A DNA stretch of 64,000 nucleotides from Bergeyella cardium (GTDB taxonomy: Bacteria > Bacteroidota > Bacteroidia > Flavobacteriales > Weeksellaceae), in the NCBI RefSeq assembly GCF_003614945.1, contig NZ_QYCZ01000001.1, positions 638,001-702,000 of the forward strand. Reading direction: 5' to 3'. The notes under the pieces were generated by a model, which searched no databases, was not told the origin of the DNA, and worked only from the letters and a program-made list of their open reading frames with translations. The translations under genes and the position numbers were made by a program. Within the stretch, counting starts at the first letter, position 1, and every line of letters begins with the position of its first letter. Positions 1 to 64,000 of this stretch are shown piece after piece.

Positions 1-948
1 TTCTTTCAATATGAAAAGAAAATCGCCCAGCGCCTCACAGATTTCGGTGCTGAGGTAATTTTCTTCGATGAGCGACCCTCAAATACCCTCATTGAGAAGG
101 GAATTATTAGGCTCAACAAGTCTTTTATCCAGCACAAAATCAATAAATACTATCATTCCATACTAAAAAATATCACCAATCAACATTTTGATTATTTCCT
201 CCTAATAAAAGGCGAAGCTGTTCCCGATTTTTTTCTTAAAGAACTGATTAATAGCCATCCTCATACTAAAAAAATCTACTATTCCTTCGATTCTTTCAGC
301 GAATATCCTCACCTCAAAGCCCATCTTCCCTATTTTGATGAAGCCTTCAGCTTTGACCCTCACGATGCTAAAGAACTACACCTCCATTTCCTCCCTCTCT
401 TCTTTATTCCTGATTATAATGCGCAAGAAACCAGTCAAAAAAAGGAGTTTGACCTCGTTTTCATCGGCTCCGCACACACCGATCGCTATATCGTAGGCGA
501 AAAAGTCAGAAAAGTCACCGAAAAAATCCACCTCAACACCTTTTTCTATTACTATGCAATGAATAAATGGGTCTTCAAGCTCAAAAAACTCTTCGATCCT
601 CATCTCAAATACTTTGATTCCTCAAAAATCAGCTTTCATAAACTCTCTCATCAGCAGATTTACAGCTATTATCGCCGTTCTATCGCCGTTTTAGACATCA
701 ATAAACCCTTCCAAAAAGGGCTTACAATGCGTACCTTCGAAGCTCTCGCCTCTGGAAATAAACTCATCACTACAAATCCTGATATTCAGCAGTATAATTT
801 CTACACTCCACAGAACATCCTCATTATTGATAGAGAAAACCCCGAGATTCCACTCTCATTTTTCCAAACTCCCTTCGTTCCTCTCCCTCCCAAGCTCCTC
901 AATACCCTCTCCCTTGACCATTGGCTCAAAACTCTCTTCTCTGCATAG
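1..948 (+). CDS. Glycosyltransferase-like protein, 5' end outside window
   Basis: The reading frame is open from base 1 to a TAG at 946-948, giving about 315 residues with no start inside the window, so the gene is cut by the window edge. The C-terminal half contains the stretch KGLTMRTFEALASGNKLITT, which resembles the nucleotide-sugar-binding region of GT-B glycosyltransferases and CgeB-like proteins (E-A-L-A-S-G-x-x-L-I-T). An internal FDLVFIGSAHTDRY segment looks like the start of the second Rossmann domain. A role in surface polysaccharide or LPS synthesis is likely by family, but the acceptor and sugar cannot be read from sequence. The internal ATG at 559 is not the start, because coding sequence continues well upstream. 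Family call moderately sure, exact function unknown. Confidence 0.7.
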   Translation, partial: FFQYEKKIAQRLTDFGAEVIFFDERPSNTLIEKGIIRLNKSFIQHKINKYYHSILKNITNQHFDYFLLIKGEAVPDFFLKELINSHPHTKKIYYSFDSFSEYPHLKAHLPYFDEAFSFDPHDAKELHLHFLPLFFIPDYNAQETSQKKEFDLVFIGSAHTDRYIVGEKVRKVTEKIHLNTFFYYYAMNKWVFKLKKLFDPHLKYFDSSKISFHKLSHQQIYSYYRRSIAVLDINKPFQKGLTMRTFEALASGNKLITTNPDIQQYNFYTPQNILIIDRENPEIPLSFFQTPFVPLPPKLLNTLSLDHWLKTLFSA

Positions 949-1096
949 CTCCCCTCCCTCAAAATTCTTTCCTCTCCTCCTTAAATAGAGAAAATACTCC
1001 TCATAAATAAGACCATTTTCCTTAAAATTTCCTCTCCTTGTACCCAAAACCCTCTCCATCTTTCTCTAAAATCTCTTCTTTTTTATCAAAAATTCA

Positions 1097-1452
1097 ATAT
1101 TCAATCTCAAAACTTCCTCTCTCCCCACCTAAATTCCTTCACTTTTTATCAAAAAACCAATACTCAACACGAAAAAATGCACACTCAATCAGTAAAAAAC
1201 CTTACTCATTATCAAAAATTCAATACTCAATAGGTAAAAAGCATTACTCAACTACAAAAAAAACTTACTCCTTGCAAAAAAATCAATACTCCAATCAAAA
1301 AACTGAATATTTGCATAAAAAAAGGCATTTTTCACTATAAAAAATGCCTCAAAACGAGCAAAAATTCAATACTCAACTTGGAGAATTGAATACTCAACCA
1401 GTAAAAAGATTTACTCAACTATGAAATTTCAATACTCCTACCTAAAACATTA
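1097..1452. repeat. 21-bp-period direct repeat array with phased A-tracts
   Basis: The motif (A/T)TACTC(A) starts at 1160, 1202, 1223, 1244, 1265 and 1286, then 1369, 1390, 1411 and 1432, with degenerate copies at 1097, 1139, 1181, 1307 and 1328. Spacing is exactly 21 bp within each block and the phase slips by one base between 1307 and 1369. Each unit is roughly WTACTCAA, about five variable bases, then AAAAA, then a short CA-ended tail. A-tracts repeated every 21 bp lie close to two helical turns apart, which is expected to bend DNA. Function unknown. It resembles iteron arrays in unit length, but no replication gene lies nearby. Confidence 0.8.
1323..1349. terminator. Perfect 10-bp hairpin inside the repeat array
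   Basis: The arms AGGCATTTTT (1323-1332) and AAAAATGCCT (1340-1349) pair perfectly around a 7-base loop. The stem is AT-rich with flanking A-runs, so it could act as a weak terminator. It sits exactly where the 21-bp phase of the surrounding array slips by one base. Confidence 0.5.
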
Positions 1453-1574
1453 AAAATTTCATAAAATTAAGTACTATTTACACCACTATTCCCTCCATTT
1501 TCATTAAAATACGCTAGGGTAGGGGAGCAGAAAACAGTATTTCCCTATTTCTCCCCCTAAAATCAAATAAAAAA

Positions 1575-1589
1575 GGGGTCTCTGATCCC
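1575..1589. repeat. GGGGTC hairpin, copy 1
   Basis: GGGGTC (1575-1580) and GATCCC (1584-1589) form a 6-bp stem with one G-T wobble and a 3-base loop. The same 15-base element, reverse-complemented with one change, occurs at 50040-50054. It may be a small dispersed repeat of this genome. Confidence 0.45.
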
Positions 1590-1611
1590 TCTACACCCCT
1601 AAAGTTAAATA

Positions 1612-1636
1612 GAAAAAGGAGGCAATGCCTCCCTTT
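1612..1636 (-). terminator. Terminator of uvrA
   Basis: GGAGGC (1618-1623) and GCCTCC (1627-1632) flank an AAT loop. Read on the minus strand the stem is followed by a T-run (A-run at 1613-1617 on plus), just past the uvrA stop. Confidence 0.75.
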
Positions 1637-1638
1637 GA

Positions 1639-4476
1639 TTACAATTCCCTTTTCAAAAAGCTCCCTGTAACCGAGTTTTTATTTTCGCTTACTTCTTCGG
1701 GAGTCCCTTTTGCTACGATTATCCCGCCATTCTTCCCACCTTCTGGGCCAATATCAATGAGATAGTCTGCAAGTTTTATCACATCAAGGTTATGCTCTAT
1801 AATAATAAAGCTATTCCCTAAATCCACAAGCTTATTAATCGATTCCATCAGGATTTTTACATCTTCAAAATGCAAACCTGTCGTAGGTTCATCCAAGATA
1901 TAGAGGGTATTACCTGTTTGTTTTTTAGAAAGTTCGGTAGCGAGCTTTATTCTTTGTGCCTCACCCCCAGAAAGCGTCGTAGATTGCTGCCCAAGACTGA
2001 TATAGCCGAGCCCAACCTCCTGCAATGTCTTCACTTTATTATAAATCTTCGGTATAGGCTGGAAGAATTCCACTGCTTCATCTATCGTCATCTCAAGAAC
2101 ATCCGAAATAGACTTCCCTTTATACCTCACTTCCAGTGTTTCTCTGTTAAATCGCTTCCCGTGGCAGGTCTCGCAATGCACAAAAACATCAGGAAGGAAG
2201 TTCATTTCAATAACTTTCAGCCCACCACCTTGGCAGGTCTCGCATCTTCCTCCTTTTATATTAAAAGAGAACCTCCCAGGCTTGTAACCACGGATTTTAC
2301 TCTCTGGAAGTGCCGCAAATAGCGTCCGAATATCCGAAAATACCCCCGTATAAGTCGCAGGATTCGAGCGAGGAGTCCTACCAATCGGCGTTTGATCCAC
2401 ATCCACTATCTTATCAATATTCTCCAAGCCCTCAATAGACTTATAGGGCAGCGGTTCTTGTATCGCACGATAAAAATGCTTGTTCAGAATAGGGTAGAGC
2501 GTCCCATTAATCAGCGAAGACTTCCCACTTCCCGATATACCACTCACTACCACCAGCTTTCCAAGGGGTATTTCCACATCTATATCTTTCAAATTGTGCC
2601 CACTTGCCCCTTTCAGTATCAAGGATTTTCCATTCCCCAGCCTTCTCTCCTTAGGAATCTCAATTTTCCTCTTCCCATTGATGTAATCAGCCGTAATCGT
2701 CTCTGCATTCACCAAATCTTTTGGCGAACCTTGCCAAAGTACCTCTCCACCAAGCTTCCCAGCCCTCGGACCGATGTCTAATACCTCATCAGCTTCCATA
2801 ATCATCTCCTTATCATGCTCCACTACGAGTACAGAATTGCCTATATCCCTTAGATTTTTAAGCGATTTAATCAATCTTTCATTGTCCCGCTGGTGAAGAC
2901 CAATAGATGGCTCATCCAAAATATAAAGTACATTCACAAGCTGAGAACCTATCTGCGTAGCAAGACGAATTCGCTGAGATTCTCCCCCCGAAAGCGTGCG
3001 AGAGCTTCGGTTCAGGCTCAGATAATCAAGCCCTACATCCAATAAAAACTGCAATCGCCCTCGTATCTCCTTCAATATCTCGTGAGCAATTACTTTATTC
3101 TTCTCAGAAAAGGTGTCCTCCACTTCATTTAGCCATTCCATCAGCTCAGAAAGGCTTAGCGAGGCCACTTCTGCTATATTCTTCTCATCAATTTTAAAGC
3201 TCAGGCTTTCAGGTTTTAGCCTCGCCCCCTTACACTCTGGGCAAATCTCCTCCGTCGTATAATGCCTCTCCAAAAGTGTAGCATCATACGATTCTTTTTG
3301 CCCTATCATCTCCTCAATAATGGCGATAAGCCCCTCAAAATTAATCCGAATCTTCTTTGAAATCCCAGCATGCTTCAGCTCTCGGATTTCCTCTTTGTGT
3401 ATCCCGTTATAAATCGCATCCAAAGCCTCAGGAACTATCTCTTCAAATGGCGTAGAAAGCTCCTGACCAAAAAGCTCCAATATATTTTTAATCTGAGAAA
3501 CTATCCATTTATTAGATTTAATGTCTTCAAGTGGTAGCAATGCTCCCGCATTAATAGAAATTTTGGGGTTTTCAACAAAAAATGCAGGGTTTACCCTCTT
3601 TATCGTTCCTAAACCCTTGCAGTGTGGGCAACTTCCCTTTGGTGAGTTAAAAGAAAAAGTATTCGGCTCTGGCAGTGCTACGGACTGTCCTGTATCATCA
3701 TCCATCAGGTTTTTAGAAAAGTATTCAATATTCTCTTTTCCCATTTTCTGTATTCCGATAATGCCATCCCCAAGTTCCAAGGCTGTTTCTAATGACTTTT
3801 CCATTCGACCCTCGGTGCTTGTCTCGCCTATCATCCATTTATCAATAATGATGTCTATATCGTGGGTCTTGTATCTATCAAGTTTTAGGTCATATTCTAT
3901 ATCTATAATTTCTCCATCTACTCGGGCTTGAGAGTAGCCTTTTTTTGCCATTTGTACAAAAAGTTCATGATAATGCCCTTTTCTTGACCTTATGACTGGA
4001 GCCATCAGGTATACCTTTTGGTCTTGATAATTATTTTTAATAGTAGTGAGAATTTGCTCCTTAGTATAGCTTATTAGCTTTTTACCAGTGGTGAGAGAAT
4101 ATGCATCGGATACTCTAGCGAAGAGCAGTCGTAAAAAGTCGTACAGTTCGGTTACCGTTCCCACCGTTGAGCGAGGGTTTTTGTTCGTTGTCTTCTGTTC
4201 TATGGCAATTACAGGCGATAGACCTTCTATTTTATCCACATCAGGGCGCTCCAAGCCCCCCAAAAACTGCCGTGCATATGCCGAGAAAGTCTCTATATAC
4301 CTCCTTTGCCCCTCTGCGAAGATTGTATCAAATGCCAGCGAGGATTTCCCACTTCCTGAGAGGCCTGTAATCACCACCAGCTGATTTCTCGGGATTTTTA
4401 CATCTATATTTTTCAGGTTATGCTCCCTCGCACCGTATATTTCTATATATTCTTTAGCTTCTTCCTGCTTTTTCAT
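1639..4476 (-). CDS. uvrA: Excinuclease ABC subunit A
   Basis: DNA damage-recognition ATPase of nucleotide excision repair, working as a dimer that loads UvrB. The 945-residue length is full size. Two ABC ATPase modules are visible: Walker A GLSGSGKS at 38-45 and a second GISGSGKS near residue 640, signatures LSGGESQRIRLA and LSGGEAQRIKLA, and Walker B segments YILDEPSIGLH and YILDEPTTGLH. The zinc module of the second half has CETC...CETC intact. The first zinc module keeps only one Cys pair (CPHC), and the usual first pair is missing (SKNLMDDDTG). The start has a TATTTTTG -7-like element only five bases upstream, suggesting a very short leader. Identification is secure. Confidence 0.97.
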   Translation of the reverse strand: MKKQEEAKEYIEIYGAREHNLKNIDVKIPRNQLVVITGLSGSGKSSLAFDTIFAEGQRRYIETFSAYARQFLGGLERPDVDKIEGLSPVIAIEQKTTNKNPRSTVGTVTELYDFLRLLFARVSDAYSLTTGKKLISYTKEQILTTIKNNYQDQKVYLMAPVIRSRKGHYHELFVQMAKKGYSQARVDGEIIDIEYDLKLDRYKTHDIDIIIDKWMIGETSTEGRMEKSLETALELGDGIIGIQKMGKENIEYFSKNLMDDDTGQSVALPEPNTFSFNSPKGSCPHCKGLGTIKRVNPAFFVENPKISINAGALLPLEDIKSNKWIVSQIKNILELFGQELSTPFEEIVPEALDAIYNGIHKEEIRELKHAGISKKIRINFEGLIAIIEEMIGQKESYDATLLERHYTTEEICPECKGARLKPESLSFKIDEKNIAEVASLSLSELMEWLNEVEDTFSEKNKVIAHEILKEIRGRLQFLLDVGLDYLSLNRSSRTLSGGESQRIRLATQIGSQLVNVLYILDEPSIGLHQRDNERLIKSLKNLRDIGNSVLVVEHDKEMIMEADEVLDIGPRAGKLGGEVLWQGSPKDLVNAETITADYINGKRKIEIPKERRLGNGKSLILKGASGHNLKDIDVEIPLGKLVVVSGISGSGKSSLINGTLYPILNKHFYRAIQEPLPYKSIEGLENIDKIVDVDQTPIGRTPRSNPATYTGVFSDIRTLFAALPESKIRGYKPGRFSFNIKGGRCETCQGGGLKVIEMNFLPDVFVHCETCHGKRFNRETLEVRYKGKSISDVLEMTIDEAVEFFQPIPKIYNKVKTLQEVGLGYISLGQQSTTLSGGEAQRIKLATELSKKQTGNTLYILDEPTTGLHFEDVKILMESINKLVDLGNSFIIIEHNLDVIKLADYLIDIGPEGGKNGGIIVAKGTPEEVSENKNSVTGSFLKREL

Positions 4477-4492
4477 CTTGCAAAAATAGACA

Positions 4493-4519
4493 AAAACTCC
4501 AGCTTTATGCTGGAGTTTT
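4493..4519 (-). terminator. Terminator between the secreted-protein gene and uvrA
   Basis: AAAACTCCAGC (4493-4503) and GCTGGAGTTTT (4509-4519) form an 11-bp stem with a 5-base loop. On the minus strand it lies after the gene ending at 4543 and is followed by T residues, so it should separate that gene from uvrA. Confidence 0.8.
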
Positions 4520-4542
4520 ATTATATCCTGTTGGTTTAAGTC

Positions 4543-5424
4543 TTAAATCGCTTCCTTAGTATATTCTTTTGTATATTCTTTCAAACATTTCTTAGATTGT
4601 ACTTTCAGTTTCACTGTTTTTACCCTCATTGTGGTTTTATTTGCTGGGAACTGCGGTACTTTCTCTTTTGAAGTTCTTGTTTCTCCGTTATAATAGCTCA
4701 CTTCCCAGGTATAAGCATAATTATTCATCGTTGAACTTGGGAAGAATGCAAGAATATCATCAGAAACTCTTACTTCTTTAAAGTCTTTTATACTAATATC
4801 ACAGTCTATTTCCTCCTGATTTATATTAGATGCTGTGTAAGTCTTTGTATATTCCTTTAAACAGGTTCTGGAGGTTACTCTTAGCTTCACTGTTTTCAGC
4901 CTCATAGAGGTTTTGTTAAATGGAAACTGTGGTACCTTTTCTACTGAAGTCATTGTCTCTCCCGATAAGTACTCTATCGTCCAATAATATCTGTAATTAT
5001 CATCATTTAAATCTGGAAAAAATGCTATTGCATCATCAGACATTATTACATCTCTCACTTCTCTTATGTTGATATCACAATCCGAAGAATTACTCATAAC
5101 TGGAGCTGAACCTCCAGAATAAGAGATATTAACAGGGAAAGTACATCTCACACTTCCTTCTATTGTAGGCACATCTACACTCAAAACGCCGGAGCCAACC
5201 CCAGTTCCTTTTACGGTAACAGTCTTTTGGTTCTCGTTGTTCATTATAACGAGGTTGTTGTCCAAATTTCTCCACTCATAGCAGTTCGAGCATCTGGAAT
5301 CTACATCTACTGTGTATTGTGCTACTTCATTAATAGTGATATTCGGTTTACCAATAATTTTACACTGTGCAAATGCTAAGGTATTCACTACAAACAATGA
5401 TAAAAATAATAATTTCTTTTTCAT
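4543..5424 (-). CDS. Secreted protein with a tandemly duplicated domain, function unknown
   Basis: 293 residues beginning with a Sec signal peptide (MKKKLLFLSLFVVNTLAFAQ). The N-terminal part (about 21-110) looks like a small beta-rich Ig/PKD-type module with several cysteines. It is followed by two copies of a roughly 80-residue domain (about 117-198 and 209-290), each starting CDI, containing FFP, the motif EKVPQFP, then KT(S/T)MR(L/V)KTVKL and CLKEYTK. Both copies keep paired cysteines, suggesting disulphides in the periplasm or outside. No type IX sorting domain is evident at the C-terminus. It starts 18 bases after the carboxylase gene upstream, so the two may be cotranscribed. I do not recognise the family. 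Confidence 0.8.
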   Translation of the reverse strand: MKKKLLFLSLFVVNTLAFAQCKIIGKPNITINEVAQYTVDVDSRCSNCYEWRNLDNNLVIMNNENQKTVTVKGTGVGSGVLSVDVPTIEGSVRCTFPVNISYSGGSAPVMSNSSDCDINIREVRDVIMSDDAIAFFPDLNDDNYRYYWTIEYLSGETMTSVEKVPQFPFNKTSMRLKTVKLRVTSRTCLKEYTKTYTASNINQEEIDCDISIKDFKEVRVSDDILAFFPSSTMNNYAYTWEVSYYNGETRTSKEKVPQFPANKTTMRVKTVKLKVQSKKCLKEYTKEYTKEAI

Positions 5425-5442
5425 CTTTAATCTATTTTTTAG

Positions 5443-7071
5443 TTAAACTTGAATAATTCCTAAATTAAATTTTTCCTGTATCGGTGCGTTATTAGCCATT
5501 TCTATACCAATAGAGATCCATTTCCTCGTTTCCGAAGGATTTATGATAGCATCCGTCCAAAGTCTCGCTGCTGAATATACAGCTTCTGTTTGTTTCTGAT
5601 ATTTTACTGAAATATTTTTAAGTATTTGATTATGCTCCTTCTCAGAAATCTCTTTTCCTTTTGATTTTAATGCTGATTCCTGTATCTGAGCTAAAACTTT
5701 TGCTGCCTGAGTTCCTCCCATCACCGCTAATTCTGCCCACGGCCAAGAAACAATAAGCCTTGGGTCGTATGCCTTTCCACACATTGCATAATTCCCTGCA
5801 CCGTACGAGTTTCCTGTAATAATGGTAAACTTAGGAACCACCGAATTGGCAACGGCACTCACCATCTTTGCTCCATCTTTTATAATCCCTCCTTGTTCAG
5901 ACTTAGAACCAACCATAAAGCCCGTTACATCCTGTAAAAAGACCAATGGAATCTTTCTCTGGTTACAGTTCGCAATAAAACGAGCGGCTTTATCTGCAGA
6001 ATCTGAGTAGATCACTCCACCAAACTGCATTTCTCCCTTCCCATTCTTTACAATCATCCTCTGGTTGGCCACAATCCCTACGCTCCAGCCATCAATTCGT
6101 GCATAAGCACAGATAATCGTCTTTCCATAATCGGGTTTATATTCTTCAAATTCAGAATTATCTACAAGGCATTTAATGATTTCATAAGTATCATACTGCT
6201 CTGCTCTACTTGTGGGCATAATACCTAAAATATCATCAGGACTGCGTTTTGGCTCTGCTGAGCTAATGCGGTTAAATCCTGCATTTTCTTGCTCACCAAT
6301 CGATTTCATCAGTTTCTTAATCCTGTCTAATGCATCTTTATCATCTTTTGCTTTGTAGTCGGTAACGCCAGATATAGAGCAGTGCATAGTTGCTCCTCCA
6401 AGGGTTTCATTATCTACATTCTCCCCGATAGCAGCTTTTACTAAGTAGCTTCCTGCAAGAAAAATAGATGCGGTTTTATCTACAATTATAGCTTCATCGC
6501 TCATAATAGGGAGGTAAGCTCCTCCCGCTACGCAACTCCCCATAATCGCAGAAATCTGAACAATTCCCATAGCACTCATTTTGGCATTATTCCTGAAAAT
6601 CCTCCCAAAATGCTCCTTATCAGGGAATATCTCATCCTGCATAGGGAGATAAACCCCTGCAGAATCCACAAGATAGATGATAGGTAATCGGTTTTCCATC
6701 GCAATCTCTTGTGCTCTAAGATTCTTTTTCCCTGTAATAGGAAACCAAGCACCAGCTTTCACTGAAGCATCATTGGCAACGATGACACATTGCCTCCCAG
6801 AGACACAACCAATCACTACTACTACGCCTCCTGAGGGGCAGCCGCCATCCTCAGCATACATTTCATAGCCAGCCAATGCTCCAATCTCTATAGACTGCGA
6901 ATTTTTATCCAGAAGATAGTCTATACGCTCTCTTGCGGTCATTTTTCCTTGTTGGCGGAGCTTTTCAAGGCGTTTTTCTCCACCTCCCAGCTTTACCTGT
7001 GAGAGAATTGTACCGACTTCCGATAGTTTTAAACGATTAATGTCTTCTCTTTTATTAAATTCCAAACTCAT
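5443..7071 (-). CDS. Acyl-CoA carboxylase, carboxyltransferase (beta) subunit
   Basis: 542 residues, full length for the biotin-dependent carboxyltransferase family that moves CO2 from carboxybiotin to an acyl-CoA. The N-terminal crotonase-like half has LGGGEKRLEKLRQQGKMTARERI and SGGVVVVIG. The segment GSCVAGGAYLPIMSDEA followed by AGSYLVKAAIGENVDNETLGG is typical of methylcrotonyl-CoA carboxylase beta subunits, so leucine breakdown is the best guess; propionyl-CoA carboxylase is the alternative. The biotin-carrying subunit is not in the window. A TATATTTG -7 element lies at 7111-7118 on the minus strand. Family secure, substrate inferred. Confidence 0.9.
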   Translation of the reverse strand: MSLEFNKREDINRLKLSEVGTILSQVKLGGGEKRLEKLRQQGKMTARERIDYLLDKNSQSIEIGALAGYEMYAEDGGCPSGGVVVVIGCVSGRQCVIVANDASVKAGAWFPITGKKNLRAQEIAMENRLPIIYLVDSAGVYLPMQDEIFPDKEHFGRIFRNNAKMSAMGIVQISAIMGSCVAGGAYLPIMSDEAIIVDKTASIFLAGSYLVKAAIGENVDNETLGGATMHCSISGVTDYKAKDDKDALDRIKKLMKSIGEQENAGFNRISSAEPKRSPDDILGIMPTSRAEQYDTYEIIKCLVDNSEFEEYKPDYGKTIICAYARIDGWSVGIVANQRMIVKNGKGEMQFGGVIYSDSADKAARFIANCNQRKIPLVFLQDVTGFMVGSKSEQGGIIKDGAKMVSAVANSVVPKFTIITGNSYGAGNYAMCGKAYDPRLIVSWPWAELAVMGGTQAAKVLAQIQESALKSKGKEISEKEHNQILKNISVKYQKQTEAVYSAARLWTDAIINPSETRKWISIGIEMANNAPIQEKFNLGIIQV

Positions 7072-7110
7072 AGTAAGGAGTTTCTTATTGAATTAGTATT
7101 TTTGACCCAA

Positions 7111-7118
7111 CAAATATA
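7111..7118 (-). promoter_or_regulatory. -7 promoter element of the carboxylase gene
   Basis: TATATTTG on the minus strand matches the Bacteroidota -7 consensus TAnnTTTG, about 40 bases upstream of the start at 7071. No clear -33 TTTG is visible. Confidence 0.6.
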
Positions 7119-7197
7119 ATTATAATATCTTAATTAAGGTTCCTTACCCTGAAACACTCATAATATACAGTACTTTTTGTTGAATTATAAATAAAAA

Positions 7198-7228
7198 CTC
7201 AGCAAGTCTCATAGAAAAACTCACTGAG
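7198..7228 (-). terminator. Terminator of kbl
   Basis: On the minus strand CTCAGTGAGT and ACTTGCTGAG pair with two imperfect positions, followed by a T-run (A-run at 7193-7196 on plus). It lies just past the kbl stop at 7251. Confidence 0.6.
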
Positions 7229-7250
7229 CATTATCTTTTCATTGATGATT

Positions 7251-8444
7251 TTAAATGATATTAAGCTCTTTACCTACTTTTTCAAAGGCATTAATCGCTT
7301 TATCCAAATGTTCTCTGGTATGTGCAGCAGAAAGCTGAACTCTTATCCTCGCTTTACCTTTTGGAACTACAGGGTAGAAGAAGCCAATAACATAAATCCC
7401 TTCATCCATAAGTTTTTCCGCCATTTTCTGGGAGAGTTGTGCATCATAAAGCATCACTGGGACTATTGCTGCATCTCCATCAGGGATATCAAAACCTTTC
7501 TCCTTCATTTTTGTACGGAAGTATGCTGCATTTTCCATTACTTTATCCCTTAGAGAAGTATTTTTAGAGATAATATCAAGGACCTTAATCGTTGCACCTA
7601 CAATACCTGGAGCTAAAGAGTTGGAAAACAAGTACGGTCTTGAGCGCTGTCTTAGCATATCTATAATTTCCTTCTTGCCAGAGGTGAAACCACCTAATGC
7701 ACCACCAAGTGCTTTGCCAAGAGTAGAGGTAATGATATCTACACGCCCCATAACCTCATTTGCTTCGTGAGTGCCACGCCCAGTTTTTCCTATAAATCCC
7801 GTTGCGTGAGAGTCATCCACCATTACAAGAGCATTATATTTCTCTGCAAGGTCACAAACTCCTTTTAAATTTGCTACGATACCATCCATTGAAAATACCC
7901 CATCTGTAACAATAATTTTAAACCTGTGATTTTTCTCGGAAGCGAGCTTTAATTGAGCTTCCAAATCCTCCATATTATTGTTTTTGTATCGGTATCTTGC
8001 TGCTTTGCACAGCCTAACTCCATCAATAATAGATGCGTGGTTCAGCTCATCGGAAATAATCGCATCTTCATCGGTGAAAAGAGGCTCAAAAACTCCTCCA
8101 TTAGCATCAAAACAAGCCGCATAGAGTATGGTGTCCTCTGTTCCCAGAAAGTTTGATATCTTTTCTTCCAACTGTTTATGAATATCTTGAGTACCGCAGA
8201 TAAATCTCACCGAAGACATCCCATAGCCGTGAGTATTCATCATTTCCTGAGAGGCTTTTACTACCTCTGGATGGTTGGCAAGCCCAAGGTAATTATTTGC
8301 ACAGAAGTTTAGAAGTCTTTTTCCATTGGCAACAATCTCTGCAGACTGTGAAGAAGTGATTATCCTTTCATTTTTATACAAACCTTCATCTTTTATATTC
8401 TGAAGTTCTGATTTTAAATGATTAATAAATTTCTCTGAAATCAT
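7251..8444 (-). CDS. kbl: Glycine C-acetyltransferase (2-amino-3-ketobutyrate CoA ligase)
   Basis: PLP enzyme of the alpha-oxoamine synthase family, 397 residues as expected. It interconverts 2-amino-3-ketobutyrate plus CoA and glycine plus acetyl-CoA in threonine breakdown. Visible features are [14 protein letters not shown], the [15 protein letters not shown] substrate region, [10 protein letters not shown], and the PLP lysine in [13 protein letters not shown] near residue 240. The usual partner threonine dehydrogenase (tdh) is not adjacent. The close relatives 5-aminolevulinate synthase and BioF are less likely given the RFICGTQ and DDSHATGF contexts typical of Kbl. Confidence 0.93.
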
Positions 8445-8558
8445 TTTTTGTACATTTTTAGATGCGTGCTAAGGTAAAAAAAAAGTGATTTATGGCAAAA
8501 TAATGCACTTAATATTCATTTTTTTGAATAAAATCTATTAAAAGTAAATACAAATAAT

Positions 8559-8566
8559 TATTTTTG
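8559..8566 (+). promoter_or_regulatory. -7 promoter element of the ExbB-like/DUF2149 pair
   Basis: TATTTTTG matches TAnnTTTG and lies 28 bases upstream of the GTG start at 8595. A matching -33 is not obvious. Confidence 0.5.
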
Positions 8567-8594
8567 CCAATCATTAAATAAAAAACTATAATAA

Positions 8595-9191
8595 GTGGAT
8601 ACAATTTCTAAAGTACTTTTCTGGGTAGCAAACAGTTTGCTCATTCCCGATGTTATTATCTTGCTCATTCTCTTTGGTAGATCTCTTCTTCTCATCGGTA
8701 GCTTTTACAATCGTTTTATTACAAAGTATAAGAATGATAAACAGCTTGAAGTTGCTATTAGAGCACTTAATTCTGACAATATTTCAGAGCTTAAAACCTT
8801 CCTTCCAAAGAAAGATAATTCCTTATATATAAAGTATCTTAGGGATTTGCTTACTCACTCACCAAGTGAGGCTTATTCAGACTTTATGATTTCCAATTTT
8901 GAAAATGAAGCCGACAAAGATATCTCCACTTCCAAGCTATTGGCAAAGGTGGGACCTGTTTTAGGACTTATCGGTACGCTCATTGCGATGAGTCCAGCGC
9001 TTACAGGGCTTTCCTCAGGAGATATTTCGGGTATGGCGTATAATATGCAGGTTGTTTTTGCAACTACTGTTGTAGGTCTGGTTGTTAGTTTGGTTGGTAT
9101 CGTTACTTTACAGTTTAAACAAAGATGGTATGCCAAAGAGACCAGCAATTTAGACTATATCGCTCAGATTTTAAACCAAAAAACAAAGTAA
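8595..9191 (+). CDS. MotA/TolQ/ExbB-type proton channel protein (HmuU-like)
   Basis: 198-residue membrane protein that starts at GTG. A stop codon (TAA, 8592-8594) sits directly upstream in frame and the next in-frame ATG is about 97 codons in, so GTG is the only sensible start. One hydrophobic region lies at about 8-40 and two more at about 115-135 and 150-172. The segment KVGPVLGLIGTLIAMSPAL is the conserved TolQ/ExbB third-helix region. The stop overlaps the next start by one base (TAATG), which indicates translational coupling to the DUF2149 gene. In Porphyromonas and Bacteroides hmu operons the same pair energises haem uptake together with a TonB receptor and a CobN-like protein; neither is present here. 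Confidence 0.88.
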   Translation: MDTISKVLFWVANSLLIPDVIILLILFGRSLLLIGSFYNRFITKYKNDKQLEVAIRALNSDNISELKTFLPKKDNSLYIKYLRDLLTHSPSEAYSDFMISNFENEADKDISTSKLLAKVGPVLGLIGTLIAMSPALTGLSSGDISGMAYNMQVVFATTVVGLVVSLVGIVTLQFKQRWYAKETSNLDYIAQILNQKTK

Positions 9192-9532
9192 TGAGTAGAA
9201 AAAAGCGCAGAGTACCTGCTTTCAGGCAGGAAGAAGATACTGACCCACTAAGTGTGGTGGTCAATTTATTTGATGTAGCAATGGTCTTTGCCGTAGCGCT
9301 GATGGTCGCAATGGTAATGAATATGAATATGCAGGAGTTTTTCTCTGGTGAAGATTTTACTGTTGTAAAGAACCCAGGAAAAGACAATATGGAGATTATC
9401 AGTAAAGAAGGTAAGAAGATTAATAAATATACTCCAAGTGAGGATAAGACCAATAAATCTAATAACAGAGGTAAAAAGGTGGGTGTAGCCTATGAACTTG
9501 AAAACGGGGAGATTATTTATGTTCCTGAATAA
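9191..9532 (+). CDS. DUF2149 protein (HmuV-like, ExbD-type partner)
   Basis: 113 residues from ATG 9191, which overlaps the stop of the ExbB-like gene by one base; an upstream ATG at 9125 is rejected because it would overlap that gene extensively. A basic N-terminus (MSRKKRRVPAF) is followed by DPLSVVVNLFDVAMVFAVALMVAMV, the hallmark of DUF2149: a single membrane helix with an embedded Asp resembling the ExbD/TolR helix. The rest is a small soluble tail with a Lys/Asn-rich stretch. It is probably the proton-gating partner of the upstream protein. The substrate is unknown because the usual operon neighbours are absent. Confidence 0.88.
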   Translation: MSRKKRRVPAFRQEEDTDPLSVVVNLFDVAMVFAVALMVAMVMNMNMQEFFSGEDFTVVKNPGKDNMEIISKEGKKINKYTPSEDKTNKSNNRGKKVGVAYELENGEIIYVPE

Positions 9533-9585
9533 TCAACAAGCAAAGAAAAAATAGATTTTCATATTTGTGATTTAGGGGTTATATA

Positions 9586-9622
9586 GGCGTTCAGCACCCA
9601 AAGGGTGCTGAACGCCATTTTT
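9586..9622 (+). terminator. Strong terminator after the DUF2149 gene
   Basis: A perfect 14-bp stem (9586-9599 with 9603-9616) with an AAA loop is followed by five T residues. Confidence 0.9.
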
Positions 9623-9670
9623 CCTATACAAAATAGAACTCTAAATACTTATAACCCTTCTCCTTCTTCA

Positions 9671-10429
9671 TTATTTTCCTCTCCCCAAGTAGTAAAGTCC
9701 TTTTAGTGTGTGCAGTCTATCACTAATATTAATCCTGTCGGTAAGAGGTGTATAAATATGAGCTACACCACCTGTTGCAATCACAAAACATCGGTCATTT
9801 ACTTCGCTATTGATTCGTGAAATAAAGCCTTCAACCATACCAAGATAGCCATATATCATCCCACTTTGCATACAAGTTACCGTATCAAGTCCTAAAACCG
9901 ACTGAGGTTGCACCAATTCTATTTCAGGGAGCTGTGCTGTCTGCCTAATCAGGCTATTGAGCGCTGTAATAATCCCAGGTGCTATAATTACTCCAAGCGT
10001 TTCCCCATTTTCATCTATACAGCTGGCAGTAAGTGCTGTACCAAAGTCAAGAATAATCTTCTTTCTATCAGGGTAAAGGCAATGGGCTGCAACAAGATTG
10101 GCATAAATATCCGTTCCCATCTGTTTAGACTTAGGAATTACCTCAGATTTTGTATTTCTATCCACAATTGTCGGTGATTTTTGGTGGATTTTCTGTATTG
10201 CAACTTCTACAACTTTAGTAAGTTGCGGCACTACCGAACCAATAATAATCCGCTCTATATTTTTCACCTCAATTGCATAGGTTTGGTAGAGCATTAGTAT
10301 GCTCATATAGAGTTCATCGGTTGTTTTATACGGTTTTGTATTCAAAACCCACGAAATTTCACACTTTTCATCGTTAAACAACCCAAATCTAATATTCGTA
10401 TTTCCAATATTAATAATAATCGACTGCAT
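9671..10429 (-). CDS. coaX: Type III pantothenate kinase, with altered phosphate-loop residue
   Basis: 252-residue acetate/sugar-kinase-fold enzyme catalysing the first step of CoA synthesis. Family features are the N-terminal IGNTNIRFGLF phosphate loop, MGTDIYANLVAA (the GxD segment), ILDFGTALTASCID, and GVIIAPGI. Two positions differ from the usual pattern: the Asp that normally precedes GNT (D-x-G-N-T) is Asn at residue 7, and the Arg after the GxD Asp is Ile. The substitution is clear in the codon (AAT). Activity is therefore not assured, although overall conservation argues for a working gene. Two hairpin RNA candidates lie upstream on the same strand. Confidence 0.85.
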   Translation of the reverse strand: MQSIIINIGNTNIRFGLFNDEKCEISWVLNTKPYKTTDELYMSILMLYQTYAIEVKNIERIIIGSVVPQLTKVVEVAIQKIHQKSPTIVDRNTKSEVIPKSKQMGTDIYANLVAAHCLYPDRKKIILDFGTALTASCIDENGETLGVIIAPGIITALNSLIRQTAQLPEIELVQPQSVLGLDTVTCMQSGMIYGYLGMVEGFISRINSEVNDRCFVIATGGVAHIYTPLTDRINISDRLHTLKGLYYLGRGK

Positions 10430-10469
10430 ATTTATTTCTTTTACTTATTGAAATCAAGCAAAATCTTTA

Positions 10470-10543
10470 AAACAAAAAGAGAGTAATTAAAGGTGGGTAG
10501 ATTAGCAATCCAACACACAGCACATTAATTACTCTTTTCGCTT
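10470..10543 (-). ncRNA. Candidate small hairpin RNA A (or coaX leader)
   Basis: On the minus strand a perfect -7 element TATATTTG (10552-10545) is followed by a 10-bp stem formed by 10534-10525 and 10490-10481. The loop carries TTGGATTGCTAATC and a C-rich ACCCACC, and a T-run follows the stem (A-run at 10474-10478 on plus). The architecture of promoter, one long stem pairing the ends, and U-run suggests an independent RNA of about 70 nt. Because it lies 50 bases upstream of coaX in the same direction it could instead be an attenuator in the coaX leader. Element B has the same plan with a different stem sequence. Confidence 0.55.
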
Positions 10544-10670
10544 GCAAATATAGATAGAATATCAAAAATATCCTAAAAAGGATTGTTACAAAATATAGAT
10601 ATTAGGGAATATATTTGAATTCAATTATTTATAATTATGAAATGGTCTTTCAATTTATACTTAAGGCTTT

Positions 10671-10748
10671 CAAAAAAGAAGACTAATAAAAGCCCTCGTT
10701 GAAGGATAAGTAATCCAATACAGAATCTTTAATTAGTCTTCTCGATCG
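10671..10748 (-). ncRNA. Candidate small hairpin RNA B, paralogue of A
   Basis: AGAAGACTAAT (from 10677) pairs with ATTAGTCTTCT (to 10742), and read on the minus strand the stem ends in a six-T run. The loop shares TTGGATTxCTxATC with element A, and the sequence just outside the stem (CGATCGAGAAG) resembles the same position in A. Stem sequences differ while pairing is kept, which is what covariation between two copies of a structured RNA looks like. A degenerate -7 (TATATTCTG) lies at 10757-10749. It begins shortly after the stop of the aminotransferase gene, so it may also end that transcript. Confidence 0.5.
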
Positions 10749-10809
10749 CAGAATATAAATAAAATTTTTAAAGAATAAATAAAGTATAATGCGGTATAAA
10801 CAATCAGTT

Positions 10810-12009
10810 TTACCCCCTCTCTTTATATTTTTCAAGTGCATCTTTCAGTATTTCAGCACTTCGTTTCAGGTCTTCTTCTTTCAGCACATAAGCTATTCGC
10901 ACTTGCTTTTTACCGAGCTCTGGATTGCTATAAAAACCGCCCATTGGTGCGAGCATCAGGGTCTCATTGTTGAGAGAATAGTTTTCCAATAGCCATTGAG
11001 CAAATGTCTCGGTATCATCTACGGGGAGTTCTACTGCACAATAAAATGCTCCCTTAGGTTTTGGGCAAAATACCCCTGGAATATCATTCAATAAACCGAC
11101 CAACAGGTCTCTTCGCTTTTGATATTCCTCTCTCACGCTGTTAATGTACTCCGTATCATTGTAATGAGCCGCTGTAGCAGCAATTTGACCGAAAAGCACA
11201 GGGCTAAGTCTCGCCTGAGCAAAAAGCATAGCCGCATTGTATATCTTTTGAGAGCGAGTGATGAAGAAACCGATCCGAGCACCACACATAGAATAGCGTT
11301 TAGATTCAGAATCTACAATAATCACATTCTCAGAAGCCTCTTTAAATTCAAGCATAGAGACTTGCTTCTCTCCATCATAAACATACTCTCTATAAACTTC
11401 ATCAGAAATAATGCAAATATCGTGTTTCACAGCTATATCGGCGAGCTTTTGAAGTTCTTCACGCGTATAGAGATACCCCGTGGGATTACCAGGGTTACAA
11501 ATGAGAATTGCCTTTGTTTTATTGGTAATTTTCTTCTCAAATTCCTCAATAGGAGGGAGGCAAAAGCCTTGCTCAATACGAGAAGGCACAGCAATTACAT
11601 TTACATTAAACGCCTGTGTAAATCCATTATAATTAGCGTAGTAAGGTTCGGGGATAATCACCTCATCACCGTCATCACAAAGGGTAGAAATGGCAAAGCT
11701 CAGTGCTTCTGAGCCTCCATTGGTTACAATAAAGTTATCCGTACTCAAATCTTCAAATCCTAACGAATGATAATAATCTCTAAGTGCGGTTCTATACTCT
11801 ATATTCCCTTCGGAAAGAGCATAATCCATTATTTCAAGATGATTATTTCGTACTGCAGCGAGTGCTGTCTCTGGGGTTTTTATATCGGGCTGTCCGATAT
11901 TGAGATGATAAACCTTAATTCCCTTTTGTTTCGCTTGTAAAGCATAAGGAACCAGTTTGCGAACGGGAGATGCGGGCATTTTTTGTGCCCTAATAGATAG
12001 CTGAGGCAT
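10810..12009 (-). CDS. Pyridoxal-phosphate aminotransferase, class I/II (AspC-like)
   Basis: 399 residues, fold-type I PLP aminotransferase. The visible motifs are YHLNIGQPDIKTP near the start, SEGNIEYRTALRDYY, FIVTNGGSEALSFA, ICNPGNPTGYLYT (the Asn contacting PLP), ISDEVYREYVYDG (Asp and Tyr), and the Schiff-base lysine in SESKRYSMCGARIGFF. This pattern fits aspartate/aromatic aminotransferases; the amino-acid preference cannot be told. A TACATTTG -7 lies at 12023-12030 on the minus strand. The gene stands alone, with RNA candidate B just downstream. Confidence 0.9.
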   Translation of the reverse strand: MPQLSIRAQKMPASPVRKLVPYALQAKQKGIKVYHLNIGQPDIKTPETALAAVRNNHLEIMDYALSEGNIEYRTALRDYYHSLGFEDLSTDNFIVTNGGSEALSFAISTLCDDGDEVIIPEPYYANYNGFTQAFNVNVIAVPSRIEQGFCLPPIEEFEKKITNKTKAILICNPGNPTGYLYTREELQKLADIAVKHDICIISDEVYREYVYDGEKQVSMLEFKEASENVIIVDSESKRYSMCGARIGFFITRSQKIYNAAMLFAQARLSPVLFGQIAATAAHYNDTEYINSVREEYQKRRDLLVGLLNDIPGVFCPKPKGAFYCAVELPVDDTETFAQWLLENYSLNNETLMLAPMGGFYSNPELGKKQVRIAYVLKEEDLKRSAEILKDALEKYKERG

Positions 12010-12022
12010 AGTCTTTTTTTTA

Positions 12023-12058
12023 CAAATGTAATAAATCCTTGATATTTTATTATCTTTG
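12023..12058. promoter_or_regulatory. Divergent -7 elements for the aminotransferase and the peptidase
   Basis: On the minus strand TACATTTG (12030-12023) faces the aminotransferase start at 12009; on the plus strand TATCTTTG (12051-12058) precedes the peptidase start at 12081. Both match TAnnTTTG. No good -33 TTTG was found for either. Confidence 0.55.
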
Positions 12059-12080
12059 GTCGCTTTTTAATTTTAATCCT

Positions 12081-14207
12081 ATGAAAAAAATACTCTTATC
12101 GGTTGCTATTTTCTCATTTTCTGCTATTTATGCTCAGGAAATCTCATTAGATAAAATCTACTCTGGCTATTACAGAGGCAAAGGCATTGCAGGAATTTCT
12201 TCTCTAAACGATGGCGAGCATTATGCTGTAATAGAGAGCAATGGTATTGCCAAATACGCTTATAAAACCACCGAAAAAAGCGGCTATATCGTTAGTGGAA
12301 GCTATCAAAGCTATGAATTTTCTAATGATGAATCCAAAATCCTCCTTCTTACCGAGTCTTTTCCTGTCTATCGGCACTCTTTCCTCGGTGTTTTCAGGGT
12401 AAAAGACCTTAAAACAGGGCAAGTGATAGATATTAATAACGGAAAACCCATCCAAGAGCCCAAATTTTCCCCAGATGCTACTAAAATAGCCTTTGTAGCA
12501 GATAACAATCTGTTTTACCAAGACTTAAATACAAATAAAATCATCAAAATTACCTCTGATGGAAAGAAAAATGAAATCATTAATGGTTTGGCGGACTGGG
12601 TTTATGAAGAAGAATTTGGGCATTCAAGGCAATACGAATGGACTCAAAACTCAAACGCCATCGTTTTCATCAAATCCGATGAATCTCAGGTAAAAGAAGT
12701 CCTCATCCCTATCTATAACAAGAATCTTTACCCCCAAGAGATGAGGTTTAAATATCCAAAAGCAGGCGAAGAAAACTCAAAAGTCTCCGCTCATCTCTAT
12801 AAATTAGATGAAAATACTACAATTCCCCTCAATCTCTCTCAGTTTAAGAACTATTACATTCCCAATGTCTTACAAACTGCCAAACCCAATGAAATTATCC
12901 TTATAACTTCCCACAGAACACAGAATGCCTCCGATATTCTTAAGGTAAATACCCAAACAGCAAAGGTAGATAAGCTCTTTACAGAGGTGGATTCTCAATG
13001 GATTGATACAGATAATGTTACTCTCGATTTTTTAGAGGATAATTCCTTTATATGGGCTTCCGAACGCAGTGGTTTCAGGCATCTTTACTGGTATCATCCC
13101 AATGGTAAGCTCAAAAAACAAATCACCAAAGGCAAATGGGAAGTTACTGACTACTACGGTTATAACCCTTCCACCAAAGAGGTTTATATTCAAACCACTC
13201 AAAACGGAAGTATCAATAAAGTTATTGCTAAAACTAATATAATCAGTGGAAAAACAACCGTAATTTCCAATAAAGAAGGCAATAATTCCGCCAATTTTAG
13301 CAAAAACTACCGCTATTTCATAGAAACTCATTCCACCGCCCTCTATCCTCACGCCTATACCCTTAAAAATAGCGATGGCACCCTCCTAAAAGAGCTTCAA
13401 AACAATAATGAACAGCTCCACAGGCTTAAAGAGGACAACTTCTCCCCAAAATCATTCTTCACCATTCCAAATAAGGTGGGCGACCAGATGAACGCCTACA
13501 TTATCAAGCCAAAAGACTTCGATAATACCAAAAAATACCCCGTGTTTATGTACCAGTACTCAGGTCCAGGCTCTCAATCCGTTGCTAACGCTTGGGATAA
13601 TGGCAATACTCTCTGGTTCAATCACCTTGCACAAAAAGGATATCTCATCGTCTGTGTAGATGGTCGTGGTACGGGCTACAAAGGCGCCGCTTACAAAAAA
13701 GCAACTTATAAAAATCTCGGTAAATACGAAATCGAAGACCAAATCACTGCTGCTCAATGGCTTTCTAACCTCCCTTTCGTCGATAAAACCCGCATTGGCA
13801 TCTTCGGATGGAGCTTTGGAGGCTATATGGCTTCTCTTGCGATGACCAAAGGCGCCGATACCTTCAAAATGGGCATCGCTGTAGCCCCAGTAACCAATTG
13901 GCGGTACTATGACACCGTTTATACTGAGCGTTTTATGCTTACTCCACAAGAAAATCCACACGGCTACGATGATAATTCCCCCACTCACTACGCTCATCTC
14001 CTCAAAGGCAAGTTTTTAATGATTCACGGCACTGCGGATGACAATGTTCACTTCCAAAATGCAATGGAATTCTCCGAAGCTCTTATTCAACACAACAAAA
14101 AATTTGAGTTTATGGCATATCCAGACAAAAATCACGGCATCTATGGAGGCAATACCCGCCAACATCTCTACCAATTAATGACCGATTTTGTTCTCAACAA
14201 CCTCTAA
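12081..14207 (+). CDS. Dipeptidyl peptidase IV family serine peptidase (S9B), exported
   Basis: 708 residues from the ATG at 12081, chosen over an in-frame ATG at 12039 because it gives a clean signal peptide (MKKILLSVAIFSFSAIYAQ). The N-terminal two thirds is the DPP-IV beta-propeller, including WVYEEEF, the Glu pair that grips the substrate amino terminus in this family. The C-terminal alpha/beta hydrolase carries GWSFGGYM with Ser at about 578, Asp in HGTADDNVH at about 654, and His in KNHGI at about 686. It should remove N-terminal dipeptides (often X-Pro) from peptides in the periplasm. Confidence 0.93.
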   Translation: MKKILLSVAIFSFSAIYAQEISLDKIYSGYYRGKGIAGISSLNDGEHYAVIESNGIAKYAYKTTEKSGYIVSGSYQSYEFSNDESKILLLTESFPVYRHSFLGVFRVKDLKTGQVIDINNGKPIQEPKFSPDATKIAFVADNNLFYQDLNTNKIIKITSDGKKNEIINGLADWVYEEEFGHSRQYEWTQNSNAIVFIKSDESQVKEVLIPIYNKNLYPQEMRFKYPKAGEENSKVSAHLYKLDENTTIPLNLSQFKNYYIPNVLQTAKPNEIILITSHRTQNASDILKVNTQTAKVDKLFTEVDSQWIDTDNVTLDFLEDNSFIWASERSGFRHLYWYHPNGKLKKQITKGKWEVTDYYGYNPSTKEVYIQTTQNGSINKVIAKTNIISGKTTVISNKEGNNSANFSKNYRYFIETHSTALYPHAYTLKNSDGTLLKELQNNNEQLHRLKEDNFSPKSFFTIPNKVGDQMNAYIIKPKDFDNTKKYPVFMYQYSGPGSQSVANAWDNGNTLWFNHLAQKGYLIVCVDGRGTGYKGAAYKKATYKNLGKYEIEDQITAAQWLSNLPFVDKTRIGIFGWSFGGYMASLAMTKGADTFKMGIAVAPVTNWRYYDTVYTERFMLTPQENPHGYDDNSPTHYAHLLKGKFLMIHGTADDNVHFQNAMEFSEALIQHNKKFEFMAYPDKNHGIYGGNTRQHLYQLMTDFVLNNL

Positions 14208-14234
14208 TCCCCTTATCTCATATAAAATCAGCTG

Positions 14235-14263
14235 AATCTTCTCTTTTTGAGAGGAGATTTTTT
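14235..14263. terminator. Bidirectional terminator between convergent peptidase genes
   Basis: AATCTTCTCT (14235-14244) pairs with AGAGGAGATT (14250-14259), with one wobble and a 5-base loop, followed by a T-run. Confidence 0.75.
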
Positions 14264-14274
14264 CGCTTATATGT

Positions 14275-16317
14275 CTATAACAAATCCGAAGTAGAACCTC
14301 CACCACTTCCAAAAGCCCTCATTAGCAGGCTTTCTACCTTCGGTTCGCTCCCTCTAAAGGCTTTATAGAGCTCCATCGGCGGCACTGTTCCTCCTGATGA
14401 GAGCAGTTTTTTATATTTTTCTGCGGTTTCTGGGTCAAAAATCCCCTTTTCCTTAAAGTATTGGAATGCATCTGCATCCAAAACCTCAGCCCATTTATAC
14501 GAATAATACCCCGCCGAGTATCCTCCCTGAAATATATGTGAAAAACTCGTAGAAATTGCCGTTAATGGCTCTGATGGATACAAATTTGTTCTTGCAGTAT
14601 GCTCTTTTTCAAAGGTTTTAATGTCTTTCACTTCTCCTGCTTTCGTATGATATGCCATATCCAGCAATCCAAAGCCCAATTGCCTCAGTGTCTGGTATCC
14701 TTCCATAAAATTCTTTGATTCATTCAGCTTTTTTATCTTCTCATTGCTCAGAATCTCTTGGGTTTTATAGTGTTTAGCAAAACTTCTCAAAAAATCTGGC
14801 TCATAGCAGTAGTTTTCGAGAAACTGCGACGGAAGTTCCACAAAATCCCACTTCACAGAAGTCCCCGACAGGTTAGGATAGCGCGTATCCGCCAATATTC
14901 CGTGCAATGCATGCCCAAATTCGTGGAAAAGCGTCGTTACTTCCTGAAAACTCAGCAGCGAAGGCACCTCATTCGTCGGTTTAGAGAAGTTACAAACCAC
15001 AGAAATATGCGGCCGTGAGTTCTTATCGCCCTCCTTCCACTGGTTTTTGAAGCTCGTCATCCAAGCACCGGCTCTCTTCCCTTTACGAGGATGATAATCA
15101 ACATATAAAATCGCCTTCTCCTTCCCATTTTCCTCTACTAAATAGGTCTTTACCTCTTGGTGATACTTCTGAATGCCCTCCACTTCCCTAAAATTCAGCC
15201 CAAACAGCCGCTGAGCAAGGCTAAATACCGCTTTTTCAACCTCCTCAAGAGGGAAATAAGGCTTCAGCTCCTCATCATTCAGGTCATACTTCGCTTTTCT
15301 CAGCTTTTCAGTATAATAAGCGTGGTCATACGCCTGTAAATCATCTATTCCATCTGCTTTTGCAAGCTCTTTTAGCTCAGAAATCTCTGCCTCAGCATAA
15401 GGAGTTGCCGCCACAAGGAGCTGATTAAGAAACTCAAAGACTTTTTCAGGCGTCTCCGCCATCCTTTCCTCCAAAACATAGTCCGCAAAGCTCCGATAGC
15501 CCAAGATTTCGGCTTTCTCTTGCCTCAGTCTCACCAATTCCCGTATTAAATCCTGGTTATCAAACGCTCCACCATCAAAACACTTGCTCCCATTAGCCAA
15601 AAACAGCTCTTTTCTCAGCTCCCTGCTATCAGCATAAGTCATCGCGGGTATAAAACTCGGGTACTGCAGTGTAATCACATATCCACTCAAGCCTTTTTCC
15701 TTCGCATCTTCCTCATATTGAGCCTTAATTACCTCAGGAATACCCCTCAATTCATCATTATTAATAATATGTTTGTAATAATCATTCGTCGCTCCCAATA
15801 CATTTTGACCAAACTGCAATTGTTTCACAGACAATTGGATATTAATCTCCTCCAATCGCTTCTTTTCCTCCTCGCTCAGCAGCGCACCATTCCTCACGAA
15901 GCCTCTATAAGTCTCCCTCAGCAGCATTTTTTCTTCGGTGTTCAAGTTTAAGCCCTCACTTTCGTTATAAACTTTTTTAATCCTCTCAAAAAGCCTCTGA
16001 TTTTGATGGATTTTAGATGAAAATTCCGTCAAAATAGGGGAGACTTCCTGTGCAATCTCCTGCAATTTCTCGTTTGTCTCCGCAGAATTCAGATTAAAAA
16101 AGATACTCGTTACCCTCTCAAGCTGCCTCCCCGCGTATGCAAGCGCCTCCACCGTGTTTTCAAAGCTAGCCTCCTCATTATTCTCCGCTATTCCCGTTAT
16201 TTCAGCCTCCGCTCGCTCAATTAATTCCTTAAAAGCTGGCAAAAAATCCTCCTCCCTTATCTCATCAAAGGGAGCCGTTTCATATTTCGTTCTAAATGTT
16301 TCTAATAGTGGATTCAT
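14275..16317 (-). CDS. M3 family metallopeptidase (Dcp/oligopeptidase A type)
   Basis: 680 residues without a signal peptide, so probably cytoplasmic. The zinc-binding motif is in FHEFGHALHG (HExxH) near residue 465, followed by SGTSVKWDFVELPSQFLENY, with the Glu of VELPSQ as the third zinc ligand. The sequence DYHPRKGKRAGAWM is typical of the family. Length and context fit peptidyl-dipeptidase Dcp or oligopeptidase A, which finish breakdown of cytosolic peptides. It begins four bases past the stop of nothing else on its strand; the lipoprotein gene 16322-17101 lies immediately upstream with a 4-base gap, so the two may be cotranscribed. Confidence 0.93.
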   Translation of the reverse strand: MNPLLETFRTKYETAPFDEIREEDFLPAFKELIERAEAEITGIAENNEEASFENTVEALAYAGRQLERVTSIFFNLNSAETNEKLQEIAQEVSPILTEFSSKIHQNQRLFERIKKVYNESEGLNLNTEEKMLLRETYRGFVRNGALLSEEEKKRLEEINIQLSVKQLQFGQNVLGATNDYYKHIINNDELRGIPEVIKAQYEEDAKEKGLSGYVITLQYPSFIPAMTYADSRELRKELFLANGSKCFDGGAFDNQDLIRELVRLRQEKAEILGYRSFADYVLEERMAETPEKVFEFLNQLLVAATPYAEAEISELKELAKADGIDDLQAYDHAYYTEKLRKAKYDLNDEELKPYFPLEEVEKAVFSLAQRLFGLNFREVEGIQKYHQEVKTYLVEENGKEKAILYVDYHPRKGKRAGAWMTSFKNQWKEGDKNSRPHISVVCNFSKPTNEVPSLLSFQEVTTLFHEFGHALHGILADTRYPNLSGTSVKWDFVELPSQFLENYCYEPDFLRSFAKHYKTQEILSNEKIKKLNESKNFMEGYQTLRQLGFGLLDMAYHTKAGEVKDIKTFEKEHTARTNLYPSEPLTAISTSFSHIFQGGYSAGYYSYKWAEVLDADAFQYFKEKGIFDPETAEKYKKLLSSGGTVPPMELYKAFRGSEPKVESLLMRAFGSGGGSTSDLL

Positions 16318-16321
16318 ATAA

Positions 16322-17101
16322 TTAATAATATTCTATGATTCTTTCTGTGATTGTACTTGCCTTTTCTATATCGTTTTCTATTTCGTATTCTATTCTTTGT
16401 GTCCAGTTGTCTTTTTGGTCATAATAGGTGTATCTGTAAGTGAATTTGCGTTCTAAACTTCCATCTTCATTAAACCAGTTTGTCTCTATTAGATTTCCTT
16501 TTTCATCGTATTTGTAAGTGAATTTGCGTTCTAAACTTCCATCTTCATTAAACCAGTTTGTCTCTATTTGATTTCCTTTTTCATCGTATTTGTAAGTGAA
16601 TTTGTCTTCTAAACTTCCATCTTTATTAAAATTGTTTTCCTCAACTTGATTTCCTTTTTCATCGTATTTGTAAGTGTATTTTTTGTCTAGACTTCCATCA
16701 GGATTAAACCAGTTTTCCTCAATTTGATTTCCTTTTTCATCGTATTTGTAAGTGTATTTCCAACATAAACTTCCATCTTTATTAAAATAGTTTCCCTCTA
16801 TTTTGTTTCCTTTTTCATCGTATTTGTAAGTGTATTTCCAATATAAACCATAAAAAAACCTGTTTTTCTCTATTATATTTCCTTTTTCATTAAATAATAA
16901 TTCTTCAATATCACTATCAGATATATCTCCTTTCACCTTCACCGCTTCTCCAAATTTTTCTACGGCTTTATATCGAGTCTCTCTAATTGATTTTACCTTT
17001 CCTTTTAGGTTCATTTCGGTTAAATCATTCTTTTTGTTTTTACAGGAAGCTAAACAAAACATAGCTAAAATAATTGTTAATATTTTTTTCATAATATTCA
17101 A
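16322..17101 (-). CDS. Repeat lipoprotein with 24-residue YDEKGN repeats, copy 1
   Basis: 259 residues. The N-terminus MNIMKKILTIILAMFCLASC ends in a lipobox (LASC), so a lipoprotein is expected; the fourth residue is also Met and could be the start. After a KGKVKSIRET segment come about six tandem units of the type KYDEKGNxIExNxFNxDGSL, one every 24 residues, mirrored in DNA as 72-bp repeats that are identical over long stretches near 16437-16580. The pattern recalls YwqK/MORN-like or RHS-like repeat proteins, but I cannot assign a function. The next gene upstream is a paralogue. Confidence 0.82.
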   Translation of the reverse strand: MNIMKKILTIILAMFCLASCKNKKNDLTEMNLKGKVKSIRETRYKAVEKFGEAVKVKGDISDSDIEELLFNEKGNIIEKNRFFYGLYWKYTYKYDEKGNKIEGNYFNKDGSLCWKYTYKYDEKGNQIEENWFNPDGSLDKKYTYKYDEKGNQVEENNFNKDGSLEDKFTYKYDEKGNQIETNWFNEDGSLERKFTYKYDEKGNLIETNWFNEDGSLERKFTYRYTYYDQKDNWTQRIEYEIENDIEKASTITERIIEYY

Positions 17102-17147
17102 TTTAAATTATAATAATCACAAAAATAAGGTCTTAATTAATGGTTTA

Positions 17148-17840
17148 TTAATAATATTCTATGGTTCTTTCTGTGATTACACTTGCCTTTTCTATATCGT
17201 TTTCTATTTCGTATTCTATTCTTTGTGTCCAGTTGTCTTTTTGGTCATAATAGGTATATCTGTAAGTCCATTGACCAATTAAAATTCCATCTTTATTAAA
17301 CCTGCTTTTCTCTATTTTGTTTCCTTTTTCATCGTATTTCAAAGTATGTTTAGAGTCTAAATTTCCGTCGTTATTAAACCAGCTACTCTCTATTCGATTT
17401 CCTTTTTTATCATATTTGTAAGTCAGCTTGCCAAATAAACTTCCATCGTCATTAAGCGAGTTTGTCTCTATTAGATTTCCTTTTTCATCATATTTATAAG
17501 TCTGTCTGCTAATTAAATTTCCATTGCTACTAAATAATTTATCCTCTATTTTTTTTTCGTTTTCATCGTATTTATAGATCCATTTAAACTCTAAACTTTC
17601 AATATTAAAGATATTTTTTTCTGTTATATTCCCTTTCTCATCGAATAATAATTCTTCATTAGAATAAATATCACCTTTTACTACTTCCCCAAATTTTTCT
17701 ACGGCTTTATATGGAGTTTCTCTAATTGATTTTACCTTTCCTTTTAGGTTCATTTCGGTTAAATCATTTTTTTTGTTTTTACAGGAGGCTAAACAAAATA
17801 TAGCTAAAATAATTGTTAATGTTTTTTTCATAATATTCAA
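17148..17840 (-). CDS. Repeat lipoprotein with 24-residue YDEKGN repeats, copy 2
   Basis: 230-residue paralogue of the gene just downstream. Signal peptide, lipobox and the first 40 residues are nearly identical, as is the C-terminal block YTYYDQKDNWTQRIEYEIEN. Between them there are five repeats instead of six and their sequences have diverged more. Conserved ends with a variable repeat number suggest tandem duplication followed by repeat expansion or gene conversion. The 46-base spacer before copy 1 is also similar to the upstream leader of copy 2. The product should be anchored in the inner or outer membrane. Function unknown. Confidence 0.82.
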   Translation of the reverse strand: MNIMKKTLTIILAIFCLASCKNKKNDLTEMNLKGKVKSIRETPYKAVEKFGEVVKGDIYSNEELLFDEKGNITEKNIFNIESLEFKWIYKYDENEKKIEDKLFSSNGNLISRQTYKYDEKGNLIETNSLNDDGSLFGKLTYKYDKKGNRIESSWFNNDGNLDSKHTLKYDEKGNKIEKSRFNKDGILIGQWTYRYTYYDQKDNWTQRIEYEIENDIEKASVITERTIEYY

Positions 17841-18005
17841 TTGTAAATTATAATAATCGCAAAAATAAGGGTTTTGTAAATGTATTACTAAAAAAAGATA
17901 AGATAAAAAGAAATAAGAATATCTTTTTTTTTATTTTTTAAAGCCCACAAAAGTAATCAATCCCACTCAAAGACTAAATAAATCTAAAATCAATCAAAAT
18001 TTCTT

Positions 18006-18036
18006 TTTGCACTTCTTATTTAAAGATGTATTTTTG
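18006..18036 (+). promoter_or_regulatory. Promoter of purD
   Basis: TTTG (18006-18009), a 19-base spacer and TATTTTTG (18029-18036) match the Bacteroidota promoter TTTG-N19-TAnnTTTG. The start codon is 24 bases further on. Confidence 0.75.
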
Positions 18037-18060
18037 TCTCATAAGTTTATTTTTGTAAAA

Positions 18061-19299
18061 ATGAGAGTACTAATCGTAGGAAATGGCGGCCGTGAATCCG
18101 CTATCGCTGATAAATTGATGGCAGATAGCCGTCCTGTAGAACTTTATTTCGCAAATGGTAATGCTACAACTGAGAAATTGGGCAAAAATCTCAACCTTTC
18201 AGGGATTAAAGAGATAAAAGAATTTGCTCTTAAAGAAGAAATCGAGCTCACCATCATCGGTCCCGAAGCTCCTCTCGTTGAAGGCATCGTAGAAAGCTTT
18301 CAAGAAGCAGGTTTAAAGATTTTCGGAGCTAAATCCAGAGCCGCTAAACTCGAAGGAAGTAAGTCTTTTGCTAAAAAATTTATGCAAACCCACGGTGTGA
18401 AAACCGCCACTGCAAAAGTCTTTGACTCTTATAATGAAGCGCTTGACTATCTCAATGGTAAGAACTTTCCCCTCGTCATAAAAGCCAGCGGTCTTGCTGG
18501 TGGCAAGGGCGTTGTCATCTGCGATAGCAAAGAAACCGCACAAGCCACCCTCCACTCCTTTATGATCGATAGAATTTACGGCGATTCTGGCATTCAAGTA
18601 GTTATAGAAGACTATCTCATCGGCTTTGAAGCCTCCATTATCGCTTTTTCAAACGGCAAAAAACTCTTTCCTTGCATCGCTGTCAAAGATTATAAAAAGG
18701 TAGGCAATGGAGATAAAGGTCTTAACACTGGCGGAATGGGCAGCGTAGCCCCAAGCCCTGAATTTACACCCGAACATTTCCAAGATTTCGAGAAAAATAT
18801 CCTCACTCCAACCCTTAATGGGCTTAATCAAGAGCATCTCGGCTTTACTGGCTTCATTTTCTTCGGGCTTATGGTTACCAAAGACGGCACTTACCTCCTC
18901 GAATACAATATGAGGCTCGGCGACCCTGAAACTCAATCCCTTCTTCCTCTTCTTAACAACGAACTTTTAGATGTTATCGAGGATTGCCTCGAAGGTAAAG
19001 ACATCAAACTTAGCTTTAAAGATGAAAAAGCCGTTTGTCTCGTGATGTGCTCTGGCGGTTACCCTGGTACAATACAAACAGGCATTGAAATTACAGGCAT
19101 TGAAAAGGTAAAACATTCCAAAATCCTCTTCGCAGGTGCCCAATACTCTGGCGATAGGCTCCTCACCTCTGGTGGAAGGGTCGTTAACCTCGTCGCTACA
19201 GGCAATACCTACGAAGAAGCCCGCGAAAAGGTCTATAAAGACGCCATCCCCCTTAATTTTGATTATGCCTTTTACCGCGAAGACATCGCTCAGTTCTAA
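18061..19299 (+). CDS. purD: Phosphoribosylamine-glycine ligase
   Basis: ATP-grasp enzyme of the second step of purine synthesis, joining glycine to 5-phosphoribosylamine. The ATG at 18061 gives 412 residues and the family N-terminus MRVLIVGNGGRESAIA; an in-frame ATG at 18007 lies within the promoter and is rejected. Further motifs are GPEAPLVEGI, KASGLAGGKGVVIC, NTGGMGSVAPSP and LLEYNMRLGDPETQ. It is transcribed alone and ends at a strong hairpin. Confidence 0.96.
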   Translation: MRVLIVGNGGRESAIADKLMADSRPVELYFANGNATTEKLGKNLNLSGIKEIKEFALKEEIELTIIGPEAPLVEGIVESFQEAGLKIFGAKSRAAKLEGSKSFAKKFMQTHGVKTATAKVFDSYNEALDYLNGKNFPLVIKASGLAGGKGVVICDSKETAQATLHSFMIDRIYGDSGIQVVIEDYLIGFEASIIAFSNGKKLFPCIAVKDYKKVGNGDKGLNTGGMGSVAPSPEFTPEHFQDFEKNILTPTLNGLNQEHLGFTGFIFFGLMVTKDGTYLLEYNMRLGDPETQSLLPLLNNELLDVIEDCLEGKDIKLSFKDEKAVCLVMCSGGYPGTIQTGIEITGIEKVKHSKILFAGAQYSGDRLLTSGGRVVNLVATGNTYEEAREKVYKDAIPLNFDYAFYREDIAQF

Positions 19300-19332
19300 A
19301 CAATTATTTTCAAACATTTAAATACTTCACCC

Positions 19333-19357
19333 CAGGGGATTGCATCGCAATCCCCTG
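19333..19357 (+). terminator. Terminator of purD
   Basis: CAGGGGATTGC and GCAATCCCCTG pair perfectly over 11 bp with an ATC loop. A T-rich stretch follows. Confidence 0.8.
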
Positions 19358-19552
19358 TGATATTTTCTTCTTTTAATCTTTTCTTTAATAATGAAGTGTA
19401 AAGTGATAATCCTTAGCACTAACAGTAACCAAAAGCTAATCTAAAAACATTTTCCTCTTATATCAGAATAAAATCTTCCCGTTTTATTACTTTTAAAAGG
19501 ATATAATATTTCTCTAATTTATTTAATAATAAAAAGTATTACTAAATAAAAA

Positions 19553-19573
19553 AAGCCCTATGTTGTAGAGCTT
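19553..19573 (-). terminator. Terminator of the DUF349 gene
   Basis: On the minus strand AAGCTCTA pairs with TAGGGCTT (one wobble), followed by a long T-run. Confidence 0.65.
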
Positions 19574-19608
19574 TATTTATTAGCTGTGTATGTTTATAGA
19601 AAATAGGA

Positions 19609-21387
19609 TTAATCTCCTGAGATGATGTTATGAAGGCTTTTCTTTAATGCTTCAATCTGTGCTTTCTTTTCATCAATTTTTGTAAAGCTCTCTTGAAGTA
19701 GAGGATTTTCCCTCGTAGCATTATTAAAGAAGTTGATATTATTCTCCATTTTTACTACTTCAGCCTCCAAATCTGCGATTTGCTTCTTGATTTTCCTTGC
19801 TTTTTCGGTGAGTTTGTCTTCAGGCAGAGAAGTTTCATTAATATCAAACACGCTTATATTATTGAGTTTTAATTTCTCTTTTAAGACTTTGTTAAATTCT
19901 CTGTTTATCGCTATTTTCTCTTTTGGGACCTTGCCGATAGCATTCCATTCGTTTTTTATTCTCTCTATTTTGGCAATGCTTCCTTCTTCATCGGTTAGGA
20001 TTTTTAGTTCTTCCAATAGAGCTGATTTTGCTTTGAAGTTCATCTTCCAGTTTTCAGACTCTGCATTGGTCTTTTCCCTGAAATTAGCAAAGAAAGTATT
20101 GCAGGCATTATGAAATTCTTCCCATATTTTATTGGATGCACTCCTTGGCACATGTCCAATTTTTTTCCAATCTTCCTGTAATTTTTTGAAAAGAGTAAGG
20201 CCCGCTTCCCAATCTTCGGAATTAACATTGTCTTTGGCTATTTTTATCAGTGCTTTCTTCGCTTTTAGGTTAGCCGACTGTAATGCTTTTAAGTCCTTAT
20301 AGAAATTATTTTTAATAGTGTTAAATTCCTTTAATACAGAATTAAATTCTGACCAGTTTTTATTTGAAAACGCCTTTGAAACACTGCCTGTATTGAGAAA
20401 TTCCTGTCGTAATTTATCTACTTTGCTAATGGCTTTTTGCCAAAAATCGTGTCCTTTATCCTTGCTTTCTTCTATAAGCCTTTTGATTTCCTCAATAATC
20501 TGGTTTTTTCTTATCAGATTCTCTGCTTGCTCTTTTTCTATTTGCTCAGTAAGCTGTGCTTTTCGGTTATGAACTTCATTAGAAATGGCTTTGAACTCCT
20601 CCCAAGTGCTTTCTCTTAGCTCTTCTGCAACGGGCTCTGCTTCTTCTTTCCAGAGTTTATGAAGATATTGCAGTTCATTCAATGCTTTTTGAATCACAGG
20701 CTCTTCGAGTAGCTCTTTTGCACGGGAGATGATTTGCCGTCTCTTCTCTAAATTATGAGCATATTCCTGTTCCAGATATTCTTTATTTAGGTTCAAAAGC
20801 TCATAGAACTGATTGAGATGGTAGAAGTAATTATTGTTTATCAGCTTAAATTCATTTTTTGCTACTTGACCAGCATTTGCCCATTCCTCTTTTATTTTTC
20901 GGATTTCTTTAAAAAGGTTGGTTTCTAAGTCAGAATTGAGATAGAGATTTTTGAGTTTCTCTATAATTTCAAGACGTGTTTGCTTGTTCTTTTCTAGCTC
21001 TTCTTCCAGCTCCTTTCGGAATTCATTATATTTCTTTTTAAAGATATTATTGAGACCAGAGAGCTTTGCAAGCTGAGGGTGTTCCCAAGAAAAATCTTCC
21101 TCAGGATTCCCCGCTTCTATATGAGTGGCTTTCATTTTTTCAGTTTCTTGATTGATAAATTGTAGAGCCTCATTCCTCAGTGCACTAAATTCTTTTGCAA
21201 AGCCTTTTACCTCCTCAGTATTGATGATTTTTTCTAATCTAATGAGGATTTCTTCAAGGGATAAACCTGAGTTTTTAGTGCTAAAATGCTGATCGACCTT
21301 GTGAGAAAGGCTTTTTTTATTGTCGTTAGCTCCTTCTTGAATAGGTTTGTGTCCTTCTTGTGCTGATGAATGATTTTCTAGTGTCAT
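19609..21387 (-). CDS. DUF349 repeat protein, coiled-coil
   Basis: 592 residues, very rich in Glu and Lys and predicted largely helical. I count five DUF349-like units, roughly at 160-200, 240-280, 320-365, 400-440 and 470-510. Each has the form of W followed 3-6 residues later by G-x-(V/A), as in EDWKKIGHVPRSASNKIWEEF and KNEWNAIGKVPKE, followed by a helical stretch. A C-terminal coiled coil (LEAEVVKMENNINFF) resembles Bacteroidota homologues. No catalytic motif is visible and the cellular role is not established. It follows aroE after 75 bases on the same strand and may share its transcript. Confidence 0.88.
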   Translation of the reverse strand: MTLENHSSAQEGHKPIQEGANDNKKSLSHKVDQHFSTKNSGLSLEEILIRLEKIINTEEVKGFAKEFSALRNEALQFINQETEKMKATHIEAGNPEEDFSWEHPQLAKLSGLNNIFKKKYNEFRKELEEELEKNKQTRLEIIEKLKNLYLNSDLETNLFKEIRKIKEEWANAGQVAKNEFKLINNNYFYHLNQFYELLNLNKEYLEQEYAHNLEKRRQIISRAKELLEEPVIQKALNELQYLHKLWKEEAEPVAEELRESTWEEFKAISNEVHNRKAQLTEQIEKEQAENLIRKNQIIEEIKRLIEESKDKGHDFWQKAISKVDKLRQEFLNTGSVSKAFSNKNWSEFNSVLKEFNTIKNNFYKDLKALQSANLKAKKALIKIAKDNVNSEDWEAGLTLFKKLQEDWKKIGHVPRSASNKIWEEFHNACNTFFANFREKTNAESENWKMNFKAKSALLEELKILTDEEGSIAKIERIKNEWNAIGKVPKEKIAINREFNKVLKEKLKLNNISVFDINETSLPEDKLTEKARKIKKQIADLEAEVVKMENNINFFNNATRENPLLQESFTKIDEKKAQIEALKKSLHNIISGD

Positions 21388-21462
21388 ACTGAAATAATTT
21401 TTTCCACATCTTGTGGTAATAGTAAGTTCTTATTCAAATTTTGCGACCAATTTAAAAGAATT

Positions 21463-22191
21463 TTATTCACAATTCCAAATTTTCCACGCTTTTTCTGCTT
21501 GTTGTTCAAGCATAAAGTATCCATTTACACATTTCGCTCCATATTTATAAGCATTTTTAATGAATTGCGTATATTCAGGGTTGTAGATTAAGTCAATCAC
21601 GAGATGCTGCTCTGTAAGTCCTTCAAAAGGAAATTCCAAGCAGTCGGTTACATTCGGAAAAGTACCAACAGGCGTACATTGTATAATAATGTGATGAGAT
21701 TTTAGCATTTCCTGATTAAGTGTACTGAAATTGATTTCAGACTTTCGACTAACGGTGATAAATGGGATGTTTTCTTTTTTTAGTACAAACTTTATTGCTT
21801 TTGCAGCTCCACCATCTCCTAAAATTATCGCTGAGCAGTGATGAGGTTTTCTGTGCAGGTCTAAGGTTCTCTCAAAACCGTAAGCATCTGTATTAAAACC
21901 TTTGGTCTTTCCATTTTTTATAAGGACGGTATTCACTGCTCCGATTTCTTTTGCTCCCTCGCTTAGCTCATCAAGATAGGGAATAATCAGTTCCTTATAA
22001 GGTATTGTTACATTAAATCCTTTGAGATTAGTGATTTTCATAATTTCTCTTACTTCCTCAATATTTTGGAGGTCAAAAATCTCATAAGAATGATTTTTGA
22101 GAAGTAACTGCTGAAACTTTTCTGTAAAATATTGTTTGGAGAAGGAGTAGGAGATATTCCTTCCGACTAACCCGAATTTCTTAGTTTCCAT
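21463..22191 (-). CDS. aroE: Shikimate dehydrogenase
   Basis: NADPH-dependent reduction of 3-dehydroshikimate in aromatic amino-acid synthesis. The 242 residues are slightly short for the family, as in other Bacteroidota. The substrate domain shows NISYSFSKQYF, LKGFNVTIPYKE (catalytic Lys) and GAVNTVLIKNGKTKGFNTDAYGF (catalytic Asp). The Rossmann domain begins at ILGDGGAAKAI (GxGGAxxA). The gene lies downstream of tRNA-Ser(GGA) on the same strand, but a terminator separates the two. Confidence 0.93.
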   Translation of the reverse strand: METKKFGLVGRNISYSFSKQYFTEKFQQLLLKNHSYEIFDLQNIEEVREIMKITNLKGFNVTIPYKELIIPYLDELSEGAKEIGAVNTVLIKNGKTKGFNTDAYGFERTLDLHRKPHHCSAIILGDGGAAKAIKFVLKKENIPFITVSRKSEINFSTLNQEMLKSHHIIIQCTPVGTFPNVTDCLEFPFEGLTEQHLVIDLIYNPEYTQFIKNAYKYGAKCVNGYFMLEQQAEKAWKIWNCE

Positions 22192-22213
22192 ACTTTAATT
22201 AATATATACAAAA

Positions 22214-22246
22214 AAGGTAAGATACATTTCTTTTGCATCTTACCTT
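22214..22246 (-). terminator. Terminator of tRNA-Ser(GGA)
   Basis: AAGGTAAGAT (22214-22223) pairs with ATCTTACCTT (22237-22246). On the minus strand the stem is followed by a T-run and lies three bases after the tRNA end. Confidence 0.75.
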
Positions 22247-22248
22247 AG

Positions 22249-22335
22249 CAGAAAGGAAGGGATTCGAACCCTCGATACGGTTACCCGTATACTACCTTTC
22301 CAGGGTAGCCTCTTCAACCACTCGAGCACCTTTCT
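22249..22335 (-). tRNA. tRNA-Ser (anticodon GGA)
   Basis: 87-nt class II tRNA. The acceptor stem AGAAAGG pairs with CCTTTCT and the discriminator is G. The D-loop has GAGTGGTTGAAG, the anticodon loop CTGGAAA carries GGA, the long variable arm (ATACGGGTAACCGTAT) is typical of Ser, and the T-loop is GGTTCGAATCC. CCA is not encoded. It reads UCC/UCU codons. Confidence 0.96.
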
Positions 22336-22346
22336 AAATACGCCTG

Positions 22347-22378
22347 CAAAAATATACTTTTTTTTATTATTTGCAAAA
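22347..22378 (-). promoter_or_regulatory. Promoter of tRNA-Ser(GGA)
   Basis: On the minus strand TTTTG (22378-22374), a 19-base spacer and TATTTTTG (22354-22347) form a near-perfect Bacteroidota promoter directly ahead of the tRNA. Confidence 0.78.
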
Positions 22379-22467
22379 TTATTATTCTGTAGAATTATAT
22401 ATCAGTTATTCTGTACTGGCGGTGCGATTATTTTTATTAAAAATATTTATATCGTTTTATTAATCCT

Positions 22468-22475
22468 TATCTTTG
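22468..22475 (+). promoter_or_regulatory. -7 promoter element of ahcY
   Basis: TATCTTTG, 34 bases upstream of the ahcY start. The leader shows no riboswitch that I can recognise. Confidence 0.55.
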
Positions 22476-22509
22476 TCGGCATTCAATCAATAATTAAAAT
22501 CATTAAACT

Positions 22510-23820
22510 ATGAACAATAAACATTATGTACCTTATAAGGTAAAAGACATTGGTCTTGCAGATTGGGGGAGAAAGGAGATAAAACTTGCAGAGGCAGAGA
22601 TGCCAGGTCTTATGGCTATACGCCAAGAGTACGGGCATTTGCAACCACTAAAAGGAGCCAGAATAGCAGGTTGCCTCCATATGACGATACAGACGGCGGT
22701 GCTTATCGAGACGCTTGTAGCTCTCGGGGCAGAGGTTTCGTGGTCGTCTTGCAATATATTTTCTACTCAGGATCACGCGGCAGCAGCAATAGCTTCGGCA
22801 GGTATCCCTGTTTATGCATGGAAGGGAATGAATGAAAAAGAATTTGACTGGTGTATAGAGCAGACCCTCTTTTTCGGAGAGGAGAGAAAGCCACTTAATA
22901 TGATTTTAGATGATGGAGGAGACCTTACAAATATGGTTTTTGATCGATATCCAGAGCTTGCAAAAGAGATTAAAGGGCTCTCTGAGGAGACTACTACGGG
23001 GGTTCACAGGCTTTATGAAAGGATGAAAAACGGTACTCTCCTCGTCCCTGCCATTAATGTGAATGATTCCGTAACCAAATCTAAATTTGATAATAAATAC
23101 GGCTGTCGCGAATCCGCTGTAGATGCCGTAAGGAGAGCTACTGATGTAATGCTCGCAGGCAAGAGGGTAGTGGTGTGTGGCTATGGAGATGTGGGCAAAG
23201 GTACAGCAGCCTCTTTCCGAGGTGCAGGAGCTATAGTTTCGGTTACGGAGATAGACCCTATTTGTGCTTTGCAGGCAGCGATGGAGGGTTATGAGGTGAA
23301 AACATTAGATACACTTGTAGAGACTGCGGATATCATTATTACCACTACGGGGAACAGGGATATAGTGCAGGAGAAGCATTTTATGAAGATGAAAGACAAG
23401 ACCATCGTTTGTAATATCGGTCATTTTGATAATGAAATCGATATGGCATGGCTTAACAAAGCCTATGGGAATACCAAATATGAGGTAAAACCTCAGGTGG
23501 ATATTTATAATATCAATGGAAATGAGATTATCATCCTCGCAGAGGGGCGTCTTGTGAATCTCGGCTGTGCTACTGGGCATCCTTCTTTTGTAATGTCTAA
23601 TTCATTCTCCAACCAAACGCTGGCGCAGATTGAGCTTTGGACAAATTCTGAAGCATACAAAAACGAGGTTTATACTCTTCCTAAGAAGTTGGATGAGAAA
23701 GTTGCTGCCCTCCATCTGAAAAAAATAGGTGTGGAGCTGGAAACCCTTACTCCTGTACAGGCAAAATACATCGGTGTGGAGGTAGAAGGTCCTTTCAAAC
23801 CTGATTATTACCGCTACTAA
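22510..23820 (+). CDS. ahcY: Adenosylhomocysteinase
   Basis: 436 residues, full length. NAD-dependent hydrolysis of S-adenosylhomocysteine to homocysteine and adenosine, recycling the methyl cycle. Seen are [22 protein letters not shown], the [16 protein letters not shown] substrate region, [10 protein letters not shown], the NAD-binding [18 protein letters not shown], and the C-terminal [10 protein letters not shown], which reaches into the neighbouring subunit. The gene stands alone and is followed by a terminator at 23894. Confidence 0.97.
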
Positions 23821-23893
23821 GCAAATGAGATTAATAAAAAGTTTTTTATACATTTGCATTGGGTAATTTTAAAAGTTAAACAATTTATTTTTA

Positions 23894-23918
23894 GACCGCC
23901 TTTCGGGGTGGTCTTTTT
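23894..23918 (+). terminator. Terminator of ahcY
   Basis: GACCGCC (23894-23900) pairs with GGTGGTC (23907-23913), followed by five T residues. Confidence 0.85.
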
Positions 23919-23956
23919 CAATTTTATTTATCTTTGCTGGCAAATAAATTTTCAAA

Positions 23957-24661
23957 ATGTCATTAGAGGTCAGAGGGCTTACCAAGAAATTTGGGGAGCA
24001 AACAGCACTGAATAACATCAATATTCGTATAGAGAAGAATGAAATCGTTGGGCTTTTGGGTGCAAATGGAGCAGGGAAATCCACACTGATGAAATCCATT
24101 GTTGGAGCGCTTAAAATAGATGAAGGGCAGGTAGTGTTTAATGGCAGAGACATCACTGAAGAGCCTGTTGAATCTAGGAAACTTATCGGCTTTTTGCCAG
24201 AGAATAACCCACTTTATATGGATATGTATGTACGGGAGTATCTCCATTTCGTAGCAAATTTGCATAAAGTTCCTTCCTTAAAAATAGATGAAATTATCAA
24301 TCTTGTGGGCTTAGCTCCAGAGCAGAGGAAGAAAATCAGCCAGCTTTCAAAAGGTTATAAGCAGAGAGTAGGTCTTGCGCAGTCCATTCTTCATCAGCCT
24401 GATCTCTTGATATTGGATGAGCCTACGAATGGTCTTGACCCGAATCAAATTATAGAAATTCGTAATGTTATCAAGGAGATTGGTAGGGAGAAAACGGTTA
24501 TTATTTCCACTCATATTATGCAGGAGGTAGAAGCCCTTTGCAACAGGATTATTCTTATCAATCGTGGTGAAATTATAAAAGATCTACCCGTTCACGAGTT
24601 TAAAAACGAGTTCAGCAGCCTTGAAGAAGCCTTTCAAAAATATACTTCTGCTACGAATTAA
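23957..24661 (+). CDS. ABC transporter ATPase, GldA-like
   Basis: 234-residue ABC ATP-binding subunit with Walker A GANGAGKS, signature LSKGYKQRVGLA, Walker B LLILDEPTNGLDP and switch His in ISTHIMQE. The Q-loop region GFLPENNPLYMDMYVREYL closely resembles GldA and its relatives in Bacteroidota. It is shorter than GldA, which has about 300 residues, because the C-terminal extension is missing, and no GldF or GldG membrane partner is in the window. I therefore call it GldA-like, not gldA. It is followed after 12 bases by the thiamine pyrophosphokinase gene, probably in one transcript. Confidence 0.85.
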   Translation: MSLEVRGLTKKFGEQTALNNINIRIEKNEIVGLLGANGAGKSTLMKSIVGALKIDEGQVVFNGRDITEEPVESRKLIGFLPENNPLYMDMYVREYLHFVANLHKVPSLKIDEIINLVGLAPEQRKKISQLSKGYKQRVGLAQSILHQPDLLILDEPTNGLDPNQIIEIRNVIKEIGREKTVIISTHIMQEVEALCNRIILINRGEIIKDLPVHEFKNEFSSLEEAFQKYTSATN

Positions 24662-24673
24662 TTTTTCTATCTA

Positions 24674-25297
24674 ATGAAAGCACTACTTTTCATCAATGGT
24701 GAACCGCCTAAAGCCTTGCCTGATTACCGAGACTATGGAATCATCGCCTGTACTGATGGTGCTTTTCATTACTTGAAAGAAATGGGGTTTCCACTCTCTA
24801 AATTGGACTTTGTTTCTGGGGATTTTGATTCTCATTCGGGGGCAGATGAGCCGATTTATCACGAAAAGTTTATTCATACACCTGACCAAAATAAAACCGA
24901 TTTTGATAAAGCATTAGAAATCCTTTGTAATAGAGGAGTTACTTCTGTAGCTGTATTTGGTGCGAGTGGTGGGGAGATGGATCACTTCCTCGGGAATCTT
25001 ACGGTAGCTTTTAGGCATAAAAATCACCTTAACATCCGATTTTTTGATAACCATTCTGAATATTTTTTTATAGAGAATGATACTCTTCTCAGTGGTGTAA
25101 AGGGTAGAATGATATCCATCTATCCATTTCCCTCTGCTGAAAAAGTAACTACTGATGGGCTTAATTGGGAGCTCTCATCCGAAAGCCTCAGTATGACTAA
25201 TAGCCTTTCCACAAGAAATTTTGCAGTTAAGGATAGCGTTCGCATACAATACCTCTCTGGCAATATTCTCCTCTTCATTGGTGATAAATATCTTTAA
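24674..25297 (+). CDS. Thiamine pyrophosphokinase
   Basis: 207 residues. Transfers pyrophosphate from ATP to thiamine, giving the active cofactor. The family signatures are ACTDGAFHYL, VSGDFDSHSG and HTPDQNKTDFDKAL near residues 23-85, followed by GASGGEMDHFLGNL; the acidic residues in these segments bind Mg-ATP. The C-terminal thiamine-binding beta domain ends GNILLFIGD. No thiamine transporter or TPP riboswitch is visible nearby. Confidence 0.92.
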   Translation: MKALLFINGEPPKALPDYRDYGIIACTDGAFHYLKEMGFPLSKLDFVSGDFDSHSGADEPIYHEKFIHTPDQNKTDFDKALEILCNRGVTSVAVFGASGGEMDHFLGNLTVAFRHKNHLNIRFFDNHSEYFFIENDTLLSGVKGRMISIYPFPSAEKVTTDGLNWELSSESLSMTNSLSTRNFAVKDSVRIQYLSGNILLFIGDKYL

Positions 25298-25386
25298 AGT
25301 ACAATAAAAAGCCTCTCTAATTATAGCAATGAAGGTGGGTGATTACTCTTAATTAGTGTGAGTCAATAGCTTGAAATCAGATTTTA
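25298..25386 (-). other. Convergent spacer with a hairpin element (25306-25358)
   Basis: CTAATTA (25317-25323) and TAATTAG (25350-25356) can pair, and on the minus strand the element ends in GGC plus a T-run. The loop contains ACCCACCTT, also present in RNA candidate A upstream of coaX. It lies just after the ribF stop on the same strand. It may be a terminator of ribF or a diverged third copy of the candidate RNA; no -7 element is visible. Confidence 0.35.
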
Positions 25387-26313
25387 TTATAAGGTATTAA
25401 AATACCCTAAAGTTTTTTCTTTGTCTTCGTCTAGCTTTTCTATGAGTAGAGGCAGGCTTTCAAACTTGATTTCTTCGTGCAGGAATTCCCGAAAATGGAT
25501 TTGAATATCTTCACCATAGATGTCTTTATCGAAATTCAGGATATGGACTTCCACTGTAAGGTGCTCCCCGTTTACCGTTGGGTTTGTCCCAATGCTGAGC
25601 ATTCCCATATATTTTTTATTCTGCACAAAAACATCTACAATATATGCTCCTTTTTTAGGAAGGAGCTTCTCTTTGCTTACGGCTATGTTTGCTGTGGGAT
25701 AGCCTATGCTTCGTCCTAATTTTTTGCCATCTACCACTTTCCCAGAAATCGGATAGTGATACCCAAGCATAGCATTTGCTTCATTGATTTTCCCCTCCTC
25801 CAATGCTTTGCGAATTTTAGTAGATGAGACATTATGATTATACAAATTCACAGCTTCCATTTGTAGAACATCATAGCCAAGCTCGGGAGCAAGCTGTTTC
25901 AAGAGTTCAAAATTTCCACTTCGGTTCTTTCCAAAACTGTGGTCATAGCCTATAATCAGCAGTTTTGTATGAAGTGTGTTAATGAGTACTTTGCGAATAA
26001 ATTCTTCTCCTGTTAAGTTTCTAAATTCTCCATCAAAGTTCTGGATAAATAGATTTTGGATTCCAAACTTGCTCAGGAGCATTTTTTTTTCTTCAAAAGT
26101 ATTGAGGTATTTTAAATCATCATTTGGGTTGAATGCTATCCTTGGGTGGGGTGTAAAGGTAAGGATGGCAGATTCTAAGTTTCTCTCCTTTGCTAATTCG
26201 TTGATTTCTTTTATAATCGTCTGATGACCGAGATGTACTCCATCAAACATTCCTAAAGATAAAGCTATAGGTTTATTTTCCGAATACTGCTTAAGAGCAT
26301 TAAATATTTTCAA
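25387..26313 (-). CDS. ribF: Bifunctional riboflavin kinase/FAD synthetase
   Basis: 308 residues. The N-terminal FAD synthetase (FMN adenylyltransferase) domain shows SLGMFDGVHLGHQTII, LTFTPHPRIAF, IIGYDHSFGKNRSGNFELL and the ISSTKIR-type motif VSSTKIRKALEEG. The C-terminal flavokinase domain starts at ISGKVVDGKKLGRSIGYPTANI and includes YMGMLSIGTNPT and VEVHILNF. It converts riboflavin to FMN and then FAD. The gene ends at a convergent spacer facing the thiamine pyrophosphokinase gene. Confidence 0.96.
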   Translation of the reverse strand: MKIFNALKQYSENKPIALSLGMFDGVHLGHQTIIKEINELAKERNLESAILTFTPHPRIAFNPNDDLKYLNTFEEKKMLLSKFGIQNLFIQNFDGEFRNLTGEEFIRKVLINTLHTKLLIIGYDHSFGKNRSGNFELLKQLAPELGYDVLQMEAVNLYNHNVSSTKIRKALEEGKINEANAMLGYHYPISGKVVDGKKLGRSIGYPTANIAVSKEKLLPKKGAYIVDVFVQNKKYMGMLSIGTNPTVNGEHLTVEVHILNFDKDIYGEDIQIHFREFLHEEIKFESLPLLIEKLDEDKEKTLGYFNTL

Positions 26314-26362
26314 GATGGGATAATTTTGCTGGCAAATATGATAAAAATCTTTTTTTTAAGCA

Positions 26363-27923
<1,561 letters not shown>

Positions 27924-27940
27924 AATTTAAATTCATTTTT

Positions 27941-28222
27941 ATGAACATAAAAATTTTAACTCCCGAGTCTGTAATCTTCGAAGGCGAAGTAGATTCCGTA
28001 CTTCTTCCAGGTAAAAATGGAGAGTTTCATATAATGAAAAACCACGCAGCAGTGGTTTCATCTCTGGAAGGAGGCAAGATAAAGCTCTTTACAAAATCGG
28101 TGGGAGAGGAGTATCAAAAGTACTTCACAAAGGAAAAAGAAAAAGACGCTTTATATACCTTCCCACTTGTGAGTGGTGTAGTGGAGTTTAGTAACAATAA
28201 AGGAATTATTCTCTGCGAATAA
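27941..28222 (+). CDS. atpC: F1F0 ATP synthase subunit epsilon
   Basis: 93 residues, shorter than the 130-140 of proteobacterial epsilon. It has the N-terminal beta-sandwich (NIKILTPESVIFEGEVDSVLLPGKNGEFHIMKNHAAVVSSLEGG) but lacks the C-terminal helical pair, so it probably cannot inhibit by helix extension. Short epsilon subunits are common in Bacteroidota. It is cotranscribed with atpD and ends at the hairpin at 28242-28269. Confidence 0.93.
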   Translation: MNIKILTPESVIFEGEVDSVLLPGKNGEFHIMKNHAAVVSSLEGGKIKLFTKSVGEEYQKYFTKEKEKDALYTFPLVSGVVEFSNNKGIILCE

Positions 28223-28241
28223 ATTCAAGGTTTTGGTTAGA

Positions 28242-28273
28242 AGCAGCCCAGTTTTTTAATTGGGTTGCTTTTT
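28242..28273. terminator. Bidirectional terminator between atpC and rlmH
   Basis: A 12-bp stem (28242-28253 with 28258-28269, two wobbles) and a four-T loop, followed by a T-run. Confidence 0.8.
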
Positions 28274-28276
28274 ATT

Positions 28277-28750
28277 TTAATCGTTATGATAAGGCTTTCC
28301 AGCGAGGATTTGGCTCGCGCGGTAGATTTGCTCAATGATAAACAGACGAATCATCTGATGGGTGAAAGTCATCTTCGAAACTGAGATTTTCTCGTGTGCT
28401 TTCTGGTAAATTTCCTCTGAAAAACCATACGCTCCACCGATGAGCAGGTTGATTTTCTTTACAGAGCTGTTCATATAATTATCAAGCTTGGCAGAAAATT
28501 CTCTGCTGGTGTAGAGCTTCCCTTTTTCATCGAGGAGGATGTTGTAATCCGATGAATCTATATGCGAGAGGAAGAGCTTCCCTTCTTCCTTTTTGATGAG
28601 CTCTGGCGTAAGTTTCCCCGCATTTTTTAGATCGGGGATTTCCATCATTTCAAAATTCCAATGCTTTGGCAAGCGTGGGAGGTAATAGCTGATTAGTGAT
28701 TGTATTTCCTTAGCATCGGTTTTGCCTATGCAGATTAAATTAATTTTCAT
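28277..28750 (-). CDS. rlmH: 23S rRNA pseudouridine(1915) N3-methyltransferase
   Basis: 157 residues from ATG 28750, giving the family N-terminus MKINLICIGKT; an in-frame ATG at 28792 would overlap the divergent YihY gene and is rejected. SPOUT-class methyltransferase. The knotted AdoMet site is visible as LLIGGAYGFSEEIYQKA and the C-terminus SKMTFTHQMIRLFIIEQIYRASQILAGKPYHND is diagnostic. Acts on the ribosome in helix 69. A TATATTTG -7 on the minus strand lies at 28770-28777. Confidence 0.96.
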   Translation of the reverse strand: MKINLICIGKTDAKEIQSLISYYLPRLPKHWNFEMMEIPDLKNAGKLTPELIKKEEGKLFLSHIDSSDYNILLDEKGKLYTSREFSAKLDNYMNSSVKKINLLIGGAYGFSEEIYQKAHEKISVSKMTFTHQMIRLFIIEQIYRASQILAGKPYHND

Positions 28751-28769
28751 TTTCCCTATCTTTGTTTTG

Positions 28770-28777
28770 CAAATATA
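28770..28777 (-). promoter_or_regulatory. -7 promoter element of rlmH
   Basis: TATATTTG on the minus strand, 20 bases upstream of the rlmH start and only five bases before the start of the divergent YihY-family gene. Confidence 0.6.
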
Positions 28778-28782
28778 CTTGA

Positions 28783-29730
28783 ATGAGAGCAAGATTTATT
28801 GGTTTTTTTACAAAAATAAAGGCATTTTTAGAGGCTATACACATCCCGTTTTTAGGTATTTCGCTCTATAAAATGTTTGAAATCTATATCAAAGGGATTT
28901 TCCAAAACAAGCTCGGCAAGTTGGCTGCTGCCATTTCGTGGTCATTTTTTTTGAGTTTGTTCCCTTTCATTCTCTTTCTCATTTCGCTGCTCCCGCACCT
29001 CCCGCACTATGAGCGGCTGATGTTTTACATCTTTGAAATCCTCCTCCCTCGCATAATGCCAGAAAACATTCTGCCAGATGTAACCTATTATATAAAGGAC
29101 ATTCTCCTGCCTCATCGGAAGGGGCTAAACGCAATGACGATAATCCTCGCCCTTATTTTTGGTACCAATGGCACCTATTCCCTCATTCGTGGGTTTAATG
29201 AAAATACCACACTCAGGAGGGGCTTTATTAAGGAATATTTCATCTCTCTGGGCGTTACTATTGCATTTATTGCACTTATTATCCTTACTTTTTTGGGGAT
29301 TTATTACAGCGAAATCGTCCTAAAATTATTTACTCCGAGCTACGATATCTCTTGGTTCGTGCAAAACCTCTCGAGGATTATCGGTTTCATCTCTTTTCCT
29401 ATTTTCTATTTAATGCTCCTCAGCCTGTTCTACTGGGTCGGTTGCCTCAGCATCAGCCGATGGGTGCAGGCGCTTCCAGGGGCGGTTTTTACTACCATAC
29501 TCTTCGTTTTGGTTACTTATTTCTTTGCGATTTACCTGAAAAACTTTGCCCGATATAACCTCCTCTACGGCTCCATCGGGAGCATCATCGTTGTAATGAT
29601 TTGGGTCAATATCAATATTATTCTCCTCCTTCTTGGCAATGAGCTCAATATTGCTATTAGAAATATTCGTTTAGAGAAGGAACTCGCACAAACAGCTTCC
29701 AGTGAGAAAGAGAAACATTTTAATGATTAA
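28783..29730 (+). CDS. YihY/virulence factor BrkB family membrane protein
   Basis: 315 residues, polytopic. A cytoplasmic N-terminus is followed by about six hydrophobic segments. Family features are LAAAISWSFFLSLFPFILFLISLLPHLP near residue 50, LIFGTNGTYSLIRGFN near 125, and the C-terminal YGSIGSIIVVMIWVNINIILLLLGNELN. The function of the family is unsettled; the old name ribonuclease BN is not supported. It is divergent from rlmH and followed by a broken gene. Confidence 0.9.
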   Translation: MRARFIGFFTKIKAFLEAIHIPFLGISLYKMFEIYIKGIFQNKLGKLAAAISWSFFLSLFPFILFLISLLPHLPHYERLMFYIFEILLPRIMPENILPDVTYYIKDILLPHRKGLNAMTIILALIFGTNGTYSLIRGFNENTTLRRGFIKEYFISLGVTIAFIALIILTFLGIYYSEIVLKLFTPSYDISWFVQNLSRIIGFISFPIFYLMLLSLFYWVGCLSISRWVQALPGAVFTTILFVLVTYFFAIYLKNFARYNLLYGSIGSIIVVMIWVNINIILLLLGNELNIAIRNIRLEKELAQTASSEKEKHFND

Positions 29731-29742
29731 TTTAGTGAGAAA

Positions 29743-30074
29743 ATGACAAGGCAAAATATAAACTATAGCTTGAATTATTATAATCATTCTTGAAATTCTT
29801 GCTCTTGTTCTTATAAATGTAATTCCTCGTGGAAATTTTTTAGCAGCATATGTTTGTACTGTCATTTATATTTTTCTAATGCTTGTTCAGTTTTTAATCA
29901 TTTTAATATCTACTAATAGTATTAAAAAATGGGTCAAAAACCTTTGTATTGCTATTAATTTTTTTTGTATCTATTCTTATACTATATTTTTTATGGGTAT
30001 ATATTTGAATTATCATAGGAAATATTTGTGCAACATTTTTATTTTTTGCTAAAAAATCTATAGTTCTCAGTTGA
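29743..30074 (+). pseudogene. Frameshifted small membrane-protein gene
   Basis: An ATG at 29743 opens a short frame (MTRQNINYSLNYYN) that stops at 29791. From 29774 a second frame, one base over, is open for about 95 codons. It reads as hydrophobic helices (LEILALVLINVIPRG, then IFLMLVQFLIILIS) but has no start codon. From about 30009 a third frame (NICATFLFFAKKSIVLS) continues a hydrophobic stretch to a natural-looking stop at 30072. Together they describe a roughly 110-residue polytopic protein with two frameshifts. The parent family is not recognised. It fills most of the 441-base gap before the pseudouridine synthase. Confidence 0.5.
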
Positions 30075-30146
30075 GAGATTCATCTGCAGCATGGCAGTCA
30101 ATTAGAAATAAAATGCCTCATCTGCTAAGGTGTGGAAACTTAATTG

Positions 30147-30154
30147 TATTTTTG
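30147..30154 (+). promoter_or_regulatory. -7 promoter element of the pseudouridine synthase gene
   Basis: TATTTTTG, 18 bases upstream of ATG 30172. No clear -33 element. Confidence 0.5.
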
Positions 30155-30171
30155 CAGGAAATTTTCAAATT

Positions 30172-31104
30172 ATGAATGGACGAGGTTCTGGAAAATCAGG
30201 GAGACCGAGATTAAACAAAGACGGAGATACAAGGGGCGGAAGGAAGCCTAACTCCTTTGATACCCGAAAAAAATACGAAAAAGGAGACTTAAAATTTAAG
30301 AAAAAACCTTTCAGTAGATTTAGTGATGACCCAGAGAAGGTAAAATCTTTTGTACAAAAAAGAAAGCTCGCAAAGATTGATAAAGACCTGCATAAGGATA
30401 CCATCAGGCTGAATAAATACATCGCAAACTCTGGAATATGCAGTAGGAGAGAGGCAGATAAACTGATAGAGCAAGGCTTGGTAGAGGTAAATGGAGCGGT
30501 AGTAACCGAGATGGGATACCAAGTGCAGAAGAGCGATAGAGTGTATTTTGATGGGCAACCGATAACGCCAGAGAAGAGCGTATATGTATTGCTCAACAAG
30601 CCAAGAGGCTATATATCAACCACGAAAGATGAGAAAGCAAGGAAAACGGTGATGGATTTGGTGGCAAACGCCTCGCCTTATCGCCTCTTCCCCGTTGGGC
30701 GGCTGGACCGAAGCACAACGGGCGTTATCCTCCTCACCAATGATGGGCATATGACCAAGAAACTGACGCATCCGTCCTTTAATATTAAGAAGATTTATCA
30801 TATCGTTTTAGACAGGAAGCTCTCGAGCGAGGATTTGCAGACCATCGCTAAGGGCGTACGATTGGAAGAAGGCGTTGCAGAGGTGGATCATATATCCTTC
30901 ATAGAGGGTAAGCCGAGAAACGAGGTGGGGATAGAAATCCATATCGGTTGGAACCGCGTAGTGAGGCGAATTTTCCAGAAGATGGGCTATGAGGTAGAGT
31001 CGCTCGACAGGGTAATGTTTGCCGGGCTTACCAAGAAAAACATCAAGCGAGGGCATTGGAGAATCCTCACCGAATTAGAAGTAAATAACCTTAAAATGTT
31101 ATAA
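30172..31104 (+). CDS. RsuA/RluB-family rRNA pseudouridine synthase
   Basis: 310 residues from ATG 30172; the in-frame ATG at 30130 precedes the -7 element and is rejected. An N-terminal basic, low-complexity tail (RGSGKSGRPRLNKDGDTRGG) of about 70 residues is followed by an S4 RNA-binding domain (IRLNKYIANSGICSRREADKLI, about 90-135). The catalytic domain has GRLDRSTTGVILLTNDG with the catalytic Asp, and ends with IGWNRVVRRIFQKMGYEVESLDR. It modifies rRNA; whether the target is 23S (RluB/E/F) or 16S (RsuA) cannot be told. It ends at a hairpin terminator. Confidence 0.92.
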   Translation: MNGRGSGKSGRPRLNKDGDTRGGRKPNSFDTRKKYEKGDLKFKKKPFSRFSDDPEKVKSFVQKRKLAKIDKDLHKDTIRLNKYIANSGICSRREADKLIEQGLVEVNGAVVTEMGYQVQKSDRVYFDGQPITPEKSVYVLLNKPRGYISTTKDEKARKTVMDLVANASPYRLFPVGRLDRSTTGVILLTNDGHMTKKLTHPSFNIKKIYHIVLDRKLSSEDLQTIAKGVRLEEGVAEVDHISFIEGKPRNEVGIEIHIGWNRVVRRIFQKMGYEVESLDRVMFAGLTKKNIKRGHWRILTELEVNNLKML

Positions 31105-31110
31105 AACGAG

Positions 31111-31131
31111 CTGCCGAGAGGCAGTTTTTTT
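31111..31131 (+). terminator. Terminator of the pseudouridine synthase gene
   Basis: CTGCC, a GAGA loop and GGCAG, followed by a seven-T run. Confidence 0.85.
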
Positions 31132-31215
31132 CTTTTTCTAAGTTAAAAAATCCTTAAAACCCTCTGCTCGGAATATTTATTGATACGCACCATAGCATTT
31201 GAAAATAGAATGACA

Positions 31216-31881
31216 ATGAAAAAATTATTTGCAGTATTATTAGGGCTTGTGAGCCTTTGGAGCTTTGCTCAGGACACCCGTATGGTAGGAGAGTTTTCAT
31301 CATTAAAGGCGTATGACGGGATAAAGGTAGATTTGGTGAAATCCAGACAAGGGAAAGTAGAAATCTATGGAGATGATAACGGAGATGTGGAAGTGGTTAA
31401 TAAAAACGGCGAACTGAAAATCCGAATGAAAACCCTAAAACTCCTGCAAGGAAGCAAAGTGAGAGTAAAGGTCTTCTACGATGATTTGAATGCTATTCAA
31501 GCGAGCCAAGGGGCAATTATCTTGTCAGATGATACCTTGAAGTCCGAAATGCTAAAACTTACCGCAAATGAAGGCTCAAAGATTGAGTTGAAAATTAATT
31601 CCAGTGTACTTGATGTAAAAGGCAATTCGGGAGGAACATTAAGCCTACAAGGAAAAGCAAATACCCAGAGCATTGTGGTAAATTCTGGTGCGGTGTTTAA
31701 TGGCAAAAATATCGACGGGGATAATGTCTCTGTAACGGCAAATGCAGGTGGAGAAGCCTATGTATATGCCGAAAAATCGGTGAAAGCAACGACGAGGGCT
31801 GGTGGCACAATAGAAGTTTATGGTAACCCGAAGAACCGAGATACAAAGAAATTTGTAGGCGGGAGCATTAGCTTTAAATAA
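31216..31881 (+). CDS. Exported DUF2807 (putative auto-transporter adhesin head, GIN) protein
   Basis: 221 residues from ATG 31216, which gives a clean signal peptide (MKKLFAVLLGLVSLWSFAQ); ATGs at 31210 and 31180 are alternatives. The mature protein is a repetitive beta-helix: FSSLKAYDGIKVDLVKSRQGKVEIYG opens the GIN domain, followed by regularly spaced short strands rich in Gly, Asn and Ser (NAGGEAYVYAEKSVKATTRAGG). It is probably periplasmic or surface-exposed. A role in adhesion is only a family label. Confidence 0.86.
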   Translation: MKKLFAVLLGLVSLWSFAQDTRMVGEFSSLKAYDGIKVDLVKSRQGKVEIYGDDNGDVEVVNKNGELKIRMKTLKLLQGSKVRVKVFYDDLNAIQASQGAIILSDDTLKSEMLKLTANEGSKIELKINSSVLDVKGNSGGTLSLQGKANTQSIVVNSGAVFNGKNIDGDNVSVTANAGGEAYVYAEKSVKATTRAGGTIEVYGNPKNRDTKKFVGGSISFK

Positions 31882-31904
31882 GCATTAAATAAAAAACCAA
31901 AAGA

Positions 31905-31933
31905 GCTACCGAAATACTTCGGTAGCCCTTTTT
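31905..31933. terminator. Bidirectional terminator
   Basis: GCTACCGAA (31905-31913) pairs with TTCGGTAGC (31918-31926), with A-run and T-run flanks, between convergent genes. Confidence 0.85.
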
Positions 31934-31965
31934 AATATATATGAAAAAATTTAAATTTCCTTTGT

Positions 31966-33042
31966 TTATTTTTTTGTGGGGAATCTATACACGATGGCAT
32001 TGATATTCATACCCGCTCCCACAGAAGTAAGGACGATATTTGAGCCGTCTTTAAAACTATGCCCACTGAATTCACCTTTTATAATAAGGTCATACATCGT
32101 AGGGATACACGCAACGGATGTATTTCCGTATTCGTGAACGGTCATCGGGGTTAAATCATCAGAATACTCCTTTATATTATAGAGCTTATGAAGCCTTGAA
32201 ATAATCGCGTGATCCATTTTAGCATTCGCTTGGTGGATGAGGATTTTATCAATATCGGTAAGGCTTAGACCCGCTTTATCAATCGTATCTTTAATTGCTA
32301 CTGGAACATTTTTAAGGGCAAATTCATAGATTTTCCTGCCTTTCATTCGTACGAATCGTTGATTCTGGTCGGTATTAGGGTTCAGTGAGCAGCCATTTTT
32401 CAGGTAGTCTATTTCCTCTTCATTGAAGCATTGGGTATTATCGGCAATAATCCCTACGCCCTCCTCATCGGAAGCACTTACCACTACGGCGCCTGCTCCA
32501 TCGGCAAAAATCATTTTATCTCTATCGTAAGGGTCTGTTGCACGGCTTAAAGTCTCCGAACCTACGACCAGTATATTCTTTGCTCTTCCGCTTTTTATTA
32601 AAACATTGGCTAATATCATCCCTTCTACCCAGCCTGGGCATCCGAAAATCATATCGTAATTTACACATTTTGGATTTCTAATGCCCAGCTTATGCTTTAC
32701 CAATGCCGAAAGCGAAGGCATAAAACTCTGCTGATGATTCTCGTCTATATCTCCAAAATTGGTCGCACTGATGATGTAATCCAAAGATTCCTTGTCTATA
32801 CCTGCATCTTGTATTGCCAGCTCCGATGCCTTTGCTGCGATATCTGAATTGAGCTGGTCAGAATCTACATAGCGCCTGTTGGCAATTTCTGTAATCTCAA
32901 TGAATTTGCTTACAATTTCTTCATTAGTTTTCTCGATTTTCTGTCCATTCTCATCATAGAATTCAGATGAATAGAAATCTTTTCCGCTAATAATGTTTTG
33001 GGGAATATATCTTCCAGAACCTATAATAACCGTACTTGGCAT
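31966..33042 (-). CDS. 3-oxoacyl-ACP synthase III-like thiolase-fold enzyme
   Basis: 358 residues from the ATG at 33042 (MPSTVIIGSGRYIPQNI), preferred over the ATG at 33066 because it gives the normal FabH N-terminus. The catalytic Cys is in MIFGCPGWVEGM, the His in IHQANAKMDHAI and the Asn in EYGNTSVACIPT, so the Cys-His-Asn triad is intact. Compared with FabH it has an insertion near residues 28-45 (EFYDENGQKIEKTNEE) and a Trp after the Cys region, which places it among FabH-like paralogues. It condenses acyl-CoA with an acyl carrier; the product is unknown. It is probably not the main FabH. Confidence 0.88.
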   Translation of the reverse strand: MPSTVIIGSGRYIPQNIISGKDFYSSEFYDENGQKIEKTNEEIVSKFIEITEIANRRYVDSDQLNSDIAAKASELAIQDAGIDKESLDYIISATNFGDIDENHQQSFMPSLSALVKHKLGIRNPKCVNYDMIFGCPGWVEGMILANVLIKSGRAKNILVVGSETLSRATDPYDRDKMIFADGAGAVVVSASDEEGVGIIADNTQCFNEEEIDYLKNGCSLNPNTDQNQRFVRMKGRKIYEFALKNVPVAIKDTIDKAGLSLTDIDKILIHQANAKMDHAIISRLHKLYNIKEYSDDLTPMTVHEYGNTSVACIPTMYDLIIKGEFSGHSFKDGSNIVLTSVGAGMNINAIVYRFPTKK

Positions 33043-33169
33043 AGAGTTTAAAAATTTTAAGACCACAAATGTAAGAATAAAATCTAATGATTAGAGTATA
33101 GATGGGCTATATTTTAAATATCATCAGGTGGATGGATAAGGTGATGAAATTATTTTCAGATATGGAGAT

Positions 33170-33826
33170 TTAATGATATTTGAACCAATCTGTGCCTGTG
33201 AGGTTGTAAATTTTTTGAATGTCTTTTAAGATTTTTTCAAAGTTGATATCCAAATCTATGAGTTTTCCAGATTTTAAATCAAAGACCCAGCCGTGCACTA
33301 TAGGATATTTATGTTCGAGGTAACTTTCCTGTACGCAAGCCATTTTAATGACATTGATGCATTGTTCCTGTACATTAAGCTCTACAAGTCGTCTGTATTT
33401 TTGCTTTTCAGTTGTGATGGCATCGAGCTCCTCCTGATGCAGTCTATATACATCTCGTATGGTTCTGAGCCAGGGGTTGAGTAGCCCGTAATCTTTTGCT
33501 GTCATAGCAGACTTTACTCCACCGCAGTTATAATGCCCACAGACAATAATATGTTTTACTTGAAGGTGTTCTACGGCATATTGAATTACAGCGGTAGAGC
33601 TCATATCGAGAGTATTTATTACATTCCCGATATTCCTGTGTACAAATACTTCTCCAGGTCCTAAGCCCATCAATTCTTCGGCTGTAACTCTACTATCTGA
33701 GCAACCGATGTACAGGAAATCCGGTTGTTGATTTTTATTGAGTTTTTTGAAAAAATCTTTATCCTCACTGAGCTTTTTTTCTACCCACTTTTTATTGTTC
33801 TCAAATATTGTTGCGTAGCTATCCAT
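33170..33826 (-). CDS. can: Beta-class carbonic anhydrase
   Basis: 218 residues. Zinc enzyme interconverting CO2 and bicarbonate. The zinc ligands are visible as Cys and Asp in YIGCSDSRVTAEE (about residue 42) and the His and Cys in VCGHYNCGGVKSAM (about residues 99-102). Other family segments are GEVFVHRNIGNVI and VHGWVFDLKSGKL. It is transcribed alone. Confidence 0.95.
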   Translation of the reverse strand: MDSYATIFENNKKWVEKKLSEDKDFFKKLNKNQQPDFLYIGCSDSRVTAEELMGLGPGEVFVHRNIGNVINTLDMSSTAVIQYAVEHLQVKHIIVCGHYNCGGVKSAMTAKDYGLLNPWLRTIRDVYRLHQEELDAITTEKQKYRRLVELNVQEQCINVIKMACVQESYLEHKYPIVHGWVFDLKSGKLIDLDINFEKILKDIQKIYNLTGTDWFKYH

Positions 33827-34137
33827 ACCTCTATTTTAGTTGGGACAAATATGAGAAAAAATAAAATTAATATTAAATTTATAATAGTATTGTTCGTCGG
33901 ATAAATGAAGTTGTACAATGAATATGATTTTCTTTTTTCTGATAATAGAGTATAATTATCAATTAAAAGTATCTTTCTTTCTGTTGATTTAATTAAAATA
34001 AACTTCTCTTGTGAAATTTAAGTTTATGATTATATGCGTGTTTATAAAAATACTGAACAAATTGAAAAAATAAACTTGCCAGATATACTAAAACCGATTA
34101 CATTTGCACCACGAAAAACGGAAAACTAAGCGTTTCT
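33827..34137. other. 311-bp AT-rich spacer before tRNA-Ser(TGA)
   Basis: No gene or repeat is seen. The only recognisable signals are the tRNA promoter at its right end and the upstream region of the carbonic anhydrase gene at its left. Confidence 0.65.
34076..34106 (+). promoter_or_regulatory. Promoter of tRNA-Ser(TGA)
   Basis: TTG (34076-34078), a 20-base spacer and TACATTTG (34099-34106) directly precede the tRNA. Confidence 0.7.
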
Positions 34138-34222
34138 GGAGAGATGGCAGAGTGGTCGATTGCGGCGGTCTTGAAAACCGTTGAGGGTAACACCTCCGGG
34201 GGTTCGAATCCCTCTCTCTCCG
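34138..34222 (+). tRNA. tRNA-Ser (anticodon TGA)
   Basis: 85-nt class II tRNA. The acceptor stem GGAGAGA pairs with TCTCTCC and the discriminator is G. The D-loop is GAGTGGTCGATTG, the anticodon loop CTTGAAA carries TGA, a long variable arm (GAGGGTAACACCTC) follows, and the T-loop is GGTTCGAATCC. CCA is not encoded. It reads UCA codons and probably other UCN codons. Confidence 0.96.
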
Positions 34223-34237
34223 CTAAATAGTATAGTA

Positions 34238-34265
34238 CCTCTTGAATTTCAAGAGGTTTCTTTTT
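34238..34265 (+). terminator. Terminator of tRNA-Ser(TGA)
   Basis: CCTCTTGA (34238-34245) pairs with TCAAGAGG (34249-34256), followed by T-runs. Confidence 0.8.
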
Positions 34266-34363
34266 TAAGAAAAGTAGTAAGATTAACAAAAGTTAACAAA
34301 TATTTTTCAACAGTCCCCCTCGCCCTTGAGAGAGTAAAAAAGAATGTTCCCGCTTAAAAAAAT

Positions 34364-34388
34364 AAAAACACTCATTTTGAGTGTTTTT
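34364..34388. terminator. Terminator of the pyrE-pyrF gene
   Basis: AAAAACACTCA and TGAGTGTTTTT pair perfectly over 11 bp with a three-T loop, just after the pyrE-pyrF stop on the minus strand. The A/T flanks make it bidirectional. Confidence 0.8.
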
Positions 34389-34415
34389 TATTAGAATATA
34401 AAATTTCAGTAAGCT

Positions 34416-35774
34416 TTAAATACTTTTAAGATAGGCTTCCCAGCCTGCGATTTTGTATTCTAATGCGGCTTTTTCTGTATCAGGGGCTTTATAAATGCCT
34501 CGCCCCACGATGATGAAATCGGTGTGTAGGGAATTAAAAACATAATCGGGGGTGTTGTATTGCTGACCTTTACCATCGCCTTTTGCAGAGAGATTGACGC
34601 CAGGCGTGAAGAGGAGGAGGGATTTCCCGATCGATTTCTGAGAGACGCCACCGATTACATTGGGATGCGTTTCCGCTACTTTTAGCGCCTCTTGGAAGTA
34701 GTTGGAGTCGGTCAAACAGCCTTCGGAAGACATACTGAGGATGGCGACCACGCCAGAATTAAGGAAGTAATCCAGCGACCGATACCCACCGATAACCTGA
34801 GAAGTAATGAGGTCTGCCCACGAGGAGATTTTATATAGTCCGTACGAATACTGCATCTCTTGCGTACTCCCGATATCGGCAAATTTCCTGTCCTCCATTA
34901 GTAAGAAATTGTGTTTCTCGGCAAGGTCGCGGAGGGGGAGGATGGTTTTATCAAAATCAAAATCGGTAATGATGTCTATATGCGTCTTTAGGGCTGCGAT
35001 ATGCGGGCCTACTTTTTCGGCAAGGTTTAATAGCTCTGCAGTGGTGGTTACATCTGCCGAAGCGATGAGGTTGGTTTTCTTTTTAAGGGCTATTTCTAAG
35101 ATTTTCCTTGCGCTTGGGTGGCTTGTGAGCTTTAATTTTTCTTCGTAGGGGAGTTTTCTCTCTTTCTCGAAATGGATTTTATTGCCCGCAAGGAAGTCGG
35201 TAATTCTTTTGATTTCTTCAGTATCGAGCATATTTTCGGTTCGAAGGATTTCGCAAACTTCCATTATATTAAATAAGGTATGTACGCGGAAGCCTTTGCT
35301 TTCGAGGAGCTCTTTACCGCCCTGCTGTCTATCGAGCACGACAACGATGTCGGATACTTTTAAGTCCTCCTGCTCTACTTCGGCTATGGTTTCTATGAGG
35401 GATTTCCCAGAGGTGATGACATCTTCTACTAACAGGCAGTTTTGCCCCTTTTTGAATATCCCCTCGATGAGTTTTTTCGTGCCGTAGGTTTTTGCTTCTT
35501 TCCTTTTTATGATGAGCGGGATGTAGCTTTCCAAAGACATTGCTGTAGCCATTGGAAGAGCCGCATAGGGTACGCCACAGATGAGGTCAAAATTATCCAA
35601 AGGGAGCATTTCCAAGAGATAATCAGCCAAGTGTTTTAGGATTTTTGGGTCTGATGCCAAAGGTCTTAAATCTACATAAAAGGGGCTTTCTATACCGCTT
35701 TTTAGCGTAAACCTGCCAAACTTGATAATGCCGAGTTTGTAGCATTCAAGGAAGAATTCGCGTTTTGTTTCCAT
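34416..35774 (-). CDS. Fused orotate phosphoribosyltransferase and OMP decarboxylase (UMP synthase-like)
   Basis: 452 residues covering the last two steps of UMP synthesis in one chain. Residues about 1-205 are orotate phosphoribosyltransferase, with FTLKSGIESPFYVDLR and the PRPP loop CLLVEDVITSGKS. Residues about 215-452 are OMP decarboxylase with AALKTHIDIITDF, the catalytic MEDRKFADIGST, LFTPGVNLSAKGDGKGQQYN and IIVGRGIYKAPD. The order OPRT-OMPDC and these decarboxylase motifs match animal and plant UMP synthase rather than the usual separate bacterial PyrE and PyrF. Both active sites look intact. It is transcribed singly or after the LuxC-type gene, 38 bases upstream on the same strand. 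Confidence 0.93.
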   Translation of the reverse strand: METKREFFLECYKLGIIKFGRFTLKSGIESPFYVDLRPLASDPKILKHLADYLLEMLPLDNFDLICGVPYAALPMATAMSLESYIPLIIKRKEAKTYGTKKLIEGIFKKGQNCLLVEDVITSGKSLIETIAEVEQEDLKVSDIVVVLDRQQGGKELLESKGFRVHTLFNIMEVCEILRTENMLDTEEIKRITDFLAGNKIHFEKERKLPYEEKLKLTSHPSARKILEIALKKKTNLIASADVTTTAELLNLAEKVGPHIAALKTHIDIITDFDFDKTILPLRDLAEKHNFLLMEDRKFADIGSTQEMQYSYGLYKISSWADLITSQVIGGYRSLDYFLNSGVVAILSMSSEGCLTDSNYFQEALKVAETHPNVIGGVSQKSIGKSLLLFTPGVNLSAKGDGKGQQYNTPDYVFNSLHTDFIIVGRGIYKAPDTEKAALEYKIAGWEAYLKSI

Positions 35775-35812
35775 TACTTTTTTAGATTTATTGTATTAAA
35801 TTTTTTTATCGG

Positions 35813-36853
35813 TTAGATGGCTTCCAGAAACCTCATCGTATCTACATTATCGGCATAAGTGCTAAGGCTCGGCTTTTGTGCATTGCCCATATTTATGCTA
35901 TTGGAAATCCCGAGCTGAGGCTGAGCCACTATACATTGGATATTTTCTTCGTTTTCTTTGATGAATTGATGGACTTCGCCAATCTGCTCATATCTGCTGA
36001 AATGAAGCACTGCAAGAGGGGAGAAGAGCTTTTCGTCCTCTTTTAGAAGAACGAAATTATTATCCCAGAACTTCTCTTGGTTGAGCAAATATATCGCTCG
36101 GTTATAGTCGTAATTATTCGCATACTTATGATGATGAATCACCTCTTGGAAATCCATAAAATTCTCAAACAGCCTCTCTAAACCGAAGTTTTTTGGAATG
36201 AAAAGTCGGGTTACATTTCTGCATCCTAAACCGAAATATCTAAAAATATCATTGGCAAGGGCTCTGATTTCTTCATCGGTCTCCTCACCAGAGAGTACAG
36301 CTACTGAGGTTCGATTTTTTCGGATAAGGCTCAGGCTGTTTTTGAAGTAATATTCCAAATATCTTGCGGTATTATTGCTCCCAGTAGCGATAACGGCATC
36401 GTAATCCGTTAGCTTTTCTACGATTTCAAAAGGAATGGGGAGCGGTTTAGAAAATTCATTCCACTTTTTCAGCAGGAAAGGAATCATTATTTTATCCTTA
36501 GATGAGGGTTTAATAACAGCAATATTCCCACTAAGAACAGTACAAATAACATCGTGAAAACCTACCAAAGGGATATTCCCAGCCAGTACAAGACCTATTT
36601 TTTTAGGCGTTTCAGAAAAGCGATAATCTTGTAGCCACTCGCTGAGGTTTTCCTCATTTAAAAGCGTTGCCCACTCATTGAGCGCATATTTTTGATTTTC
36701 TTCTGTAAACCAAGGATTGTCTATTTCAGATTTTCTAATAATACTGTTGAAATCAGAGAATTTTTCATTTTGTTGAAGAGGGTCATTAGCTAAAAAATCT
36801 TTTATATAATCGCCTAATTTAGAAAGTCCCGAAATATATAATTGTCGCTTCAT
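35813..36853 (-). CDS. LuxC-type acyl-CoA reductase family protein
   Basis: 346 residues of the aldehyde-dehydrogenase superfamily branch that includes LuxC. Visible are VLAGNIPLVGFHDVICTVLSGN (cofactor region), IKPSSKD, VIATGSNNTARYLEYYF, and the catalytic Cys in YFGLGCRNVTRLFIP. It would reduce an acyl-CoA to an aldehyde or fatty-acid derivative with NADPH, but no luciferase genes are present and the physiological role is unknown. It is divergent from the ferredoxin gene, with overlapping promoters, a linkage that suggests shared redox use. Confidence 0.87.
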   Translation of the reverse strand: MKRQLYISGLSKLGDYIKDFLANDPLQQNEKFSDFNSIIRKSEIDNPWFTEENQKYALNEWATLLNEENLSEWLQDYRFSETPKKIGLVLAGNIPLVGFHDVICTVLSGNIAVIKPSSKDKIMIPFLLKKWNEFSKPLPIPFEIVEKLTDYDAVIATGSNNTARYLEYYFKNSLSLIRKNRTSVAVLSGEETDEEIRALANDIFRYFGLGCRNVTRLFIPKNFGLERLFENFMDFQEVIHHHKYANNYDYNRAIYLLNQEKFWDNNFVLLKEDEKLFSPLAVLHFSRYEQIGEVHQFIKENEENIQCIVAQPQLGISNSINMGNAQKPSLSTYADNVDTMRFLEAI

Positions 36854-36881
36854 CGCTGGATTTAGATTATCTGAATTTTAC

Positions 36882-36899
36882 TAATTTTGCACAAAAATA
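36882..36899. promoter_or_regulatory. Back-to-back -7 elements between the LuxC-type gene and fdx
   Basis: TAATTTTG on the plus strand (36882-36889) faces fdx and TATTTTTG on the minus strand (36899-36892) faces the LuxC-type gene. They lie two bases apart, so polymerases at the two promoters should compete. Confidence 0.55.
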
Positions 36900-36921
36900 A
36901 TAAAATAAAAATATTAGCATT

Positions 36922-37275
36922 ATGGCTATTAAGATAACAGATGATTGCATAAACTGTGGTGCCTGCGAGCCAGAATGCCCCAATAATGCAATATATGAAG
37001 GAGCAGTGGACTGGAAGGCATCTGATGGAACATCATTAAAAGGCGCAATCGTAATGCCCTCAGGTTTATCTATAGATGCAGATGAACCACAACCTCCCAT
37101 AAGTGATGATTTTTACTTTATAGTAACCGATAAATGTACCGAGTGTATCGGCTTCCACGAAGAGCCTCAATGTGCTGCGGTATGCCCAGTAGATTGTTGC
37201 GTACCCGATGAGGATAATGTAGAAACAGAAGAGCAGCTCTTAGCTAAAAAAGCATTCCTACACGGGGAAGAATAA
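36922..37275 (+). CDS. 4Fe-4S dicluster ferredoxin
   Basis: 117 residues. Two clusters are read from the cysteines: CINCGACEPECPNNAI near the start (CxxCxxCxxxCP) and CTECIGFHEEPQCAAVCPVDCC later (CxxC, 8-residue gap, CxxxCP). The insertion between the halves (about 40 residues) resembles other Bacteroidota ferredoxins of this size. It is a soluble electron carrier. It heads the likely unit fdx-serC-serA-DUF1015, although a 100-base gap separates it from serC. Confidence 0.92.
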   Translation: MAIKITDDCINCGACEPECPNNAIYEGAVDWKASDGTSLKGAIVMPSGLSIDADEPQPPISDDFYFIVTDKCTECIGFHEEPQCAAVCPVDCCVPDEDNVETEEQLLAKKAFLHGEE

Positions 37276-37375
37276 ATATTTATGAATGCTCAAAGGAAAT
37301 AATAAGAAAATATCTGAAAAGCATAAATCTCAATTAGGTTTATTGCTTTTTGTGTTTTAAATAATAATATAAATA

Positions 37376-38434
37376 ATGAAAAAACATAATTTCAGTGCGG
37401 GTCCCAGTATTTTGCCACAGGAAGTTTTCCAAAAGGCTTCCGAAGCGGTGATTGATTTTAATGGTTCGGGGCTTTCCATTCTTGAAATCTCTCACAGAAG
37501 TAAAGATTTTGTAGCCGTAATAGAGGAAGCAAGAGCATTGGTAAAACAGCTGATGAATATAGGCGATGATTATGAAGTACTCTTCCTACAAGGCGGGGCA
37601 AGCCTTCAATTTGCAATGCTCCCATATAATTTGCTCAGCATAAACGGGAAAGCTAGCTATCTTGATACAGGAACTTGGGCATCAGGAGCGATAAAAGAAG
37701 CTAAAAAAGTAGGGAATGTAGAGGTAATAGCCTCTTCTAAGGATAAAAATTATACTTATATCCCTAAAAATTATACGATAGATTCTTCATCTGACTATTT
37801 TCACTGTACTTCTAATAATACAATTTATGGAACTCAGATGAAAGACTTTCCAGAGACCTCCGTACCGATAGTATGCGATATGAGCTCGGATATTTTTTCT
37901 CGTAAAGTAGATTTCTCAAAATTTGGACTTATCTATGCGGGTATGCAGAAAAATATTGGTCCAGCAGGTGCTACAATGGTTGTACTAAAAAAAGAACTTT
38001 TAGGGAAAACAGGAAGAGGAAATATTCCAACTTATTTTGACTACCAAGCACATATCAGTAAAGAATCTATGCTGAATACACCGCCTGTATTTTCTATCTA
38101 TACCTCGCTTTTGAATCTTCAATGGTTGGTGAGAAATGGTGGAATAGAAGCGGCTGAGCAAAGAAATAGAGCAAAAGCTTATCTCCTTTATGAGGAAATT
38201 GATAGAAATCCACTATTTGAAGGCTTGTGCGAAAAGGAAGACCGCTCACTGATGAATGTTTCCTTTACCATTACAGATGAAACTAAGAAAGAAGCATTTG
38301 ATAATGCTTGGAAAGAAGCAGGAATAAATGGTCTCAATGGGCACAGAAGTGTTGGTGGGTACAGAGCAAGCCTCTACAATGCCCTGCCAATAGAAAGCGT
38401 ACAGGTGTTGGTTGATGTAATGAAGTCTTTTTAG
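37376..38434 (+). CDS. serC: Phosphoserine aminotransferase
   Basis: 352 residues. PLP enzyme making 3-phosphoserine from 3-phosphohydroxypyruvate, and also used in pyridoxine synthesis in some bacteria. Visible are KHNFSAGPSILPQEVF, ISHRSKDF, FLQGGASLQFAMLPYNLL, the lysine in YAGMQKNIGPAG, and NVSFTI. It is followed 58 bases later by serA, the preceding step of the same pathway. Confidence 0.96.
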   Translation: MKKHNFSAGPSILPQEVFQKASEAVIDFNGSGLSILEISHRSKDFVAVIEEARALVKQLMNIGDDYEVLFLQGGASLQFAMLPYNLLSINGKASYLDTGTWASGAIKEAKKVGNVEVIASSKDKNYTYIPKNYTIDSSSDYFHCTSNNTIYGTQMKDFPETSVPIVCDMSSDIFSRKVDFSKFGLIYAGMQKNIGPAGATMVVLKKELLGKTGRGNIPTYFDYQAHISKESMLNTPPVFSIYTSLLNLQWLVRNGGIEAAEQRNRAKAYLLYEEIDRNPLFEGLCEKEDRSLMNVSFTITDETKKEAFDNAWKEAGINGLNGHRSVGGYRASLYNALPIESVQVLVDVMKSF

Positions 38435-38492
38435 ATAATAGATTTAATTAAATTCAAAATCTGAAATCTAAAGATTAAATTTTTTTAAGATA

Positions 38493-39449
38493 ATGAAAGT
38501 TTTAGCAAACGACGGTATTTCGGAAGAAGGTAAAAATATTTTGCAAAATGCAGGGATAGAGCTGGTAGAAACAAGAGTTTCCCAAGAGCATTTAGCCCAT
38601 TTTATAAATGAAAATAAGATAGATGTCTTACTGGTAAGAAGCGCTACCAAAGTGAGAAAAGAGCTTATAGATGCTTGCCCACAGTTAAAAATAATAGGTA
38701 GAGGCGGCGTAGGTATGGACAATATAGATGTAGATTATGCCAGAGCAAAAGGCATAACAGTAATCAATACCCCGAAGGCGTCTTCTCGTTCTGTTGCAGA
38801 GCTGGTTTTTGCGCACTTCTTTTCCCTCGCTCGTTTTTTGCACGAGTCTAACAGGATTATGCCTCTTGAGGGAGATACACAGTTTAATATCCTCAAAAAA
38901 TCCTATGCAGGAGCTGTAGAATTACAAGGTAAAACATTAGGTATTATCGGTTTTGGAAATATCGGTAAAGAGGTAGCAAAGATAGCCATAGCTCTTGGTA
39001 TGAAGATAAAAGCCGTAACTTCTAAACCCACTCCTGAGGTCATTAGCCTTAACTTTTTTGATGGTCAGAAAGTAGATTTTACTATTCATCCAACCGATAA
39101 CCTTGATGACCTCCTTCCAGAGGCAGATTTCATCACGATTAATACTCCGAAAACAGAGGGCTATATTATAGATGAGCCAGAGCTTGAGAAGATGAAAGAC
39201 GGTGTATTCATTGTAAATACAGCGAGAGGAGGGGTAATTAATGAAGCCCTGTTATTAGATTTTATAGATGAAGGTAAAGTTGCAGGAGCGGCATTAGATG
39301 TTTATGAAAATGAGCCTTCACCAGAGCTTAATCTATTGATGAACCCAGCGCTTTCACTCTCTCCACATTTGGGCGGAAGCACCATAGATGCACAAAAGAA
39401 AATAGGGATAGAATTAGCAGAGCAGATTGTAAAATTAAAGCAGAAATAA
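38493..39449 (+). CDS. serA: D-3-phosphoglycerate dehydrogenase, short form without ACT domain
   Basis: 318-residue member of the D-2-hydroxyacid dehydrogenases. The Rossmann signature is LGIIGFGNIGKEVAKIA, with catalytic Arg in VNTARGGVINE, Glu in DVYENEP, and His in SLSPHLGGST. SerA is chosen from context (serC next door) and the IGRGGVGMDNIDV motif. It lacks the C-terminal ACT domain, so serine feedback through that domain is not expected. Confidence 0.9.
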   Translation: MKVLANDGISEEGKNILQNAGIELVETRVSQEHLAHFINENKIDVLLVRSATKVRKELIDACPQLKIIGRGGVGMDNIDVDYARAKGITVINTPKASSRSVAELVFAHFFSLARFLHESNRIMPLEGDTQFNILKKSYAGAVELQGKTLGIIGFGNIGKEVAKIAIALGMKIKAVTSKPTPEVISLNFFDGQKVDFTIHPTDNLDDLLPEADFITINTPKTEGYIIDEPELEKMKDGVFIVNTARGGVINEALLLDFIDEGKVAGAALDVYENEPSPELNLLMNPALSLSPHLGGSTIDAQKKIGIELAEQIVKLKQK

Positions 39450-39455
39450 TAAGAG

Positions 39456-40700
39456 ATGCCTACATTTAAACCTTTTCGCGGGATTAGACCGGATGCAGAC
39501 TATGTAGAGAAGTTTCCTACGAGACCGTTAGACAGCTTTACGCCGGATGAGATTAATAGAAAAATTCAAGAGCAGGACACTTATGTGCAGATGGTAAAGC
39601 CATTTATTGCGAGTAAATCCAAAGATGTAGATCGTAATCTTAGGAAGATTAGAAACTCATTTGAAGAGCTTGTTGCCGAGAAAAAATTAGTACAAGACGA
39701 TGCTTGCTACTATCTTTACCAACAAACAATGCCAGATAAAACCGTGTATAGAGGTTTGCTCGGCTTAGTGAGTGTAGAGGATTTCAAAAATGGAAAAATT
39801 AAAAAGCACGAAGCGACCATAAAAGCACGAAAGGAGAGGCTCACCCACTACCTTGAAAAAGTCTGTATGCAGGCAGAGCCTGTACTCCTCACCTATAAAA
39901 CCAATACCAAAGTGGAGCTCTTTATGGATAAGGAGGAGAAGACCATTCCGATTATCAACTTTGTTTCCGAACAGGGAACGAGGCATAAAATCTGGAAGAT
40001 AGACAATCGCCTCAAAATGCAGCAGATTAAAGAAGTCCTCGAGCAGATTGATTCCTTTTATATAGGTGATGGGCACCATAGAATAGGCTCCGCAGCAATG
40101 AATGCTGACAAGCTCAATGCAAAATGCAAAAGACCTCTCGGAACAGAGCCTCATAACTTCGTATACAGCTATATCGTTTCAAAAGAGTCCATAAGAATTC
40201 ACGATTACAATCGTCTCCTCAAATCATTAAATGGACTTTCACCAGAAGATTTCCTAAAAAAGTTAGAGACTTCATTCTCCATCCACGAGAAAGGAGATAC
40301 ACCTTACTTCCCGTCTCAAAAGTTTCATTTGAGCCTTTATTTAGACGGTAAGTTTTACAGCCTCCATGTAAAGCACGATTTAAGAAAAGCCCATAAAGAC
40401 GCGAATGACTTAGACCATTTCTTCCTCGAGAAGTATATTTTTAATGATATTTTAGGAATTGAAATAGAATCCGAAAGCGATAATATAGACTACCTAAAAG
40501 GGAATTCTACTATAGAGGGCATTATCTCACTCAAAGAAAAAGTAGATTCAGGAGATTATGTAGCGGCATTCGGAGTCTATCCTATCAGTTTTAATGACCT
40601 TGTAAAGATTTCCGATAAGGATATTAAAATGCCTCCCAAATGTACCCTCATAGAGCCTAAACTAATGACAGCCCTCGTAATGTATGATATGAAGGCATAA
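39456..40700 (+). CDS. DUF1015 family protein
   Basis: 414 residues, starting 6 bases after serA, so almost certainly cotranscribed. DUF1015 features are the N-terminal FKPFRGIRPD and the central YIGDGHHRIGSAAMN, containing a G-D-G-H-H-R motif that looks like a catalytic or metal-binding site. The C-terminus has EGIISLKEKVDSGDYVAAFGVYPISFNDLVKISDKD. Biochemical function is not firmly established; linkage to serA and serC recurs in Bacteroidota and points to serine metabolism. Confidence 0.9.
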   Translation: MPTFKPFRGIRPDADYVEKFPTRPLDSFTPDEINRKIQEQDTYVQMVKPFIASKSKDVDRNLRKIRNSFEELVAEKKLVQDDACYYLYQQTMPDKTVYRGLLGLVSVEDFKNGKIKKHEATIKARKERLTHYLEKVCMQAEPVLLTYKTNTKVELFMDKEEKTIPIINFVSEQGTRHKIWKIDNRLKMQQIKEVLEQIDSFYIGDGHHRIGSAAMNADKLNAKCKRPLGTEPHNFVYSYIVSKESIRIHDYNRLLKSLNGLSPEDFLKKLETSFSIHEKGDTPYFPSQKFHLSLYLDGKFYSLHVKHDLRKAHKDANDLDHFFLEKYIFNDILGIEIESESDNIDYLKGNSTIEGIISLKEKVDSGDYVAAFGVYPISFNDLVKISDKDIKMPPKCTLIEPKLMTALVMYDMKA

Positions 40701-40762
40701 GCAGGCATAAGATCTTGTGGGGAGAGTTATGAGAATAAAGTAGATTTTTTGTCCTTTTTCCA

Positions 40763-40805
40763 AAAATGGTTTCGGGCGCCCCGCAGGGGCGCCCGAAACC
40801 ATTTT
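40763..40805. terminator. Perfect 20-bp hairpin between convergent DUF1015 and frr genes
   Basis: Arms 40763-40782 and 40786-40805 pair over 20 bp without mismatch around a GCA loop. The inner part is pure GC (GGGCGCCCC) and the outer part AT-rich, so it can terminate in both directions. Confidence 0.88.
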
Positions 40806-40851
40806 ATCATTCTTATACTTTCTTAATGAAACCTATTAGCTTTAAGGAGCT

Positions 40852-41406
40852 TTAGATTTTCATTATTTCTGCCTCTTTAGTTTTGAGGACTTCATCTGCT
40901 TTTTTCACGAAGCTGTCGGTAAGTTCTTGTATACTACTTTCGGTATCTTTTATGATGTCTTCGGATACGCCGTCGAGCTTTTTCAGTTCTTTCATTCCGT
41001 CCTGTCTGGCGTTTCGTATGGTTACTTTGGTTTGTTCGGTTTCGGCTTTTGCTTGTTTTGCGAGTTCTTTTCTTCTTTCCTCTGTAAGTGGGGGTACATT
41101 CAGGATGATGTTCTCTCCGTTGTTTGAAGGTGCAAAGCCTAAGTTGGACACAATGATTGCTTTCTCAATAGCTCCGATGGCTGTTTTATCCCAAGGTTGT
41201 ATGGAGATAGTCATTGCATCGGGTATGGATACATTAGCTACTTGGTTCAGAGGGGTAGGGGCACCGTAGTATTCTACCATTACATCTTGTACCATAGCTG
41301 TGGAAGCTCTCCCTGCGCGTATTTTCTGGAATGCGTGGTCCAGGTGCTTCATTGCGGCTTGCATTTCTTGTTTTACAGTCTCTACTATTAAATTTAATTC
41401 TTCCAT
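40852..41406 (-). CDS. frr: Ribosome recycling factor
   Basis: 184 residues. It splits post-termination ribosomes with EF-G. Family signatures are HLDHAFQKIRAGRASTAMVQDVMVEYYGAPTPLNQVANVSIPD, ISIQPWDK, LGFAPSNNGENIILNVPPLTEERRKEL and the C-terminal helical region. It follows pyrH after 36 bases on the same strand, the classic pyrH-frr pairing. Confidence 0.97.
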   Translation of the reverse strand: MEELNLIVETVKQEMQAAMKHLDHAFQKIRAGRASTAMVQDVMVEYYGAPTPLNQVANVSIPDAMTISIQPWDKTAIGAIEKAIIVSNLGFAPSNNGENIILNVPPLTEERRKELAKQAKAETEQTKVTIRNARQDGMKELKKLDGVSEDIIKDTESSIQELTDSFVKKADEVLKTKEAEIMKI

Positions 41407-41442
41407 TCTTTATGAAATAATAAAGTTGATATATTTTTTTTA

Positions 41443-42150
41443 TTACGAATTCACTAATGTCCCTATATTTTCGCCTTGCACGAGTTTTAGGAGGTTATTT
41501 TCTTTGTTCATATCAAAGACGATGATGGGGAGTTTATTCTCGTGGCTCAGGGTGAATGCCGTCATATCCATCACTTTTAGGTCTTTTTCAAAAACTTCCT
41601 CAAAGGTCAGCGCATTAAATTTCACTGCATTTGAGTTTTTCTCTGGGTCGCTGTCGTAGATACCATCTACTCTTGTTCCTTTGAGGATGACATCGGCGCC
41701 GATTTCTATTGCGCGGAGGGTCGCTGCCGTATCGGTCGTGAAGTATGGATTGCCTGTGCCTGCCCCGAAAATCACTACTCTTCCTTTCTCCAAATGTCTC
41801 ACCGCTCTTCTCTTGATAAAAGGTTCAGCTACTTTATCCATTTCTATGGCAGATTGCAGTCGGGTCTTTATCCCTGCATCTTCTAATGCTCCTTGTAGCG
41901 CCATACCATTAATCACCGTTGCCAGCATCCCCATATAATCGCCCTGCACTCTATCCATTCCTTTTGCTGCTCCTGCCAGCCCTCGGAAGATGTTTCCTCC
42001 GCCAATCACAATGGCTACTTCACAGCCCAAATCGGTTACTTTTTTTATCTCTTCGGCGTATTCTTTCAGCCTGTCGTTGTCTATTCCGTATTGTCTGTTG
42101 CCCATTAGGGCTTCGCCACTTAGTTTGAGGAGGATTCTGCTGTATTTCAT
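41443..42150 (-). CDS. pyrH: UMP kinase
   Basis: 235 residues of the amino-acid-kinase fold, making UDP from UMP. Seen are [66 protein letters not shown] and [23 protein letters not shown] -7 lies upstream on the minus strand at 42174-42181. Cotranscribed with frr. Confidence 0.97.
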
Positions 42151-42173
42151 TTTTGGAATGATTTATTTGCTTG

Positions 42174-42181
42174 CAAATATA
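42174..42181 (-). promoter_or_regulatory. -7 promoter element of pyrH-frr
   Basis: TATATTTG on the minus strand, 24 bases before the pyrH start. Confidence 0.6.
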
Positions 42182-42360
42182 ATGAAATATAGAAAACTAC
42201 CTGTTGTTCTTTCTTTAAAAACCTTAGAAAGTCCTTTGTTTTCTTTTTGTTTTTTGAGCCAAAATCTCTTTTTCTATCTCTCTCTTTTTGATAAATTAAT
42301 AAGATATATAGTGATACTTTTTCTACTTTTAGTATAAAAAAGGGAAATATTCTTTAAATA

Positions 42361-42388
42361 TTAAGCCCAGCAATTTTGCTGAGCTTAA
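42361..42388 (-). terminator. Terminator at the end of the yicC-to-gpsA unit
   Basis: TTAAGC and CAGCAA pair with TTGCTG and GCTTAA, with one internal mismatch, downstream of the gene ending at 42442. Confidence 0.6.
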
Positions 42389-42441
42389 TGACAACTTAAC
42401 AACCTTTACTTCCTTTTTATAAAACAGAGAAGCAATTTTTT

Positions 42442-42927
42442 CTATCTTCTGCCTTGCTTAGAGGCAGGGATGTTTACTATACCACAGCCATCTACGAACC
42501 ATTTCCCTTGAATATTCTTCATTTTGATGAGGACTTTGTAATCGCCCCAGTCTTCACCTTTGGGGTTTACGGCAACATAATTCGTTTTTTTATCATACGA
42601 AACCAGCTTGTAACCCCCGTCTGGACAGTCTTGGGCATCGAGAATGGGGTCAGCATCAAGGTCACGCGCGGTGAGCTTCTTATACGCCACTTTAAACTCC
42701 TTAGTTACCAACTTATTTTTATTAACCCACGCACCTACATTAGTTGTAGAGTTCAATGCTTTGATGTAGGAGTTGATAAACTTCAGCGCTACCGAAGAGG
42801 CGGTATCTTGCTGTTCGGGGCTCATTAAAGAGACATCTACCCTTTCAGAAACGGGTAGAGGGCGAGCAGAAATTGAGCTGCTTAATACTGAAAACACGAG
42901 GACTGAGGAAAAAATAAATCTGTTCAT
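42442..42927 (-). CDS. Exported protein, DUF3828-like
   Basis: 161 residues. The signal peptide is MNRFIFSSVLVFSVLSSSISA. The body (FINSYIKALNS, KNKLVTKEFKVAYKKL, LDADPILDAQDCPDGGYKLVSYD, YKVLIKMKNIQGKWFVDGCGIVNIP) resembles DUF3828/NTF2-like periplasmic domains, in which a small cone-shaped domain binds a partner or ligand. Two cysteines (DCPDGG and DGCG) could form a disulphide. It lies 43 bases after gpsA on the same strand. The family match is tentative and no function can be given. Confidence 0.7.
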   Translation of the reverse strand: MNRFIFSSVLVFSVLSSSISARPLPVSERVDVSLMSPEQQDTASSVALKFINSYIKALNSTTNVGAWVNKNKLVTKEFKVAYKKLTARDLDADPILDAQDCPDGGYKLVSYDKKTNYVAVNPKGEDWGDYKVLIKMKNIQGKWFVDGCGIVNIPASKQGRR

Positions 42928-42970
42928 TACGATATAATTTTAATGTTATGAGCTTCAAATTTAGTTTTTT

Positions 42971-43996
42971 TTAATTCAGAACTAAGGTTAGCTTTTCAAA
43001 TTCTTTTTCGGGGTTTTTGTTTTCGTAGAGGATTTTATAAATCGTATCAATCATCGGAGTGTGGAGATTCTTCTCGCGGGCGGTGTTATAGATAGATTGT
43101 GCGGCGTAGTAGCCTTCGGCAATCATATTCATAGACTGTATGGCGGACTTCACCGTATAGCCCTTCCCGATGAGATTCCCCAAGCTGCGGTTCCTCGAAA
43201 AGAGGGAATATGCCGTTACGAGCAAGTCTCCTAAATATGCACTTTCATTTACATCTCTCGGCGCTTCGTATATCCCTTCAAGGAAGGTTTCCATCTCTCG
43301 AATGGCATTGCTCACGAAGACTGCCGTGAAGTTGTCACCATAGCCCAATCCACTCGCAATCCCCGCCCCGATAGCATAGATATTCTTGAGGATGGCGCTG
43401 TATTCATTCCCGAGAATATCGCTACTGCTATGCACATTGATGAAATTAGATGAGAATAATCGGATGAGCTTCGCTTTTACCTCTTCATCGGCAGCGGCAA
43501 TGGTAAGATAGGAGAGGCGCTCCATCGCTACCTCTTCGGCGTGGCAAGGTCCAGCAATGACGCCTTGGCACTTAAACCCAATGCTGAATTCATTTCTAAG
43601 GTAGTGTGCCACTACATCATTTACTTTCGGTACGATACCCTTGATGGCAGAGACGAAAACCTTTCCTTTATAATCGCAGGAAAGTCCGTCCATAGCGTCT
43701 GAAAGATAGATAGACGGCGTAGCGAGAACGATGATATCACAAGCCGAAACCACTTCATTAATATCGGTTGTGAGCTGAAGGTTCTCCAAGTTGAAATTAA
43801 CCGCCGTGAGGTAGCTTGGGTTATGCCCTCTGCGCTCGATAGCACCTTTTACATATTCATTTCTCACACACCAGTGCACGAGTTTGGAATTCTGCACCAG
43901 CATCTTCACAATAGCCGTAGCGAAGCTACCACTCCCCACCACACCCACCGAGGGGAGCGCTTCCTGAGTACCGTAATTTATATTTTCATTAGCCAT
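42971..43996 (-). CDS. gpsA: Glycerol-3-phosphate dehydrogenase [NAD(P)+]
   Basis: 341 residues. Makes sn-glycerol-3-phosphate from dihydroxyacetone phosphate for phospholipids. The NAD site is GVVGSGSFATAIVKML (GxGxxxxA), followed by VSAIKGIVP, VIAGPCHAEEV (GPSxAxE-type motif with Cys) and the catalytic Lys in YSAILKNIYAIGAGIASGLGYGDN. It lies 38 bases after the RDD gene. Confidence 0.95.
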   Translation of the reverse strand: MANENINYGTQEALPSVGVVGSGSFATAIVKMLVQNSKLVHWCVRNEYVKGAIERRGHNPSYLTAVNFNLENLQLTTDINEVVSACDIIVLATPSIYLSDAMDGLSCDYKGKVFVSAIKGIVPKVNDVVAHYLRNEFSIGFKCQGVIAGPCHAEEVAMERLSYLTIAAADEEVKAKLIRLFSSNFINVHSSSDILGNEYSAILKNIYAIGAGIASGLGYGDNFTAVFVSNAIREMETFLEGIYEAPRDVNESAYLGDLLVTAYSLFSRNRSLGNLIGKGYTVKSAIQSMNMIAEGYYAAQSIYNTAREKNLHTPMIDTIYKILYENKNPEKEFEKLTLVLN

Positions 43997-44034
43997 AAGG
44001 CAAAAGTTTTTAATTATAAAATAATTACTAAAAA

Positions 44035-44550
44035 TTAAGAATCTAATTCTTCCGCTCTATTTCCTACACTCATCATCTCTGATTCCATTCTAAAATCTTC
44101 ATTATATTTTTTTAGATTTACTACTCTGGTTTCAGACCACGAGTCGTGCCATCCATTTTCAGTAAAAAAGGAAATACCATCAAAAGGAATTAGGCGTATG
44201 AAATTTCGGATTAAAAAATCCCTCATTGTAGGAGTAGTACCATCAATAGAAATTGCCTTAGTACCTGTAATAAACTTACCTATACTTCTCCCTTTGGTAA
44301 AGTATTCTATGGCGAACAGGTAGATTACATAGGCAATCGTTGTAATAATTCTGTCCAAGAATGTGTTTTCTCCTAACCTTTCAAGGACATCTAATGGTTT
44401 GGTTATTCCTATATCAGCAAGGAATCCTAAGATGAGTCCGATAATAATGAATCCTAAGATGATTACAAGATAATCTATTATATAATTCAGAAAGCGGATT
44501 CCTCTGCTTGCCCTGTTGATATCAACTACGCGTAAGTATTTTTTAGACAT
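44035..44550 (-). CDS. RDD family membrane protein
   Basis: 171 residues. The RDD motif is changed: the first helix reads ASRGIRFLNYIIDYLVIILGF, with R and D in place. There are about three hydrophobic segments (28-50, 70-90 and one around 100-115), then RSIGKFITGTKAISIDG, typical of RDD proteins. The C-terminal tail is soluble (WHDSWSETRVVNL). Function uncertain; some RDD proteins are ion transporters. Part of the gmk unit, 12 bases after the NadA-like gene. Confidence 0.85.
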   Translation of the reverse strand: MSKKYLRVVDINRASRGIRFLNYIIDYLVIILGFIIIGLILGFLADIGITKPLDVLERLGENTFLDRIITTIAYVIYLFAIEYFTKGRSIGKFITGTKAISIDGTTPTMRDFLIRNFIRLIPFDGISFFTENGWHDSWSETRVVNLKKYNEDFRMESEMMSVGNRAEELDS

Positions 44551-44562
44551 ATCTATATTTTT

Positions 44563-44985
44563 TTAATCATTGAGTACTTTTTCTATTCGGGTTAGAAGTG
44601 CATCGTCTGCGATTACTTCTGGAAGTTCATATTTTAAGGATAAATACAGCTTTTCTAAATCGGGTTCGAAGAAGATGATTTTCCGCTCTGGGGAGAGGGC
44701 TTTTGCCAGCTCAGCAGTGGTTTTACTCGTGCAGAAAGCTATTGTGTGGAGTTTATTTTCATTGGCTTTTTGGAGGAGGCGAATGGAGCTCCCCATAGCA
44801 TCAGCCACTGATTTGATTTCAGTACTCATATTTTGATGGGCAAAGACTAAAATCCCTTTTTCTTCTTTTAGTTTTTGAATGGACTGCAACAGATGCTCTC
44901 CTGAGGGGATTTGTAAATCTCCGAAGCGCATAAAGTCAAACACAGGCAGGTTTTCTTTTTCTTTTTTTTGAGTTTGAATACCCAT
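44563..44985 (-). CDS. Single-domain NadA-like (quinolinate synthase N-domain) protein
   Basis: 140 residues. The segment LLQSIQKLKEEKGILVFAHQNMSTEIKSVADAMGSSIRLLQKA followed by TIAFCTSKTTAELAKALSPERKIIFFEP aligns by eye with the first of the three domains of quinolinate synthase NadA (LKEE...ILAH...EIQ.VAD..GDS...A, then FMAETAKILNP). The other two domains and the three iron-sulphur cysteines are absent, so catalysis of the NadA reaction is not expected. It lies 12 bases after gmk and 12 before the RDD gene. In related genomes nadD often sits beside gmk, so a link to NAD metabolism is possible. Homology is inferred from pattern only. Confidence 0.6.
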   Translation of the reverse strand: MGIQTQKKEKENLPVFDFMRFGDLQIPSGEHLLQSIQKLKEEKGILVFAHQNMSTEIKSVADAMGSSIRLLQKANENKLHTIAFCTSKTTAELAKALSPERKIIFFEPDLEKLYLSLKYELPEVIADDALLTRIEKVLND

Positions 44986-44997
44986 TGTTTTTAGGTT

Positions 44998-45552
44998 TTA
45001 GATGAATGATTGTATTAAACTTTCTACTTCTTTTTTAGCATCGGAGAGGTTGTCATTGGTTACGATTTTATCAAACAGATGCTGATAAGAAAGTTCCTCT
45101 TCGGCTTTGGAAATTCGGGTTCTGATGGTCGTTTCGTCATCGGTACCGCGAGAGATAAGTCTGCGCTCGAGCTCCTCAACAGACGGTGGCTTGATGAAAA
45201 TAGAAAGCGCCTGTGCCCCGAAATACTTTTTGAGTGCTATGCCTCCTTTTACATCTACATCGAAGATGACGACTTTGTTTTCATCCCAAATTCTCTGTAC
45301 TTCATCCTTCAAAGTGCCGTAGAATTTATCGGTATATACTTCTTCATATTCCACGAAAGCCCCTTCGGCAATTTTTGATTTAAATTCTTCAGGGCTTAAA
45401 AAATAATAATCCTTCCCGTGAGTTTCCTCTCCTCGTGGGCTTCTCGTAGTGCAGGAGATGGAAAAAGCGAGGCGAGGGAAAACTTCGAGGGCGTGCTTTA
45501 CGAGTGTAGTTTTACCACTTCCTGAGGGTGCCGAAAATATAATGACTTTCAT
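44998..45552 (-). CDS. gmk: Guanylate kinase
   Basis: 184 residues. Phosphorylates GMP to GDP. The P-loop is IFSAPSGSGKTTLVKHA at the start, then FSISCTTRSPRGEETHGKDYYFLS (GMP-binding), EYEEVYTDKFYGT, IFDVDVKGGIALKK (Walker B) and ISRGTDDETTIRTRI. It follows yicC after 11 bases, the common yicC-gmk pairing. Confidence 0.97.
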   Translation of the reverse strand: MKVIIFSAPSGSGKTTLVKHALEVFPRLAFSISCTTRSPRGEETHGKDYYFLSPEEFKSKIAEGAFVEYEEVYTDKFYGTLKDEVQRIWDENKVVIFDVDVKGGIALKKYFGAQALSIFIKPPSVEELERRLISRGTDDETTIRTRISKAEEELSYQHLFDKIVTNDNLSDAKKEVESLIQSFI

Positions 45553-45563
45553 TCTTACACTTT

Positions 45564-46421
45564 TTAAAGTATGTTGAGCGTTTGCTCTTTGATTTTTTCA
45601 AGGTCGTCTTTCATTGCGACAACGAGCTTTTGTATATCTGCTTGGTTTGCTTTTGAGCCGAGAGTATTGATTTCCCTGCCGATTTCCTGAGAGATAAACC
45701 CGAGCTTTTTCCCTGATAAATCTTCTCCTTTCATCACTTCGCGGAAGTAGCTTAAGTGCTGGGCAAGTCGCACTTTCTCCTCCGAGATGTCCAGTTTTTC
45801 GGTATAATATGCCAGCTCTTGGTAGAACCTCGTCTCATCTATATTTTCAAATTCAGAGAGGGTTCGCTGGTATCTTTCACGAATGTTAATGATTCTTTGC
45901 TCCTCGAAAGGCTGGACCTTTTTTAGATTTTCACCTATGTTCTCAAGGCATTTGGAGAGGTCTTCTTCCAGTACTTTTCCTTCGGTCTTTCTGAAGTCTG
46001 TGAATTTTTCCAGTGCTTCGCGGAAAAGCCCTGTGAGGAAGTTCCATTCCTCTTCTCTTAGTTCATCGGGTTTAGAAGAGATGGCTTCAGGCATTCGTAC
46101 GGCCATTTTAAGGTATTCAAACTCGGGTCCGTCGCTTGCACAGTCTTTCAACTCCTCCATATAGGAAGCGATGAGCTCTTTATTTATCTTTACATCATTG
46201 CATGCATCCAGCGTATCACAGTTGATAAAGCAATCTACCTTGCCTCGGATAATTCCATCATTAAGGATTTTTCTCAGGTCAAATTCCTTTTCCTTATACC
46301 TCACGGGTACTCTTATATTCAGGTCAAAGGACTTAGAGTTGAGCGATTTCACCTCTACGCTGATTTTCTTCCCTTCAAAAACACCTTCGCTTCTTCCGAA
46401 GCCTGTCATAGATAAAATCAT
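45564..46421 (-). CDS. YicC family protein (putative endoribonuclease)
   Basis: 285 residues. Family start MILSMTGFGRSEG, then VEVKSLNSKSFDLNIRVP and the C-terminal DUF1732 region SEEKVRLAQHLSYFREVMKGEDLSGKKLGFISQEIGREINTLGSKANQADIQKLVVAMKDDLEKIKEQTLNIL, which is diagnostic. The E. coli homologue affects RNA turnover. It heads the unit yicC-gmk-NadA-like-RDD-gpsA. A TATTTTTG -7 lies at 46442-46449 on the minus strand. Confidence 0.94.
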   Translation of the reverse strand: MILSMTGFGRSEGVFEGKKISVEVKSLNSKSFDLNIRVPVRYKEKEFDLRKILNDGIIRGKVDCFINCDTLDACNDVKINKELIASYMEELKDCASDGPEFEYLKMAVRMPEAISSKPDELREEEWNFLTGLFREALEKFTDFRKTEGKVLEEDLSKCLENIGENLKKVQPFEEQRIINIRERYQRTLSEFENIDETRFYQELAYYTEKLDISEEKVRLAQHLSYFREVMKGEDLSGKKLGFISQEIGREINTLGSKANQADIQKLVVAMKDDLEKIKEQTLNIL

Positions 46422-46441
46422 ATTGTCTAAAAAAATTGGGG

Positions 46442-46449
46442 CAAAAATA
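46442..46449 (-). promoter_or_regulatory. -7 promoter element of the yicC-gmk unit
   Basis: TATTTTTG on the minus strand, 21 bases before the yicC start. Confidence 0.55.
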
Positions 46450-46581
46450 TAAAATAATTATTTCTATTTACGGTATGAGAGGCGCACCTTTGCAAGTAGA
46501 TGTTTAGCCATAGTGTAGGATGCTTATTTAATATTAAGGTTATGCTCTTTATTTTACTATTAAATTGACAAGTAATACTAT

Positions 46582-47064
46582 TTATTTAATTCTACCCTGT
46601 AAATTCGGTTCTATTTTGGAAAAATAAGCACTTAAAAGTTTCTCAATATTTGTGTCTATGGTTTTTAACCTCACCTTTGAATTGTGTAGGTAATATGCTT
46701 CTGCCAGAGGGGAAACCCGCTGATAAATGAGCCTTACCTCACCGCTGCTTTCTGCTACTAAAATCCTGAGAGGGAGCTCTATCGCAGCATAAATATCTTC
46801 CTGCATTATTGGAGTACCTGCTTTGGGATTACCCACAATAAAAACTGTAGCAGGTTTTAGCTCCATACCCACTTCTTTTGCTGCTTGGGAGTGGTCTATC
46901 TCTGCAAAAATCTTTATCTCTTTTTCTTTCAGAATTTGCCTTAATTGGTTTAGGGTTTCACTGAAATTTGACTGACTTCTAAAAACAAGGTCTGTACCTG
47001 TCTTCGATTGAGAAAAAAGCATCTGAAAGAGGATGATTCCCATTATCATAAAAATATTTTTCAT
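46582..47064 (-). CDS. Exported DUF302 protein
   Basis: 160 residues with a signal peptide (MKNIFMIMGIILFQMLFSQ). The DUF302 core is clear: LRQILKEKEIKIFAEIDHSQAAKEVGMELKPATVFIVGNPKAGTPIMQ, followed by ELPLRILVAESSGEVRLIY. This swapped-hairpin AbrB-like dimer domain is of unknown role and is often periplasmic. It stands alone, with no obvious promoter or partner. Confidence 0.88.
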   Translation of the reverse strand: MKNIFMIMGIILFQMLFSQSKTGTDLVFRSQSNFSETLNQLRQILKEKEIKIFAEIDHSQAAKEVGMELKPATVFIVGNPKAGTPIMQEDIYAAIELPLRILVAESSGEVRLIYQRVSPLAEAYYLHNSKVRLKTIDTNIEKLLSAYFSKIEPNLQGRIK

Positions 47065-47208
47065 TTTATTATTCGTTTATTTTTACTGTCAAAAATATAA
47101 AAACTTCAACAATCCTTTGATAAGCCAAATACAATAGCTTTATACAATTGCCTATTCCCTTTTTTTAATGAAATTTGCAATCGCTTCATTTGTAAAAAAG
47201 AATCAGGT

Positions 47209-48252
47209 ATGAAAAAGCCTAAAATCGCTTATATAGAAATAGATACTCACCCTGAAATCGTACAGAATTTTATGGAGCTTACCCTGCTCTCTCGAGATTT
47301 TGAAATCGATTTCTACCTATCTGAAAAGATTTTGAAGCAGATTAATCCCATTCAACAGAATATTTTTGTAGTCTCCCCAGAAAATCTATTATCAGAGCTC
47401 GAAAAGCAAAATTATAACCTTATAATTATAGGGACAGCGCACAGATACTTTCATATCTTTAAAAAAATTATAAAAAAACAGAGTGCAACCATTATAGTTC
47501 ATAATATCAACTTTTCAAAATCTTCAAAGCTCAGTCTCTTTAAAAATATCTTTAAAGAAGAGGTGGTTTTCAGACTTAAACTCCTACTAAAAGAGGGATT
47601 GCTTTCTGCTCCCAATCTTTATAAAAATGTGAGCAAAACCTTTGTTTTAGGCAAATCTCTGGCAACTGAAGGGCGGATATTTCTCCCTGTTTTCTACTCG
47701 GAAAAATTAAGCGGAAAACCAAAAACCACTGGAAAAATAAGAATTGTAATTCCAGGTGCTGTCTCCCAAAAGCGGAGAGATTATCTGCATATTTTGAAGA
47801 GGATAAAAACTTTTAAACTCAATGCTGAAATTATTTTCTGTGGAAAAGCCAGCAGCGCCGAGCACTCTTGGCTAAAAGAAGCTCAAAAACACTTGCCTGC
47901 CAATCTCAAAATAAAATTTTTCAGTACAAAACTTAGCCGAGAAACCTTTGACCAAATAATGGCCTCTGCTGATGTTCTCTGGTGCCCGATACAAGAAAAA
48001 ACCACCTTTATGAGCGTTGAAGAGACTTACGGCAAAACCAAAATCAGTGGAAACACAGGCGATGCCATCAGATATCAGAAGCCCGCAATATTCCCAAAAG
48101 GATACGAATCTCCGCTTCCATTTATTTTTGAGGAAAAAGAGGATATTGAAACTCAAATTTTAGAAATCATTAATACTCCCCTCGATTTTAATGATTATTC
48201 GCAAGAGAAAGTCGCCTCTGCATTGGCTGCCTTGTTGAAGAATTCATTTTAA
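47209..48252 (+). CDS. Putative glycosyltransferase (GT-B-like)
   Basis: 347 residues, soluble, no signal peptide. The pattern of an N-terminal Rossmann-like half (KIAYIEIDTHPEIVQNFMEL, LIIIGTAHRYF) and a second half starting IRIVIPGAVSQKRRDYLHIL, with DQIMASADVLWCPIQ and TKISGNTGDAIRYQKPAIFP, is that of GT-B glycosyltransferases. No family number can be assigned. It lies 17 bases before rbfA, so the two may be cotranscribed. A surface-sugar role is likely but unproven. Confidence 0.7.
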   Translation: MKKPKIAYIEIDTHPEIVQNFMELTLLSRDFEIDFYLSEKILKQINPIQQNIFVVSPENLLSELEKQNYNLIIIGTAHRYFHIFKKIIKKQSATIIVHNINFSKSSKLSLFKNIFKEEVVFRLKLLLKEGLLSAPNLYKNVSKTFVLGKSLATEGRIFLPVFYSEKLSGKPKTTGKIRIVIPGAVSQKRRDYLHILKRIKTFKLNAEIIFCGKASSAEHSWLKEAQKHLPANLKIKFFSTKLSRETFDQIMASADVLWCPIQEKTTFMSVEETYGKTKISGNTGDAIRYQKPAIFPKGYESPLPFIFEEKEDIETQILEIINTPLDFNDYSQEKVASALAALLKNSF

Positions 48253-48269
48253 TATCCTACATTTGCAGT

Positions 48270-48632
48270 ATGAATGAGAGCAATAGACAGCGTAAAGTCG
48301 CACAAATTATACAAGAAGATTTTGCCGAACTTTTTAGAAAACAATCGGCAGAAAGCAATAAGAATTTCATCATTACCGTCTCTGATGTAAAAGTAACCGC
48401 TGATCTCAGCATTGCGAAGATTTACCTCAGTATTTTCCCTCAAGAATTTAGAGCGCCAATTATGAAGGAAGTGGAAGCCAATAAATCCCAATACCGAAAC
48501 TTCATCGGGCAGAAAATGGCAAAGCAAGTGAGAATCATCCCAGACCTTCAATTCTATCTCGATACCTCACTGGATGATGTGGAAAGATTAGAGCGCGAAC
48601 TGAGAGGCGAGGGCGATAACCCAGTGCTTTAA
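48270..48632 (+). CDS. rbfA: Ribosome-binding factor A
   Basis: 120 residues of KH-like fold. It helps mature the 16S 5' end and 30S subunit. Seen are RQRKVAQIIQEDFAELF at the start, FIITVSDVKVTADLSIAKIYLSIFP and RIIPDLQFYLDTSLDDVERLE, all diagnostic. It precedes the permease gene by 40 bases, a pairing seen in other Bacteroidota. Confidence 0.95.
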   Translation: MNESNRQRKVAQIIQEDFAELFRKQSAESNKNFIITVSDVKVTADLSIAKIYLSIFPQEFRAPIMKEVEANKSQYRNFIGQKMAKQVRIIPDLQFYLDTSLDDVERLERELRGEGDNPVL

Positions 48633-48672
48633 TCCTAAAAACTAAAAGCAAACGCTCAGCATTTCTCTGCGT

Positions 48673-49860
48673 ATGAATACCCCTTTTTATATCGCCAGAA
48701 GATACCTTATCGCCAAGAAAGGCAATACTGCCGTAACCTTTATCACTTGGCTTGCTGCCTTTGCGATGATGACTGCCGTAGCAGCAATGTTTATCATCGT
48801 ATCCGTATTTTCAGGTTTGGAAGATTTGAATAAGGACATCATCGCAAACCTACACGCTGACCTTAGCATCTATCCAAAAGAGGGAAAAACGCTTAAAAAC
48901 ATTGGGAAACTAAAGTCCGTTCTCTCCAAAACCGATGAAGTAAAACACTTCTCCAAGGTAATACAAGAAAAGGTCTATATCAGCTATAATAATGTGGGAG
49001 AAATCGCCTATCTGAGAGGAGTAGATTCTGCTTATACTTCGGTAAATCCCATAGATAAAAAGCTGCTTTTGGGGCACTATCCATCCTTTGATTATTCCAA
49101 TGAAGTATTTATAGAAAACGGTCTTAATAGCCGGCTTTCCATTCCCATAGATACTGAAAATGACTATGCAACGCTCTTTATGCCCAAAGCTGGTACAGGA
49201 ATCATCAGCAAAGAAGAAGATATATTTAATAAGAAAGAAATCTATACTACAGGGGTGTTTTTTTCCGATAATGATGAGCTGAATAACCATATCATTGCAC
49301 CATTGGAACTCGCACAGCAGCTCTTGGATTTACCAAAATCTGCCGCCTATAGCATAGTGATAAAACTAAAAGACGAAAGCCAAGCCAATACCATAAAATC
49401 CCAATTAGAAAGCCAACTCGGGAGCGACTATACCTTAAAAACAAAAGAAGAAGAAAACGCTGCCTTCTGGAAAATGATCAATACCGAAAAACTGATGATT
49501 TATCTCATCTTTACGCTCGTAATCTTCATCACAACATTTAATCTGGCAGGGGCAATCATCATTTTACAGCTCGATAAAAAAGAGCAGGCAAAAGCCCTTA
49601 TCTCACTCGGATTTTCACAAAGAAATCTCAGAAAAATATACTTCTACACAGGTTTGCTCATCGTGCTTTTTGGGATTGTTTTAGGGCTTATTATCGGTAC
49701 GCTTATCTGCCTCTTCCAGCTCAATACAGGGCTCGTAAAAGCCAGCGAATACCTCCCTTTCCCTATAAAAATTACACTGAACAATTACATCCTCGTAACC
49801 TCCATAGCCCTCGCAATGGGTCTCCTCGTCTCTTGGTTTTTCTCGAAATCTCGGCGGTAG
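48673..49860 (+). CDS. ABC transporter permease, LolC/LolE (FtsX/MacB) family
   Basis: 395 residues. One N-terminal helix (TAVTFITWLAAFAMMTAVAAMFIIVSVFSGLEDLN), a large periplasmic domain (about 55-270), then three C-terminal helices, the FtsX topology of four helices. The N-terminus FYIARRYLIAKKG and the motif LDKKEQAKALISLGFSQRNLRKIYFYTGLLI are typical of LolC/E, which extract lipoproteins from the inner membrane with the ATPase LolD. No LolD is in the window. Specific assignment as lolC or lolE is uncertain. Confidence 0.88.
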   Translation: MNTPFYIARRYLIAKKGNTAVTFITWLAAFAMMTAVAAMFIIVSVFSGLEDLNKDIIANLHADLSIYPKEGKTLKNIGKLKSVLSKTDEVKHFSKVIQEKVYISYNNVGEIAYLRGVDSAYTSVNPIDKKLLLGHYPSFDYSNEVFIENGLNSRLSIPIDTENDYATLFMPKAGTGIISKEEDIFNKKEIYTTGVFFSDNDELNNHIIAPLELAQQLLDLPKSAAYSIVIKLKDESQANTIKSQLESQLGSDYTLKTKEEENAAFWKMINTEKLMIYLIFTLVIFITTFNLAGAIIILQLDKKEQAKALISLGFSQRNLRKIYFYTGLLIVLFGIVLGLIIGTLICLFQLNTGLVKASEYLPFPIKITLNNYILVTSIALAMGLLVSWFFSKSRR

Positions 49861-50039
49861 GTAATAATAAGAAATCAGCAGTAGGCAAATCAGCAGTAGG
49901 TAGCGCATCGCTATAAGGGAGATTATTCGTAGGCAATCATCCCTTCTCCTAAGATATTTTCACGATTTAAAAAATATTATAAGTATTTTTTAATGAATTA
50001 ATAAAAAACAATTATAATCATTATCAATTTCAATATAAA

Positions 50040-50054
50040 GGGGTCAGAGACCCC
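50040..50054. repeat. GGGGTC hairpin, copy 2
   Basis: GGGGTC (50040-50045), AGA loop, GACCCC (50049-50054): a perfect 6-bp stem. Reverse-complemented it matches the element at 1575-1589 in 14 of 15 positions. Confidence 0.5.
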
Positions 50055-50087
50055 ATATTATTATTAACATTTTATTCCGCGCATTCC

Positions 50088-50200
50088 GTTTGGAATAAAA
50101 TCCCGTTGGGGTTAAAGACAAACAACCCTGTTTGTAATAAAACCCTTCGGGGGGTTAAGGAGAAACAACCTTGTTTGTAATAAATCCCCGTGGGGGGGGT
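50088..50200. repeat. Tandem 42/43-bp palindromic repeats
   Basis: Units beginning GTTTG(G/T)AATAAA start at 50088, 50130 and 50173 (spacing 42 and 43). Each contains a short C-run/G-run hairpin (CCCGTTGGGG, CCCTTCGGGG, CCCCGTGGGG), and junctions such as ACAAAC...GTTTGT also pair. The third unit is cut short. It resembles dispersed palindromic repeats of Bacteroidota, but I cannot name the family. Confidence 0.6.
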
Positions 50201-50438
50201 ACGCGCAATATGGGGGAAATTAAATCCTTGGAAACTTGAAGGGTTTTAGTGCGGAATTAGATTGAAATTAGTGAAAAATCGATGATTTTGTTATTAATTC
50301 TGTAATTAAGAAAGGGGAAATCCTTAAAAATAGAGGGTTTTGAGAGGAGAGAGAGGGGAGTATGGAGTGAAGAAAAGCGGGCGGTGAGAAATTAATTTTG
50401 GATATTTTTGCGCTTCATTATAAAACAAAAAAGAAGAG

Positions 50439-51056
50439 ATGCCTTTTTTTAGAGATTTTTCGGATGCCGATGCACAGCTCCTCGTTTGGAGGTGTAGCGA
50501 GGGAGAGGCATTTCCCGCGCAGGTGCTTCTATTGCCAGAGGATGAGGCGAAGATAAAGGGCTACCCGCAGAGGAAGGTTCAGGAGGTGCTGATGATTCGC
50601 CAGCTGCTTCGCCAGTCGCTCCCAGCGCATAGGATTTTGTATCGCGAGGGCGCGCCTTACCTCCAGCCGAAAAGCTATGAAATCTCGATTTCACACTCGT
50701 ATCCTTACGCTGTTTTGGGCTATTCGCAGAGGAAAATCGGGGTGGATGTGGAGCGCCTCAATCCAAAACTTTTAAGGCTGAAGGACAAATTTCTCAATCC
50801 AAATGAAAAGGCTTTTGTGCCTCGAGGAAACGAGCTGGAGTATTTGGCAGCGGTCTGGTCGGTCAAGGAAAGCCTCTACAAAATGCACCATACGAAGCAT
50901 TGGTCGCTCAAAAAACATTATGAGGTCTTTCCGTTTTCGGAGGCAGATTTAGGGGCGGTTCGCTGCCGAGTTTATGATGAAAATGGGGAGGATAACTATC
51001 TTGCGAGGGTTATTTTCTTTGATGATTATGTGCTTACTATTGTTTTGGGCGAATGA
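50439..51056 (+). CDS. 4'-phosphopantetheinyl transferase superfamily protein
   Basis: 205 residues, Sfp-like architecture. The pantetheinyl transfer motifs are present: ISISHSYPYAVLGYS, the Mg-binding KIGVDVERL, and WSVKESLYKMH (W-(S/T)-x-K-E-(S/A)-x-x-K). It loads 4'-phosphopantetheine from CoA onto carrier proteins of fatty acid, polyketide or peptide synthesis. No carrier protein is adjacent. The gene ends 3 bases before the convergent glycosyltransferase gene. Confidence 0.92.
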   Translation: MPFFRDFSDADAQLLVWRCSEGEAFPAQVLLLPEDEAKIKGYPQRKVQEVLMIRQLLRQSLPAHRILYREGAPYLQPKSYEISISHSYPYAVLGYSQRKIGVDVERLNPKLLRLKDKFLNPNEKAFVPRGNELEYLAAVWSVKESLYKMHHTKHWSLKKHYEVFPFSEADLGAVRCRVYDENGEDNYLARVIFFDDYVLTIVLGE

Positions 51057-51059
51057 TTT

Positions 51060-51956
51060 TTACCGAAATTTGAGCTTGCTGAGTGCGGTTCTCCATCGCT
51101 CTTTTCGGATGAAATCAACCTCCTCTCGGCTGAGAAGAAGTGGGTGTTTTTGCTTGCAAAAAGAGCGGAGAATACGAAAAAAATCCATCGGAGTGCGGCT
51201 CTTGAGTACCGATTTTAATGCCGATACCGCAGCGAGGGGCAGGCTGAGCCCGAGGTTGTAGAAATACTCGCCCATCTTTTCCACTTTCTGATGCCTGTAT
51301 TGGTAGGCGGTGGGGCGCAGGTGCTTTACCCAGAGGTTTTTTATGGTGAGGCATTGCCAGCCTGATTTTTTTGCGAGGAGGACATCAATATTATCCCACC
51401 CCAAGCAGTCTCGGAGCCCGCCCATATCATTAAAACACCGCTTTCGGTAGGATTTAATAGGCCCCCGTATATGCTCGGGAGACGAGAGGTCTTCAAATGC
51501 CCAAACTTGAGCCTTATTGCTAAAATTATAGCGGTCTGTGCTGGCTTCTTCCCCCTTTTTTATCCTTACAAGCCCAGACGCCATTCCTAATTTTGGATTT
51601 TTCTGGTAGATGAGGTTGAGCGCTTCGAGGTAATTCGCAGGGAAGATGATGTCTGCATCAAACTTGCAAATGATATCGATATCTTGAAGGGAGGAGGCTT
51701 TTAGCCCTGAGTAGAACGCCCTCACTACCTTTGCACCTGGCTGATGCTCCGAAGGGGATAGATTTAAAATTTCAACTTTTGGTTTAATGGGGGAGGTGGC
51801 GAGGAAGTTCTCAATACCATCTGCTGTGCTGTCGGTAGAGCCATCATTCACCACTACGATTTTAAAATCTTGATGCGTTTGATACTCCAACGAATAAAGG
51901 CAGAGGGAAATGTGCTCTGCTTCATTATGCGCGGGAATGATGATGAGAAACCTCAC
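51060..51956 (-). CDS. Glycosyltransferase family 2
   Basis: 298 residues. GT-A fold: the N-terminus RFLIIIPAHNEAEHISLCLYSLEYQTHQDFKIVVVNDGSTDST is diagnostic, with the DxD-type metal site in CKFDADIIFPANYL and acceptor region near GLRDCLGWDNIDVLLAKK. The C-terminal 70 residues include hydrophobic stretches but no clear transmembrane domain. It is followed on the same strand (upstream) by panC, 9 bases away, so the two are probably one transcript. The sugar is unknown. Confidence 0.92.
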   Translation of the reverse strand: MRFLIIIPAHNEAEHISLCLYSLEYQTHQDFKIVVVNDGSTDSTADGIENFLATSPIKPKVEILNLSPSEHQPGAKVVRAFYSGLKASSLQDIDIICKFDADIIFPANYLEALNLIYQKNPKLGMASGLVRIKKGEEASTDRYNFSNKAQVWAFEDLSSPEHIRGPIKSYRKRCFNDMGGLRDCLGWDNIDVLLAKKSGWQCLTIKNLWVKHLRPTAYQYRHQKVEKMGEYFYNLGLSLPLAAVSALKSVLKSRTPMDFFRILRSFCKQKHPLLLSREEVDFIRKERWRTALSKLKFR

Positions 51957-51965
51957 GAGGGTAGG

Positions 51966-52817
51966 CTATTTTAAGTGGAGATTGTCGATTAAACGAACGC
52001 CATCTACCACCACAACGATAAATGCGCGGTAGCTCTTGCTAGGGAGGAATTCGTGGGCTTCTCTCAGGGTTTCCTCATCGGCTATGGAGATGTATTCGAG
52101 GGTGTAGTCCTTTATATTATCAAAGGTTTGGGCTACCGCTCTACGAATTTCGGAGGGATTTTTCCCCGCTTTGAAATCTTCATTTGCCTTGGTTAGGGTT
52201 TCGTAGATGAGTTTTGCTTCTTCTCTTCGCTCTAGGCTTAGCCGCTGGTTGCGCGAGCTTAGGGCGAGACCATTTTCTTCCCTTACAATCGGGATTCCAT
52301 AAATCTCCACAGGAAGTCCTGTAATTTCAATGAGTTTTTTTATAATCGCGAGCTGCTGGAAGTCCTTCTCACCGAAATAGGCTCTATTGGGCTGAACTTG
52401 CCTTAGCAGTTCCTCTACAACTGTACCCACGCCATCAAAATGACCGGGTCGGAACTTGCCTTCCATTTCGCTCTCCAAACCACCGAAATCATACTGCTTG
52501 CTCTGGGCCCCATTAGGGTAAATATCATTTATCGTTGGGATATAAACCGCATCTACGAATCCGTGTTCCTTTAATAAGTCGATGTCTTTATCTATCGTTC
52601 TGGGATATTTTTCTAAATCTTCAGGATTATTAAACTGGGTAGGATTTACGAATATGGAAGAGATGACGATGTCATTATCCTTCCTTGCGTGCTCGTATAA
52701 AGACAGGTGCCCGCTATGCAAAGCACCCATAGTTGGAGCAAAACCGATGCTTTTACCTTGCTCTTTTTGAGCGTTTATATAGCTTTTGAGCGATTCTCTA
52801 TTATTTAAAATTTCCAT
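51966..52817 (-). CDS. panC: Pantothenate synthetase
   Basis: 283 residues from ATG 52817 (MEILNNRESLKSYI); the ATG at 52832 lies next to the -7 element and is less likely. Condenses pantoate and beta-alanine with ATP. HIGH-like motif in GFAPTMGALHSGHLSLYEHA, then SIFVNPTQFNNPEDL, FRPGHFDGVGTVV, YFGEKDFQQLAIIKKL and LALSSRNQRL (KMSKS-like). Supplies pantothenate to coaX. Divergent from the starch-synthase-like gene. Confidence 0.96.
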   Translation of the reverse strand: MEILNNRESLKSYINAQKEQGKSIGFAPTMGALHSGHLSLYEHARKDNDIVISSIFVNPTQFNNPEDLEKYPRTIDKDIDLLKEHGFVDAVYIPTINDIYPNGAQSKQYDFGGLESEMEGKFRPGHFDGVGTVVEELLRQVQPNRAYFGEKDFQQLAIIKKLIEITGLPVEIYGIPIVREENGLALSSRNQRLSLERREEAKLIYETLTKANEDFKAGKNPSEIRRAVAQTFDNIKDYTLEYISIADEETLREAHEFLPSKSYRAFIVVVVDGVRLIDNLHLK

Positions 52818-52829
52818 AAAAATTTTTGG

Positions 52830-52837
52830 CAAAAGTA
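52830..52837 (-). promoter_or_regulatory. -7 promoter element of panC
   Basis: TACTTTTG on the minus strand, 13 bases before ATG 52817. It overlaps the start region of the longer in-frame ATG, which supports 52817 as the start. Confidence 0.5.
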
Positions 52838-52898
52838 AATTAAAAAATGATTTACAGCATAAAAAATATAGGTATAAAATTATTAGATTAATTTTTTG

Positions 52899-52906
52899 TA
52901 ATTTTG
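52899..52906 (+). promoter_or_regulatory. -7 promoter element before the starch-synthase-like gene
   Basis: TAATTTTG on the plus strand, 43 bases before ATG 52949. It may start transcription through the DUF4270, glmS and gld genes. Confidence 0.5.
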
Positions 52907-52948
52907 CGCCTAATTATATTATCAGAACAGGAATAAGCAAAAATAGTT

Positions 52949-53725
52949 ATGCTCAATCAAAAGATTTTATATGTAACCACCGAGATGTTTCCTTACCAGG
53001 AAGACAGCAATATGGCAGAAACCGTCAATAAAACTGCTCTGAAAATGCACAGAGAAGGGAATGATGTACGGGTTTTTATGCCTAAATTCGGTCTTATCAG
53101 CGAGCGGAAATTTCAACTCCACGAGGTGATTAGACTCTCGGGGATGAATATAATTATTAATGACTTAGACCAACCTCTTATTATAAAAGTTGCTTCCCTA
53201 CCAGGAGAGAGGCTTCAAGTGTATTTTATAGATAACGAAGAGTACTTCAAAAGAAAATTCTATTATAAAAACGAAGAAGGAAATCCTTTTGAGGATAATG
53301 GTGAAAGAGCAGTTTTCTTCGCAAGAGGAGTGATAGAGACTATAAAAAAACTCAATTGGGTTCCAGATGTGATTCATTTTAATGGTTGGATGGCATCGTT
53401 TATTCCAATCTATCTTAAAAATTATTATAAAAAAGATTTTTTCTTTAATAATACAAAGCTCGTAATGTCCGTTTATAATGAACCAGAAGTCGAGCTAAAT
53501 GAGAAAATAAAAAAAGTTTTGGCTTTTGATAAAATTAAAAACCTTAAAGCTTTAGAAGGGTTGAGATCTCAGGATTTCATTGCCGAAGCGATGAACCTCG
53601 TAGATGTAGTTGTAAAAGGAGATGAATTCCTCGAAGGAGATTATGAGCAGATGTATAAAGAGGCTACCTCTGAAAAAGCGGATTTTGTGGAGGCAGAATC
53701 TATGGAAAATGTATATTTAAGTTAG
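52949..53725 (+). CDS. Starch/glycogen synthase N-terminal-domain protein (GT5-like, no catalytic C-domain)
   Basis: 258 residues. KILYVTTEMFPYQEDSNMAETVNKTALKMHREGNDVRVFMPKFG corresponds to the N-terminal ADP-glucose-binding region of glycogen synthase (K-x-G-G-L-style motif replaced by NMAETVN), and VPDVIHFNGWMASFIPIYLKN to the WHDWH-like motif. The C-terminal GT-B domain with the catalytic Glu pair is absent (full enzymes have about 480 residues). The Lys of the K-x-G-G motif is also missing. Synthase activity is therefore doubtful. It is 14 bases before the DUF4270 gene. Confidence 0.85.
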   Translation: MLNQKILYVTTEMFPYQEDSNMAETVNKTALKMHREGNDVRVFMPKFGLISERKFQLHEVIRLSGMNIIINDLDQPLIIKVASLPGERLQVYFIDNEEYFKRKFYYKNEEGNPFEDNGERAVFFARGVIETIKKLNWVPDVIHFNGWMASFIPIYLKNYYKKDFFFNNTKLVMSVYNEPEVELNEKIKKVLAFDKIKNLKALEGLRSQDFIAEAMNLVDVVVKGDEFLEGDYEQMYKEATSEKADFVEAESMENVYLS

Positions 53726-53739
53726 TTTCTACTATTTCA

Positions 53740-55308
53740 ATGATAAAGAATACAAGTAAAGCTATTAAGTTATTCTTAATGATAACGGGTAGTTTGGTTT
53801 TATGGAGCTGCGAGTCTGACCCAGATAATCTTGGCTCTCAGTTTTTTGAAAATAATTTAGCACAGGGAGTAGATGAGTCTTATGACCTCGTCGCTTATAA
53901 TATCTCCAATTCTGATACCCTAAGAGCCGACGGCAGGATTACGGGTACGGTAAGGAAAGATACAGTTGTATTAGGTGCTTTTAAGGAAAACCAGTTTGGA
54001 GGGCAAAAGGCTTCTTTTGTTTCGCAGGTGAGACTGGCATCTTTTAATCCAGATTTTGGTACAAACCCGAGAATTGACTCCGTAGTGCTCTCTCTAAGGC
54101 CTAAATACCTTACAGGAACAGCTAATGAGACAACTACCACAGATGAAAACATTGTCTGGGGAGCAGATAATACCCCAGCAAAAAAGGTAGTAAAGACCTA
54201 TCCTGTCTATAAGTACGGAAATGCGAGCAATACGATTACCATTAATGTAAATGAAATTAATGACTTCCTCGGTTCTGTAAATGATATTTATTATTCCGAT
54301 AAATCCGTAACAGAAGGAGCGCTTTTAGGAAGTAAATCGTTTAATGGTAAAATCAGTTCCGTAGAAGTAACCAAGAAAAGTGATAATTCATCTCTTTTGA
54401 GTCGCCCAGCAACCATCAGGATGAATTTAGATGCTAATTTCTTTAAAACTAAAATATTTGATAAGAAAGGGAGTGCAGAGCTTAGCAATCTTTCAAACTT
54501 TATTCGATACTTTAAAGGGCTTAAAATCTCCATTGCAGAAACCGATGGATATCTTATGAAACTCCAAATACCAAAAGATGGAGATATTACTATCTATTAT
54601 AAGAAAGAGGTAACGGCTAACGGTACTACTAAAACTGAAAACGCTACTTTTACCTTGAATTTGGGCTCTTCCAATGCGAGCTTTAGTAAAATTGAATACG
54701 ATAGAACAGGTTCAGCAGCAGCTACGGCATTAGCGAGTGCTAATTCTACATCGGGAGATGCAAAGCTGTATGTACAAGGTATGGGAGGTCCAAATTTTGG
54801 TGTGAAGATTCCAGATGCTACGATAAATGCTCTTAAAAATAAATTCACAACCGATAAAGTAGGGATTTTATCAGCTAAATTTAGATTCTATACCGATGCA
54901 AACCTTTGGAACAATAGTTTTGCAAAGCCACAAGCATTTACGGTAATGCAAAATAAACAGGATGCAAATGGAAAGACGCTTTATGAGTTTTTAAAAGACT
55001 TATCAGCTTTTGAATATCAGGCAAATTACAGATTGACTCAAGGCTATGATTTAGCTTCTCATCCTTCTTATTATGAAATTAATATTACACAAACGCTAAA
55101 AGATTTAGTAGAGAAGGAAGGGCAGACCAATCAGGATTTTATTATTAAACTTGGGCAGTATCTTGTGAATACTTCTTCAGGTAAGAAAGGTCTTTATGGA
55201 CAAAATGTAGATAGTAGAATCTATTCCCCAGAAAGGGTGATTTTAGTAGGTACCGATGCGGGAAATGACAAGAGAGCTCAGTTGCTTATAACTTATATCA
55301 AGAAATAA
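53740..55308 (+). CDS. DUF4270 lipoprotein
   Basis: 522 residues with a lipobox (MITGSLVLWSC) after a basic N-terminus, so anchored in the envelope. The start of the mature part, ESDPDNLGSQFFENN, and the pattern of beta-strand segments ending SRIYSPERVILVGT match DUF4270 proteins of Bacteroidota, which are regularly encoded beside the gldK region. Function unknown. Neighbouring genes, 14 bases before and 16 after, suggest one transcript with glmS. Confidence 0.88.
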   Translation: MIKNTSKAIKLFLMITGSLVLWSCESDPDNLGSQFFENNLAQGVDESYDLVAYNISNSDTLRADGRITGTVRKDTVVLGAFKENQFGGQKASFVSQVRLASFNPDFGTNPRIDSVVLSLRPKYLTGTANETTTTDENIVWGADNTPAKKVVKTYPVYKYGNASNTITINVNEINDFLGSVNDIYYSDKSVTEGALLGSKSFNGKISSVEVTKKSDNSSLLSRPATIRMNLDANFFKTKIFDKKGSAELSNLSNFIRYFKGLKISIAETDGYLMKLQIPKDGDITIYYKKEVTANGTTKTENATFTLNLGSSNASFSKIEYDRTGSAAATALASANSTSGDAKLYVQGMGGPNFGVKIPDATINALKNKFTTDKVGILSAKFRFYTDANLWNNSFAKPQAFTVMQNKQDANGKTLYEFLKDLSAFEYQANYRLTQGYDLASHPSYYEINITQTLKDLVEKEGQTNQDFIIKLGQYLVNTSSGKKGLYGQNVDSRIYSPERVILVGTDAGNDKRAQLLITYIKK

Positions 55309-55324
55309 AAAAAATAAAATAACT

Positions 55325-57178
55325 ATGTGTGGAATTGTAGGATATACAGGTTTTCAAGATGCTTATGATATTGTAATCAATGGACTTAGAAGATTGGAAT
55401 ACAGAGGTTATGATAGTGCAGGTATTGTTTTAGATGATGATAACTCAGCATTTAAATTAGCAAAAACCAAAGGTAAAGTAGAAGACCTGGTAAGGATTTC
55501 TGAAAATTTAAAAGGAAAATCAAAAGTGGGGATGGGGCATACCCGATGGGCTACTCACGGTGCACCAAGTGATAAAAACTCCCACCCACACCTTTCTAAT
55601 AATAAAAAAATTGCATTGATTCATAATGGTATTATAGAGAATTATGATACAATTAAAACAATGCTTCTCGGAAAGGGCTTTACTTTTCAGTCAGATACAG
55701 ATACTGAGGTTTTAGTGAATCTTATCCAGTATTTTATGGATATAGATACTACGCTTTCTTTTCCGGAAGCGGTTCGTTCTGCTTTGAATGAAGTCTATGG
55801 TGCTTATGCAATTACAGTAATGCACGATGATTTCCCAGGTCTTTTGGTTTGTGCGAGGTTAGGTTCTCCGCTTGCCATCGGTCTTGGTGATAAAGAGTAT
55901 TTCATCGCTTCCGATGCCTCTCCATTTGTAGAATTTACTAAGGAGGCTATTTACCTTGAAGAAGGGCATATGGCTACCGTAAGCCTTGAAAATGGCGTAG
56001 AAATCCGTTCTATTAAGAATAATGAAAAAATAACACCCGCTATACAGGAACTTAAAATAAGTTTGGAGCAGATAGAGAAAGGAGGCTATGAGCATTTTAT
56101 GTTGAAGGAGATTTTTGAACAGCCAAAGTCTATTCACGATACAATGAGAGGGCGTCTTTTAGTAGATGAAGGTATCATAAAAATGGCGGGTATCTGGGAT
56201 CATTTGGAGCGAATTAATAAAGCAGAGCGTATCATCATTATTGCTTGTGGTACTTCTTGGCATGCAGGGCTAATCGGTGAATACCTTATCGAAGAGTTTG
56301 CAAGAGTTCCAGTAGAGGTAGAATATGCTTCTGAATTTAGATACAGAAATCCGATTATTACCAATAAAGATGTGGTTATCGCTATTTCTCAATCGGGAGA
56401 AACGGCAGATACTATGGAGGCGATTAAATTAGCTAAGGAAAGAGGAGCTTTTGTCTATGGTATTTGTAATGTGGTAGATTCTTCCATTGCAAGGATTACA
56501 GATGCAGGCTCATATACCCATGCGGGGCCGGAGATTGGTGTAGCTTCTACTAAAGCATTTACTGCACAGCTTACGATATTATCATTAATCGCTTTAAAAC
56601 TCGGTAAGCACAATGGTAATTTAAGCAATGCAGAATTTATGAGGCTTATCACAGAATTAGATACCCTTCCTAAAAAAATTGAAGATGTTTTAGCAAATAC
56701 ACATCAAATTACACAGGATATAGCGAGAGAATTTGTAGATGCGGCTAACTTCTTATACTTGGGTAGAGGATATAATTATCCAGCTGCTTTGGAAGGTGCA
56801 TTGAAACTTAAAGAAATCTCCTATATTCACGCAGAAGGCTATCCAGCTGCTGAGATGAAGCACGGACCTATTGCTTTGATTGATGAAAATATGCCTATTG
56901 TTATTATCGCTCCTAAAAAAGGTCATTATGATAAAATTGTAAGTAATGTTCAGGAAATCAAGGCGAGAAAAGGAAAAGTAATAGCCGTTGTAAATAAAGG
57001 GGATGAGCAAGTAGCATCAATGGCGGATTATATTATTGAAATTCCAGAGACTTCCGAGTGTTTCTCTCCGATAGTAGTATCTGTTCCACTGCAGTTGTTA
57101 GCATATTATATCGCGGTTTATAGAGGAGCTAATGTAGACCAACCGAGGAACTTAGCTAAATCTGTAACAGTAGAATAA
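55325..57178 (+). CDS. glmS: Glutamine-fructose-6-phosphate aminotransferase
   Basis: 617 residues. The N-terminal glutaminase starts MCGIVGYTGFQDA with the catalytic Cys2, followed by RLEYRGYDSAGI and THNNGIIENYD-type motifs (LIHNGIIENYD). The SIS-domain isomerase half has CGTSWHAGLIGEYLIEE, SQSGETADTMEAI and the C-terminal LAKSVTVE, the usual ending with the lysine that binds sugar. It makes glucosamine-6-phosphate for peptidoglycan and LPS. No glmS ribozyme is visible upstream (only 16 bases). Confidence 0.97.
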   Translation: MCGIVGYTGFQDAYDIVINGLRRLEYRGYDSAGIVLDDDNSAFKLAKTKGKVEDLVRISENLKGKSKVGMGHTRWATHGAPSDKNSHPHLSNNKKIALIHNGIIENYDTIKTMLLGKGFTFQSDTDTEVLVNLIQYFMDIDTTLSFPEAVRSALNEVYGAYAITVMHDDFPGLLVCARLGSPLAIGLGDKEYFIASDASPFVEFTKEAIYLEEGHMATVSLENGVEIRSIKNNEKITPAIQELKISLEQIEKGGYEHFMLKEIFEQPKSIHDTMRGRLLVDEGIIKMAGIWDHLERINKAERIIIIACGTSWHAGLIGEYLIEEFARVPVEVEYASEFRYRNPIITNKDVVIAISQSGETADTMEAIKLAKERGAFVYGICNVVDSSIARITDAGSYTHAGPEIGVASTKAFTAQLTILSLIALKLGKHNGNLSNAEFMRLITELDTLPKKIEDVLANTHQITQDIAREFVDAANFLYLGRGYNYPAALEGALKLKEISYIHAEGYPAAEMKHGPIALIDENMPIVIIAPKKGHYDKIVSNVQEIKARKGKVIAVVNKGDEQVASMADYIIEIPETSECFSPIVVSVPLQLLAYYIAVYRGANVDQPRNLAKSVTVE

Positions 57179-57276
57179 TTAGGTTCATAGAAATAATTTA
57201 TAGATTTTTTTATCAAGTAAAATAATATAAAATTTTCTTCGTTAGAAGTTAGGTTATTAGGAATTATAATTTTAGA

Positions 57277-58668
57277 ATGAAAAATTTATTGCCAATACTA
57301 TTTGCAGCATCTGTAGTTGCTGTATCGTGTTCAGGTTCAGGAGGTGGAGGTACTTCTGGTAAGCCAAGAACAAAAGGGGAAATTATTCCAAGGGAGAAAG
57401 CAAAAGCTTTTGTAGCAGAAAGACCTTATGGTATGGTTGCTATCCCTGGTGGCTCTTTTGTAATGGGGCTTGCAGATCAAGATATGGTAAGTACTCCCGA
57501 AAAAGCACCTCTGAAAACAGTTACTGTTTCGTCTTTCTTTATGGATGAAACCGAAACTACAAATGCGGAATATCGTTTCTTCGTTAATTATGTAAGAGAT
57601 TCTATTGCAAGAACTCTTTTAGCAGAAGCAGTGGGGGATGACAGCCCTTATGCTTATCTGGCTAAAAAAACAGAAAACCAAACTCCATATCAGGAGTATC
57701 TGGAATCACAAGGCGGAAGAGATGGATATGATGAATCCAAGAGACTGGATTATTCGGCTCGTTTGTATTGGGATCCTAATGATTACCCAGATGTAGAATA
57801 TGCAGAGATTTTAGAATCAATGTACTTGCCACAGGACCAGAGAATCAATGATGAAAGGGTTATTGATTGGTCTAAAATTAAATATAGTTATCAGTGGGAG
57901 GATAGAGAATCTGCAATTAAAGATAAATCAAGAGGGGCAGATTATCTTAAAAAGCAGAGCATTGCTGTCTATCCAGATACTACGGTATGGGTAAAAGACT
58001 TTAATTATGCTTATAACGAGCCTCTTTATGATGGCTATTTCTGGCATTCTGCATACAAGAACTATCCAGTAGTGGGGGTTACTTGGGAGCAGGCGAGAGC
58101 ATATTGTAATTTCAGAACTAAGTTTAAAAGCGACTATAATAAGAGTCAAAAGAAAAAGAAACAAAGAGCTATGGCATTCAGACTTCCAACAGAAGCAGAA
58201 TGGGAATATGCTGCAAGAGGCGGTCTGGAAAATGCAACCTATCCTTGGGGAGGTCCTTACCTGATAGATGATAGAGGCTGCTACCTTGCTAACTTTAAAC
58301 CTAAAAGAGGTAGCTATATTGAAGATGAGAAAAAAGGAACTTATACCTATACAGCTCCTGTAAAGAAATTCCATAAAAATGGTTTTGGGCTCTATGATAT
58401 GGCTGGGAATGTAGCTGAATGGACGGAATCTCCGTACAACAACTCAACTTATCAGTTTTCTTCTACTTTAAATCCTTATCTATCTAACCAGGCATATAAG
58501 GAAGTGAAAAAAGTGGTTCGAGGAGGTTCTTGGAAAGATGTTGGTTATGTACTTATGACAGGGTATAGAGACTGGGAAAGAAAAGATTCTGCAAGAAGCT
58601 ATATAGGTTTCCGTACGGTACAGGATATTCCAGAGGGAACAGGTAGATATAAAAAGAAAACGAAATAA
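57277..58668 (+). CDS. gldK: Gliding motility/type IX secretion lipoprotein GldK
   Basis: 463 residues. Lipobox in FAASVVAVSCSGSG, so attached to the periplasmic face of the outer membrane. The body is the formylglycine-generating-enzyme (FGE-sulfatase) fold: MVAIPGGSFVMGLADQD, FFMDETETTNAEYRFF, VVGVTWEQARAYCNFR, FRLPTEAEWEYAARGG, GLYDMAGNVAEWTESPY and VVRGGSWKD. In T9SS it forms the periplasmic ring with GldN. First gene of gldKLMN. Confidence 0.95.
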   Translation: MKNLLPILFAASVVAVSCSGSGGGGTSGKPRTKGEIIPREKAKAFVAERPYGMVAIPGGSFVMGLADQDMVSTPEKAPLKTVTVSSFFMDETETTNAEYRFFVNYVRDSIARTLLAEAVGDDSPYAYLAKKTENQTPYQEYLESQGGRDGYDESKRLDYSARLYWDPNDYPDVEYAEILESMYLPQDQRINDERVIDWSKIKYSYQWEDRESAIKDKSRGADYLKKQSIAVYPDTTVWVKDFNYAYNEPLYDGYFWHSAYKNYPVVGVTWEQARAYCNFRTKFKSDYNKSQKKKKQRAMAFRLPTEAEWEYAARGGLENATYPWGGPYLIDDRGCYLANFKPKRGSYIEDEKKGTYTYTAPVKKFHKNGFGLYDMAGNVAEWTESPYNNSTYQFSSTLNPYLSNQAYKEVKKVVRGGSWKDVGYVLMTGYRDWERKDSARSYIGFRTVQDIPEGTGRYKKKTK

Positions 58669-58693
58669 AAAATTAAAAAATAATTAGAATATT

Positions 58694-59230
58694 ATGTTTA
58701 AAACTAAGGACGGAATATTAAATTTCGCGTATTCATTCGGTGCTGCAATTGTTATATTAGGAGCATTTTTTAAGATGACACACACTACTTTTGGTGGTCT
58801 TATCAATCCAAACTGGGTTTTAGGTGGTGCACTTATCACTGAGGCTATTATCTTTATGGTATATGCTTTTAACCCTCCAAAGACAGAAGAAACTTACGCT
58901 TGGGAAAATGTATATCCAGAGCTTTTGGATAAAAATGCACAGCCAACGCCGAGACAGACCACATCTTTAGTTCAGCAAACGACAGAATTAAGAGAATTAG
59001 AAACCTCTCTTTCTACTAAATTAGATAAAATGCTTGCAGATGCTAAGGTAGATAATACTCTGCTTGAGAGCTTTAAAACAGGAATTGAGAAATTCTCTTC
59101 TTCCATAGATGAATTACAAAAGTCCGCTGAGTATTCAGATAAGTTTAATCAGGAATTACAACAGCTTACAGCTAACCTTAATAACTTGAATAAAGTCTAT
59201 GCAGGTATGCTTAGCGCAATGAAGTCGTAA
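58694..59230 (+). CDS. gldL: Gliding motility protein GldL
   Basis: 178 residues. Two N-terminal transmembrane helices (about 8-28 and 36-57, the second ending EAIIFMVYAF) are followed by a helical cytoplasmic tail with coiled-coil character (LETSLSTKLDKMLADAKVD). GldL and GldM form the proton-driven motor of T9SS in the inner membrane; the conserved acidic residue in the second helix is the Glu in GALITEAIIF. It lies 25 bases after gldK. Confidence 0.95.
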   Translation: MFKTKDGILNFAYSFGAAIVILGAFFKMTHTTFGGLINPNWVLGGALITEAIIFMVYAFNPPKTEETYAWENVYPELLDKNAQPTPRQTTSLVQQTTELRELETSLSTKLDKMLADAKVDNTLLESFKTGIEKFSSSIDELQKSAEYSDKFNQELQQLTANLNNLNKVYAGMLSAMKS

Positions 59231-59265
59231 TTTGAACTAATTTTTAACCTTATAAAAGTACTTAG

Positions 59266-60840
59266 ATGGCACACGGAAAAGAAACTCCGCGTCAGAAGAT
59301 GATCAATCTGATGTACTTGGTTTTTATTGCGATGCTTGCAATGCAAATAGACCAGGAAATCATTAGATCCTATAATGATACAAAAAGCTCTCTTGAAGAA
59401 ACAAGATTGCTTACTCAGACTAAAAATGAAATCTTTGAGCAAACTTTACAACAGAAGGCAAAAAACTCACCAGATACTTTTGAAGCTCCATATCAGAAGT
59501 ATAAAGATTTAAAAAAGCAGGTAAATGACTTGGTAGAAGAGTTAGAAAAATCAAAACTCGCAATGTCTAAATTTGCAGATTTAGACTTAAAGCAAAGTAG
59601 TGATGAAGATGATTTTAACTTCAATGCACTGAATAATACAGATGCTTCTACCCATTATTATTTTGTAGATGCCAATGAAAACAAACCTACTAAGGAAGCT
59701 CAGGCAGTCGTTAAAAAAATTAATGATTTAAGAGAGTTTATCGTAGCTTCTTTTGCGAAAGATAATACGATGAAGCAGGTGGTAGAGAGGGCGCAAAAGT
59801 CCTTGATTACAGAGAATAAAAAAGGAAATAAAAAGAATTGGCTGGTAAGGAAATTTTATAATCAGCCCCTAATCGCTGCTCTTTCAAATGTAGAAGTTAT
59901 CCAGACAGAAGCAAGAAATATTGAATCCGATGTCTTGGCAAACCTCCTTCAAGAGAAAGTAGATGCCGATATTAAATTCAATGCTTTTGAGGCGATTGTA
60001 TCTGCCCCTACGGTAGTTTTACAGGGAGAGCCAGCTGTTGCTAAGGTTGTGATTGGGAACTACTCAAGCTCTCTACCTAATTTGAAGTTTTCAAATGTTG
60101 ATAGAGAGGAGAATGGACAAGGTATAAAGGCTTTACCTACGGGTACCGTTGGGGATAATTTCTCATTTAGTGGTAATGTATCCTTTACAGATGCTAATGG
60201 CAAAGAAGTATCTCTTCCATATAATCACACTTATCGAGTGATTGCAGGAGCTAAGGAAGTAGCATTTGAAAGTGGGGCTTTGCTTGCTGCAGAGAAAATG
60301 CAAGTGCTTTACAGAGGTCTTGCAAATCCTATTTCGGGCTCTATTTTAGGTGCGGATAATAGCCAGACTACCCTTACCGCTTCTGGTGCTTCGGTTACTA
60401 AAGTGGGGGGAGGTAAGTGGAATGTAACCCCTGGTGCGGGCAACTCTACTACGCTTACCATTTCTGGTAGAGGACCAAAAGGACAAGTGATTTCGCAGTC
60501 ATTTACTTTCAGAATTAAAGGTCTTCCTACACCAGTAGGTCAGATCCGAGGTGAAAATGTAGTAAGTATGCCTGCTTCATCTATCCCGAACCAGACGGTA
60601 TCTGTTGCAATGCCAGATTTTGATTGGCCAGTATCCTTCCAGGTAAATAGCTTTATGTTTAAAGTGCCTGGTAAGGCAGCGATGACCGTTAGCGGAAGTT
60701 CTATGGCATCAGTGGCAGGATTAGCCAAAAACCTCAGACCAGGAGATATTTGTTATGTCTATAATATCAATGCCTCTGCTTCTGGGATTGGTAATCAAGG
60801 ATTGAAAAAAATCCCTGCGATTGTAATTAATGTTCAATAA
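59266..60840 (+). CDS. gldM: Gliding motility protein GldM
   Basis: 524 residues. A short cytoplasmic start (MAHGKETPRQKMINLMYLVFIAMLAMQIDQEII) contains the single membrane helix, followed by a long periplasmic part made of beta domains, including ALPTGTVGDNFSFSGNVSFTDANGKEVSLPY and the C-terminal GDICYVYNINASA. It spans the periplasm to meet the GldKN ring. 35 bases after gldL. Confidence 0.95.
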   Translation: MAHGKETPRQKMINLMYLVFIAMLAMQIDQEIIRSYNDTKSSLEETRLLTQTKNEIFEQTLQQKAKNSPDTFEAPYQKYKDLKKQVNDLVEELEKSKLAMSKFADLDLKQSSDEDDFNFNALNNTDASTHYYFVDANENKPTKEAQAVVKKINDLREFIVASFAKDNTMKQVVERAQKSLITENKKGNKKNWLVRKFYNQPLIAALSNVEVIQTEARNIESDVLANLLQEKVDADIKFNAFEAIVSAPTVVLQGEPAVAKVVIGNYSSSLPNLKFSNVDREENGQGIKALPTGTVGDNFSFSGNVSFTDANGKEVSLPYNHTYRVIAGAKEVAFESGALLAAEKMQVLYRGLANPISGSILGADNSQTTLTASGASVTKVGGGKWNVTPGAGNSTTLTISGRGPKGQVISQSFTFRIKGLPTPVGQIRGENVVSMPASSIPNQTVSVAMPDFDWPVSFQVNSFMFKVPGKAAMTVSGSSMASVAGLAKNLRPGDICYVYNINASASGIGNQGLKKIPAIVINVQ

Positions 60841-60865
60841 TATTGATTTCAAAAATCATCATCAA

Positions 60866-61801
60866 ATGAAAAAGATAATTTGCAGTTTTATGATTTTAGT
60901 TTCTGGGTTAGCATTTTCTCAGACCATATTAAATGCTACTTCTCCAGAGGAATTCAGAAAACTAAGAGAAGAAAACAAACAGATGGTGGGAGATTCAGTG
61001 GTTTCCACCAAGATAGAACCTCTTAAATATGGATATATAGACGAGAAAGATATCCTTAAAAGTATGGTCGTATGGGAAATCATAGATCTGAACGACAGGA
61101 TAAATCAACCGTTTTATCAGAATAGTGATGGGCTTGTGAGCCAGAATAAATCATTATTCCAAATCCTTTATGATGCAATTATTGAAGGAAAAATTACGGA
61201 GGTTTATGATGATGAGATGTTCCAGACCAAACTTGAGCCAGAGGCTATAAAGAACCGTGTAAGGTTTGAATCGCTCTCCGATGCGGGGGTTGAGAAAATC
61301 AATGAACAGGGAGCGCCTCTATCTGATGAGCAAAAGAGGGAATATACCGATATCTACGAGGTAAAGTCCGACAATGTGAAGCTCATTAAGATTAAAGGGA
61401 TGTGGTATATAGACAAGAGAGATTCTCAGATGAAGTACCGCCTTCTCGGTATAGCAGCAATGGGGCAAGACCCTTCTGCAATGGGGCAAGTAGGTCCCGA
61501 TGGTATGCCGATAGCACAAGATGATACCTATATAGACCTCTTTTGGATTTTCTATCCAAATGCAAGGGAAGTATTGGCGAATTCTATCGTCTTTAATAAT
61601 AGAAACCTCTCTTCCAATATTTCATTTGATGATATCCTTAATGCAAGGAGGTTCTCATCTGTCATCTACAAGTCTGGTTCGGGGCAGGGCAGTGGTGTAA
61701 TCTCCGATTATATCCCTAATGATGCCGATGAACAGCTCGAGGAAAGTGAGCGTATAAAAGACCAGATTCTACAGATGGAAAATGATATGTGGAACTACTA
61801 A
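60866..61801 (+). CDS. gldN: Gliding motility/T9SS protein GldN
   Basis: 311 residues from ATG 60866, which gives the signal peptide MKKIICSFMILVSGLAFSQ; the earlier in-frame ATG at 60830 overlaps gldM and lacks a signal peptide. Seen are VVWEIIDLNDRINQPFY, IKIKGMWYIDKRDSQMKYRLLGIAAMGQDP, DLFWIFYPNAREVLANSIVFNNRN, typical of GldN. Forms the ring complex with GldK. Ends at a strong terminator. Confidence 0.95.
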   Translation: MKKIICSFMILVSGLAFSQTILNATSPEEFRKLREENKQMVGDSVVSTKIEPLKYGYIDEKDILKSMVVWEIIDLNDRINQPFYQNSDGLVSQNKSLFQILYDAIIEGKITEVYDDEMFQTKLEPEAIKNRVRFESLSDAGVEKINEQGAPLSDEQKREYTDIYEVKSDNVKLIKIKGMWYIDKRDSQMKYRLLGIAAMGQDPSAMGQVGPDGMPIAQDDTYIDLFWIFYPNAREVLANSIVFNNRNLSSNISFDDILNARRFSSVIYKSGSGQGSGVISDYIPNDADEQLEESERIKDQILQMENDMWNY

Positions 61802-61820
61802 ACAAACACTAAATAAAACC

Positions 61821-61850
61821 AAAAGCCTTAGATATTTCTAAGGCTTTTTT
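61821..61850. terminator. Bidirectional terminator after gldN
   Basis: AAAAGCCTTAGA (61821-61832) and TCTAAGGCTTTT (61837-61848) form a perfect 12-bp stem with a TATT loop, followed by T residues, between convergent genes. Confidence 0.88.
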
Positions 61851-61880
61851 AGTTCATAAAATGAAGTCCGTTAATCCTGC

Positions 61881-63890
61881 TTATTTCAGTATTTTGTTGA
61901 TAGCGAATTTCAGCTTGTTAAAGAATCCTTTCTCAATAATGTCTATTCCCAGCCCAAAATTGCTGTCAGAGATTTCCCTGTACTGCTTTTTCAGTTCCTC
62001 GATTTCATCGTGAGGTATTTCCACATTAGATATTGGGTTATAGTCTATATAGGCACTACCACCATTTTTCCTGATATCTTTTTTTATCGTGTGGGAGAGA
62101 TATTTGTGATTGATACTCAGCTCTTGTACAGTATATTTTTCCTTAGTATCAATACTTTCATCAGTATTGAGGTGGATGGCATACTTCTCCCTGTCGAAAT
62201 TATGCCAGTAGAGGATATCCTTATGATTAAAGTCGCCCACATTCTTATTGATATTATGGTCAAAGAACATTAGGAACCTTCTGCCATTGTTTTTATCGGT
62301 AAAGTAAGCATTATCTACCTCTGCGGTGTATTCAGTAATGAATTCATTATTGAGTTTATCATCGGAAATGATTTCAATTTTAGGATTGATGAATACATTG
62401 CGTATATCCTCCTCTTTTCTATCATTATGGAAGTTCATAGAATAGAAAATGAAGTTATTCCAGCTATCGATAATTTCTCGTTTATTAGCATTTCGGAAGT
62501 ACCTTCTCATCGCATTGGCACGGTTGTTTCGGTACTTGGACTTAATACTGATTTTCCCTTTGTTGTTCACCACATTGATGTTGATTTCCTCCTCTATACC
62601 GTAGTTCGTACGGCTTACAGCAGGTCTTTGTTGCAGGCTTGCCCCTTGTCTTATCGGGAGATAATAGCAGAAGGAGACGATGCTTCCATTTTCCAGTCCA
62701 CCATACTCATCAAGCAGAGTAGGGTCTACGAAATACTCCTTATCGTTGTAATGAACTTTTAGAATTACATGATTAAAGGCGAGGAGAGACGGCTGATATA
62801 CCCTAAGGTAATGGTCTGCCTGGAAATTCACGAGGATAATCTCAGAGCTAATGTTCAAGTAATCAAAGAAGGTTTTCAGGAGTACGCACTTTGCTTTACA
62901 GTCGCCCTGCTTGTTGGTAAAAGTAATATCTGGCGATTGGGGAATGTGCCCATGCATCTCCATTTCATTGTAGATGTAGCGTATATGGTTTTGTACATAC
63001 TCTATTGCAAAGGCGATTTGCTGGTCTTTATCCTCTATCTCATCCAATTGCTTAGCAAATTCTGGTGCATAGGAGGATAGTGGATGTTCTGTTACTACCT
63101 GCTCGTAGTATGGTGTAATGAAGTTGGAGAGTTCTTCCCAGCTCGCTTTGGTTACAAAGTCTATGAATGGGTATACTTCCCGTTGCACATCCAGATCATT
63201 AATATAATCGTTATGAGAGAATTTGAAGCGTTCACCTTGTGGTATCTCACCTGTTTCATCAGGTAGGAGATTGCCATTTTCATCTCGGTAGAAGTGCTTT
63301 TTGTAGGTGAGAGGTTGTGTCCTGTCGTTAATTAGTTCAAAGCTATACAGCCCGTATGCCCAGTAGATATCGGGGCTTACTACAATGGAGCGGTAGAAAG
63401 CCTTTCGTAGGAAGTCTTTCTCAGTAAAATGTTTTGTAAGGGTATCCTCAAGGATGAGTATATCATAAAGCCTGAGATCTTTAATAGTAATATTTACCTT
63501 TTTGAGGCTTTGGAGTACGCCGCCGTTACTCTCATTCTCCTCATCGAGGACTTTTATGCTTACATCTGGGGTTTTATCAATAAGTACTCCGTCTCTAAGG
63601 ATAGAAATCCTGTGGATGAGGTACTGCCCGCCCTCTTCAAGTATGTGTTCATACACAGAGGCTGCTTTTAGGTTATCGGGCTGGTTGAGTGAGTATGCCA
63701 TTAGTTTGTACTCAGCATTTTCCTCATCGGAGGTATAGATTACCTTATCCAATACAAAGCAATAATCTCTTCCTTCATCGGTTTGCTCTTTGGAGAACTC
63801 GGTCTCGTGCAGATAGCTTATCAGCTGTTCATCACTTATTTTCTTAGCCCAGTGTTTCGGCTCACAGAATTCATATTCCTGTCTGTTCAT
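61881..63890 (-). CDS. DUF3857 plus transglutaminase-like protein
   Basis: 669 residues without an obvious signal peptide. The N-terminal DUF3857 region (about 40-210) is followed by a transglutaminase-like core: catalytic Cys in NKQGDCKAKCVLLKTFF (about residue 330), His in LAFNHVILKVHY and Asp in YFVDPTLLDEYGG, so the triad is complete. The C-terminal beta domain is longer than in short family members. Proteins of this architecture in Bacteroidota are often peptidases or cross-linking enzymes near the envelope, but the substrate is unknown. A TACATTTG -7 lies at 63911-63918 on the minus strand. Confidence 0.88.
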   Translation of the reverse strand: MNRQEYEFCEPKHWAKKISDEQLISYLHETEFSKEQTDEGRDYCFVLDKVIYTSDEENAEYKLMAYSLNQPDNLKAASVYEHILEEGGQYLIHRISILRDGVLIDKTPDVSIKVLDEENESNGGVLQSLKKVNITIKDLRLYDILILEDTLTKHFTEKDFLRKAFYRSIVVSPDIYWAYGLYSFELINDRTQPLTYKKHFYRDENGNLLPDETGEIPQGERFKFSHNDYINDLDVQREVYPFIDFVTKASWEELSNFITPYYEQVVTEHPLSSYAPEFAKQLDEIEDKDQQIAFAIEYVQNHIRYIYNEMEMHGHIPQSPDITFTNKQGDCKAKCVLLKTFFDYLNISSEIILVNFQADHYLRVYQPSLLAFNHVILKVHYNDKEYFVDPTLLDEYGGLENGSIVSFCYYLPIRQGASLQQRPAVSRTNYGIEEEININVVNNKGKISIKSKYRNNRANAMRRYFRNANKREIIDSWNNFIFYSMNFHNDRKEEDIRNVFINPKIEIISDDKLNNEFITEYTAEVDNAYFTDKNNGRRFLMFFDHNINKNVGDFNHKDILYWHNFDREKYAIHLNTDESIDTKEKYTVQELSINHKYLSHTIKKDIRKNGGSAYIDYNPISNVEIPHDEIEELKKQYREISDSNFGLGIDIIEKGFFNKLKFAINKILK

Positions 63891-63910
63891 ATGCGTTTTT
63901 TTTTCGAGCC

Positions 63911-63918
63911 CAAATGTA
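63911..63918 (-). promoter_or_regulatory. -7 promoter element of the transglutaminase-like gene
   Basis: TACATTTG on the minus strand, 21 bases before the start at 63890. The last 80 bases of the window are AT-rich with no other signal. Confidence 0.55.
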
Positions 63919-64000
63919 GGAATTATTTTTCTGGTTTAATATCCCTTTTTAGTGTTAATACTTCCCTTTCTAAATGTTAAAATTATTATTAAAATTAAGA

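Follow-up and report, generated by a model that had tools for sequence, protein, structure and literature searches.

Within the window, by which is meant the whole 64,000-nucleotide stretch of Bergeyella cardium DNA analysed here, the minus strand carries two hairpins, A and B, in the gap that separates an aminotransferase gene (12009-10810) from coaX (10429-9671), an ORF of 252 aa for type III pantothenate kinase that lies downstream of A. Element A (10473-10541) is predicted to be a hairpin RNA of about 70 nt on the strength of its fold z-score, its match to the covariance model R2 described below and its alignment with B. It has a stem of 11 bp (10535-10525 with 10490-10480), the loop motif TTGGATTGCTAATC at 10513-10500 and a tail of five T residues (10478-10474) followed by GTTTT, and its 3' end reads TCTCTTTTTGTTTT. 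Element B (10671-10745) is likewise a predicted hairpin RNA of some 70 nt and carries the full family core, as judged by its fold z-score, a homologue in a second genome and compensatory changes. Its outer stem (10742-10727 with 10692-10677) pairs at 15 of 16 positions, the exception being a single U-U, and is followed inwards by a bulged A10726, an inner stem (10725-10722 with 10696-10693), a second inner pairing (10721-10720 with 10699-10698) next to the bulged G10697, and an apical stem (10716-10714 with 10706-10704); the loop motif TTGGATTACTTATC lies at 10718-10705, the U-run at 10677-10672, and the 3' end reads TCTTCTTTTTTG. Each element forms a single RNA fold, closed by pairing of its 5' end with its 3' end ahead of the U-run. 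The approximately 130 bases separating A and B (entered at window 10581-10670) contain no ORF and no recognisable element.

A sequence-only reading of this DNA had proposed two minus-strand hairpins of shared architecture, and both are found where it placed them, are homologous and fold beyond what shuffled sequences achieve. RNA folding gave -21.9 kcal/mol for A (z -4.48) and -23.6 kcal/mol for B (z -4.18), with none of 200 shuffles equal in either case; the inner hairpins taken alone fold no better than shuffles. The local alignment of A with B scores 35 against a shuffle mean of 14.6 and maximum of 27, no shuffle in 1000 reaching 35, and by this sequence comparison the two are homologous. 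The proposal that the stems differ and yet pair held for the pairing (11 bp; 15 of 16), less so for the difference, which amounts to two pairs altered on both sides plus mismatches, and because the two stems differ so little A against B alone is weak evidence for a selected pairing. Hairpins as such are not scarce here, loose criteria (a 14-position closing stem with up to two mismatches before a T-rich stretch) giving 68 matches in this AT-rich window. The loop motif TTGGATTxCTxATC, listed in the earlier reading among the features common to A and B, was seen 10 times at two mismatches with 12 expected; it is absent from the third member described next and is not the core of the family. The signal is the similarity of A, B and the third member, and not any single hairpin.

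Three covariance models were used: R1 built from A and B, R2 from B and the third member, and R3 from all three sequences. In its own genome R1 matches A and B, plus their complements, and nothing else. The two-sequence search of related genomes that had been suggested at the outset covered 297 genomes of the family and returned a single additional member, which lies in a different genus (genome G056, L036:1501-1572, minus strand; 42.6 bits, E 1.7e-5). R2, although built without A, recovers A in the window (33.8 bits, E 1.2e-5). The G056 copy is closer to B than to A by far, the B-G056 alignment scoring 60 where the best shuffle scored 35, and the likeness stops at the element ends after about 75 bases, the flanks being no more alike than shuffles; the element is conserved independently of its position. 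It is because of this third member that a small-RNA family can be spoken of beyond the A-B pair, and the earlier view of paralogous structured RNA genes forming a small family is borne out by its occurrence in another genus and by the compensatory changes in its stem.

Alignment of the three copies indicates how the family is built. An outer stem of 11-16 pairs is predicted to double as the terminator stem, and inward of it comes the core, consisting of a bulged A, a UUCU/AGGG helix with two U-G pairs, a bulged G and a GU/AC step, after which a small internal loop leads to a short stem at the apex (GGA/UCC), capped by a variable tip. The 5' core strand AAAGATTCTGTAT (10718-10730, minus strand) is identical in the G056 copy and pairs with the 3' core strand CAACGAGGGCTTTT (10688-10701, minus strand), the CAACGAGGGCTTT part of which is identical there too; what B and G056 have in common is thus AAAGATTCTGTAT...CAACGAGGGCTTTA, on the two sides of the variable tip. 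In B and G056 both core strands are fixed in sequence and the outer stems drift with compensation. In element A the outer stem and apical region persist and the inner part has diverged: the core strand AACGAGGG is gone, the AGGG strand is missing through a 5-nt gap, and the inner helix is not formed. The proposed structure has 91.5% of cells paired in the three sequences vs 40-57% when the partners are slid. Three of its 25 pairs are altered on both sides, a figure that 24 of 500 shuffles reach, and because only three sequences from two genomes are available such covariation counts are small and give support rather than proof. The G056 copy as a whole has a fold z-score of only -2.2. A small-peptide reading was also considered, a 52-codon ORF overlapping B, and was rejected: its frame is broken in G056. 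The tip there carries a 2-nt deletion with both flanking core strands identical to B, and since this would shift any reading frame with the core left intact, a conserved peptide is unlikely.

The consensus TAnnTTTG is the -7 element of the main sigma-factor of flavobacteria. A perfect example by sequence, TATATTTG, stands 5' of A (10545-10552, minus strand), and a -7-like sequence, TATATTCTG, 5' of B (10749-10757, minus strand) is degenerate and weak by itself, just as the sequence-only reading had it; the box of the G056 copy is also degenerate, so that it is perfect in A only. No convincing -33 element exists upstream of A, B or the G056 copy, and the 40-base upstream regions of the three show no significant likeness in alignments set against shuffles. 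A U-rich tail ends all three alike. Element A and element B would each be transcribed from a promoter of its own just upstream, and each transcript would be terminated by its own stem and U-run, to give RNAs of about 70 nt with paired ends.

Searches for further members were wide. R2 was run on 396 genomes from the order, 297 from the family and 395 from the class, and R3 on 321 genomes from the family, the draws overlapping one another; neither model added a credible member. When a search took in over 40 genomes, scoring was confined to the 12-16 best candidate places in each and to strict filters, under which R2 leaves A unreported even in its own genome, and for that reason diverged members will have been missed; among the species sampled the family is rare. 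Three matches were set aside, G421 being a plain terminator lacking the core and so a chance match, G506, which scored lower, probably another, and G109 an ATGA-rich low-complexity hairpin, again with no core. In viral contigs five core patterns found chance matches or coding sequence only and one A-specific pattern found no match; blastn against phage and plasmid collections gave short chance matches only. A loose pattern run on genome contigs matched at least 120 stretches, and among the matches listed none had the family stem. Rfam 15 at the gathering score yields only two tRNAs in the whole window, and the suggested comparison of A and B with Rfam, Flavo-1 included, came to nothing at that score, the weak matches (E up to 10) lying far below gathering.

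The G056 copy of the RNA has ribBA upstream, transcribed in the same direction, and on its other side the 3' end of a restriction operon that converges on it; its own strand has no gene downstream. The operon (G056:C12 about 234150-238950; L165:8153-12948) comprises a methylase gene that is a clear Eco57I-type match, a second methylase gene below the Pfam cut-off, and a gene for a GIY-YIG/ResIII protein, with T5orf172 (GIY-YIG) and ResIII (helicase) domains. Its spread through the family is patchy, with a full or partial match in 14 of 198 genomes. Two congeners of G056 have ribBA at this locus and lack both the operon and the RNA, and on this account the RNA is accessory there, lying in an insertion. 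A 71-codon hydrophobic ORF (L036:1630-1845, minus strand) separates the RNA from ribBA.

Several other accounts of A and B need to be weighed. Given that both lie on the coaX strand and resemble intrinsic terminators, that the U-run of A ends 44 bases ahead of the coaX start codon and that the interval contains no clear promoter, A (with B preceding it) might be taken for 5'-leader attenuators whose read-through sets coaX expression, as was originally suggested. As a role for the family this is rejected because the G056 homologue faces the 3' end of a convergently transcribed restriction gene and has no gene to serve downstream on its strand, and because coaX in relatives has no such element: coaX homologues of 51-80% identity in 24 relatives from the same family are without an arrangement of the A/B type, coaX in relatives mostly stands close behind an aminopeptidase-like gene and otherwise behind another gene, and a search of 26 relatives' loci found no hairpin of the A/B kind upstream of coaX. 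The placement next to coaX is accidental, and we regard the leader account as unlikely; A alone could still limit read-through into coaX as a leaky terminator, because its U-run ends so close to the start codon. Slightly less likely again is that the two hairpins are plain terminators and nothing else, B ending the aminotransferase transcript, whose stop codon lies 64 bases before it on the same strand, and A insulating coaX. Stems with U-runs would suit such a role and AT-rich hairpins before T-runs are common in the window, but a terminator has no need of a 40-nt loop holding 26 conserved core bases, and between B and G056 it is the terminator stem that differs and the inner core that is identical, whereas selection for termination would leave the opposite pattern.

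The sporadic spread of the element, its transplantation as a unit of about 75 bp, and the G056 copy's nearness to a restriction operon and to the 71-codon hydrophobic ORF could all be read as signs of a mobile-element or defence RNA, whether a type I or III antitoxin or a guide-like RNA, with its protein partner elsewhere or lost. This seems improbable to us, given that the two loci share no protein neighbour and that no Rfam antitoxin or abiF family matches the elements. A partnership with the G056 restriction system in particular was rejected, since the B. cardium genome (G000) has no matches to the restriction proteins at E 1e-5, the small ORF having been included in the same query, and no such RNA adjoins the system in six further genomes that carry it. 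That the hairpin is a folded DNA site, for integration or as a single-strand origin, and no RNA at all is scarcely credible: although a unit transplanted between unrelated flanks, forming an imperfect hairpin with bulged bases, might look like one, the U-rich tail ends the same strand of the element in all three copies, the -7 box of A is perfect and correctly placed, and no recombinase gene adjoins either locus in the stretches read.

The account that we consider fairly probable is that A and B are tandem, independently transcribed RNAs of about 70 nt belonging to a rare, accessory family outside Rfam, with the core as a probable binding site. The functional part would be the core, AAAG-A-UUCU-GU / AC-G-AGGG-CUUU, carried on the terminator stem, and it would most likely be bound by a protein, the variable tip being free to differ. 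A conserved core that is bulged and paired suggests, on the modelled structure, binding of a protein or ligand more than an exposed antisense seed, because the conserved bases pair together, with bulges and U-G pairs. Base-pairing in trans through the variable tip is possible; for the start regions of 54 genes in the window the best predicted duplexes are no better than those of shuffled RNAs. Element B would retain the core, and its paralogue A, having lost it, may differ in specificity or be in decay. The family has probably moved horizontally and would spread as single transplanted units into differing genomic places. A more specific version, in which an RNA cassette of about 75 bp has its bulged helix as the recognition site of a putative RNA-binding or RNA-guided protein and is transferred among flavobacterial genomes separately from that protein, is one to which we give little weight. 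The RNAs may have a regulatory role.

Known systems resemble the elements in part. IS10 RNA-OUT and similar RNAs are antisense RNAs of about 70 nt, made from their own promoter and folded as one long bulged hairpin; the size and the single bulged hairpin are alike, but neither the A/B nor the G056 locus is overlapped by a transposase gene or an antisense partner gene. Flavo-1 RNA (Rfam RF01705) is likewise an uncharacterised small RNA of the Bacteroidetes and gives no match to A or B up to E 10. FopS and GibS of Bacteroides thetaiotaomicron, for which horizontal spread has been proposed, are multicopy, paralogous, independently transcribed intergenic sRNAs of the same phylum (PMC11697453); by description, however, FopS has an exposed 5' seed and 14 members (PMC11697453), whereas A and B are two copies whose 5' end is locked in the terminator stem and whose conserved bases are paired. 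The Rfp sRNAs are structured independent sRNAs of the Flavobacteriales, and Rfp18 of Flavobacterium psychrophilum, with several stem-loops, is conserved widely in its genus (PMC9723704), which by description sets it apart from a family with no member found in 396 genomes of the order.

Flavobacterial small RNAs have been catalogued only sparsely, and A, B and the G056 copy make up a family that is new and rare, although ordinary in kind. It offers a compact and testable case of which protein or ligand keeps a folded core of 26 bases fixed while the stem around it drifts.

Elsewhere in the window there are tandem repeats. Arrays of a 78-bp unit lie at 16430-16837 (5.2 copies at 87%) and 17256-17576 (about 3.4 copies at 73%), the unit length being a multiple of 3 and perhaps reflecting a repeat protein; an AT-rich array with 63-bp (21-bp) units occupies 1146-1291, and a 43-bp unit, GTTTGTAATAAAACCCCGTGGGGGGTTAAAGACAAACAACCCT, is repeated 2.6 times at 50088-50197.
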